DNA of 35,251 nt. Source: a virus. The stretch spans positions 1-35,251 of the IMG/VR virus record IMGVR_UViG_3300020579_000194; one strand, given 5' to 3'. A program made the position numbers and the translations under genes. The notes beneath the pieces were generated by a model. The model did no database searches. It was not told where the DNA came from and worked only from the letters and a program-made list of their open reading frames with translations. Positions 1 to 35,251 of this stretch are shown one piece after another (positions within the stretch are counted from its first letter, which is position 1; every line of letters starts with the position of its first letter).

Positions 1-158
1 CTCCGCCAGCCGACAGCATAGACAACGCGCACGTGGACGATGTGACGGTGATCGATCCCGTTGCAGCCGAAACCGCGTCGCCGGCGCTCGAGGCGAATCT
101 TGAAAAACTCGGCGAGGCGCATGAAGGGAACGTCGTAGAAATTCCGAAAGCGGAGTAA
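1..158 (+). CDS. C-terminal end of the DUF6527-like protein that starts at 34721 (split by linearisation)
   Basis: The frame runs from the left edge to a TAA at 156-158. On the circle it joins the frame that begins at GTG 34721, giving one protein of about 185 aa. This part is an acidic C-terminal tail with no motif I recognise. The next gene starts immediately after the stop. The N-terminal half is described at 34721-35251. Confidence 0.85.
   Translation, partial: PPADSIDNAHVDDVTVIDPVAAETASPALEANLEKLGEAHEGNVVEIPKAE
6..131. repeat. Terminal direct repeat, left copy (circular genome overlap)
   Basis: These 126 bp are identical to 35126-35251 at the other end of the window. The repeat lies inside a single reading frame that continues correctly across the join, so it is best read as the overlap from a circular contig and not as a biological duplication. 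Bases 1-5 do not match the other end well and may be a contig-tip error. Confidence 0.93.
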
Positions 159-596
159 ATGGCGCAGCGAATCAAAACCGATGTATTGCAAGCGCTGGAC
201 GATTGGAACGCCGGCAAGCCGGTACGCTCCATCGAACTCGGCCACGTCCACCGCATGAAAGAGCATCCTGGCGGCGCGCCCGCGGTGGATTACAGCGTGC
301 GCCTCTGGAACGATCAGGAACGCGTGCACGCCTACTGTTTTTATCTGCTCGGAAAGTGTGTCTCGGAAATTGTTCCAGAAAATCACGATCAGTTCCTAGC
401 CATGACGGTGCTTTATCGGACTAGCTTTACGGATTTGACGGACGCGGAAGCCGTTGCCGCCGAATCGTTGGCATGGAAAGCGCTGATCATTGGCTGGGCG
501 CGTGCCATCGATGGCCACCGCGAAGCCCATTACATAGAAGTGCGCCGGACTTCTTCCAGTTCTCCGCTTACCGCGGGAGAAGTGGCGGCCACATGA
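159..596 (+). CDS. Hypothetical protein, 145 aa
   Basis: The ATG directly follows the stop of the preceding gene, and the end overlaps the next gene by ATGA (593-596), so translation is probably coupled. The protein is soluble and mixed alpha/beta, with a Trp-rich middle and a Ser/Thr/Ala-rich C-terminus, and has no signal peptide or membrane segment. I do not recognise the family. It sits at the left end of the capsid-like block, so a virion or assembly role is possible but unsupported by any motif. Confidence 0.7.
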   Translation: MAQRIKTDVLQALDDWNAGKPVRSIELGHVHRMKEHPGGAPAVDYSVRLWNDQERVHAYCFYLLGKCVSEIVPENHDQFLAMTVLYRTSFTDLTDAEAVAAESLAWKALIIGWARAIDGHREAHYIEVRRTSSSSPLTAGEVAAT

Positions 597-1618
597 GCGC
601 ACGATTCAGGCACGAAGACGTTGCCGCAGTGCCAGGCGGATGGAAAGTCCGCACGGTGAAAGCGGGATCGCATCGTGTGCGCGTCGCGTTTCCGCCAGGC
701 CGCAAACAGAAAGGCTCTGGCCGGCTGGTGAGCGTGCTGCATCCTCTCTTCGGCGGCAATCCGTGCGCGAACGCCTGCTCTATGCGCGCGGCGAATCCCG
801 CTGAACTGATGGTGATGAGCGCCAATCATCCGCCGCGGCGCCGCAATCCGGAAGCGCGCGCCGCGAAGACGAGCCAATCCTTACTGAAACTTGCAGACAG
901 AGCGCAAAGAAAAGGACAAGAGCATCTTGCCGAGGCGTATCGCGAAATGGCGCGTAAGAATCCTGCGGAGTTGCTGATCATGGGTGCAAATCCCGGTTCG
1001 CGTGCGCTAAAGAAGGAAGCTCGCGAACGTGCCGAAAGAATTCGCGCCGCTCGCCTGCACACCAATCCGCGCGTGGAAGTGGTGGCCGCGCCGAATCCGC
1101 CCACGGAAGAGATCGTAGAAGAGTTTACCGGCCGCGAAGTGGAATTCATGGACGTATACAACGAGCCGCACATGCCGCGTGGCCGTTACGCGAAGCTCGG
1201 GCCGCTGGTGGCGCTCTATATCAAGCCGGCAAAGGGCGGCCAGGTGCAGCGCATTGGCGCATCGGAAGCCGTGGGCCATGATTTTCCAAAGGCATGGGGC
1301 GGGCGACCGCCTTTGGTAGTTTGCGATTCCAGCGCGCGGCAGATTTATTTTGTCGACGGCGCGCAGGACATTTCCGAAGCTCTTGCGGCGTTTGGCGCCA
1401 TCGACAGAGGAAACGGAATTGTCGAGCTCGGCCAGGGACGCCGCATCGATTATCAATGCCGCAAAGAACACGTGGCAGAGCCGGATGAGGATCTCTGGAA
1501 GCACGAACACGGCGAAGAAAACGGCGCGCTACCCACGGTTTTGTTTGACACGCGCACGAAGCGGATCCTTTACGAAGGCGGCGATTACCGCATCGAAGGC
1601 CCGTGGATCAGAAACTGA
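593..1618 (+). CDS. NP-motif protein, 341 aa, function unknown
   Basis: The start is ATG 593, overlapping the upstream stop as ATGA; reading further upstream would lie inside the previous gene. The N-terminal half is very basic and carries repeated Asn-Pro motifs: NPAELMVMSAN near residues 67-77, RRRNPEA, NPAELLIMGANP near 125-136, and HTNPR. A helical Arg/Lys/Ala stretch lies between the two NPAEL motifs. The C-terminal 150 residues look like a separate alpha/beta domain. The family is not one I can name. The repeated motif could be a proteolytic maturation or protein-docking site, which is inference. It lies two genes before the candidate capsid gene, so a structural or scaffold role fits. 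Confidence 0.72.
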   Translation: MSARFRHEDVAAVPGGWKVRTVKAGSHRVRVAFPPGRKQKGSGRLVSVLHPLFGGNPCANACSMRAANPAELMVMSANHPPRRRNPEARAAKTSQSLLKLADRAQRKGQEHLAEAYREMARKNPAELLIMGANPGSRALKKEARERAERIRAARLHTNPRVEVVAAPNPPTEEIVEEFTGREVEFMDVYNEPHMPRGRYAKLGPLVALYIKPAKGGQVQRIGASEAVGHDFPKAWGGRPPLVVCDSSARQIYFVDGAQDISEALAAFGAIDRGNGIVELGQGRRIDYQCRKEHVAEPDEDLWKHEHGEENGALPTVLFDTRTKRILYEGGDYRIEGPWIRN

Positions 1619-1680
1619 GGAAACTGATGAGCACCGCTAACACGCTCGCGCAAACTTATTTTTCTAGTGACAGGAGAGAA

Positions 1681-2367
1681 ATGGCCACAGCAACACCAGC
1701 ACCGAATCGCAGCGCATCGATCATCACCAGTTCGCCGTTTACGCTTACGGATCGGCTGCGCATCCAGCAAGACTTCATCCGCCGCGGCGAATACACAAAA
1801 ATCGGCAAACTCACCAGCGTTTTATGGGAAGGGCAGCGCAGCAGCGTGGGCTTGAGCCAGAGCAAAGATATTGGCCGCGGCATGATGGCTGGCTTTGGCC
1901 AGTGGAAGCGCAAAGCATGGGCAGCCTGCACGCTCGATTGGCTGCACCATAATAACGCGCCCATCCTAGCCGTCTCGCGCGATCGCAACGATCTGCTGCT
2001 ACCTTTCAAAATGAATGCGCTGCCGGATATTCCGGATCCGCGCTGGACAGGTTTTAAGACGGCGCCGGCGGCGGATTGCACCAAGCCAGACATTCCGCGC
2101 ATCCCGCAGCTTTTTGCCGGATGCCCCGTGGTGGGCGATCGCGCGTGCGGCACGATCAAGGACCGCATCAGCGGAAAAACCTATTTGATCTTTCAGCCGC
2201 TGCTGCAATTGCAGGTGCTCTGCGGCAAGGGGAAAGATTCCGGCTTTGGCCGCATCACCTGGATGAAGTCCGAAGGCGTGCACGGTGCGCTGCTGGTGGA
2301 GATCCATCCGGACAGCGACGGCAAGTACGAAGCGTATTTCGTCGGCGGATCGTTCATCGCCGGCTAA
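1681..2367 (+). CDS. Hypothetical protein near the capsid block, 228 aa
   Basis: ATG 1681 is preceded by AGGAG about 5 nt upstream. An in-frame ATG at 1627 also has a GAGG and would add 18 residues. The protein starts with a Ser/Thr/Pro-rich arm, then a helical basic segment rich in Trp (QWKRKAWAACTLDW), then beta-rich sequence with several Cys residues. No catalytic motif is visible. Its position among putative capsid genes suggests a virion protein, but the family is unknown to me. Confidence 0.68.
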   Translation: MATATPAPNRSASIITSSPFTLTDRLRIQQDFIRRGEYTKIGKLTSVLWEGQRSSVGLSQSKDIGRGMMAGFGQWKRKAWAACTLDWLHHNNAPILAVSRDRNDLLLPFKMNALPDIPDPRWTGFKTAPAADCTKPDIPRIPQLFAGCPVVGDRACGTIKDRISGKTYLIFQPLLQLQVLCGKGKDSGFGRITWMKSEGVHGALLVEIHPDSDGKYEAYFVGGSFIAG

Positions 2368-2419
2368 CAATTTTCTTGAATAGACAAACGACTTTTGCCG
2401 GAAGGGGGGTGAACAAAAA

Positions 2420-2944
2420 ATGGCATATCACAGAAAGCATCATCACAAGCGCCACCATCACCGAAGGAATCCATTCGGCTTGAGCGGCGGCATTGTGAAA
2501 GAAGCGGCATTCGTTGCTGCGGGCGCAGTCGGCGCCGCCGCATTGCCGGGGATGGTTGCGCCGAGTTTCAGCACAGGCTGGGCGGGCGTAGCAGCTTCGG
2601 CGGCGGCAGCGATCGGCATGGGCTTCGTGGGCAAGATGATCGGCGATCATGGTGGCGACGCGCTGAAAGGCGGGCTGGCCATCACGGTGCTAAAGGCTCT
2701 AAAGCAGGCGGGCATCAACACGCCTGGCTTGGGGCTCTACGCGCCGAGCTGGTTTGGCATTCCCACGGCTTCCAGCCAGTACCTGGTCGCAAGTCCGGGC
2801 AACATTCCGGTCAATCGCGGCGCAGGCACGCTGGTGGCAACTCCATCCGGTCCCGTCCTGGTAGCTCCGCCGGCAGGCAGCCACGTCAGTGGCCGCCTCG
2901 GGTATCACCGCTTCCGCAGCCGCTACGCAGGCAGCTACGGATGA
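2420..2944 (+). CDS. His/Arg-rich N-terminus, two-helix membrane protein, 174 aa
   Basis: A G-rich ribosome-binding site (GGGGGG) precedes ATG 2420. Residues 1-17 form a dense basic/histidine patch (MAYHRKHHHKRHHHRRNP) that includes the RRNP motif also seen in nearby proteins. Two Ala/Gly-rich hydrophobic stretches follow at about residues 25-45 and 53-72, a glycine- and proline-rich region after that, and an Arg/Tyr-rich C-terminus. The composition fits a small virion membrane protein whose charged N-terminus binds DNA or the inner capsid face. That role is inferred from composition and position only. Confidence 0.72.
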   Translation: MAYHRKHHHKRHHHRRNPFGLSGGIVKEAAFVAAGAVGAAALPGMVAPSFSTGWAGVAASAAAAIGMGFVGKMIGDHGGDALKGGLAITVLKALKQAGINTPGLGLYAPSWFGIPTASSQYLVASPGNIPVNRGAGTLVATPSGPVLVAPPAGSHVSGRLGYHRFRSRYAGSYG

Positions 2945-2952
2945 GGTTTAGC

Positions 2953-2981
2953 TCCGCGCCGGTTTTAGCGAACGGCGCGGA
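2953..2981 (+). promoter_or_regulatory. Strong hairpin upstream of the candidate capsid gene
   Basis: TCCGCGCCG (2953-2961) is perfectly complementary to CGGCGCGGA (2973-2981), with an 11-nt loop. No U-run follows, so it is not a standard terminator. It may stabilise the 5' end of a processed capsid mRNA, or mark an RNA cleavage point. Confidence 0.6.
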
Positions 2982-3027
2982 CAGATTCAGAAGCGAAATT
3001 CACGTTCGGAAAGCGGGGTGAAAACAA

Positions 3028-3816
3028 ATGAACAGCAGAAATGCATCACGGTACGAATCGCGTTACGCGCATTTGCCCGTGCTGGAAGAAAAGGAAGTGG
3101 GGCGTCCGCATTTTCAGAGTTTCCGCAAAAACCCGATCGTTGCAGGTCAGCTCGAGTATCTCGTTCAGCCGATCTACGACTTTTACGGCGTAGCGGTGGC
3201 CACGCAGGTGACGAAGCAGCAGCTCTTCGCCACGGCGATCGGCACATCGTATACCCCGGCGGGCGGCGCGGCCTTCACGAAAACGGAATACCACACCAAC
3301 CTTGTCCAGAACGGAATGTTGGACGCCCCCAAGAAATTCTTGGTCAAGGCCCCAGCAACGATCGTGCGTTCGGACGCGGCTCCTTCTGACTTGAACGCTT
3401 TCATCGGGCAGACGCAGTTTGACCTATCGATTTCCGGAAAACTTTACTGGCAATCGATTGTCAGCAAGACGCCTGCAGGTGCCGGCGGTTTCGTCAGCGG
3501 CGCAGCCGTTACCACCGCGGTGGCTACCAACCAAACTGCACTGACCTCCAGCAACGGCTGGCCGACAGCGCAGAACGTGGCATCCATCACCGATCCCATG
3601 CCTCAGATTCCCGGCTTGGATCCGATGGAGCCCATCCTCGGGCAGCTAATCGAGCAGAACCAAAACTTCGCTGTGATCCTTGATCCAACGATCACCGGCG
3701 TGGCGGCGTTCAGCACGATTGCGGCTTTGGCTGGTGCGGCTACGGGCGGCGTGCAGGGTACGGGCATCAACGCCCATGTGTATTTGGAAGGCGTGCTGGC
3801 GCGCGCGATTCTCTAA
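3028..3816 (+). CDS. Candidate major capsid protein, 262 aa
   Basis: ATG 3028 follows a GGGGTG ribosome-binding site. The protein has a basic N-terminal arm (residues 1-35), then predominantly beta-type sequence with alternating hydrophobic residues and many Gly/Pro/Thr turns. It has no signal peptide, membrane helix or enzyme motif. The size is in the range known for jelly-roll capsid proteins of tailless phages (the corticovirus PM2 capsid protein is about 269 aa). The gene is isolated by hairpins on both sides (2953-2981 and 3843-3899), as expected for a highly expressed late gene. The jelly-roll fold is inference; a small structural protein of another fold is possible. Confidence 0.6.
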   Translation: MNSRNASRYESRYAHLPVLEEKEVGRPHFQSFRKNPIVAGQLEYLVQPIYDFYGVAVATQVTKQQLFATAIGTSYTPAGGAAFTKTEYHTNLVQNGMLDAPKKFLVKAPATIVRSDAAPSDLNAFIGQTQFDLSISGKLYWQSIVSKTPAGAGGFVSGAAVTTAVATNQTALTSSNGWPTAQNVASITDPMPQIPGLDPMEPILGQLIEQNQNFAVILDPTITGVAAFSTIAALAGAATGGVQGTGINAHVYLEGVLARAIL

Positions 3817-3842
3817 TTCGAAGAGAATGCTTTTGGCAGTAT

Positions 3843-3899
3843 GACTTGATCGCCATCGAATGATGGCGAGAGTGAGCATCGGCGACAAGTCAAGTTTTT
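3843..3899 (+). terminator. Terminator/attenuator after the candidate capsid gene
   Basis: An outer stem GACTTG (3843-3848)/CAAGTC (3886-3891) encloses a perfect 8-bp hairpin TCGCCATC (3850-3857)/GATGGCGA (3862-3869). A TTTTT run at 3895-3899 follows. It sits in the longest gap of the capsid block, so partial termination or mRNA end protection after the capsid gene is likely. Confidence 0.6.
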
Positions 3900-3930
3900 G
3901 GCTGGCTGAAACCCAGACCGGAGAGATGCA

Positions 3931-4365
3931 ATGAATTCAGCTTTAGACGATCAATTCGAGCGGCAGTATTTCAGCTACGTGCTGGATCGCACCGTGCCGG
4001 CGAGCGCCGTGCAGGATCCCAACGCGCTGCAAATTCTCTCCGATGCGGATTTCGAATGGTGGTGGACGCTCGCGAGCCGCACCAGCGGTTTGCTGAAAGT
4101 GTTGATGAAGGAACAAGCCACAGGCCGCGACTTTATCGGCACATCGCCGCAAGCGCAGGCCGGCGGCGCCATCTTCAACGGCATCAACATCGACAATTGG
4201 GCCGGCACGGCGACGCTGAACGCATCGTTCCCATTGGCGGTGCCCTATGTGATGCCGGCAACGCGCGTGTATTCGCTGCTCTTCACGGATACCAGCGCCG
4301 CGCCCAACGTCACAGAAATAGTTTTCAGCGGCTTCAAACTCTGGCCGCGGCCATCGGTGCAATAA
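3931..4365 (+). CDS. Small jelly-roll-like structural protein, 144 aa
   Basis: GGAGAG precedes ATG 3931. The protein has a short N-terminal arm, a DADFEWWW motif near residues 41-48, then a beta-rich half ending in IVFSGFKLWPRP. The pattern of an aromatic strand, a Gly-rich turn, a polar-hydrophobic alternation and a final V-x-F-x-G-x-K-L strand resembles the single jelly-roll proteins found beside phage capsid genes. The 214-aa protein encoded at 4496 ends similarly (VALFGMVRRF), so the two may be distant paralogues forming a capsid pair or a spike base. Family assignment is by eye. Confidence 0.65.
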   Translation: MNSALDDQFERQYFSYVLDRTVPASAVQDPNALQILSDADFEWWWTLASRTSGLLKVLMKEQATGRDFIGTSPQAQAGGAIFNGINIDNWAGTATLNASFPLAVPYVMPATRVYSLLFTDTSAAPNVTEIVFSGFKLWPRPSVQ

Positions 4366-4366
4366 A

Positions 4367-4492
4367 TTGGGGCGGCTGAACATCAGCAAAGAGGCGCAGA
4401 TTAAGGGACTGCGCAAAGCGATCAAGAATCGCCGGACGCCGCGGCAATTTATCCCTGGCATGAAGAAACGGCTCGCAAAGTTGACGAGGTAG
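4367..4492 (+). CDS. Small very basic protein, 41 aa
   Basis: A TTG at 4367, two bases after the upstream stop, opens a frame to TAG 4490-4492. The product carries about 13 Lys/Arg in 41 residues with a helical pattern (ISKEAQIKGLRKAIKN, then GMKKRLAKLTR). It fills the gap between the two jelly-roll-like genes and ends just before the next start. A small nucleic-acid- or capsid-lumen-binding peptide is plausible. The TTG start and lack of a clear ribosome-binding site keep confidence moderate. Confidence 0.55.
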   Translation: MGRLNISKEAQIKGLRKAIKNRRTPRQFIPGMKKRLAKLTR

Positions 4493-4495
4493 CGA

Positions 4496-5140
4496 ATGTA
4501 CGCAGGCGATGGCAACGGCAATTCGAACGCTTCCGGCAACACGCAAGCCAGCGCTGCGGGCCGCTCGGCATCCTTCCATCGGCCAATGAATCCCGGCAAA
4601 GATCCCAACGTGCTGATCAACTATCTGGCGCGCATGCTGCCGCTCGACAGCTATCAGCACGCCGTCTATCGCTTGGGCGAAAAACATCCGCCTGGCTTTG
4701 AAGATGGCTATTGCCCAAGCTGGGAAGTGGGTACGGCGTTGCTCCCCGCGCTGGCCACTACGCAGCTACGCATCAACTTCCAGCGCGAGTTTCATCTTTT
4801 TGGTTTGATGCAGACGTCGACGCAGGCCGGCGGCTTTCGCATGCAAATCTACGACGCCAAAAAGCGGTATTACACCTGGCAGGATGTGGGCCGGCGCATC
4901 ATGGGCGACTTGCAAGAGAAGCCGGGCGTGCGTCTGGCGGGCCGCGGCGTGGTGGCCGCTCTGCAATGTGGTGGCGTAACGATTGGCTGCCAGCCGTTTA
5001 TGCTGCGCGAGCCGTATTGCTTTGGCGGGCCGAATTCGCAGGCGCTGATCATCATCCAGAATCAAGACACCAGCGGCGCAAACAATGAATGCCAGGTAGC
5101 GCTTTTCGGCATGGTGCGGCGCTTTAACTGGCCAGACTAG
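4496..5140 (+). CDS. Jelly-roll-like structural protein, 214 aa
   Basis: GAGG precedes ATG 4496. A Gly/Asn/Ser-rich N-terminal arm is followed by a beta-rich core from about residue 70. The end of the core reads LREPYCFGG, then ALIIIQNQDTS, then QVALFGMVRRF: an edge strand, a central strand and a closing strand in the order common to small phage jelly-roll proteins. It may pair with the 144-aa protein at 3931, as in viruses with two small capsid proteins. Its 3' end overlaps the oppositely oriented Mom-like gene by 17 bp. Confidence 0.65.
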   Translation: MYAGDGNGNSNASGNTQASAAGRSASFHRPMNPGKDPNVLINYLARMLPLDSYQHAVYRLGEKHPPGFEDGYCPSWEVGTALLPALATTQLRINFQREFHLFGLMQTSTQAGGFRMQIYDAKKRYYTWQDVGRRIMGDLQEKPGVRLAGRGVVAALQCGGVTIGCQPFMLREPYCFGGPNSQALIIIQNQDTSGANNECQVALFGMVRRFNWPD

Positions 5141-5615
5141 GTGATGCGTGAAGGGATTTCTCGAAAATATGCTTCCCGCTCTTGGTGAAGCCAGAAAAGC
5201 GCCATCCCGCACGCAGATAGCATCTGCCCACAGGCCACGGACAATACTCCGCTCCGTGGCATTTTCGTGTGGCGAGTTTTCGCGCCTCAATAAAAGTGTA
5301 AGCGCGATGCGGCCCCCACTTTTGAATAGCAAACGTTTCGGCCTCAAGAATAATTTCGCTGGCAGGTCGAAGACTCTCATTGTGGAATATCGCATTGTTA
5401 TAGCCGATTTGCTTATCCATCCGCATCGATGGATCGGGAAACATCCACACGAAGAGAATCAATCCAGCGGTATCCCGCAAAACAAGTTTTCTACCGCTGT
5501 AGCAAAACTGGCGCGCACCAATCGTGCGCCGCGAGTAATGCCGATCAGCAAGCTGCCGCATTTCGTCATCAAAATGGTTTGTGACGATCAATCCATCAGT
5601 AAAAGCCAATCGCAT
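5124..5615 (-). CDS. Mom-like GNAT-fold protein, putative DNA base modification, 163 aa
   Basis: This is the only leftward gene inside the rightward block. The sequence has an ADRHYSRR motif near residues 23-30, a KLVLRD...ILFVWMF strand pair, a FHNES turn, the ASEIILEAE helix, and a WGPHRAYTFIEARK segment. This order resembles phage proteins related to Mu Mom, a GNAT-fold enzyme that converts adenine to a carbamoylmethyl derivative and protects phage DNA from restriction. The resemblance is from memory of the family; the chemistry here is unproven. ATG 5615 has no ribosome-binding site, and a promoter placed at 5622-5650 would give a leaderless mRNA. The genome also encodes an adenine methyltransferase (26579-27499). 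Confidence 0.6.
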   Translation of the reverse strand: MRLAFTDGLIVTNHFDDEMRQLADRHYSRRTIGARQFCYSGRKLVLRDTAGLILFVWMFPDPSMRMDKQIGYNNAIFHNESLRPASEIILEAETFAIQKWGPHRAYTFIEARKLATRKCHGAEYCPWPVGRCYLRAGWRFSGFTKSGKHIFEKSLHASPSLAS

Positions 5616-5621
5616 GAGCGG

Positions 5622-5650
5622 AGTGTATCGTGAGCGGCTGCGGATGCCAA
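5622..5650 (-). promoter_or_regulatory. Leftward promoter for the Mom-like gene
   Basis: On the minus strand, TTGGCA (5650-5645) and TACACT (5627-5622) are separated by 17 bp. The predicted transcription start is at or next to the A of ATG 5615, implying a leaderless message. The promoter lies inside the start of the divergent gene at 5630. Confidence 0.45.
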
Positions 5651-6634
5651 GACGGACACGATTGCGGCTGCCACGGGATGAGCCACTATCCCGGCGGGGG
5701 GCGTTCGCTCGGTGTGTATCGCCGTCTTCGCGGGCTCGGCGCCATGTCTCCCAGCGCCGCCGCTGCGCAAGTGATCGGCTCGGATGCTCACGTCAACGCC
5801 GGCAGCAAAACGGCCATCGCCGCCGCCGCTGCGGCTGGCCACATGGTGGGCGCAGCCGGCGAAGTGGCTTACATCCCCGGTACGGTGGACTGCGCCGCCG
5901 CCACAGGCGCCCCCTCTGGCGCGCAGACAGATCTAAAGCTGGCGCAAACTTCCACAGGGCTGGCTTTGACAGGGCTGCAGCTCGCCACTTCTTCCGGCAT
6001 GCTGGCCGCGCCCATCACGATGGGCGTATCGATCGCCGTCTCGGCCATCGTGGGGCTTTTTAGCACGCTGATCAATCATCACGCGCAAGCCGTGGCCAAA
6101 GAGCAGACGGTGCTCTGCTCCGCCGTCCCCGCAGCCAATAATTATTTGAGCATCATCGCGCAAGCCGTCTCGAGCGGCTTGGCCACGCCGCAAGACGGCA
6201 TCGCCGCGCTGGAATCGCTGAAAGGCGATTTCCGCAGCGCGGTGGGCGCCATCTATAACGATTGCAACGCCGCATGCGTGATGTACATGGAGCTCGAAGC
6301 GATCTGCCTGGTGATGGAAAGCCAGCTCCAAGACATGATCAACGCCGCGAACGCGCCGGCCGCTGCGCCCGTGCAGGTAGTAGCGCCATCGCGGCCAAAC
6401 ACCACCGCGCCCGCAGCCGCCGCGCCGGCCAGCAGCTACGCACCATTTTATTCGCAGGCCACCACGCCAAGCACGCCCGTGGTGCCCAACACCGTGGCCG
6501 CGCCTACCAGCTCCGTGCCTTCGTTCACCACCGCTTCCGCCGTGCCAGCAGTCTCTTCCGCGCCTGCCACTGCAGATTGGCTTCCGATCGCCGCGATGGC
6601 GATTGGCGGCTTTTTCCTTTTGAGGAGTCTTTGA
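5630..6634 (+). CDS. Cys-rich N-terminus, C-terminal membrane anchor, Ala/Pro-rich protein, 334 aa
   Basis: GTG 5630 has GGAG about 6 nt upstream. Residues 1-16 hold a Cys/His cluster (CGCQDGHDCGCHG) that could bind metal. The middle is Ala-rich and helical, with a hydrophobic segment at about residues 120-145. A long Pro/Ala/Thr/Ser linker (240-310) leads to a C-terminal membrane helix (WLPIAAMAIGGFFLLRSL). The same design of long linker plus C-terminal helix recurs in proteins at 30722, 31891, 33157 and 33714. A virion membrane protein or spike anchor is likely by analogy; no enzyme motif is visible. Confidence 0.72.
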   Translation: MSGCGCQDGHDCGCHGMSHYPGGGRSLGVYRRLRGLGAMSPSAAAAQVIGSDAHVNAGSKTAIAAAAAAGHMVGAAGEVAYIPGTVDCAAATGAPSGAQTDLKLAQTSTGLALTGLQLATSSGMLAAPITMGVSIAVSAIVGLFSTLINHHAQAVAKEQTVLCSAVPAANNYLSIIAQAVSSGLATPQDGIAALESLKGDFRSAVGAIYNDCNAACVMYMELEAICLVMESQLQDMINAANAPAAAPVQVVAPSRPNTTAPAAAAPASSYAPFYSQATTPSTPVVPNTVAAPTSSVPSFTTASAVPAVSSAPATADWLPIAAMAIGGFFLLRSL

Positions 6635-6641
6635 GGCGTCT

Positions 6642-6812
6642 ATGACGGTCACTTGCGAAAAGTGCGGAGTGAGGTATGACGATACGTACCGTTTCACCTT
6701 CTGTCCACACGAACGATTCGAAATGAATACGACGGTCGGAAACTCCAGCGGCATCGTTGGCGTTGCGCATTCGCTTGAGGAGTTAAATCGGATGCTGAAA
6801 GAGACAAAATAA
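6642..6812 (+). CDS. Small zinc-ribbon-like protein, 56 aa
   Basis: GAGG lies 5 nt before ATG 6642, and the TAA overlaps the next ATG by one base (TAATG, 6810-6814). The sequence has a C-x2-C knuckle at the N-terminus (TCEKCG) and a CPH at about residue 21, followed by a helical C-terminus with SLEELNRMLK. It probably binds zinc. The partner is unknown; such small proteins are common in phages. Confidence 0.72.
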   Translation: MTVTCEKCGVRYDDTYRFTFCPHERFEMNTTVGNSSGIVGVAHSLEELNRMLKETK

Positions 6813-7498
6813 TGTCTTCCATTCTTCATTTGCCGCAGCGGCGCTTCAATCCGCGCATGTCGCTTTCTGGCCGGCGTTTCGATCCGCGCGTCTCTCTGCA
6901 GGGTTTGGGAGACGGCGTTACCTGCGAAGATTTGCTGGAACGGAAGGCGCAGCAGCCCGTCTACGAAGACACTCCCCCTGATGGCTCGGCCACTGGCGAT
7001 TCCGATCAGCCCGATCCCGTCCAAACGATGAAGATTGACGGAATAAACTACGTCACCTTTCCACGCGGGATCCAGAATTGGGAAAACATCGATCAGGATA
7101 ACTACGTCCTGCTGCCCGCGATCGGCGCCACCGCCGTGATCGTCTCTTACGTAGTGCCGCCAGGGCGCAACGGCGTGATCTATAAAGTGGCCAACAATTT
7201 CGTGGGCGGCGGCTGGGTGGAGGGCACAGGCGATATCATCTGGCGCATTTTGGTGGATGGCACGCCGCCGCCTGGCGCCACGTCCTATAACTCCATTGCG
7301 GCTTCGCTAGGGAATCCCGCCAGCCCCACGGAGATTCCCGGCTTCCGCATCTTTGAAAATCAGGTGCTGCAGCTTGTGGCCTTTAATAATCCCGCTGGGC
7401 CGGATGGCGGCGTGATCGTTGCCGGCCAGCGCGTTGGCGCTCGCTTCGTTGGCTGGAACTACCCAACGGATATCGAAGCGGCAGACGTTTGGATTTAG
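6812..7498 (+). CDS. Beta-sandwich structural protein, 228 aa
   Basis: The ATG overlaps the upstream stop as TAATG. The basic N-terminal arm contains a repeated motif (RRFNPRMSL, RRFDPRVSL) followed by an acidic linker. From about residue 95 the sequence is beta-rich: VIVSYVVPPGRNGVIYKVANNF, then WRILVDG, then VLQLVAFNN and FVGWNYP. This is the usual layout of a jelly-roll phage surface or vertex protein. The two NPR/DPR repeats may be capsid-docking or processing sites. Function is inferred from fold-like pattern and position. Confidence 0.68.
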   Translation: MSSILHLPQRRFNPRMSLSGRRFDPRVSLQGLGDGVTCEDLLERKAQQPVYEDTPPDGSATGDSDQPDPVQTMKIDGINYVTFPRGIQNWENIDQDNYVLLPAIGATAVIVSYVVPPGRNGVIYKVANNFVGGGWVEGTGDIIWRILVDGTPPPGATSYNSIAASLGNPASPTEIPGFRIFENQVLQLVAFNNPAGPDGGVIVAGQRVGARFVGWNYPTDIEAADVWI

Positions 7499-7500
7499 GG

Positions 7501-7626
7501 ATGACGGTAGCGATTGGAAACATTCGCCTACACTTCCGTGCATGCCTTATTTGGTGGCGTTTTCGGTGCTGGCCAGTGGCCGCATGGAAGATTCGTTCTG
7601 GACAGCGCGACAGATTCAATATGTAG
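7501..7626 (+). CDS. Possible small Trp/Arg-rich peptide, 41 aa (weak)
   Basis: An ATG two bases after the previous stop opens a 41-codon frame ending ten bases before the next start. The peptide is rich in Trp and Arg, with no clear ribosome-binding site. It is the only plausible frame in this 137-bp gap, which may instead be simply a leader for the exported protein at 7636. Confidence 0.25.
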   Translation: MTVAIGNIRLHFRACLIWWRFRCWPVAAWKIRSGQRDRFNM

Positions 7627-7635
7627 GGGGGCTGA

Positions 7636-9309
7636 ATGCTCAAAGCAAAGAAACTTCTGTTCGCCGCGCTGCTGTCTCTGCTCGGCATGGCCTTCCCGCA
7701 GGCGGCGCGCGCGCAATTCATCGGCGATGTGGGGCTGCAGACCGTGCAGCAATCCTTCGTCACCAACACCTGCAGCGGCGCTCCGCAATTCTATTTCATC
7801 ACCAACATTGGGCAAATCGCGCACCAGGCAGCGGTGATTTCCACGGCCGCTTCGATGGTGGTGGAAATTGACGCGCAAGACGCCATCTCCACTTACAAAA
7901 TCTCGAATCCGCAAATTTCTTTTGCGAATACGCTTGGGCCTGGCACGGTCTATATCGTTCAGGCTTCCGGCTACTATCCCAAAATCATCGTCACGGTCAC
8001 GTGCTCGCCTGGTGCGCAGTACAACGTCAGCTATACCGGAGCGCAAACCGCTTTTAGTTCGCTGATCGGCCCGCCCGGGGGAACGGTAGTCAGCACCGGC
8101 GGCCAGCTCGCCGCTAATGTGCAAGGCGTGGTGGCGCAGCAGCAAAGCGGCGGCGCCGTGCTGCCGATCATCGATGGCGGCTTGCAGCTTCCTGTCAACA
8201 CGAATTTCCTTACCACCGGCATCGATAATTTCAATACCGGATCCGTGGGCGTGCCATCTGGAACGGCCGGCATCGTCACCGTGGCCACTACGCCCACGCC
8301 CACCGCCAGTGGTGAATTCGGACTAGCCTTTGAAGCCAGCCTCTCGGATGCTTCGGCCACTTCGATCGTGGCTCCCTGGGCGTGCGTGGCGGCCTTCCCT
8401 GGCGGATGTACGGGCGGCGCGCCGCAAATGTCTATGGCCTTTCTGGCCAACGTCTCTGCAGGACAAAAATTCCAGCGCACGTTTGCGAATTCCACGCCGG
8501 CTGGGCAAGATATTGCCGCGATCGTGCTGTTCTCTTCGCCGGCAACGGCCGTGCGCCAAGCCAATCTGGCCAGCGGCTCGGGCGTGGTGGCCTACACCGG
8601 CAATACGCTGGCAAACAGTTCGCTGATCGCTGCGGTGCGCTGCTCGGGCGTGGTGCCGTGCACTGTTAGCGGCGTGGCGGATACGCAGGGCGGCACGTGG
8701 AATCCGGTTACGCAGATCACCTTTAATGATGGCCAGCAGGCTTCCGGCATCGTAGTGTGGGCGAGGAGCACGCTTTCCACCGCTGCGGCCGATACCATCA
8801 CGTTCACTCTCTCGAGCGGCACAGCTGCTGGCGCGATGGCTGCGGAATTGACGGGCACCACGCCTTCCACCATTACGCAGCCAGCCATTTCCGTGCAGGC
8901 AGATCCCACGGGCGCGCAGGTTAGCCGTGCGGATGCGCAATTCCCGAATCAGTTTGTGTGCAACGTCACAATCTCGACGGCCACCACCACGCAATGCCAG
9001 GCGCCGCCCACCACGATCAATAACGTGCCTGTGCGCGCGTACGTGACGGACATTCAGGTGAACACCACCACCACGGGCACGGCGAGTGCGGTGCAACTGG
9101 TGACGGGCACGGGATCGAACTGCGGCACGGGCACGGCAAATCTTTCCGCGATCACCTATTCCACCGTCACAGCGGCCGCGCCAGCGCTAGCCAGTTTCTT
9201 GGGGATGCGCACGCCGCTGATCGCGCCGCTGCAAAGCGCCGTGTGCGTGAAGCAAACCGGCACGCCGGCCACGGCAGTGGTGGAAGTCCACGGCTTTTTT
9301 GCGCCATAG
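7636..9309 (+). CDS. Exported beta-rich surface protein with signal peptide, 557 aa
   Basis: A GGGGGG site precedes ATG 7636. Residues 1-26 are a textbook Sec signal peptide: KAKK basic end, an FAALLSLLGMAF core, and cleavage after ARA before Gln. The mature protein is rich in Thr/Ser/Gly/Ala and beta strands with paired Cys residues, as in secreted proteins. A domain at about residues 270-420 (including SGVADTQGGTWNPVTQI) resembles the N-terminal domain of the protein at 12034. The last 130 residues form another beta domain. It is probably a spike or receptor-binding protein that matures in the periplasm, which is unusual for phage structural proteins. Confidence 0.75.
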   Translation: MLKAKKLLFAALLSLLGMAFPQAARAQFIGDVGLQTVQQSFVTNTCSGAPQFYFITNIGQIAHQAAVISTAASMVVEIDAQDAISTYKISNPQISFANTLGPGTVYIVQASGYYPKIIVTVTCSPGAQYNVSYTGAQTAFSSLIGPPGGTVVSTGGQLAANVQGVVAQQQSGGAVLPIIDGGLQLPVNTNFLTTGIDNFNTGSVGVPSGTAGIVTVATTPTPTASGEFGLAFEASLSDASATSIVAPWACVAAFPGGCTGGAPQMSMAFLANVSAGQKFQRTFANSTPAGQDIAAIVLFSSPATAVRQANLASGSGVVAYTGNTLANSSLIAAVRCSGVVPCTVSGVADTQGGTWNPVTQITFNDGQQASGIVVWARSTLSTAAADTITFTLSSGTAAGAMAAELTGTTPSTITQPAISVQADPTGAQVSRADAQFPNQFVCNVTISTATTTQCQAPPTTINNVPVRAYVTDIQVNTTTTGTASAVQLVTGTGSNCGTGTANLSAITYSTVTAAAPALASFLGMRTPLIAPLQSAVCVKQTGTPATAVVEVHGFFAP

Positions 9310-9317
9310 GAGTCACT

Positions 9318-11678
9318 ATGCGAAGGACAAGTTTGAAAAAAATCGGACTCTATTTGGCGTTGGTACTGCTTTGTCCTCTCTCTGTCTTTGCCCAGGGCGG
9401 CTTCACCACCGTTACGGGCACCATCACCGGCGCGGTCGATGGCATCGTATGGAGCTGCGGATCGATCTCCGCGCAGCTCATCACGGCCGGCGGTGCCAGC
9501 GCTACGCTCAACGGCGGCGGCTTCACCACGCAGACTTCCCCGGTAGGGCTTGGCTGCCCTACATCGCCAGGGACGGGCGCGCCGGGCAGCTTTGCGATGC
9601 GCCTGGCGGATAGCGGCGTCATCAATCCAGCGAACACTACGTGGAAATTCACCATCAACATGACGCCGGGGATAGCGCCGCCCGCCGGCACCGGCCCGCA
9701 GTCGTTCACGTTCACCAGCGCGATCAATTGCAGCACAAACACGCCCAACACTTGCACCGCCAACACCATCGACATTTCCGCGCTGCTTTCCGCGCTCGCG
9801 CCGCGGCTTTCGAACAGCGGCAGTGGCGGCAGCCCTTCGTTTACTTCCATCACCAGCGGCACAAACACCACCGCCGCGATGGTTTGTGGTACGGGATGCT
9901 CAGAAAGCACCAGCGGCACCGGCACGATCACCGCAACGAACGGCACCACGTCGGTGTCTACTCTCCCTGGATCGGCGACGGCTGGCAGCAGCTTTTTGCT
10001 TCCCAATGGTGCCGTTGTCACTAGCCAGGGTGGGAGCGTCTTCACCGGCGGATTAGAGAACGCCATCCAGCCATCCGCCAACGGCGTGAAGATGGATACG
10101 AAGATGTGTCGTGATGCAAACGCACAATTCACGACCACGCAGAGCGTTACCTGTCTGACGGCTACATTCACGGCCACTGATCTCACTAAGGCAGAATTTG
10201 CTACGTGCTGCGGGCTGAACGGCGGATCAAACCATCCGGTATCCATTGTGATTGTCCCCCAAGGAACGATCACCGTCATCAATAGCGCCACGAACGTCAC
10301 CGTATCGATTGCTGGCACTACCACAACTTGCGCCGCAGGCGGATCGGGCTGTCTTTTTCTTTGGGGCACGGATGACAGTGCGGCTTGGGATGCGACGTGG
10401 ACAGCGGCAACGGGATCGGCGGGACATTGCTCCCCCATTCAAATGGGCGGGGGAATGTCGTTTATCTCAAGCGCGAAGTTTCTAACGACAGTCTGCAATA
10501 CCGGAATCACCGGCCCCGGATCGCAAGGCGCCTCTATCGTGGGCTTGGGCTATAAAGCAAGCCAATTCGTCATTCTTCCTAATTTCCCATCGGCTAGCTG
10601 TATAGGAAGTGGCGGTGGTTCTTGTTTCGGTCCAGTAAGAGGTTTTCAGTTCATCAACATGGGTATCTGGGGAGGAGAAAACGGAAATGCTGGTGCGGGA
10701 TTCAACGGAAAAAATTTCGTTGACGTTGGCATCGATTCCTACCTGATAAACGTGCTGTTCGCTGGATTCAATTCTGGAGTGGGTTCCATGAATGGCGTGC
10801 AGTTCGAAACCAGCGGGCAAACGCCGTCTACGATGATCGTCGATGGTTTCGGCGGAGGCTCTGGCGGAGGAGCAGCCTGCAATATCGCGGGAGGAAATTA
10901 TAACGTTTTTGTGGAAAGTTTTTGCGGAAACGTAGGCGGAACGTCCGTGAACATCGCCACAGGGGCTATCTTGACATCCTATGGCGGTCTTTATGGAGCC
11001 GGTAGCAACACAAATTCGACCATGATCAACTTCGGCACTTTTAGATCGTTCGGCGATCTCATTGCGCCCACGGGATCCGGCGGAGTTGGGGCGGCCCTCG
11101 TTGTCAATGCCAACTCTCAGACATATTTGCAAAATACACAAATAATTAACGCCGCCAATGCGGGCAGTTTCGCGCTGTTTTTTGGAGCGGCCTCGGCAAA
11201 GGTATGGTCGCAGAATACGACGTATCAGGGCGGCGGGCCTGGCGGCGCCATCGGTATCGGCACGATGGGAACATTTTTCGATCAGGGCGGCAACGTTTTT
11301 GTTACCACTCCAAGCGCAGGCACGATTCTTCCCACATGCGCCGAATCGGCAGGCAACGGCACTTGTGCGGCGCTCACTGGAAGCGAGAATGAAAAAGGCA
11401 TCATCCGCATCACGGCCGGCACAACGACGCTGCTGAATCCATCGTTTACGATGACGTTTGCGGGATCGTTCTCAGGGGCGTCCGCGTCGGCTCCGACTTG
11501 CACCTTCCTCATTCAAAATACGGGCACAGGATCTTGGGTTACGGCGGCTCCTAACGCAACGGGGCTGCCATCAGCAACTGCTATTTCGACGGCCTCAGTC
11601 ACAGTGGGCATCGCAACGACAGTGAACACGGTTTCCGCTTCGACTTACGACGTGGCGTATACGTGCGTGGCGAAATGA
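9318..11678 (+). CDS. Exported beta-helix spike-like protein with signal peptide, 786 aa
   Basis: AGGAG lies 5 nt before ATG 9318. Residues 1-25 form a signal peptide (KKIG, then a Leu-rich core, cleaved after VFA before Gln). Residues 30-270 are Gly/Thr/Ser-rich strands. Residues 310-690 have repeating short strands, Asn/Gly turns and segments such as FQFINMGIWGG and NVFVESFCGNVGG, typical of right-handed beta-helix tailspikes that bind or cut surface glycans. The C-terminal ~90 residues look like a compact beta-sandwich cap. No active-site residues can be assigned. The stop overlaps the next gene (ATGATGA). Confidence 0.72.
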   Translation: MRRTSLKKIGLYLALVLLCPLSVFAQGGFTTVTGTITGAVDGIVWSCGSISAQLITAGGASATLNGGGFTTQTSPVGLGCPTSPGTGAPGSFAMRLADSGVINPANTTWKFTINMTPGIAPPAGTGPQSFTFTSAINCSTNTPNTCTANTIDISALLSALAPRLSNSGSGGSPSFTSITSGTNTTAAMVCGTGCSESTSGTGTITATNGTTSVSTLPGSATAGSSFLLPNGAVVTSQGGSVFTGGLENAIQPSANGVKMDTKMCRDANAQFTTTQSVTCLTATFTATDLTKAEFATCCGLNGGSNHPVSIVIVPQGTITVINSATNVTVSIAGTTTTCAAGGSGCLFLWGTDDSAAWDATWTAATGSAGHCSPIQMGGGMSFISSAKFLTTVCNTGITGPGSQGASIVGLGYKASQFVILPNFPSASCIGSGGGSCFGPVRGFQFINMGIWGGENGNAGAGFNGKNFVDVGIDSYLINVLFAGFNSGVGSMNGVQFETSGQTPSTMIVDGFGGGSGGGAACNIAGGNYNVFVESFCGNVGGTSVNIATGAILTSYGGLYGAGSNTNSTMINFGTFRSFGDLIAPTGSGGVGAALVVNANSQTYLQNTQIINAANAGSFALFFGAASAKVWSQNTTYQGGGPGGAIGIGTMGTFFDQGGNVFVTTPSAGTILPTCAESAGNGTCAALTGSENEKGIIRITAGTTTLLNPSFTMTFAGSFSGASASAPTCTFLIQNTGTGSWVTAAPNATGLPSATAISTASVTVGIATTVNTVSASTYDVAYTCVAK

Positions 11679-12040
11679 TGAAACGAATCCAACCGCTGCC
11701 GGTTTTGTTGGCCATCATCATCGTGTTTTTGCTCTTTTCGAATTGGCACACAGCGAAAGTGCTCAACGGTAAAATCGAGTTTCAGCGCAAGGCTTTGGAT
11801 CAAACGCAATGGCTGATGATCAACTCTTTTTTCAAATGCCAGCCATCGGTCTACCTGAACAGCACCAATCCCGTGGATGCCATCGCTTTGATGCGCTACC
11901 GCGATGCGACGAATGGACGCGGCTGCGTCTTTCTGAGCGATGGGCGCTACGGTCAGCTTTGGTGGAGCATGATCATCGAAAAGCAAGACAAGGCGCACCT
12001 GGAATGGAACTTTCAGGAATTGGGACACTACAAATGGTGA
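11675..12040 (+). CDS. Membrane-anchored small protein, 121 aa
   Basis: The start ATG 11675 overlaps the spike gene stop. One N-terminal membrane helix spans about residues 8-25 (PVLLAIIIVFLLF). The remaining ~95 residues are polar with two Cys, suggesting a type II or signal-anchored periplasmic domain. It sits between two exported proteins and is translationally coupled to both (ATGGTGA at its end). It could be a chaperone, an anchor or a lysis accessory; no family is recognised. Confidence 0.7.
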   Translation: MMKRIQPLPVLLAIIIVFLLFSNWHTAKVLNGKIEFQRKALDQTQWLMINSFFKCQPSVYLNSTNPVDAIALMRYRDATNGRGCVFLSDGRYGQLWWSMIIEKQDKAHLEWNFQELGHYKW

Positions 12041-13101
12041 AACGGCTAGCGATGCTTCTCTTGCTCGCCTCTCCGCTCATGGCGCAGACGGTGCAGCACG
12101 CTTCCTCGACGTCGCTGGCATCCAGCACGAAAGCTACGTTGCCCGCCGCGCAAAACGCTGGGGACACGCTGATCGTGGGCGTCTATCCGCCGGGCGGTGC
12201 CGTGGCAGACCTCGCTGGCGACACCTTCACGCAAGATTGCACCGCCAACGGTATGGCCGTCTTTAGCGCAAAGAACATCGCCGCGGGCGCCGCCACCGTC
12301 ACGTATAAGATTCCCACGGCCACCTACATCGGCATCTTTGTGAACGAGCAGAAAGGCCAATGGGCTTTCTTCCAATGTGGCCAGGGATCCGGCACAGCGC
12401 CTGGCGGCGTCTTGCCCATCGTGCCGAATGGCGATCTGATCTATGCGATGCTCAGTTCCTCGAGCTGCTGCATCGGCACCACGCTTGCTGCGGGAATGAG
12501 CATTTTGGATGGCCAGGCCGATACGTGGTATGGGCCGAATACTTTTTCTGGCTGGGCCATCGATGCCGTGGGCATCCCCACCGCCGCTGGGCCGCTCTTC
12601 ACCTATAACAGCGGCCAGGGCAGCGGCACCGGCAATGCCATCGGCGCATCGTACCAGGCAGGGGCTCCGCCGCCGCCGTTGCAGTCCGTCAACTTCACGT
12701 TTAGCGGCACGCTTACGTGGTCCGATCCCGGCCAGCCCGATGATGGCTCGCCGATCGCCGGCAGCGTGCAGGTGTCCGAATATAATCCGCCGTCCAATGC
12801 CGTGTGGAATACGCTGGGCACGGCCACGCCAGATGCCAGCGGAAACATTTCCGGCACGGTGAGCCTCTCTACGAACTTCGCGGACTTTCCTACCATCCAG
12901 TTTGTGCTTTTGAACGCCGCCGGCGTGCAGCAAGGCATCGTGCAGCAAGGCGCGCCGGGCGCGATGTTTGGTTCGCAGGCTGCCGGCGTGGTGACGCAGA
13001 CGATCCACGGCATCACTGGCTTTAAGCTGATCATCAGCAAGCCAAGCTGCGCGGTAACGTGCCAGATCGCCCCGGGCACGGTATGGGGTACGCTGAACTG
13101 A
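12034..13101 (+). CDS. Exported beta-rich protein with signal peptide, 355 aa
   Basis: The start ATG 12034 overlaps the upstream stop; GTG 12037 is an alternative. Residues 1-17 are a short signal peptide (VKR, a Leu-rich core, cleavage after LMA before Gln). The N-terminal domain (about 20-220) has the pattern of the tandem beta domain also seen in the 557-aa protein encoded at 7636. A Pro-rich hinge near residue 212 leads to a second beta domain that ends with a Cys pair. It is the third exported protein in a row, probably part of the same surface structure. Confidence 0.72.
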   Translation: MVKRLAMLLLLASPLMAQTVQHASSTSLASSTKATLPAAQNAGDTLIVGVYPPGGAVADLAGDTFTQDCTANGMAVFSAKNIAAGAATVTYKIPTATYIGIFVNEQKGQWAFFQCGQGSGTAPGGVLPIVPNGDLIYAMLSSSSCCIGTTLAAGMSILDGQADTWYGPNTFSGWAIDAVGIPTAAGPLFTYNSGQGSGTGNAIGASYQAGAPPPPLQSVNFTFSGTLTWSDPGQPDDGSPIAGSVQVSEYNPPSNAVWNTLGTATPDASGNISGTVSLSTNFADFPTIQFVLLNAAGVQQGIVQQGAPGAMFGSQAAGVVTQTIHGITGFKLIISKPSCAVTCQIAPGTVWGTLN

Positions 13102-13110
13102 TGCGCCGCA

Positions 13111-13296
13111 ATGTCCGCAAACCTGCCTCTACTACGGAAGGAAGCGATCCGAGAGACTTTCGAAATGGAATGGGTTTCCATCGATGTAGAGCTGAACGGC
13201 AAGGATTTGAAGAACGCGCAGCGCATCGTTGGCGATAAATACACGGTGGAGTCCGTCCGGGCGAAACTATTCATTCTCGTAAGGAAAAAGCAGTGA
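13111..13296 (+). CDS. Small protein, 61 aa, function unknown
   Basis: The frame from ATG 13111 ends by overlapping the next gene as GTGA (13293-13296). An internal ATG at 13165, preceded by a GAGAG, may be the true start and would give 43 aa. The C-terminal part alternates charge and hydrophobic residues (WVSIDVELNG, SVRAKLFILVRK) like a small alpha/beta protein. No motif is recognised. Confidence 0.5.
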   Translation: MSANLPLLRKEAIRETFEMEWVSIDVELNGKDLKNAQRIVGDKYTVESVRAKLFILVRKKQ

Positions 13297-13475
13297 GCGA
13301 AGAACCTGCCAGCAAAGATTTCGTGGACCGCGAGATCACCCACCTCAAGGAACTGATGAAAGAGAAATTCGAGGGGCGCGATAAAGCGATCACGCTGCTG
13401 GCGTCCAAGGTTCCGCTGATCGTCTCGATCGCCGGATTGCTCTTGGCCGCGATGGCCTACTTTAAGGGACATTGA
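13293..13475 (+). CDS. Small coiled-coil plus membrane-helix protein, holin-accessory-like, 60 aa
   Basis: GTG 13293 overlaps the upstream stop. Residues 10-35 form a charged amphipathic helix (ITHLKELMKEKFEGRDKA), followed by one membrane helix at about 40-57 and a short KGH tail. Small phage proteins of this layout, similar to the XhlA type, often lie in lysis modules. Transglycosylase genes lie downstream. A holin or holin-partner role is a reasonable inference. Confidence 0.62.
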   Translation: MSEEPASKDFVDREITHLKELMKEKFEGRDKAITLLASKVPLIVSIAGLLLAAMAYFKGH

Positions 13476-13506
13476 CATTTACGGATATTGGGAATAGAAC
13501 CTTCCT

Positions 13507-13683
13507 ATGTCCAAAGATCCAGAGCGCTGCTGCATAGTGGATGCCCGCGGCAAACGCTGCGAAAATAAACCCATGTACAAAATCCGAATGCGGGGCTTCT
13601 GCGAGCAGCATAAGGCTTACGCTCGCCAATCCCTTGCCGTTTTTAGGTCGGATCAAGATCATCTGCTGCCAGGACACAAATAA
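13507..13683 (+). CDS. Small Cys-rich zinc-finger-like protein, 58 aa
   Basis: The frame runs from ATG 13507 to TAA 13681-13683, which overlaps the next ATG (TAATG). The sequence holds a CC pair, then RGKRCENKP, then FCEQHKAYARQ, giving a Cys/Cys/Cys/His set over about 30 residues that suits one zinc site. This pattern is common in small phage proteins. No function can be assigned. Confidence 0.7.
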   Translation: MSKDPERCCIVDARGKRCENKPMYKIRMRGFCEQHKAYARQSLAVFRSDQDHLLPGHK

Positions 13684-13973
13684 TGGCCACCGCCGTATTC
13701 AGCTTCAAAGTAGACGCAGACGGAAAAGTGACGATGGCGCACGTGTTCTTTGGCTCCACGAAGCATGCCGCGGAAGCGGAGATGCGCGGCCACGCGGAGA
13801 TTTGCCCAAAGTATGGGCCGGCGTTTCGCGCGAATGAGACAATCGAGTTTGCGCGGGAGATCGATGCGCTGCCGCCAGCCGATGGCGACGAACTGGAAGA
13901 ATGGCTGGATGCCGTCTTCGGCGAAGCGGACGAAGCCGAAGACGAAGTGATCGAGATGGAGCGCGAGGAATGA
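13683..13973 (+). CDS. Acidic-tailed small protein, 96 aa
   Basis: ATG 13683 overlaps the preceding stop. The N-terminal half is alpha/beta with one Cys; the C-terminal 45 residues are strongly acidic (ELEEWLDAVFGEADEAEDE). Bases 13820-13962 recur at 15804-15946 with two mismatches, as a headless fragment. This is the intact copy. The next gene starts in an ATGA overlap. The function is unknown; the tail resembles DNA mimics or histone-like-protein partners only in charge. Confidence 0.65.
   Translation: MATAVFSFKVDADGKVTMAHVFFGSTKHAAEAEMRGHAEICPKYGPAFRANETIEFAREIDALPPADGDELEEWLDAVFGEADEAEDEVIEMEREE
13820..13962. repeat. Mosaic repeat 1, copy a
   Basis: These 143 bp match 15804-15946 at 141 positions. 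The block encodes the C-terminal part of the acidic-tailed protein. Both copies begin at GGCGTTTCGCG, a sequence also present where mosaic repeat 3 ends (16273-16283). Confidence 0.9.
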
Positions 13974-14278
13974 AACGGACGATCACGGTTATATGGTGTT
14001 TGTTGGCGCTGGCGTGGATAGGACTGCGTTTCGGGAAGCACCTGAAATTTCAGGAGACGTGGTTCCATCATTGCCCGCTAGCATGGACTGGACCTCACGG
14101 ATCTACTCAAGAATATATTTATGTATGTTCTGAGACTGGCGAAACGATGGGGACGATCTACTACGATTCATGGTCAGAGTCTTGGCATGTGTCGGAGTTT
14201 GAAACCTTAGTCCCTATTGTCACAAATCGGCGAACTTTGGAAGAGGCTAAGAAACTCATTGAAGATAAGTTTAAGTGA
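13970..14278 (+). CDS. Signal-anchored small protein, 102 aa
   Basis: ATG 13970 overlaps the stop of the previous gene (ATGA), with GGAG 8 nt upstream. A hydrophobic N-terminal helix (residues 4-18, ITVIWCLLALAWIGL) is followed by a short polar domain with two Cys and several aromatic residues, ending in a charged helix. It is likely anchored in or exported across the inner membrane. Base composition is less GC-rich than its neighbours. In a lysis neighbourhood it could be a spanin-like part, but no family is recognised. Confidence 0.62.
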   Translation: MKRTITVIWCLLALAWIGLRFGKHLKFQETWFHHCPLAWTGPHGSTQEYIYVCSETGETMGTIYYDSWSESWHVSEFETLVPIVTNRRTLEEAKKLIEDKFK

Positions 14279-14281
14279 CGC

Positions 14282-14614
14282 ATGGGCACCGCCGCTAAAC
14301 TCGCAGTCTTCCCGGCCAACAATGAGCCGTTGAGCGCGGCGGAAGAATACGCGCTGCTCACCGGCGAAGAGATTTTCGCCGCATCGCGCGAGACTTCCCG
14401 CCAGTTCAACGGCATTGTGCTTGCCAGAGCCACGGTGATTGTGCAGACGCGGCTACGCTGCTCTTCTCCTGTGGAGCTCGCGCGGCGTATGGGCGTCGGC
14501 AAGTCCATCGTCTATCGCCACATCGCGGCGCGGCCCATTTCGGAGCATCTCTTTCACCGTTCCCTGCGCGATCTTGCTATCCTGCTGGAAGAGGAAGGCA
14601 TCCCTTGCCGGTAA
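14282..14614 (+). CDS. Putative helix-turn-helix protein, 110 aa
   Basis: ATG 14282 follows the previous stop by three bases. The C-terminal half contains SPVELARRMGVGKSIVYRHI (about residues 62-81), which fits a helix-turn-helix with a Gly in the turn and a Tyr/Arg recognition helix. The N-terminal half is helical and acidic. It may regulate the late operon or act as a small terminase-like DNA-binding subunit; the first is more likely in the absence of a large terminase. Overlaps the next gene. Confidence 0.6.
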   Translation: MGTAAKLAVFPANNEPLSAAEEYALLTGEEIFAASRETSRQFNGIVLARATVIVQTRLRCSSPVELARRMGVGKSIVYRHIAARPISEHLFHRSLRDLAILLEEEGIPCR

Positions 14615-14802
14615 AAATAAAAGCGAATCCTTTAGGTTCGTGCCCCTGTGGCCGGCAAATCTACGCCGCTGCGGAAGGATGCGTGGTTATCCATGAACTT
14701 CCACAGTGCGAAAAGTTTATCGAGTTAGATCCTTATGAGTTTCTAAGGTACGTGCGGCGCTCGCGCGGCATCCCTGATGCCGCCGTGGAGCATGTCCAGT
14801 GA
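14605..14802 (+). CDS. Small Cys-containing protein, 65 aa
   Basis: A TTG at 14605 overlaps the upstream frame and the stop overlaps the next start as GTGA. The N-terminus has SCPCGRQIY and further Cys residues at about 25 and 35, so a zinc ribbon is possible. The C-terminus is basic and helical (FLRYVRRSRG). Function unknown. Confidence 0.58.
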   Translation: MPVKIKANPLGSCPCGRQIYAAAEGCVVIHELPQCEKFIELDPYEFLRYVRRSRGIPDAAVEHVQ

Positions 14803-15371
14803 ACCTTTCGCCAGCGCAGATCGCGCAGTACGCCGCCGCCGCCGGCTTCACCGGCAACGATCTGCTTACGGCCGTGGACATTGCGCTGGCCGAAAGCAAT
14901 GGTGGCAATCCAAACGCCTATTTTAATGAATCGCAAGACGTGCCAGGACGCTACGGCCGCACAAGCGCCAACGATGGGAAAGGATCGTATGGGCTCTGGC
15001 AGATTTACCTGGCAGCTCATCCGGAGTTTGCCGGCGAGAATCTGGCCGATCCGCAAACCAACGCCAACGCCGCGTATTCGATTTATGCCATCGCCGGCGG
15101 CTTCACGCCGTGGAGCACCTACACCAGCGGCGAATATGGGATGTACGAATCGCCGGCAGTGCTGGCCGCCGTGGCGGCGTTTGCTCCCAGCGTGCAACCT
15201 GCCAACGTGCAACCATTAACGCTGGATGCGTCGACGGGCCAGCCCATCGTTTCTCCTGCTGAAATTGCGGCAGGGGCATACCTGCCGCCGGCCAGCCCAT
15301 CCGTAACCGATGTGCTGCTGTGGGGCGGCCTCGCCGTTGGAACTCTGTGGCTTCTCAGCGAGGTAATGTGA
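14799..15371 (+). CDS. Lytic transglycosylase 1, membrane-anchored, 190 aa
   Basis: GTG 14799 overlaps the previous stop. The domain is lysozyme-like/SLT: catalytic Glu near residue 32 in IALAESNGG, then GSYGLWQIY (62-70), a NANAAYSIY helix and FTPWSTY. It would cleave peptidoglycan glycan strands, at virion entry or exit. A linker (about 115-170) leads to a C-terminal membrane helix (VLLWGGLAVGTLWLLSEV), so the enzyme is likely fixed in a membrane. PRD1-type phages carry a virion transglycosylase used for entry, which is a good analogy. The last 33 bases are in repeat 2 and recur at 16142, where they end another gene in a different frame. Confidence 0.85.
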   Translation: MNLSPAQIAQYAAAAGFTGNDLLTAVDIALAESNGGNPNAYFNESQDVPGRYGRTSANDGKGSYGLWQIYLAAHPEFAGENLADPQTNANAAYSIYAIAGGFTPWSTYTSGEYGMYESPAVLAAVAAFAPSVQPANVQPLTLDASTGQPIVSPAEIAAGAYLPPASPSVTDVLLWGGLAVGTLWLLSEVM

Positions 15372-15407
15372 TGCAAGCACGAATCGAGCAAGGTTGCCTT
15401 AAACTAA
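15339..15407. repeat. Mosaic repeat 2, copy a
   Basis: These 69 bp are identical to 16142-16210. The block spans the end of transglycosylase 1 and the first 12 codons of the gene at 15371. Confidence 0.92.
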
Positions 15408-15559
15408 AGGCGGATACGGACGAAGAAAAACAGATCCTGCGGAAATTCTATGACTCTTTCTTCGCCACGAAGGACGGGCTTGAAACCGATTTCGGTATCA
15501 GCGATGAAAACGATGAGACGTTTTTTCTCTTCATCCGCCCAGCGCCTAAAGTGAATTGA
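15371..15559 (+). CDS. Small acidic protein, 62 aa
   Basis: ATG 15371 shares a base with the TGA of the transglycosylase. The product is polar and acidic with aromatic clusters (ILRKFYDSFFATKDG, ETFFLFIRP). No motif is recognised. The first 12 codons recur at 16174, where they are fused in frame to part of the FtsK-gamma-like gene. Confidence 0.6.
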   Translation: MQARIEQGCLKLKADTDEEKQILRKFYDSFFATKDGLETDFGISDENDETFFLFIRPAPKVN

Positions 15560-15563
15560 GGGC

Positions 15564-15821
15564 TTGACACGCAGGTTTCGCGGCAAGCGAACACTTGACA
15601 TTGGCGAAGTTTGGTGTTTATCTCTCTCGCAAATGGCTGCCGAACTCATCGAAGAGAACGAAGCGCTGTACCAACTCGCCGTGCTTCTAGTTCGTTCCAT
15701 GAAACGCCCCACCGTTGTTTCCATCCAGCGTAAATTTGAGATAGGCTACGGGCGAGCGATGAACATCATTGACGTGATGATTGAAAAAGGCGATTGGCCA
15801 GCAGGCGTTTCGCGCGAATGA
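15564..15821 (+). CDS. Stand-alone FtsK gamma-like DNA-binding protein, 85 aa
   Basis: The frame opens with TTG 15564; ATG 15633 is an alternative start. Residues 32-80 match the winged-helix gamma domain of FtsK: LYQLAVLLVRSMKRPT, then VSIQRKFEIGYGRA with the Q-R-x-F-x-I-G-Y-x-R-A signature, then NIIDVMIEKGDW. In FtsK this domain reads polar octamers (KOPS) and loads the motor on DNA. Here it is separate from any ATPase, while a HerA/FtsK-like ATPase is encoded at 22104. The C-terminus (GVSRE) is created by the junction with mosaic repeat 1, so the original tail may be lost. Confidence 0.72.
   Translation: MTRRFRGKRTLDIGEVWCLSLSQMAAELIEENEALYQLAVLLVRSMKRPTVVSIQRKFEIGYGRAMNIIDVMIEKGDWPAGVSRE
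15741..15814. repeat. Mosaic repeat 3, copy a
   Basis: These 74 bp, encoding the recognition half of the FtsK gamma-like domain, are identical to 16210-16283. The last 11 bp overlap the start of repeat 1 copy b. Confidence 0.92.
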
Positions 15822-15954
15822 GACAATCGAGTTTGCACGGGAGATCGATGCGCTGCCGCCAGCCGATGGCGACGAACTGGAAGAGTGGCTGGATGCCGTC
15901 TTCGGCGAAGCGGACGAAGCCGAAGACGAAGTGATCGAGATGGAGCCTGAATGA
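15804..15954 (+). pseudogene. Headless fragment of the acidic-tailed gene (repeat 1, copy b)
   Basis: Bases 15804-15946 copy 13820-13962 with two mismatches. The reading frame of the intact gene continues to a TGA at 15952-15954 but has no start, since the upstream sequence belongs to the FtsK gamma-like gene in another frame. Internal translation is possible but unsupported. The fragment end overlaps the next start (ATGATGG), as at the intact copy. Confidence 0.75.
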
Positions 15955-16169
15955 TGGACAAGCCTAGCAGCACGATTATTTTTGAAGGCACGCTTCAAAA
16001 AGACATCCAGAATGGTGAAGTGATTGTTCTAGGAGTCTTACTCTACCGACCGAAGGAAGAACAGCTTAACGTAGAAACGCCAATAGGGCGTGCCAATGAA
16101 ACGCTCGCGATGCTGCATAAGTTTGGGATACACATGCAGAAGGAACTCTGTGGCTTCTCAGCGAGGTAA
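15951..16169 (+). CDS. Small protein with recombined 3' end, 72 aa
   Basis: The start ATG 15951 (or 15954) overlaps the stop of the fragment. The body is alpha/beta with no recognised motif. The last eight residues (ELCGFSAR) are encoded by mosaic repeat 2, which in its other copy encodes the membrane tail of transglycosylase 1 in a different frame. The gene has therefore probably lost its own 3' end. Function unknown. Confidence 0.5.
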   Translation: MMDKPSSTIIFEGTLQKDIQNGEVIVLGVLLYRPKEEQLNVETPIGRANETLAMLHKFGIHMQKELCGFSAR

Positions 16170-16210
16170 TGTGATGCAAGCACGAATCGAGCAAGGTTGC
16201 CTTAAACTAA
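16142..16210. repeat. Mosaic repeat 2, copy b
   Basis: Identical to 15339-15407 and joined directly to mosaic repeat 3 copy b at base 16210. Relative to the first locus, this equals a 334-bp deletion. Confidence 0.92.
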
Positions 16211-16308
16211 TAGGCTACGGGCGAGCGATGAACATCATTGACGTGATGATTGAAAAAGGCGATTGGCCAGCAGGCGTTTCGCGTCCCGGTTGCGCGAGGA
16301 TCGCTTGA
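16174..16308 (+). CDS. In-frame fusion ORF: start of the 15371 gene plus FtsK gamma recognition segment, 44 aa
   Basis: ATG 16174 is the copied start of the 62-aa gene. After 12 codons the frame passes into the copied FtsK gamma segment (IGYGRAMNIIDVMIEKGDW) without a shift, then ends after a new tail. The stop overlaps the TTG of transglycosylase 2 (TTGA). Whether this is expressed or a recombination scar cannot be told from sequence. Confidence 0.4.
   Translation: MQARIEQGCLKLIGYGRAMNIIDVMIEKGDWPAGVSRPGCARIA
16210..16283. repeat. Mosaic repeat 3, copy b
   Basis: Identical to 15741-15814. It ends at GGCGTTTCGCG, after which the sequence runs into the leader of transglycosylase 2 instead of repeat 1. 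Confidence 0.92.
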
Positions 16309-16898
16309 CAGACCTCGAGCTGATGCAGTCCATCCAGACGAAATGGGGCGGCGCGATCGCCGAGGCGTGCAGCACGTCCAGCGTGCCGGCGGCCTTTCTG
16401 GCGGCGCTGATTGCCAATGAGACGGGCGGAAACTCCAATGCAAAACGATTCGAAAAAGGCGTGCTTGCTGCTCTCTGGGAAGTACTTCTGGGACGCAAAG
16501 AGGCTTACGGCAGCATCCAACGAATCGTGCTGGTCGGATACGTCGCCAATGTTGCCGTGCCCGCCGTCAACGCCCCCGCAAACCTTCCCGCTGATGCCTT
16601 CCAGCGTGTTGATGCTTTGGCGACAAGCTGGGGACTTACCCAGATCATGGGCTATCACATCCTCGAATCGAGCGCGCCCGTAAAGACGATCGCTGCGCTG
16701 CAAGATCCCGCGATGCACCTGGCGATGGCGCTGCGCCTGCTGGCGCAGTTTGCCGCGCAGTTTCAGCTCGACGTCACTAAAGATTTTAGCGCGATGCTGC
16801 ATTGCTGGAACGCCGGCAGCCCCAGCGCGGCCACCTTCGATCCCAACTACGTCCCCAATGCGATGCGGCGGATGGATCTGTGGGCTAGCCTGCCGTGA
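16305..16898 (+). CDS. Lytic transglycosylase 2, 197 aa
   Basis: I chose TTG 16305 because GAGGA lies 4 nt upstream and the TTGA overlaps the preceding stop; ATG 16323 is an alternative. The protein is SLT/lysozyme-like: catalytic Glu near residue 39 in LIANETGG, SWGLTQIMG (108-116), and a MLHCWNAG helix near the end. It lacks a signal peptide and membrane helix, unlike transglycosylase 1, so it is likely the endolysin or a virion-packaged enzyme. Downstream genes encode small membrane proteins, as expected for a lysis cassette. Its 5' leader comes from a recombined block. Confidence 0.82.
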   Translation: MTDLELMQSIQTKWGGAIAEACSTSSVPAAFLAALIANETGGNSNAKRFEKGVLAALWEVLLGRKEAYGSIQRIVLVGYVANVAVPAVNAPANLPADAFQRVDALATSWGLTQIMGYHILESSAPVKTIAALQDPAMHLAMALRLLAQFAAQFQLDVTKDFSAMLHCWNAGSPSAATFDPNYVPNAMRRMDLWASLP

Positions 16899-17005
16899 GC
16901 AAAATGCCTGAGTGGATACAAGTACTAACTTTCGTATTTGCGTGGGCTGGATTTATTCTTGCTCTAGGGGCAAATGTTAGGATTGGTGATCTAAACAAAA
17001 AATGA
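16895..17005 (+). CDS. Small single-helix membrane protein, 36 aa
   Basis: GTG 16895 overlaps the transglycosylase stop (GTGA) and its own TGA overlaps the next ATG (ATGA). One membrane helix covers about residues 7-25 (IQVLTFVFAWAGFILALGA). Size, position after a lysin gene and coupled translation suggest a holin or holin modulator, by inference. It is more AT-rich than its neighbours. Confidence 0.62.
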   Translation: MSKMPEWIQVLTFVFAWAGFILALGANVRIGDLNKK

Positions 17006-17223
17006 GCGAACTTTTGCAGATGCTGGACGCGGCCGCGCAGAGCATCGGCGCGGATATCGTTGTGGGCTTTATCGTGATCGTTTCGTTTGCGATGGCGCTG
17101 CTTGGCATCCTGTTTTTTCTGCTGGCGGTGCGTGGCGTTTGGCGCTGGCTCACTCGCGAGTCTGTAAACCATGTGATCACATCCGTTGAGACAAAAGCAT
17201 TTCGTGGTAGAGTTGCACCATGA
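17002..17223 (+). CDS. Small membrane protein, holin-like, 73 aa
   Basis: ATG 17002 and the stop both overlap neighbours. A strong hydrophobic stretch spans about residues 18-44 (DIVVGFIVIVSFAMALLGIL and onward), followed by a basic amphipathic tail (WRWLTRES, FRGRVAP). It could be a holin, but no family is recognised. Confidence 0.65.
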   Translation: MSELLQMLDAAAQSIGADIVVGFIVIVSFAMALLGILFFLLAVRGVWRWLTRESVNHVITSVETKAFRGRVAP

Positions 17224-17690
17224 TTTTCCTAACCGTCTCAACCGGCGAAGAATGGTTCACTTTCGGCTGGCCGCACGCGCTGATCCTCGGCTTGCTTACC
17301 TTGATCTATCTGCTGCTCACCTTTGCCAATAAGCTGCCGAGCATGGCCAGCTTCAAAGACTTCACGGATACGATCAACTCCGCCGGCGGGCACATCATCA
17401 TCCTCACTCTCTTTTCCGCGTGGTTTTTTGTGGCGTCGATGCGGCTGATTTTCCACATTATGGCTATGCCCGAGGAGCTGATCACCAAGCAAAACGCCAT
17501 CATCATGGCCGGCGTGGGCTTTGTCACAGGGACGGCCTTTGGCGGCGCCTGGGGCGCGCTGCTCAAGACGATGAGCGGCATAAAAGCCAACGGCGTGTAT
17601 CCGCCGCCCGCAGCGCCTTCCATCGATGTTCCCGCCGGCCCCACAGCCGCGCAGACGCCGCCAGCGCCTGGCGCGGCCCCTTTACCGTGA
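17220..17690 (+). CDS. Three-helix membrane protein with Pro-rich tail, 156 aa
   Basis: ATG 17220 overlaps the preceding stop. Hydrophobic helices lie at about residues 18-36, 58-78 and 90-112. The C-terminal 35 residues are a Pro/Ala linker. Its layout with the two upstream small membrane proteins and the downstream coiled-coil protein suggests a membrane complex, either for lysis or a virion membrane unit. Family unknown. Confidence 0.68.
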   Translation: MIFLTVSTGEEWFTFGWPHALILGLLTLIYLLLTFANKLPSMASFKDFTDTINSAGGHIIILTLFSAWFFVASMRLIFHIMAMPEELITKQNAIIMAGVGFVTGTAFGGAWGALLKTMSGIKANGVYPPPAAPSIDVPAGPTAAQTPPAPGAAPLP

Positions 17691-18358
17691 AAACTGTAAA
17701 CGAAATTTTGCTAGCCATACTCCTCGGAGGAATGATCGGGGGAATGATTTGGCTGCAAGGCGAACTCTCGCTGATCCACGCCGCTTTGTGGAATTTTTCA
17801 TCGTCAAGCTACGATCTAAAGCAAAACTCTGGTCGTGAACTGATAGAAACCAACAAAGTGCTGGCCGACGCGCACGATCTGATCGCGCATACCGATATCA
17901 CGCTGAACGGCCCGAAAGGCCATCCAGGGCTGATCCCGCAAGCCACCGTGTTGGTGCAAAAGGCGCAGCCGGCGATGGATCATCTCACCGCGGCCGCCGC
18001 GCATCTCGATCAGGCTATCCAGCACACCGATGTGGCCATTCAGAATCTAAACGCGCTGCTGGCTAGCGGCACAGCCACGATGGCGGAAGTGCAGGCGTCC
18101 GTAAACCGCGTGAACAATTTGATCGTGGCGCTGCAGGGGCAGGTGCAGGATCCTTCGATCAAGATGGCGCTTGACAACCTGGCCGGATCGGCGAAAGCTA
18201 TGGCCGATGGAATGCAGCAGCTCGCCGCCGCGTCCACCGATGTGCGCCAGATCGCCGATAAAGCCCGCGAGACGTATCTAAAGCCGGTGAATCTCTGGTG
18301 GGGCTTAGTGAAAGAATTGCTGCCGCTGGCCGGCAGCGCGGCGCAGGTGGTGAAGTAA
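17687..18358 (+). CDS. Membrane-anchored coiled-coil protein, 223 aa
   Basis: GTG 17687 overlaps the upstream stop. One N-terminal membrane helix (residues 8-23, ILLAILLGGMIGGMIW) is followed by a long helical region with heptad-like spacing (about 40-200), and near the end a Trp-rich turn (VNLWWGLVKELL). It resembles long periplasmic helical proteins such as spanins or MCE-type tethers in layout only. A role in spanning the envelope is plausible. Confidence 0.65.
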   Translation: MKTVNEILLAILLGGMIGGMIWLQGELSLIHAALWNFSSSSYDLKQNSGRELIETNKVLADAHDLIAHTDITLNGPKGHPGLIPQATVLVQKAQPAMDHLTAAAAHLDQAIQHTDVAIQNLNALLASGTATMAEVQASVNRVNNLIVALQGQVQDPSIKMALDNLAGSAKAMADGMQQLAAASTDVRQIADKARETYLKPVNLWWGLVKELLPLAGSAAQVVK

Positions 18359-18799
18359 ATGCCTACAGCTCTACGAGTCGTACAAAAGTTTTTCCCTCAC
18401 GTTACCGTCATCCAAGACGCGGTGGAATGCGTCGAGATTGAAGTCACGAAGCGCGATGATAAAACCGCAACAAAGAAGGATCACAAGACTTGCGCGATGG
18501 CCGTAGCCTGTAAGCGGAAACTCGGGCTGGACGGAGTGCTGATCAGCGTCAATACGGCGTACTTGGTGAAAGGTAACATAGCGCGACGGTACAAGTTACC
18601 AGAAAGCGTAGCGCGTGAAGTGGTATCCTTCGATCGCGGTGGGGGATTTGCACCAGGGCAGTATAAATTATCGCGAGTCCCTAAATCATTAAGGCTTGGC
18701 GCCAAGAAACCCGTTAAGGTAGGACGTGGCAAAACGGGGGGGGGCAGACAAGGATTTCATTCACCACACGGCGGGTATCCGTGTGGTGCTCGGATCTAA
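18359..18799 (+). CDS. Basic protein, 146 aa, with G9 tract near its 3' end
   Basis: ATG 18359 begins in the TAA overlap of the previous gene (taaATG). The sequence has CAMAVACKRKLGLDGVLIS and SVAREVVSFDRGG, and becomes strongly basic at about residues 105-125. A run of nine G at 18736-18744 follows. As written the frame ends at 18799 with a Gly/His/Cys-rich tail. With eight G it would end at 18828-18830 with a more protein-like tail (DFIHHTAGIRVVLGSKMS). The tract could be a sequencing error, a slippage site or a phase switch. Family unknown. Confidence 0.58.
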   Translation: MPTALRVVQKFFPHVTVIQDAVECVEIEVTKRDDKTATKKDHKTCAMAVACKRKLGLDGVLISVNTAYLVKGNIARRYKLPESVAREVVSFDRGGGFAPGQYKLSRVPKSLRLGAKKPVKVGRGKTGGGRQGFHSPHGGYPCGARI

Positions 18800-18849
18800 G
18801 ATGTCCACAGACGAAGCTGTTAAACTTTGAAAAGAGGAAGCGAGGCAAC

Positions 18850-19260
18850 ATGAGCACACCAGCAACACCAGTAGCAACGTCCACCGCAAAAGTGGGCTTT
18901 TGGTCGAAAGTTTGGCACGATGTGACGGTGGCGGAGCACGCCGTGGTGAGCTTCATCACGGGCGCGGCCGCCAAAGTGCCGGAAGCGGAAGCGCTGATCG
19001 CGCAGTATGGCCCGGAAGCGGCCACGCTGCTCAATTCCATCAGCGCGGGCGCCGGCAAATACGCCACCACGGCGGCGAATGCCGCATCCACCATCGGATC
19101 GCTGATCGAAGATGGCGGCAGCGCCGTGGAATCGAAGCTGCTCAATGTGGGATTCGATCAGACGCTGATCAACGATATCAAGAGCCTGTGGGCGAATTTG
19201 AAGGCGTCGACGCCAGCAGCCACTCCGCCGGCGGCCGCTGCTGCGCCCGCGGCGAAGTAA
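18850..19260 (+). CDS. Ala-rich helical protein, last gene of the rightward unit, 136 aa
   Basis: GAGG lies before ATG 18850. The protein has a Thr/Ala-rich start, an aromatic helix (GFWSKVWHDV), a long Ala-rich helical middle (about 20-110) and a Pro/Ala tail. No membrane segment is certain. It is followed by a strong terminator at 19281-19333. It could be a minor virion or scaffold protein; not recognised. Confidence 0.65.
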   Translation: MSTPATPVATSTAKVGFWSKVWHDVTVAEHAVVSFITGAAAKVPEAEALIAQYGPEAATLLNSISAGAGKYATTAANAASTIGSLIEDGGSAVESKLLNVGFDQTLINDIKSLWANLKASTPAATPPAAAAAPAAK

Positions 19261-19280
19261 CAACTCGTTTTCCCCAAAAT

Positions 19281-19333
19281 GCGCGCCGTCAATCCGTAGG
19301 TAGGCCACTACGGACGCGGCGCGCCGGTTTTTT
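19281..19333 (+). terminator. Intrinsic terminator of the rightward unit
   Basis: Stem GCGCGCC (19281-19287)/GGCGCGC (19318-19324) with an inner stem TCCGTAG (19293-19299)/CTACGGA (19308-19314), followed by six T (19328-19333). It lies 20 bp after the last rightward gene. Confidence 0.82.
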
Positions 19334-19334
19334 G

Positions 19335-19343
19335 TGATATACT
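19335..19343 (+). promoter_or_regulatory. Extended -10 promoter for a candidate ncRNA
   Basis: TGATATACT matches the extended -10 form TGnTATAAT with one mismatch. No good -35 lies upstream, because that position is the terminator stem. Extended -10 promoters can work without a -35. Predicted start near 19350. Confidence 0.5.
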
Positions 19344-19349
19344 GGCATC

Positions 19350-19570
19350 TCTCCGTCCAACCGCAAGGGGAGTGTGTAGCGCCGGCGTTTTCAGGTAGCA
19401 CGCTGGAAGCGTGACGCGCGTAGGGCTGGGCCGCACTCCCCTTCCCTTTTGCCTTTTCCCGCGATACACTCTCGCCACAGGAAGTACGCAGTACCACACT
19501 GCAAGCAAATCCAAACGGGCAATGCGCCTTCGGTGGTTCGACCATCGCGAATCGCCCGTTTTTTATTTTT
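19350..19570 (+). ncRNA. Candidate structured non-coding RNA, about 220 nt
   Basis: The segment lies between two terminators, after an extended -10 box, and holds no convincing ORF. Its 5' half can fold: AAGGGGAGTG (19365-19374) pairs perfectly with CACTCCCCTT (19434-19443), enclosing a 6-bp hairpin CACGCT/AGCGTG (19399-19413). The 5' end CTCC (19351-19354) could instead pair with GGAG (19369-19372), so two folds may compete. A second hairpin GTAC-gca-GTAC lies at 19484-19494. I cannot match it to a known RNA family. It may alternatively be untranslated trailer of the leftward unit. Confidence 0.45.
19513..19570 (+). terminator. Intrinsic terminator after the candidate ncRNA
   Basis: AAACGGGC (19513-19520) pairs with GCCCGTTT (19554-19561) around an inner TGGT-tcg-ACCA hairpin, followed by TTTTTTATTTTT. 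The T-tract is on the rightward side. The stem also lies just past the leftward gene end at 19563, so it may slow leftward transcription. Confidence 0.8.
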
Positions 19571-19916
19571 GTTTAACGAGATGCACGATGGTGGTGTGGT
19601 GCCTGTGGAGTACGCGGCCAATGTGGGGGAAAGAATAGCCTTTCTCTCGCGCCTGGATGGCAAAATCCCTTCGCGCGTCCATCATCTCAAGCCATTGTCT
19701 TTTTGAAATAAGATCCTCTGCCGTGAGACTGTGCTTTTCGGCCACTTGTTCGAGCAGCAGTAGTAGCGGATGGATGTGTTTTTTCGGTACCTGTGCGGCT
19801 GTGCGCTTGTGCCGGCTAATACGCGCAGTGATCGCCGCCTGGCAGGAAATGCAGCAACCTTGAAAAAGACACAGGACTTCTGACAGCGGGATGTAGGTTT
19901 CTTCTGCGTCGTTCAC
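19563..19916 (-). CDS. DnaA domain IV-like DNA-binding protein, 117 aa
   Basis: I chose GTG 19916 because it overlaps the upstream stop as GTGA; a GTG at 19934 is an alternative. Residues 55-115 match the DnaA C-terminal DNA-binding domain: QVAEKHSLTAEDLISKRQ, MDARRDFAIQAREKGYSF, then the signature region PHIGRVLHRHHTTIVHLV, comparable to the GRDHTTVLHA helix of DnaA. There is no AAA+ domain. The N-terminus has a Cys cluster (residues 16-25, CLFQGCCISC) that may bind metal. It could direct initiation at the phage origin or compete with host DnaA. It is the last gene of the leftward unit. Confidence 0.8.
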   Translation of the reverse strand: MNDAEETYIPLSEVLCLFQGCCISCQAAITARISRHKRTAAQVPKKHIHPLLLLLEQVAEKHSLTAEDLISKRQWLEMMDARRDFAIQAREKGYSFPHIGRVLHRHHTTIVHLVKQK

Positions 19917-20374
19917 GACGCATCCCAATTCCACAGCAAGCGATTCCCTTTTGCGGGGATGGGCGTGTCAAATACTTCGACCATTTCAAGACTCCATGCG
20001 TAGCGCCCATCTTCATAGTTGCCAAAGATTTGCTCACGCATCGGCAGTTCATCCCGCTGCATACACGCGGTTTCGCAAATATCAACTAGGCGAACGATAC
20101 AGAGAATCTTCCCGTAAGGGAGTGCCTGTAAAATATCATCAACACGCTTTCCTGTGCGATGATCGCGATCTCGCGGTACGCAAAACACGTCTGCAAGCTC
20201 ATCGCGGAATGGATCAGTGTGAGCGGAAGCCCCGAGCCACTTAGGCGGCCGCTTCATAGTTGAATGAATTGCAAGCTGTCCGCGATAGTCCGTTTTCCAG
20301 CATCGCGTCTCTATTCGCTTCTCTCCCATCGCTACCAGAGAAGCCCACGGCTGCCACAGTGATAGGGCTTTCAT
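19913..20374 (-). CDS. ASCH-domain protein, 153 aa
   Basis: The start ATG 20374 overlaps the upstream stop (ATGA). The N-terminus MKALSLWQPWASLVAMGEKR, followed by IETRCWKT and YRGQLAIH, is the typical ASCH/PUA-like beginning, with the later strand KILCIVRLVDI. ASCH domains bind RNA or modified nucleosides and some act as amidohydrolases. Phages often carry one. The exact substrate cannot be read from sequence. Confidence 0.82.
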   Translation of the reverse strand: MKALSLWQPWASLVAMGEKRIETRCWKTDYRGQLAIHSTMKRPPKWLGASAHTDPFRDELADVFCVPRDRDHRTGKRVDDILQALPYGKILCIVRLVDICETACMQRDELPMREQIFGNYEDGRYAWSLEMVEVFDTPIPAKGNRLLWNWDAS

Positions 20375-20568
20375 CGGCGGTTGAAGGCTTTGAAGGTGAC
20401 GTTAGCAATGGGTTTGCCGGCGTCTTCCGCGGCGACGGCGCGGGCGCTACGTTCGAAAGCGTCATCGATCAAATCCAGATACCGCCGCTTCCAGTGGCTT
20501 GCGCGCAGAAAGAAAAACACCGCAATGCCCACAAGACTTCCAATCAGGAAAATCGCTAGATCAGTCAT
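20371..20568 (-). CDS. Small membrane protein, 65 aa
   Basis: ATG 20568 has GAGG 8 nt upstream and shares a base with the preceding TAA. One N-terminal membrane helix (residues 4-21, LAIFLIGSLVGIAVFFFL) is followed by a basic, then helical cytoplasmic part (DLIDDAFERSARAVAAEDAG). Function unknown; coupled to the ASCH gene. Confidence 0.65.
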   Translation of the reverse strand: MTDLAIFLIGSLVGIAVFFFLRASHWKRRYLDLIDDAFERSARAVAAEDAGKPIANVTFKAFNRR

Positions 20569-20774
20569 TAGAATAGCCTCGGATTCTGCTGTTCTTTCTC
20601 TTTCTTCTGTTTTGCTCGGCGTTGAGAGTCGCTCAAGCCGTCCGCCGAATACGGATGATCCGGATCGATGCAAGGGCCGCGGCGGCCACCGTCAACGCGA
20701 TGCTGCGTATTCTTCTGACACTTGGCGCACCACGCCGTACATTCGAGTGTGTTCTTTGTGTAGTGCTCGCCCAT
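20568..20774 (-). CDS. Small zinc-ribbon protein, 68 aa
   Basis: I prefer ATG 20774, two bases after the preceding stop codon. It starts MGEHYTKNTLECTAWCAKC, then TQHRVDGGRRGPCIDPDHP. The Cys/His spacing (C-x3-C-x2-C, later C-x4-H) suits one zinc site, and the C-terminus is a charged helix rich in Lys/Glu/Gln. This type of protein is common in phages near replication genes. Function unknown. Confidence 0.68.
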   Translation of the reverse strand: MGEHYTKNTLECTAWCAKCQKNTQHRVDGGRRGPCIDPDHPYSADGLSDSQRRAKQKKEKEQQNPRLF

Positions 20775-20775
20775 G

Positions 20776-20937
20776 TCAGTCGTGGCTGCGCTTGCCTTTA
20801 CATTTCTTGCAGCAACCCTTGAGCCGTTGACACTCGGCAAGCCTTGTACCGCAGTGGAAACACGGCAGTCCTAGCTGCAGGCGGATCGTAACGCTATCGA
20901 AAATGCAAAGAATCACGATTTTGCGTTTCTTCTTCAT
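20776..20937 (-). CDS. Small Cys-rich zinc-finger-like protein, 53 aa
   Basis: ATG 20937 has AAAGGA four bases upstream. The product begins MKKKRKIVILC and contains PCFHCGTRLAEC, then GCCKKCKGKR, so two Cys pairs can form one zinc ribbon. It is basic. The stop (20776-20778) is one base before the next ATG. The clear ribosome-binding site and Cys pattern support a real gene. Confidence 0.65.
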   Translation of the reverse strand: MKKKRKIVILCIFDSVTIRLQLGLPCFHCGTRLAECQRLKGCCKKCKGKRSHD

Positions 20938-20963
20938 AAATCCTTTCAGGCGAGGAGAATGGG

Positions 20964-21026
20964 GTACTCTCGTCGTGGCGCGAGAGTACGGCGGTAAGTG
21001 GATTTTCTCCCCGCCTGTCCGCTTAC
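20964..21026 (-). promoter_or_regulatory. Two tandem hairpins in the leftward unit
   Basis: GTACTCTCG (20964-20972) pairs with CGAGAGTAC (20981-20989), a perfect 9-bp stem. GTAAGTGGA (20994-21002) pairs with TCCGCTTAC (21018-21026) with one G-U. They fill the only sizeable gap (93 bp) between 19.5 and 25.6 kb. No T-run follows, so mRNA processing, an operator or an attenuator are all possible. Confidence 0.55.
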
Positions 21027-21030
21027 TCCC

Positions 21031-21315
21031 TCAAATGCCAAGCGAGAGTAGGCGAATCTCTTCAATCCGTTTCACTTCCGCTACGCACCAGCTTCCCGAG
21101 CTGCCTGCCACTTTGTCAAAGAAGCCGATCAGATCGCGCAGCGCTTCCACGTAGATGGCGTTATCGTGCGCCGCGGCGGAGACGGACGCCTGCAAGGAAG
21201 TGATTTGAGCCGCCTGCGCCTGCGCCTGCGCCTGCGCCTTGCTTTCCTGCAGACGCTCGACCGCCGCGCGCGGGATGCGCATACTCGGCGACGTTTTGAA
21301 CGCTTTCCGCTTCAC
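21031..21315 (-). CDS. Coiled-coil protein with AQ repeat, 94 aa
   Basis: GTG 21315 overlaps the preceding stop as GTGA. The protein is basic at the N-terminus, then has a KAQAQAQAQAAQ low-complexity run at about residues 26-37 in a predicted long helix, and a C-terminal helix with FFDKVAGSSGSW. The repeat could change length by slippage at its CGCCTG units. Function unknown. Confidence 0.65.
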   Translation of the reverse strand: MKRKAFKTSPSMRIPRAAVERLQESKAQAQAQAQAAQITSLQASVSAAAHDNAIYVEALRDLIGFFDKVAGSSGSWCVAEVKRIEEIRLLSLGI

Positions 21316-21560
21316 GATGGCATCACGATCTTTGATGGCCCGGCGGGCGGCGCTTCAATATCTGGCTCTTTCGCCGACTGTGGCGTGATGATGCTGATGT
21401 GCAGCATCACGGCGCACCACGGGCATTGGACGGAAGGAAGTATCAGCGTGCCAATCTGGAAGGGATAGAGCACCACGATCGGCATATCCTTTTTGCAGTG
21501 CGGGCATTTCGGCGGCCGCGGCTCGGGAACTGTGGCGCCTGCTGGTGATTGCGTGCTCAT
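21312..21560 (-). CDS. Zinc-ribbon protein, 82 aa
   Basis: ATG 21560 has GGAG six bases upstream and overlaps the preceding gene end (ATGA). Two knuckles, CPHCKKD at about residue 19 and CPWC at about 46, form a standard four-Cys zinc ribbon, with hydrophobic strands between them. The Pro-rich ends suggest flexible linkers. It may be a nucleic-acid or partner adaptor. Confidence 0.7.
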   Translation of the reverse strand: MSTQSPAGATVPEPRPPKCPHCKKDMPIVVLYPFQIGTLILPSVQCPWCAVMLHISIITPQSAKEPDIEAPPAGPSKIVMPS

Positions 21561-21922
21561 GGTTTCTCCGTTTTAGCTTGCTTCCAGTGGCCGGTGTGGC
21601 ATTGCGGACAGATTTTGATGTAGCGGGCATCCGTCACGGGGCACTGGCACACCTGCAGATCCATAATTCTCGTTTTGGCGAGATCGGCAATCCTGTGGGT
21701 GCTGGTGTCCATCAATCCCGCGCAGCCGTCGACGTGTTCCTGCGCGCGAATCACATAGTTTTCTTTGCAGAAAGCGAGCTGCGTGCCGCATGCGCAGGTG
21801 AATACGAAGCGCCAGGCTGGCCATTGTTTCCAAGTAGTCCCCGCCTGACCATGTGGCGGCTTTACGACGCCGCGGAAGCGCCGCAGCCACCATCGCTTCA
21901 CCCCTGCGAGAAAGGCTTTCAT
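21557..21922 (-). CDS. Cys-rich protein with two zinc-knuckle regions, 121 aa
   Basis: ATG 21922 overlaps the preceding gene by ATGA. The N-terminus is basic and Trp-rich (KRWWLRRFRG). Cys sites are TCACG near 43 and a Cys at about 52, HVDGC near 67, QVCQCP near 93 and ICPQCH near 106, so one or two zinc sites are likely. Function unknown; adjacent to another zinc-ribbon gene. Confidence 0.65.
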   Translation of the reverse strand: MKAFLAGVKRWWLRRFRGVVKPPHGQAGTTWKQWPAWRFVFTCACGTQLAFCKENYVIRAQEHVDGCAGLMDTSTHRIADLAKTRIMDLQVCQCPVTDARYIKICPQCHTGHWKQAKTEKP

Positions 21923-22101
21923 TTCTGCGCCTTCTTCGCTTCGTTCTCACAATTCGTACACGCTACCTCTAGCCCGACAATGGGACTCGCGCTAACGGGG
22001 AATCCCATCGCCGCTGCAACGGATGCGAGTTTCTGCGCGTGCTCTTCGCATGCGGGAGTGTCTTTCCCTGGCCAATGGACAAGTTGCGTTGCTAGTTTCA
22101 C
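21919..22101 (-). CDS. Small Cys protein next to the ATPase, 60 aa
   Basis: I chose GTG 22101, two bases after the ATPase stop, with GAGG seven bases upstream inside the ATPase end. The sequence contains HWPGKDTPACEEHAQKL and later VACTNCENEA, giving a Cys/His plus C-x2-C set typical of small phage proteins. Likely a zinc-bound fold. Function unknown. Confidence 0.68.
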   Translation of the reverse strand: MKLATQLVHWPGKDTPACEEHAQKLASVAAAMGFPVSASPIVGLEVACTNCENEAKKAQK

Positions 22102-22103
22102 GG

Positions 22104-24020
22104 TTATTCCTCTACGATGTGGACTTTCATGCCGGGGACGGCTTGGTATTGGTTGCCGTCGCGGATCAGGAATCCCATTTCTGTGATTTTGGCCAGCGGC
22201 TTGATCACGGCGGCGTTGCTGCTCTTCTGATCGAACCATCCGCGGCGCTTGAATTCTTTGGTGATGGTGCCGCCATCTTGCGGCGAATCGAAGAATTTCT
22301 GGCTGATCAGCAACGCGATGCGGCCGTCCGTGGATTCGTCGGACATTACGATGGTATGCCGTTTTAGGTTGACGTTAATCTCTGGCTGGTCATGGATGAG
22401 CTGTAGGATGGCTGGGTCGTTGCGCGCTCGTAGCAGAAACTGATTAAAGAGCGGCTCAATGTCCAGCACGCGGACGTATTCGCCGTTCTTTGGTTCAAAT
22501 CCGCCTTTACCGGGGAAACCGAATTCCTCAGCAGTGCCGGGCACCACACCTAAGCCACCCACACCAGCCCTGCCCAGCCGTCCTTCTATCAGCATCAGAC
22601 GCTGGGCAAGCTGGTCGTATTCGATTTTCAGCGCTTCGTATTTTTCTTTCCAGATGGCTTCCTCCTCTGGATCGTCATGCGGTGCCACGGGCCGCGCATC
22701 ACGCGCAGCAGCGCTTGTACGTGCGGCTTCGGACTTCGCAGGCTGGCGATCTCTTCCGTTGTCAGTGTCAGTTCTAGCCGGTTCATGGTGCTGTCTCATT
22801 TCTCGCGGGGAACTCGTTTCGCCTTCTTTTTTGGCTTCGCCGGCAGCTTGATCAACCCTTTCGCTTCCATCTCGGCGAGCGCTACGGCCAGCAGTAGCGT
22901 ATTGATTCTCTGGATGGGCTTCTTTGTGTTCACTGGCGTACTCCTTCAAAATGTCGCGGGCGGATTCCACTTCTTCCTCGCCGCGAGCAATGGCTTCGGC
23001 GTGCGCAGCCGTCATCCACGCCGGCTGCACGTAGACTTTGTGCATCTCTCGCCCAAAGCACACGTAGAACTGGCCTTTGCTCAATGTGGCGATATCCGCC
23101 GGCCGCGGCCTCTTGGCCGGCAGCCCTTCGGGCATGTGTTCCAGCGCGCGCCAGATTTCGCGCGTGGCGCGCTGCACGCCAAAGAGCCACACGCCCACCT
23201 GGCGCATCAGCACATCGGCCACGCCGGCAAGATCCTGCGAATCGATCCACAGAAAGTTTTTCATGGCGGCAGCTTCGCGGACGTACTCTTCCGCCGCCAG
23301 GCGCACCGGCGATCCGCGAAACTTGGGCGCGAACTTCCACGCCTCGGGAATGATGTTGATGGTGCCGTCCAGGTGTTCGCGGATGCGGTCTGTTACGGAG
23401 CGAATCACCAGCGCCTGCAGGGGGAATTCGTAGTCGCGCAAGTCCATCACGTTCAGGCCGGGCGCGAGCTCGAGCGCCGTGGTGTACGGCATCTGCCCGA
23501 GCTGCGGCATGATGTCGTCCAGGTATTTGTTCAGGACGTAGTAGACATCGCCGGAAAGCCCGCGCGCCGGCTTTTGCGTCCAGCGCTCTTTTGGTTCGGC
23601 AGGCTGCTTGCCGCGCTTTGGCTTCGCCGGCGGCAGCGGCGGCGCTTTGACGCCTTCCAAAAAGCGACGAATGTTGCGCTGCACGTCTTGCAGCGTGCGG
23701 GCGCCTTCGCTGGCGCGCATGATCCAGCTTTGCTCGAATTTCAGTTTGGTTTCGGTGGACGCCTCGAGCAGCGATTGCACGAATTTCCAGTCCGCGCGCT
23801 CTTGAAAGTACGGCGGAATGGGATGCATCACGTGGAAGCTGGATTCGCCGCGCTTGGTGACGTAGGCCACCGCCTGCAGCCCAGAGCGGGAGATCAGCCC
23901 CTCGAGCGTGGTGGTTTTGCCGGATTCCTGCGTCTGCCCGGTTACGGCGGTATGCCGCAGCGGGATTTCGACGGGTTCCCCCGTGCCCACCACATAGCCG
24001 AGATGGATCGTTCCGCTCAT
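22104..24020 (-). CDS. HerA/FtsK-like P-loop ATPase, putative DNA packaging motor, 638 aa
   Basis: ATG 24020 overlaps the preceding stop. The N-terminal ATPase domain has a P-loop GQTQESGKTT (28-37; five residues between Gly and GKT, one more than usual), a strand LNVMDLRDY, and INIIPEAWKF at 221-230 where Walker B is expected, with the catalytic Glu kept but the preceding Asp replaced by Pro. An SQDLAGV motif and LFGVQRATREI follow, as in the HerA/VirB4 group. A charged linker (about 360-470) leads to a winged-helix-like C-terminus with LISQKFFDSP and AVIKPLAKITEMGFL. In tailless phages such ATPases pump DNA into the capsid. A helicase or plasmid-transfer role is an alternative. Confidence 0.75.
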   Translation of the reverse strand: MSGTIHLGYVVGTGEPVEIPLRHTAVTGQTQESGKTTTLEGLISRSGLQAVAYVTKRGESSFHVMHPIPPYFQERADWKFVQSLLEASTETKLKFEQSWIMRASEGARTLQDVQRNIRRFLEGVKAPPLPPAKPKRGKQPAEPKERWTQKPARGLSGDVYYVLNKYLDDIMPQLGQMPYTTALELAPGLNVMDLRDYEFPLQALVIRSVTDRIREHLDGTINIIPEAWKFAPKFRGSPVRLAAEEYVREAAAMKNFLWIDSQDLAGVADVLMRQVGVWLFGVQRATREIWRALEHMPEGLPAKRPRPADIATLSKGQFYVCFGREMHKVYVQPAWMTAAHAEAIARGEEEVESARDILKEYASEHKEAHPENQYATAGRSARRDGSERVDQAAGEAKKEGETSSPREMRQHHEPARTDTDNGRDRQPAKSEAARTSAAARDARPVAPHDDPEEEAIWKEKYEALKIEYDQLAQRLMLIEGRLGRAGVGGLGVVPGTAEEFGFPGKGGFEPKNGEYVRVLDIEPLFNQFLLRARNDPAILQLIHDQPEINVNLKRHTIVMSDESTDGRIALLISQKFFDSPQDGGTITKEFKRRGWFDQKSSNAAVIKPLAKITEMGFLIRDGNQYQAVPGMKVHIVEE

Positions 24021-24223
24021 TTGTGCTGTGCTGCTGGCTGCGTCTTCTTTTTCGTGAGTCGGCTGGCGAGATTGTACAAATCACGGTCGCCATCCATCCT
24101 GGCGGGGATGCTACGGAAGTCAGCCACATTGCCGTAGCGATTTGTGAAATACCCGCGCACCTTCGCAGCTAACTCCTCTGCCACGGCGCACCAGTCTGAA
24201 CTGCCTGGGATAAGTTTGCTCAT
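24017..24223 (-). CDS. Small soluble protein before the ATPase, 68 aa
   Basis: ATG 24223 overlaps the upstream stop, and its own TGA overlaps the ATPase start. The protein has a WCAVAEELAAKVRGYF helix, then GDRDLYNLASRLTKKK. It is basic at the C-terminus. Coupling to the ATPase suggests a partner. Not recognised. Confidence 0.62.
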   Translation of the reverse strand: MSKLIPGSSDWCAVAEELAAKVRGYFTNRYGNVADFRSIPARMDGDRDLYNLASRLTKKKTQPAAQHK

Positions 24224-24678
24224 TGGACCGCCGAGGGCGAATGCGCGAACGATACTGGCGATTTTGCCTCGCCGGTGTGGCCGTCAAACCATTGATAGCG
24301 CACATCCGTGCGATCCGTATAGATATCCACTTGGGCGGGAATGTAGAGCGACGGCTTGGACTCGCCTACGTCGACGATATTAAATGCAGCTAGGCCGTGC
24401 AGAATCGGGAAGCTGGCCAGCGGCTGCTTCTGGTAGACGATCGTGCCCACGGCGAACTTGGCTTCGCAGGTTTCCGCGCGAGACTGCCAGGCGGCAATCA
24501 CTTTTTGCGCGGTGTTGACGGTCTTCTGTGTTTCCGCGTTGGCGCTCTCGATCGATGCGCTTACCGCAGCGTTGCCAGCCTGCACTTGGTTTGTGACGAT
24601 GTGCAGCACGATGATCGTGGCAAGGATCCCGCCAGTGATCCCGCCTAACAGGAAATTCAGAATCGGCGATTTTGTCAT
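24220..24678 (-). CDS. Signal-anchored protein, 152 aa
   Basis: ATG 24678 starts an N-terminal membrane helix (residues 9-27, LLGGITGGILATIIVLHIV), followed by an Ala/Gln/Glu-rich helix (about 33-70) and a beta-rich C-terminal domain. The layout suggests a membrane-tethered periplasmic or virion protein. Overlaps on both sides indicate coupling. Function unknown. Confidence 0.65.
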   Translation of the reverse strand: MTKSPILNFLLGGITGGILATIIVLHIVTNQVQAGNAAVSASIESANAETQKTVNTAQKVIAAWQSRAETCEAKFAVGTIVYQKQPLASFPILHGLAAFNIVDVGESKPSLYIPAQVDIYTDRTDVRYQWFDGHTGEAKSPVSFAHSPSAVQ

Positions 24679-24920
24679 TTCGATTTATCCTTTCGTTTCC
24701 GGCGAACCTCGTAGCAATGGATCAGGAACTCTACGTGCGCACGGGCTACCTCACCAGCAAATCTTGCCGCGCCGTGTTTGCTCTGCGGTGGATACCATGA
24801 ATGAGATCTCCATTTCACTAGCCGATGCCGATCTGTTTTCTTGCCGGTATCTGGCTCCAGAAAACGCACTTCTACCCGTCCGTGCTTGATACGGGTATCC
24901 ATGCGTAAATAATCCATCAC
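24675..24920 (-). CDS. Small basic protein, 81 aa
   Basis: The start is GTG 24920 or ATG 24917, both overlapping the upstream stop. The product is basic, with a strand-rich N-terminus (GRVEVRFLEPDTGKK) and a helical end (HVEFLIHCYEVRRKRKDKSK). A DNA-binding role fits the charge; no motif is recognised. Confidence 0.6.
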   Translation of the reverse strand: MMDYLRMDTRIKHGRVEVRFLEPDTGKKTDRHRLVKWRSHSWYPPQSKHGAARFAGEVARAHVEFLIHCYEVRRKRKDKSK

Positions 24921-25249
24921 CGCGCATATCTCAGATCGAAGGTAGCCGCGCCTTGACGCTCACGGCGCTGGCGCGCGGCTTTCTTGGATACGGGCGCCAC
25001 GCCACTGCGCCGCGCTTCCCACTCTAAGAATGGTTCTTCCTGTCGCTGTCGCGCCGGCTTCGCAAGTAGCAGACTATCCGGAAGATCAGATACCCCCACA
25101 ACATCAGCGCCACGATCCAATGTCCCATCAGAGATTTCCTTTCTAAGATTAACTTCGGCGGCGTGCAGCCGATCATCGGCGACGTCGACCAGCTTCCGCA
25201 GCCATCGCAACGTAAAGCGCCGCAGCGCGAGTTTCGTGGCGGGAGTCAT
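24917..25249 (-). CDS. Basic helical protein, 110 aa
   Basis: ATG 25249 overlaps the upstream stop. The N-terminus has two amphipathic Arg-rich helices (KLALRRFTLRWLRKLV). The middle is acidic; the C-terminus is Arg/Lys/Gln-rich. Gene order and overlaps support it as real. No family is recognised. Confidence 0.6.
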   Translation of the reverse strand: MTPATKLALRRFTLRWLRKLVDVADDRLHAAEVNLRKEISDGTLDRGADVVGVSDLPDSLLLAKPARQRQEEPFLEWEARRSGVAPVSKKAARQRRERQGAATFDLRYAR

Positions 25250-25416
25250 ACTTTCCTCGCTTTCAACGCTTCGAAGAATTCATGGAGTTTCACCAGAACA
25301 CCGGCGGCATCAGAAAGCGTAGTCAATTCCACGATTTGCGTTTCGCGCAAATCTAACTGCCCGGATGAGTACCCTTCTGGCCGGATGTTGACCTGCACAC
25401 TTAGTTCGTACTTCAT
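25246..25416 (-). CDS. Small protein, 56 aa
   Basis: I chose ATG 25416 because it overlaps the preceding stop as ATGA. The product is beta then alpha (YELSVQVNIRPEG, LHEFFEALKARK). A small regulator or antitoxin-size fold is possible but unsupported. Confidence 0.58.
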   Translation of the reverse strand: MKYELSVQVNIRPEGYSSGQLDLRETQIVELTTLSDAAGVLVKLHEFFEALKARKV

Positions 25417-25628
25417 GCGGGCCGCCCTTCGCGGATAGCTTTGCCGCAGGGCGGGCAAAGGAAGACAACGCTATTCGAATCGCCGCGCACTATCGATTCC
25501 GTTTCGTCGTGGCAGCAGACGCACGGCCCGCTGATGACGATCGTTCCTGGCGCGATCGGCGTATAGCTGCCAGATCCAGCGTCAAACACTTCCCATTCAG
25601 GAGCGGCACTTCGATTGGTTTCGACCAT
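25413..25628 (-). CDS. Zinc-ribbon protein, 71 aa
   Basis: I chose ATG 25628 because GGAGG lies seven bases upstream; a start 15 bases earlier is weaker. The protein has a beta-rich first half, then GPCVCCHDE and FLCPPCGKAI, a clear four-Cys zinc ribbon. Function unknown; one of about ten small Cys-pair proteins in the genome. Confidence 0.7.
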   Translation of the reverse strand: MVETNRSAAPEWEVFDAGSGSYTPIAPGTIVISGPCVCCHDETESIVRGDSNSVVFLCPPCGKAIREGRPA

Positions 25629-25695
25629 AAAGCATCCTCCCATCCAAGTAATCCCAAAGCGTGAACCTGTCCACTAAATCCCTTGCCAGGATCAC
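25597..25695 (-). CDS. Possible small protein, 32 aa
   Basis: GTG 25695 overlaps the stop of the upstream frame as GTGA, the junction used throughout this unit, with GGGAG just upstream. The product (starting ILARDLVDRFTLWDYLDG) is helical and aromatic. It overlaps the next gene by 32 bp. Without conservation data it remains tentative. Confidence 0.38.
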   Translation of the reverse strand: MILARDLVDRFTLWDYLDGRMLYGRNQSKCRS

Positions 25696-26047
25696 CGGCT
25701 CCCGCGAACAGTTCCATCTGTGCCGGCAGCTTCCGCGTCTTCGTTGACTTCATCGTCTTTCTCATCGTTGCGGGCACCACTTGCCGCAGTTTTGCCATCG
25801 ATCGGCGCCGGCGGCGCTGGCAGATACCGCTCGATCCAGCTTGCGATCCAATTATGGTGCAGATCCCACACAGGATGCCCGCCAAGCGCTTTTTTTAGGT
25901 TTCCCACCGGAAGGATGCCGCCATCGCCAATCGTAGCTGTGGGTAGCTGTAACCGTGCGGCGCGCCTTCGTGTGGCGCTTTCTTGAATCGCAAAAGCCGT
26001 GCGATTTGATCTGGCCGTAATGCCCGTATTTGCTTACCCCTTGACAT
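25692..26047 (-). pseudogene. Putative HTH-like regulator, frame broken after about 50 codons
   Basis: ATG 26047 opens a 50-codon frame (beginning MSRGKQIRALRPDQIARLL, later GYSYPQLRLAMAASFRWET) that stops at TAA 25895-25897. The sequence resumes at once in the -1 frame as LKKALGGHPVWDLHHNWIASW and runs to 25692 with an acidic tail. One extra T at CCTAAAAAAA would join them into a continuous 118-aa protein with helix-turn-helix-like spacing. So a single-base deletion, an assembly error or a recoding event separates the halves. The second half could also start alone at GTG 25907. The promoter at 26054-26082 would put the RNA start at the ATG, giving a leaderless mRNA. Confidence 0.55.
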
Positions 26048-26053
26048 ATACGA

Positions 26054-26082
26054 ACAATACGATATTTACGATTCTTTGTCAA
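26054..26082 (-). promoter_or_regulatory. Leftward promoter of the 26.0 to 19.6 kb gene chain
   Basis: On the minus strand TTGACA (26082-26077) and TATTGT (26059-26054) are 17 bp apart, a good sigma-70-type match. The start would fall at about 26047, which is the A of an ATG. A TTGACA on the plus strand at 26041-26046 overlaps this region, but no rightward gene follows. Confidence 0.62.
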
Positions 26083-26146
26083 GCACTATTTTCAGGTCGC
26101 ACGGCGATTTATTTCAAGTCTTCCGTTAAGTCTAATAGACACAGGC

Positions 26147-26562
26147 ATGTGCGCGATGTGCGAATGCTTTGTGCGGATCGGATGTGCGGCCATCGCAAAC
26201 AAAGGACTTAGCGGCGAAGTGGTGCGGTGGTTTTAGTCTCTCTAAAGAAAAGAAAAGAGTTAGAGTCCTTTTGTGCGAGAGAGTATGAAAAAGAATTCAT
26301 ATTTCATTGTGTCGGAATAAACTGACAGTACCTAGTAAATACGAAGTATTGTGTTTATGTGCGTTTCGGGCGTTTTTGGGGGGTACACACACACACACTT
26401 CGCACATAAAAACGCACCTTTTATTGAAAACACACGGGTTAACGCGAAAAAATGTATATACATCGCACATACATCGCACAAGGGTTATAGATTCTAAAGG
26501 ACTTACAGGTGGAAAACGCACATAGGGGTACGTGCGTTTCGCACATTTCAGGAATCGCACAT
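26147..26562. other. Candidate replication origin with opposed heptamer repeats
   Basis: The AT-rich gap 26083-26578 holds no convincing gene. The heptamer ATGTGCG occurs at 26147, 26156, 26182 and 26357 (TTGTGCG at 26169 and 26271). Its complement CGCACAT occurs at 26401, 26464, 26517, 26540 and 26556 (CGCACAA at 26475). The left cluster is all in one orientation and the right cluster all in the other. An (AC)n run lies at 26385-26398 between them. This is the layout of an iteron origin. The methyltransferase and helicase genes start just beyond it. Confidence 0.62.
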
Positions 26563-26578
26563 CGGGGTGGGGAAGTGA

Positions 26579-27499
26579 TTAGAAAAGGGATGCTTGGTGC
26601 TGGTTGGTGATCGCCGCAGGATTAAGCCAGACGCACTCGGTACGGGTTTTATCGTGGGTGTTTTGAGAGCAATACTGCCCACCCGTCCATGAGACTTTCT
26701 TCCAGGTGCGGTACAGCCGATCATAAAGCGGCCCCGGGTAGCTCGATATGATCACCATACCTTTGAGCGAATGGAGTAGATCGGAAAGCCGCGAATGATC
26801 TTTATCCGTCATTTCGTGGCTGTATCGTGGCCGAATATCGGATCGTTGAAGGAAGGGGTACGGCGGATCCACGTAATGCAGCGCGTCCTCCCGGTCCATC
26901 TTTTCGAGAATTGTCAATGCGTTCCGGTTTTCTATAAACACGCCCTGTAGCCGGTCAACAAATTCGTGGATGCGATCCGGATAGTTTGCCCAATCCGATG
27001 CCGCCGTGCTTCCCGATCTATTCGAGTTAGAACGAAACCCTGTCATCATGCGGTTATAGGAGTTGCTTTTGATCAGCCACGTTCGATTACTTCCTTTCGT
27101 CCGCGTGATCGAATCACTTCCAAAACCCATAAAAGAGCGGATGATCGTCCGCCGCGCGCGTTCCACGTCGCTGCGCGTGTGTTTGTAGCTCAATTCAAAC
27201 TCAGCGCGGGCGAATGGTGTCAATCGCAGTGCCGCCTCGAGGCGCGCTGCGTGTTTGCGGTTCTGAAGGACGCGGAATACATTCACCACTTCACCGTCAA
27301 GATCGTTGTAGATTTCCGAGTAACACCGCGGCTTGAGCATCAACACGCTTCCGCCGCCGCCGTAGGCTTCCGTGTAAATCTGATGGTCTGGGAAAAGTGC
27401 GATAAGATTCGGCGCCAGGCGGAACTTTCCCCCGTGATAGCGGAGCACTGGCCGATGGACATGAACCTGAGGGGCCCCGATGATCGGCTGCGTGCTCAT
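26579..27499 (-). CDS. dam: D12-class DNA adenine methyltransferase, Dam-like, 306 aa
   Basis: ATG 27499 overlaps the helicase stop (ATGA). The protein has the family order: LRYHGGKFRLAP (19-30), the AdoMet-binding segment YTEAYGGGGSVLMLKP (42-57), the IYNDLDGEVVNVFR acid loop, and catalytic DPPYPF at 211-216. It transfers a methyl group to adenine N6. GATC specificity is suggested only by the family and by the many GATC sites in this genome. It may protect from restriction or time replication or transcription, as Dam does for Mu mom; a Mom-like gene is present at 5124. Confidence 0.88.
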   Translation of the reverse strand: MSTQPIIGAPQVHVHRPVLRYHGGKFRLAPNLIALFPDHQIYTEAYGGGGSVLMLKPRCYSEIYNDLDGEVVNVFRVLQNRKHAARLEAALRLTPFARAEFELSYKHTRSDVERARRTIIRSFMGFGSDSITRTKGSNRTWLIKSNSYNRMMTGFRSNSNRSGSTAASDWANYPDRIHEFVDRLQGVFIENRNALTILEKMDREDALHYVDPPYPFLQRSDIRPRYSHEMTDKDHSRLSDLLHSLKGMVIISSYPGPLYDRLYRTWKKVSWTGGQYCSQNTHDKTRTECVWLNPAAITNQHQASLF

Positions 27500-28914
27500 T
27501 CGTCCGCCTGGGCGGCAGCGATGCCTTGATCTTTAAGGGTTTTCTTGAGGCGATACACTACGAAGCGATCGAGTCCGGTGGCTTCCATCACTTCTTTAGG
27601 ATGCGCGCCGGCCACCAGCAATTCAATCGCCTGCTTTTTGAGGATATCTTTCATCGGCCGCGTGGAAAACTCTGCTGCGCCATCATTCACTTTATAGGCG
27701 ATTTCAAATGGCTGCGCCCATCGCGGATCCCACCGGCCATCCTTACCGCGGCGGCGCAGCTTCGTCAAACGCGCTTCCACGCGCAGCCCATCTTCCGGCG
27801 TGTAGTGATTCTGATTGCGCAGTTTGATGTTGCAGGAAAGCTGAATTTCTTTTTTCGATGTGCCGATCTGATCGCCGCTTTTGCCGGCGTGCTGCACCAT
27901 AAAAAGGCTGATGCGATTCCGCCGTAGATACAAAATCCATTCTTGGATCACGGACCAGTCTTCCGATTCCTTTTCGTCGCCGCCAGGACATAGCGTCACG
28001 ATGTTATCCAGAATGCAGAAGCTGCCCGGCTGCAGGTGCTCTTCGATGCGTGCGCGGCCTTCTTTGGTGTTGATGCGCGGGGGATATTTCGGCTGCTGAT
28101 CCGGCGTGATCACTTTCATAAATCCGTGCGCCGGCGTGACAGGCAAAAACGCTTTCACAATTTCGTTGAGCCGTTCCTGCAGCGTGAGCTGATCCATTTC
28201 ACCGTCGACGTAGAGCACTGGCCGCGCGTGCGGAATATCCCACACAAAACAATTCGGCGCGCCGATCGCCACGGAATAGGCCATGTGCAGCATGATGTAC
28301 GTTTTGCCCACGCCGGTGGGCGCGAAGATCATGGCGGAATTGCTTACGGGAAGAATCGGCTCGATCACAAAATCAATCGGATCCAGCTTCATCTGCAGAA
28401 AGTCCAGCACGTCTAGCGCGATCAGAGAATTATCGCCGTGGCCGTTGCTGGACATTTTCAGGAATTCGGCGAGATCCGCATAAATCTGCGCGGCGTTGCC
28501 GTCTTTCGTCCAGGCTTGCTGCTGCAGATCGTGCGTGGTGCGGATGATGGCGCGCAGGCGCTCTTTCTCTTTCACTATTTTGGCGTAGTGCTCCACGTTC
28601 GAAACGCGCGGCATGCCATCGGCGAGCGATGCCAGATAGGGGTCGCCGCCAGCCGTTTCGATGGTGTGCTCTTTGTGGAGCGATTCGGAGAGGGTGAGCA
28701 GATCGATTGGCGAGCCTGCATCGGCGAGGCGCAGCATGTGGCGGAAGATCAACTGATGGTGCGTGTGGAAAAAATCGGCGGAACAAACATTCTTTGCGGC
28801 CACGGCGAGCGCCGAGTTATCCAGCAAGACGGCGCCGAGGATGGAGCGCTCCGCGTCTATATTTTGCGGCGGCGGATTGTCGGCACTTGTTCGTGAGCGG
28901 GGATCGGATGGCAT
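27496..28914 (-). CDS. Replicative helicase, DnaB N-terminal domain with RepA/AAA_25-like ATPase, 472 aa
   Basis: ATG 28914. Residues 15-120 are a DnaB N-terminal domain (PQNIDAERSILGAVLL, FFHTHHQLIF, a GDPYLASLAD segment). A RecA-fold ATPase follows with Walker A APTGVGKT (198-205), LYVDGEM, Walker B FCILDNIV, and VQHAGKSGDQIGTS. The last 60 residues contain a helix-turn-helix (AGAHPKEVMEATGLDRF). The ATPase part is closer to plasmid RepA-type hexameric helicases than to canonical DnaB. It would unwind DNA at the nearby origin. No primase or polymerase is encoded, so the host supplies those. Confidence 0.85.
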   Translation of the reverse strand: MPSDPRSRTSADNPPPQNIDAERSILGAVLLDNSALAVAAKNVCSADFFHTHHQLIFRHMLRLADAGSPIDLLTLSESLHKEHTIETAGGDPYLASLADGMPRVSNVEHYAKIVKEKERLRAIIRTTHDLQQQAWTKDGNAAQIYADLAEFLKMSSNGHGDNSLIALDVLDFLQMKLDPIDFVIEPILPVSNSAMIFAPTGVGKTYIMLHMAYSVAIGAPNCFVWDIPHARPVLYVDGEMDQLTLQERLNEIVKAFLPVTPAHGFMKVITPDQQPKYPPRINTKEGRARIEEHLQPGSFCILDNIVTLCPGGDEKESEDWSVIQEWILYLRRNRISLFMVQHAGKSGDQIGTSKKEIQLSCNIKLRNQNHYTPEDGLRVEARLTKLRRRGKDGRWDPRWAQPFEIAYKVNDGAAEFSTRPMKDILKKQAIELLVAGAHPKEVMEATGLDRFVVYRLKKTLKDQGIAAAQADE

Positions 28915-29038
28915 TGGGCTGTCGTACTGCGGAGAAGGGAAGTGCCGAGCGCGCAGGAGCCCAATTTCCTAAACGCCCGGCACCAAACCCTCAGTCTCAA
29001 CAGGGACGCGAAGGAAGGTACGCCCAACGGCGCGAACC

Positions 29039-29102
29039 TGTCAAGCACGCAAAACGGGCGTGTGTCTGTTCAATAACGCACACCTTGTGGAATTGTGGAA
29101 AA
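29039..29102 (-). promoter_or_regulatory. Helicase upstream region: weak promoter and DnaA-box-like site
   Basis: The 190-bp gap 28915-29104 has no convincing gene. On the minus strand TTGACA (29044-29039) is followed after 18 bp by TACCTT, a weak -10. TGTGGAAAA at 29094-29102 (plus strand) matches the DnaA box TGTGGATAA at eight of nine bases. GTGGAAAACGC here also occurs in the origin at 26509-26519. Confidence 0.35.
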
Positions 29103-29104
29103 CG

Positions 29105-29206
29105 CTAGGATTGGCGTTTCGGTTTGCGCAGGTTTGGAAAGTTACGCTTTGAGCGTCGCCAGTTCCTTTTACGCTTGGCAGTCCGCACGTAGGGCGTAAC
29201 CTTCAT
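29105..29206 (-). CDS. Extremely basic peptide, 33 aa
   Basis: ATG 29206 overlaps the TGA of the upstream gene (ATGA). The product has 15 Lys/Arg in 33 residues (AKRKRNWRRSKRN, then LRKPKRQ) with no acidic residue, and ends at TAG 29105-29107. Such composition is known for protamine-like and small virion DNA-binding peptides. The coupling junction, used by nearly every gene here, supports translation. Confidence 0.58.
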   Translation of the reverse strand: MKVTPYVRTAKRKRNWRRSKRNFPNLRKPKRQS

Positions 29207-30552
29207 GCCGGCTTGGGATTCGCGGGCGCAGCGTCGCGGAGACGCGCTTCGGCGGCTTCCGCTTCCGTGGCCGCCACGATGAATTTATCCAGAAACTCGG
29301 AAAGCCGCGGCACGTTCGAGAGACAGCCTTTCAATTCCGGCTCAAACGTGAAGAGCATCATCAAGCCGTCTTTGCCTGGTTTGAGGCGCGGATCGAGCGA
29401 TGGCGGATTCAGCAGCGCGCCCACAATGCGCGGATCCGTGTCGTAGAGGAATTCCAAAACTTTGTCCACGGCTTCATCCGTGGGGAATTCCATGTTCGTG
29501 ACGATCTTCGCGATGTGGTTTTCGATTTGCTGGAAGGTAAGCGCGGGAGCTGCCGGCGGCGGTGCGGCTTGTGGGGCTGGCTGCGGCGTGGGCAAGACGG
29601 CTGGCGCTGGCGGATTCGGCTGGGGAACGTGTTGCACTGGCTGCTGCGGCATCGCGCTGCGCTGAATCTCCGTGATGCGGGCATCCGCTTCGCGAGACAA
29701 TCGATATTCGTGCATGACCGTCCCCAGCACTGGAATAAATTCGCGCCCGATATCGAGCAACGTGGTGCGGCCCGTGATCGCCGGCGCGGGATTAAGAATC
29801 TTTTCCACGGCGGCATTCAGAATGCGGTCCATCACCGGATTGCCCGCCAAACTTCCACCACCGCCATCGCCGAGCACTTGCTTCAATCTTAAAAACGTTT
29901 CGATGGGGTCTGGCGGCGGCGCAAGCAACTTCTGAATCATCGCCTGTTTGAAAGCGCGGTCCAGTTCACTATCTGCTGATGGCGCAGGCGTTGCAGGCTG
30001 TGCCTGGTGGCGCATTACAATTTCCGATGCGCTGCGCAAGACTTCCATCGAAAGGCGCAGCGCGTCTGGCTGCTGCGAAGCCATCGCATCGATTGCCCTA
30101 GTGGCGACGCTGGCATCAGTGGCTGCGGCGTGCGGCAAAGGATTCGTCATGTCGCTCGGATATTTCGGCGGCGCTTCGTTGACGCACTTTCCTTCGCAGA
30201 TGCGCTCGCCATTCGCGCGCTTCAAAATTAGCCGGAACGCTTTGCCACCGTACTTCTGTTTGATGGCCAGCTCGATATCCTCGCGAGAACTTAGCGGCTG
30301 CTTCGTGCCATCGGGCATCGCGATATAGCCAGGACATTTTTCGAGAGTGTTCGTGCCGCCATAGAGCGATGGCTTAGGATCCTCGCGCAAGATGTAGAGT
30401 GTAAAATCGTCTCCCCACATCTGTGGCGTCATCTTCTCGATAAACTCCCAAAATTCTGGTGTGGTGCGTCCGGTTTTCTCTTGCGCGAGCTCGGCGGCAG
30501 TAACGGTGCGCGTTCTAGTGACTTTTTCGACTACGGGGGCGTCTGTGGCCAA
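29203..30552 (-). CDS. First gene of the leftward unit, 449-aa protein of unknown function
   Basis: TTG 30552 has GAGGG seven bases upstream and lies about 15 nt after the predicted transcription start. Residues 25-125 form an N-terminal domain with FWEFIEKMTPQMWGDDFTLY and KAFRLILKRANGERI. A helical middle (about 150-290) and a Pro/Gln/Ala linker (300-345) follow, then a helical C-terminal domain. The sequence looks like a multi-domain scaffold or replication accessory factor, but I recognise no family. Its position directly under the regulated promoter suggests an early and abundant product. Confidence 0.68.
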   Translation of the reverse strand: MATDAPVVEKVTRTRTVTAAELAQEKTGRTTPEFWEFIEKMTPQMWGDDFTLYILREDPKPSLYGGTNTLEKCPGYIAMPDGTKQPLSSREDIELAIKQKYGGKAFRLILKRANGERICEGKCVNEAPPKYPSDMTNPLPHAAATDASVATRAIDAMASQQPDALRLSMEVLRSASEIVMRHQAQPATPAPSADSELDRAFKQAMIQKLLAPPPDPIETFLRLKQVLGDGGGGSLAGNPVMDRILNAAVEKILNPAPAITGRTTLLDIGREFIPVLGTVMHEYRLSREADARITEIQRSAMPQQPVQHVPQPNPPAPAVLPTPQPAPQAAPPPAAPALTFQQIENHIAKIVTNMEFPTDEAVDKVLEFLYDTDPRIVGALLNPPSLDPRLKPGKDGLMMLFTFEPELKGCLSNVPRLSEFLDKFIVAATEAEAAEARLRDAAPANPKPA

Positions 30553-30573
30553 TCTTTTTCCCTCTGGGAAGGC

Positions 30574-30603
30574 ATCTTATGCCCACTAATGGGCACCTGT
30601 CAA
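30574..30603 (-). promoter_or_regulatory. Leftward promoter with embedded operator-like palindrome
   Basis: On the minus strand TTGACA (30603-30598) and TAAGAT (30579-30574) are 18 bp apart. Between them TGCCCA-ctaa-TGGGCA (30580-30595) is a perfect inverted repeat with six-base arms. A repressor bound there would block RNA polymerase. Which protein binds is unknown. Confidence 0.65.
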
Positions 30604-30607
30604 CCTT

Positions 30608-30660
30608 CGTACAGCGTCGTACCTGCCCGTACGTTGGCAGAGTACTTGACGTACTGTACG
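30608..30660. promoter_or_regulatory. GTAC-site cluster in the divergent control region
   Basis: GTAC occurs at 30609, 30619, 30629, 30642, 30651 and 30656. The first three are spaced exactly 10 bp, one helical turn. AGTAC-ttgac-GTACT (30641-30655) is an inverted repeat over a TTGACG that could serve as a rightward -35. A second TTGACA lies at 30668-30673, but no good -10 follows either. It is likely a regulator-binding array for the rightward unit. Confidence 0.5.
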
Positions 30661-30721
30661 TGCGTGATTGACACAATCGATGTAAAAAAGAGACAGTTGC
30701 GCCCGTGGCGAAAGAATCCTG

Positions 30722-31894
30722 ATGCCGATCGCGTTTCCGCAGCAGCCGCTTTATCGAGTGCCGCTGATGGGCGGCGACGCCGGCGTTTCCCAAACAATCG
30801 ATCAGATGCGCAGCTTGGTGAACGAAGCGATCGCCGATCCTTCCATCCTTCGCATCGCCAAAGATATCGTGCGCGGCGTCCCCGCCTTTGACGATACTTC
30901 GGAAGCGGAAGCGCTCTACAATTGGGTGCGTAACAACATCCGTTTCACGAAAGATCCCGTCAACAAAGAGACTCTCTATCCGCCTTCGGAGCTGCTGCAG
31001 ATTCGCGCCGGCGATTGCGACGATATCTCCATGCTGCTCGGCACGCTGCTGATGGCCATCGGCTATCCCGCGCGGCTGATGACGGTGGCCGCGAACGGCG
31101 ACGAATTTTCGCACGTCTACGTGGAAGGCCAGATCAATGGCCAATGGATTCCTATGGATCCCGCGCGCAGCGATTCGCAATTCGGAGTTGCGCCGCCATC
31201 CTACACACGCGCGCGCTGGTGGAGCCTTTCGGATTCTTCGCAGGGCGATCTGCCGGGGGCTTTTTCTGGATATCGGTCCCGTGGCGGGACGCTCGGGCAC
31301 TATCAGCGTTTCAAATCGCATGTGAGCGGCATGGGAAGCTATGGCAGCGTGGCTCGCCATCGCACCATGATGGGGCGGCACCGCACGATGGCTTTCATCG
31401 GAACGCCGCCGGATCAAAGCGCCGTCAACGATCTCACGAACAACGGCTATAATCCCGCCACCATAAACCAACTGATCGCGATGGGCGCCAGCAACGAACA
31501 ACTGCAAGCGCTGCCTTTCCCCGCCGATCCCGCCAGCATGCAAGCGGCGGTAAACGCGCTTGCCGCGCAGCTTGGCGGCACAACGGCCGCGCCTGCATCG
31601 TCTTCGCCAGCGGCCACCGCGCCCGCTTCTGGACAAATCACTTCGTCCACGATCGCCACCGTGGATCAAGGCATCGCGGATATTATTCGCGCGGCCTCGG
31701 GCCAGCCTGCCAGCCCGTTTAGTTACACTTCCGGACCTTACGCTTCTTTCCAGACGGCGTATTCGCCAGGCGCCGCGCCGTCTGCAGGCTATCCCGCCGC
31801 AGTAACGCCAGGCGTTTCCGTAACCGGCAGCTCAAACTGGATTTTGATCGCCGCGATTGGGCTCGGCGCATTGATGCTGATGAGGCGAAGATGA
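30722..31894 (+). CDS. Transglutaminase-like protein with C-terminal membrane anchor, 390 aa
   Basis: First gene of the rightward unit, ATG 30722. Residues 60-150 carry a transglutaminase/cysteine-protease-like domain with the complete triad: Cys99 in RAGDCDD, His131 in FSHVYVE, Asp146 in IPMDPAR. It may cut or cross-link virion proteins, or act on a peptidoglycan peptide. A Gly/Arg/Met-rich segment (about 190-225), a helical stretch and a Pro/Ala/Ser linker lead to a C-terminal membrane helix ending MLMRRR. Start and family are clear; the substrate is not. Overlaps the next gene as ATGA. Confidence 0.78.
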   Translation: MPIAFPQQPLYRVPLMGGDAGVSQTIDQMRSLVNEAIADPSILRIAKDIVRGVPAFDDTSEAEALYNWVRNNIRFTKDPVNKETLYPPSELLQIRAGDCDDISMLLGTLLMAIGYPARLMTVAANGDEFSHVYVEGQINGQWIPMDPARSDSQFGVAPPSYTRARWWSLSDSSQGDLPGAFSGYRSRGGTLGHYQRFKSHVSGMGSYGSVARHRTMMGRHRTMAFIGTPPDQSAVNDLTNNGYNPATINQLIAMGASNEQLQALPFPADPASMQAAVNALAAQLGGTTAAPASSSPAATAPASGQITSSTIATVDQGIADIIRAASGQPASPFSYTSGPYASFQTAYSPGAAPSAGYPAAVTPGVSVTGSSNWILIAAIGLGALMLMRRR

Positions 31895-32883
31895 CAGTCG
31901 GCGCGTATCAAGGCGTGGTGGACTTCGCGTATCCCGGCTGGCGGCTCACCGTGCCCGGCGGCCCGGCTGGCGGCCACTACAAAGGCTTTACGCACACGGA
32001 AGCCACCGGCACCACCATCCTTCCTCAAGATGACTACGAACAAGATCGCGGCGATGGCATGTCTTCGCACGATGCGGTGCACGCTTCGAAGAGGAATCCT
32101 CGCGGCATCTATCGCAGCTCGGCAGAAGTACCACCTCGGCCGAACGCGAGCGGCGCGGCGCACACCTATCGCGGCTTTCAGACGCGCCGCCATGCGGGTA
32201 CCTCGGTAGCGCCCGGATCGTTCCCCGCGGACTTCAAACAAACCGGCGAAGACGATTTTCTTTCGCTGGCAGAAAACGCGCCGCACTATTTCACGCCGGG
32301 CGACGTAGCTTCCAGCCTGCTCGGCGATATGGGTGTGGCCTTCCGCAGAGTCGACGGCGGCCCGATCAGTGTGGTGGACGGCAGCCCGGTTTTTTTGCCG
32401 CAGCGCGGCGCGCCGATTTTCGAAACGTTCACGCCGCAAGCGCCGATTGCTGTGGTCACAGGCTCTTCCGTAGTTTCTTCCGCACCTGCGCCGACGCCGC
32501 CTGCCTCGGGCGCCACCAGTGTGGTAAATCAGCCCGCGGCAACGCCCGCGCCTGCGCCACCATCGCCAAGCATCCCGGTTTATACCGCGCCGCCGGTTTC
32601 TCCCGCGCCCGCGCCCACCGTGGCCACCAATGAAGTGGTGCCGCTCAACGATGGCAGCGGCAACTATCTGAATGTTTCCACCGGCCAGGTGATTCCGGCG
32701 TCTGCCGTCGCGCAGAATCTGGCCACGATGCAGCTCACCGCTGCTCCGAGCGCTGGCTTTACCGCCGCCGGCGCTATGACGTGGCTCGAGCAGCCGAGCT
32801 CGATCTTTCCTTCCATCCCGAATTGGGGACTTGTCGCCGCCGCGGCCGTTGCCGCTTCGATGCTGATGGGGAAGCGCCGATGA
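31891..32883 (+). CDS. Pro-rich protein with C-terminal membrane helix and KRR tail, 330 aa
   Basis: ATG 31891 overlaps the upstream stop. The N-terminal 180 residues are Gly/aromatic-rich and contain SKRNPRGIYR, a basic Asn-Pro motif like those at 593 and 2420. A long Pro/Ala/Ser/Thr linker (about 195-260) follows, then a membrane helix near 308-325 and the tail MGKRR. Same design as its neighbours. Probably a virion membrane or vertex protein; no enzyme motif. Confidence 0.7.
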   Translation: MTVGAYQGVVDFAYPGWRLTVPGGPAGGHYKGFTHTEATGTTILPQDDYEQDRGDGMSSHDAVHASKRNPRGIYRSSAEVPPRPNASGAAHTYRGFQTRRHAGTSVAPGSFPADFKQTGEDDFLSLAENAPHYFTPGDVASSLLGDMGVAFRRVDGGPISVVDGSPVFLPQRGAPIFETFTPQAPIAVVTGSSVVSSAPAPTPPASGATSVVNQPAATPAPAPPSPSIPVYTAPPVSPAPAPTVATNEVVPLNDGSGNYLNVSTGQVIPASAVAQNLATMQLTAAPSAGFTAAGAMTWLEQPSSIFPSIPNWGLVAAAAVAASMLMGKRR

Positions 32884-33050
32884 AAAATACTCTGCAAACC
32901 ATCTGGCTAGGTGGAGCGTGTTTGTGGATTATTTTTGCTACGCCGATTTTTAAGCACTTCCCAAACAACAAAATTTTATTTCTTGTCGGAACGTTTTGGG
33001 CTGGTAGTGGGATCGCCTATAACCTACTGAGAAAGCCGACAACGGCATGA
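32880..33050 (+). CDS. Small two-helix membrane protein, 56 aa
   Basis: ATG 32880 overlaps the upstream stop. Two membrane helices lie at about residues 7-22 and 31-47, joined by a short basic loop, with an RKPTTA tail. The base composition is more AT-rich than its neighbours. Probably a virion or inner-membrane protein. Confidence 0.66.
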   Translation: MKNTLQTIWLGGACLWIIFATPIFKHFPNNKILFLVGTFWAGSGIAYNLLRKPTTA

Positions 33051-33160
33051 ATCGCGAATACGTTATCGCCGATCTCATTGCAGCCGGCTGGATGCTTTCT
33101 CTCTGTCTGTATCCGCTTGTTTACGATTGGGCCGTCTCATTGAAAGAGAAGTGCCGATGA
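33047..33160 (+). CDS. Small single-helix membrane protein, 37 aa
   Basis: ATG 33047 and TGA 33158-33160 both make ATGA overlaps with neighbours. One hydrophobic helix (about 7-27, IADLIAAGWMLSLCLYPLV) ends in a basic LKEKCR tail. Small phages with membranes encode several peptides like this. Confidence 0.62.
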   Translation: MNREYVIADLIAAGWMLSLCLYPLVYDWAVSLKEKCR

Positions 33161-33711
33161 TCCCCGGCCATCCGCATACGGTGGGCGCTTCGCGGGTTCC
33201 GCTCTATCTGCAGGGCTGGCAGCTCGGGCAAGATATCGTGGATCCCACGATGTACGATCCCAGCGGCGATCTCGTTCCCACGCCGGATACGATTCTGAAT
33301 CTGATGCCATCCATCCCGGCCGTCTCGCCGATGGAAACTTCCACCTACGATCCCAGCACAGGGCTAATCGCGCCTGGCGGCGATGTTTCTTCGATGCAGC
33401 CGAGCCTTTCGCCTTCGCAATTGACGCAGCTTTATCAAAGCGCCGCCGCGGCTGGCACCATGACGCCGGCGCAAGCCGCTTCTGCGATCGCGCAACTCAG
33501 CACCGGAGCCGCAGCCGTGGCAAAAGCGGCCACGGGCGTGGCCACGGCGCCATCGCCACGCGTTGCGTTGCCGGCGGTGGCAGCCGCTGCACCGAGTGCT
33601 CTTATGTCTGCCACGATTTGGCCGAGCAGTGGAGTACCAAACATTTTGTTGATCGTTGGCGCGCTGCTCGGCGCAAAAGTAGTAGGCGATGCGATCAGCG
33701 GTGGGAAATAA
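33157..33711 (+). CDS. Ala/Pro-rich protein with C-terminal membrane helix, 184 aa
   Basis: ATG 33157 overlaps the upstream stop. The N-terminal 70 residues are Pro/Asp/Ser-rich with two YDPSxG motifs (MYDPSGDL, TYDPSTGL). A helical Ala-rich stretch (about 85-150) follows, then a C-terminal membrane helix (NILLIVGALLGAKVVGDA) and SGGK. It repeats the linker-plus-anchor design. Structural role inferred. Confidence 0.68.
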   Translation: MIPGHPHTVGASRVPLYLQGWQLGQDIVDPTMYDPSGDLVPTPDTILNLMPSIPAVSPMETSTYDPSTGLIAPGGDVSSMQPSLSPSQLTQLYQSAAAAGTMTPAQAASAIAQLSTGAAAVAKAATGVATAPSPRVALPAVAAAAPSALMSATIWPSSGVPNILLIVGALLGAKVVGDAISGGK

Positions 33712-33713
33712 CG

Positions 33714-34724
33714 ATGCCGTACATGGCTGCAGACACGGGCAACAAAGTGGGCTTTCGGCCCTATGCCAGCACGAATCCGCAATGCGCCGCTACGTTAAGC
33801 GGACTCGGGCAGAATCATCCATTCAAGCCGGAAGCATGGCAGCTTCACGCTGGGCCAGGGCTTGGCGAATACGAATTCAATCGCCCTTCCGATCCCTGGG
33901 AAATTTTCCCCGCGCATTCCGGCATGCACGGACTCGCCGGCCTCGGCGATAGCTACGGAAACTCTGGAAGCGATGCGCAAGTCCAAACCGCCGCAGACGA
34001 TCTGCTGGCGAGCGGCACGATCACGCAAGCCGAGCACGACGCGATTCTTTCCGGCGAAATGAATTTCCAAGATGTGCTGGGCTACGATCCCACGGATCAG
34101 GCTTCGTGGACGAACGCCGTAGGCATGCTGCAGCAATGGAATTCCGATTTGCAGACGATTGAAGCGCAGGTGAGCGCCGCCAATTTGCAAAATCTGCAAT
34201 CGGGCGTGACGCCGAGCGCCGCGTTCACGGCGCTTACGCAAGCGGTGCAGCAGCAGCGCGCGCAGTATGAATCTCTGGCGCAGAATTTCATCAATGCGTA
34301 CCGGACTGTTACCGGAAATGTGCCCACAGGTCTAACCGGCTTGGGAATTCTTCCCGTGGTGGCGTGGGCGATTGGCGTAGGCGCTGTGCTGGTGGCGGTC
34401 TATTTCGGCTATCAAGCGTTTCAAAATTGGAAGGCCAGCATCAACGTGCAGCAAACCATCGCCAGCACTGCCGCCGCGGCGCAAACATCCAACACCGCCA
34501 CGAACGCGCAACTTACGGCGGCGCTGGCGCATGCGCAAGCCACCGGCGACACCGTAACCGCCAACACGATTCTGGCCACGCTGCAAAAAACGGCGGTACC
34601 CACCACGGCTGCGCCCATGACGGCGATCGAGACATGGCTAACGAGCAATGCCATGTGGCTAGCCATCGGCACTGCGGGGTTGCTGATTTTGCCGAATCTT
34701 TTTAGTGGTGGCCGGCGGCGGTGA
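33714..34724 (+). CDS. Two-helix membrane protein with RRR tail, 336 aa
   Basis: ATG 33714 begins two bases after the upstream stop. The N-terminal 80 residues are Gly/Pro/aromatic-rich. A helical region (about 85-195) with Gln-rich segments follows, then a membrane helix near 205-228 (ILPVVAWAIGVGAVLVAVYF), a helical loop, and a final membrane helix (MWLAIGTAGLLILPNLF) ending GGRRR. Likely a virion membrane protein that connects to the capsid. The last base pairs overlap the next GTG (GTGA). Confidence 0.7.
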   Translation: MPYMAADTGNKVGFRPYASTNPQCAATLSGLGQNHPFKPEAWQLHAGPGLGEYEFNRPSDPWEIFPAHSGMHGLAGLGDSYGNSGSDAQVQTAADDLLASGTITQAEHDAILSGEMNFQDVLGYDPTDQASWTNAVGMLQQWNSDLQTIEAQVSAANLQNLQSGVTPSAAFTALTQAVQQQRAQYESLAQNFINAYRTVTGNVPTGLTGLGILPVVAWAIGVGAVLVAVYFGYQAFQNWKASINVQQTIASTAAAAQTSNTATNAQLTAALAHAQATGDTVTANTILATLQKTAVPTTAAPMTAIETWLTSNAMWLAIGTAGLLILPNLFSGGRRR

Positions 34725-35251
34725 AAGCGACGTATGGAACATACGAAGTCAAAGGCGGAGTGCAGGAAGCATCCGATGGAGCGATTCTCATCGCGTGTCC
34801 AGGCTGCGGAAATTGCTACAGCCTGCGGAATCCGCCATTCACTTTCAATCGTGAAACGATTTCCATCGGGCCAGCAAGCATCAAGCTGCTCAATTGTGGC
34901 TGGCACGGATACCTGACGAACGGGGACTGGATTACGTCACCAGATTCAGGCTGCGGGAAATTATTGGCGATGGCGAGAGAGGGGCGCAAAGTGGCAAGAG
35001 AAGATTTGAAGATTGGCGATCACGTCAGCTTTTTGCGGATGAGCAACAAAGCCATCCGCCTCACTGGCACCATCGCGAAGATTCACGATGATGCGCCGAT
35101 CGTAGATATCGCGCTCGACAATCACCCAGCCGACAGCATAGACAACGCGCACGTGGACGATGTGACGGTGATCGATCCCGTTGCAGCCGAAACCGCGTCG
35201 CCGGCGCTCGAGGCGAATCTTGAAAAACTCGGCGAGGCGCATGAAGGGAAC
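34721..35251 (+). CDS. DUF6527-like protein, N-terminal part (continues at base 132-158)
   Basis: GTG 34721 overlaps the preceding stop as GTGA. The protein has CPGCGNCYSL near residues 26-35 and NCGWHGYLTNGDW near 61-73, the two metal-site motifs of the DUF6527 family as I remember it. This is followed by a basic segment and a small beta-rich domain (about 86-135) ending in the acidic tail at the start of the window. The total is about 185 aa once the circle is closed. DUF6527 proteins are common in phages but have no known function. Confidence 0.75.
   Translation, partial: MKATYGTYEVKGGVQEASDGAILIACPGCGNCYSLRNPPFTFNRETISIGPASIKLLNCGWHGYLTNGDWITSPDSGCGKLLAMAREGRKVAREDLKIGDHVSFLRMSNKAIRLTGTIAKIHDDAPIVDIALDNHPADSIDNAHVDDVTVIDPVAAETASPALEANLEKLGEAHEGN
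35126..35251. repeat. Terminal direct repeat, right copy (circular genome overlap)
   Basis: Identical to bases 6-131. See the left copy for interpretation. Confidence 0.93.

Follow-up and report, generated by a model that had tools for sequence, protein, structure and literature searches.

A probable recombination scar of duplicated gene pieces between two lysozyme-like genes of a soil phage

Gene organization of the locus

The window, that is, the whole 35,251-bp stretch of DNA analyzed here, carries a mosaic of duplicated gene pieces. It is situated between two lysozyme-like genes (SLT_3 and SLT) of a ~35-kb soil phage. Three IMG/VR records, 3300044946_000342, 3300020580_000040 and 3300020581_000137, serve as relatives for comparison. 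In the following list, R1, R2 and R3 are the blocks that occur twice (copies a and b), R1' is the headless R1 fragment of the second copy, and D is the ORF that follows it; (+) denotes the plus strand.

13683..13973 (+): R1 gene, 96 aa, no assigned function; intact native copy including R1a (13820-13962); single-copy and syntenic in the three relatives
13970..14278 (+): slot 1 cargo gene; start in an ATGA overlap with the R1 stop; GC 0.46 vs 0.58 for the genome
14799..15371 (+): SLT_3 lysozyme-like gene (Pfam PF18896, E=3.7e-19), 3' end inside R2a; kept in all three relatives
15339..15407 (+): R2a, comprising the SLT_3 tail, a Shine-Dalgarno-like GAGG, ATG and the first 12 codons of the R2 gene (repeat and ORF analysis)
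15371..15559 (+): R2 gene, starting in R2a
15594..15632 (+): promoter-like element TTGACA-N17-18-GTGTTTATCTC, also in two relatives, before a different gene in each
15633..15821 (+): FtsK-gamma-domain ORF (Pfam PF09397, E=6.3e-11); last codons (RE*) from the R1b junction
15741..15814 (+): R3a (repeat comparison)
15804..15946 (+): R1b, 3' half of R1 only (headless), with its own 3' end (EMEPE*); two synonymous differences from R1a
15815..16283 (+): insert (R1' remainder, D, R2b, R3b), identified from the flanking R3 direct repeat, absence from the relatives and the empty-site reading
15951..16169 (+): D ORF, 72 codons; runs through a unique segment (15947-16141) into R2b, which supplies its end
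16142..16210 (+): R2b, ribosome-binding site and start of the R2 gene (repeat and ORF analysis)
16174..16308 (+): fusion ORF, in frame, 44 aa; 12 R2-gene codons plus the C-terminal half of FtsK-gamma (PF09397 half-domain, E=0.006)
16210..16283 (+): R3b (repeat comparison)
16305..16898 (+): SLT/lysozyme-like gene 3' of the insert (weak Pfam SLT match, E=0.002); conserved at 96%, 76% and 55% in the relatives, in the order given above

Four backbone genes, namely R1, g14282, SLT_3 and SLT, are kept in all three relatives and delimit two cargo slots: slot 1 between R1 and g14282, and slot 2 between SLT_3 and SLT. Slot 2 of the window is occupied by the R2 and FtsK-gamma genes, with the conserved promoter-like element between them. 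The GC content of the window's cargo genes is 0.46-0.52, compared with 0.60-0.61 in the backbone genes measured. The FtsK-gamma ORF retains its Pfam-matched part (residues 8-53), and only its last codons are altered by the insert; a protein search with it returned just one distant match, in a 23.9-kb contig. R2a is regarded as native because the last residues of SLT_3 (LWLLSEVM) fit the pattern of the relatives (LWIYSEAA in 3300044946_000342, and LWLFNET), although DNA identity to 3300044946_000342 ends there. The start of R2a was therefore rejected as the mark of a foreign SLT_3 3' end.

The promoter-like element recurs in 3300044946_000342 (6724-6769) and 3300020580_000040 (~3221-3261), both given as positions of the stretches examined. 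Its end lies ~9 bases upstream of the start codon, a spacing that suggests a leaderless transcript. Consensus scans for promoters and terminators remained at chance level.

Repeat blocks and the 469-bp insert

The R1 pair (13820-13962 and 15804-15946) extends over 143 bp and differs only at 13853 (G/A) and 13901 (A/G), leaving exact runs of 33, 47 and 61 bp; both mismatches are at third codon positions and are synonymous. The R2 pair (15339-15407 and 16142-16210) is identical at 69/69 positions, and the R3 pair (15741-15814 and 16210-16283) at 74/74. Self-BLAST E-values of 4e-68, 7e-31 and 4e-33 for R1, R2 and R3, with all three pairs inside 2.5 kb, place them far beyond chance, and the only other repeat pair of such size in the window is the overlap of the contig ends (6-131 = 35126-35251). 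The first-pass annotation had reported these three blocks, and their sizes, positions and mismatches are correct to the base. The two joins that it described, R3a into R1b and R2b into R3b, are likewise present (with 11 bp and 1 bp in common), as are the headless fragment, the gene with a foreign 3' end (15633-15821) and the in-frame fusion ORF (16174-16308).

At the R3a/R1b join, the 11-bp microhomology GGCGTTTCGCG is common to the end of R3 and the R1 gene. The end of R3 (15814) meets the equivalent of R1 position 13831, and thus downstream sequence is connected to upstream sequence in the same orientation. The single base common to R2b and R3b is position 16210, and at the D/R2b and R2b/R3b junctions hardly any microhomology, if any, can be detected. 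Three points go beyond the first-pass annotation: the blocks follow the order of the genome, together they can be taken as a single 469-bp insert (15815-16283), and the window ends overlap. The insert is flanked by R3 as a direct repeat and located near the 3' end of the small FtsK-gamma-domain gene, immediately before the SLT gene. From left to right the insert contains R1', D, R2 and R3. Because these pieces follow genome order, the insert is interpreted as the remainder of a second R1-to-FtsK-gamma copy. This second copy is colinear with the first except for deletions between D and R2 and from R2 to R3 (15408-15740), and D is missing from the first copy. When the insert is removed in silico, an open 68-codon FtsK-gamma ORF ending in ...VSRPGCARIA* is obtained, and its TGA overlaps the TTG start of SLT.

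Within the insert, the only start codon available to R1' is a poor one, a TTG at 15781 that would give 57 aa, and its C-terminus is EMEPE, compared with EMEREE in the R1 gene. D begins in an ATGA overlap with the R1' stop, as do the slot-1 genes of the window and 3300044946_000342 with respect to R1, and its GC content of 0.456 is low, like that of cargo genes. It is probably a foreign slot-1 gene truncated at its 3' end. The fusion ORF has the R2 ribosome-binding site upstream, and being in frame corresponds to about a one-in-three chance. A chain of stop/start contacts leads into SLT: the R1b stop and D start share ATGA, the D stop lies 4 nt before the fusion start, and the stop of the fusion (TGA) overlaps the SLT start as TTGA. 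It is a long shot that R2b acts as a portable ribosome-binding/start block keeping translation coupled to the lysozyme-like gene by way of the fusion ORF with its half FtsK-gamma domain, in which case the scar would now be functional, with a new expressed small protein and rewired lysis-gene timing.

Genome completeness and relatives

The first 5 bases of the window are unmatched and are followed by an exact 126-bp overlap with its end; in the closest relative, 3300044946_000342, the terminal overlap is exactly 127 bp. From these overlap lengths, the window record, which is classed as linear, appears to be effectively circular and complete, the relatives also appear complete or near-complete, and the assembly k would have been near 127. 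The window is circularly permuted with respect to the relatives; the record of 3300044946_000342 begins near window position 9180, and the first 9 kb of the window match the opposite end of that record.

The relatives cover a range of distances. Aligned blocks of 3300044946_000342 (35,308 bp) mostly have ~95% DNA identity, 3300020580_000040 (35,073 bp) has DNA identity of about 72-90%, summarized as ~77%, and 3300020581_000137 (34,124 bp) has protein identity of 43-59% over the genes compared. The R1 protein is 100%, 66% and 59% identical in these three genomes, respectively. In all of them R1 is single and the insert is absent; none of them carries the R2 or the FtsK-gamma cargo gene, and the exact empty site is therefore not represented among them. 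A search of these related genomes for the same junctions, as had been proposed in the first-pass annotation, found them in none of the three. Each relative has different small genes in the two slots, or none in the case of 3300020581_000137. The slot 1 gene of the window has unrelated replacements in 3300044946_000342 and 3300020580_000040 and is missing in 3300020581_000137. Hypervariability in this region concerns which genes occupy the two cargo slots. In addition, the stretch of 3300020581_000137 examined contains a diverged duplication (4608-5036 and 6059-6463, 81-85%, ~1.45 kb apart) and, at its end, a short-period tandem repeat (20092-20161).

Origin of the mosaic

The mosaic is, with moderate confidence, a real recombination scar produced by sibling exchange and internal deletions in a complete, circularly permuted ~35.2-kb phage genome. 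In a cell infected by this phage and a sibling, an unequal illegitimate exchange would have joined the R3 end of the FtsK-gamma gene to the sibling's R1 gene at the 11-mer. The product would have been a second, tandemly arranged R1-to-FtsK-gamma interval, ~2 kb long, with D as the slot-1 gene contributed by the sibling. Most of this redundant copy would then have been lost, presumably later, through two deletions inside it (D to R2 and R2 to R3), leaving +469 bp. Two forward template switches within the same event would be an equivalent route. The retained part would keep the stop/start overlap chain into the lysozyme-like gene, where the coupled frames may have been subject to selection. The length of the window is within the range of the relatives (34.1-35.3 kb), in keeping with a capsid size limit that may have favored the deletions.

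R1'-D has the appearance of DNA from a sibling phage whose slot-1 gene was a different one, because the C-terminus of R1' is sensible, D occupies the slot-1 ATGA position, and its GC content is cargo-like. The synonymous R1 mismatches, together with the presence of D at the relatives' cargo site after R1, suggest that the second copy came from a sibling. The weight of the synonymous differences is modest, since two neutral transitions in the R1b stretch would both be synonymous with a chance of about 12%. Searches for the D protein in viral contigs, the relatives and eight Acidobacteria MAGs returned nothing, and an R3 27-mer and the R1b-D boundary had no match in viral contigs; in both cases, records close to the window may be left out of the collections. 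Neither a second genome with the same junctions nor a sibling genome with R1'-D was found in the viral contig searches.

The first-pass annotation had offered two explanations, a microhomology-driven shuffling hot spot and an assembly tangle of co-existing variants. At one junction, microhomology (11 bp) is indeed present. The idea of a hot spot finds no support, however, because there is a single insert in a single genome and the relatives do not have the same junctions. Co-existing variants are retained in altered form, as the R1b-D piece looks like a sibling-phage allele; as the cause of an assembly tangle, they are weakened by the properties of the repeats considered below.

Alternative explanations

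An assembly chimera is not very likely. According to this explanation, two co-existing strains were fused by overlap-based gap closing at GGCGTTTCGCG, the R3a/R1b junction occurs in no single molecule, and the remainder comes from a sibling deletion variant with the order R1'-D-R2-R3-SLT. Gap closing on overlaps as short as 11 bp may occur in some assemblers, and one join is exactly such an overlap. R1b also differs from R1a in an allele-like manner, D resembles an alternative slot-1 gene, and the assembly tips are imperfect, because the contig ends show small discrepancies (the 5 unmatched bases before the 126-bp overlap). However, all exact repeats (61 bp for the longest R1 run, 69 bp and 74 bp) are below the implied k of ~127; a de Bruijn tangle, which would need repeats of assembly k-mer length or longer and for which 0-1-bp junctions are impossible, is therefore improbable. 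Gap closing cannot create 0-1-bp joins either, and the R2b/R3b join with its 1-bp overlap must have existed in the reads. Moreover, a join exactly at the end of R3 requires two graph tips to stop by chance at a common 11-mer, despite the available path from R3 to SLT.

A purely intragenomic origin, which is considered quite unlikely, assumes that a tandem duplication arose within a single lineage and that its second copy then decayed, with D as the ancestral slot-1 gene that was later replaced in the first copy. It is in line with the identity of the R2 and R3 copies and with the colinearity, and its first step proceeds without a sibling phage. Nevertheless, it fits poorly with two synonymous changes in R1b and none in R2b or R3b, and the absence of D from the first copy demands an extra slot 1 replacement, thus more steps than sibling exchange.

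Rearrangement by a transposon, an integron-like cassette, a diversity-generating retroelement or a similar defined mobile or programmed element can be almost completely dismissed. Direct repeats do surround the insert and the cargo slots are variable, but the insert has no recombinase, transposase or reverse transcriptase ORF, and recombinase genes, terminal inverted repeats and attachment sites are missing from it and from the surrounding region. The repeats derive from three different genes, and the junctions have no second copy elsewhere. On these grounds a transposon was rejected, as was a diversity-generating retroelement, the differences not being adenine-specific; tandem-repeat expansion was also rejected.

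Comparison with known systems

The scar is probably of a known kind, phage mosaicism by short-homology recombination, and a new mechanism is not needed; it exemplifies the usual shuffling of phage genes and not a new type of element. Phage recombinases such as lambda Red and Rad52-like proteins act with low fidelity on diverged or very short homologies (PMC2327257, PMC3945230). As in phage mosaicism generally, short or diverged homology would here have joined related phages, and cargo switches at boundaries between conserved genes (PMC2327257, PMC3945230). In contrast to a clean module swap, the unequal join truncated and fused genes, and no recombinase is recognized (PMC2327257, PMC3945230). 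This holds for the ORFs scanned, most of whose proteins match nothing.

At the tifA locus of phage T4, segmental amplification through short homology is followed by deletions that restore a packageable genome size (PMC9391042). The sequence of events proposed here is similar in that recombination at short homologies leads to tandem duplication and compensating deletions (PMC9391042). It differs in that a single collapsed copy of ~0.5 kb is present, the copy contains foreign DNA, and the phage is uncultured; an amplification benefit and headful packaging would be hypothetical for the window phage (PMC9391042). The FtsK-gamma domain has a parallel in Bacillus phages such as Sam46 and Sam112, which have an unusual small terminase and in which such a domain is reported (PMC8190038). 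Both cases involve a small phage protein with an FtsK-gamma winged-helix domain, but in the window it is encoded by a cargo gene that is missing from the three relatives and has no recognized terminase nearby, and nothing points to a terminase role (PMC8190038).

If real, the scar captures phage module exchange at a messy intermediate stage, with an unequal join and partial clean-up, a stage that normally leaves no trace. It would also show that genes come and go at the two cargo slots next to the lysozyme-like genes.

Phage group and probable host

If the scar is real, this snapshot comes from an almost unknown phage group with probable Acidobacteria hosts. The host is probably an acidobacterium, because relatives of the SLT protein are found in Acidobacteria/Terriglobia MAGs; the DNA examined around these relatives contains no R1, D, R2 or FtsK-gamma neighbors. 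Among named phages, there was no DNA match to the window and none for the one large protein searched there. The four related 34-35 kb genomes may represent an undescribed phage group of Acidobacteria. In PHROG and Pfam scans, most of the large ORFs scanned, probably including structural genes, had no family match. A transglutaminase-core protein is encoded at 30722-31891 (PF01841, E=8.7e-15).
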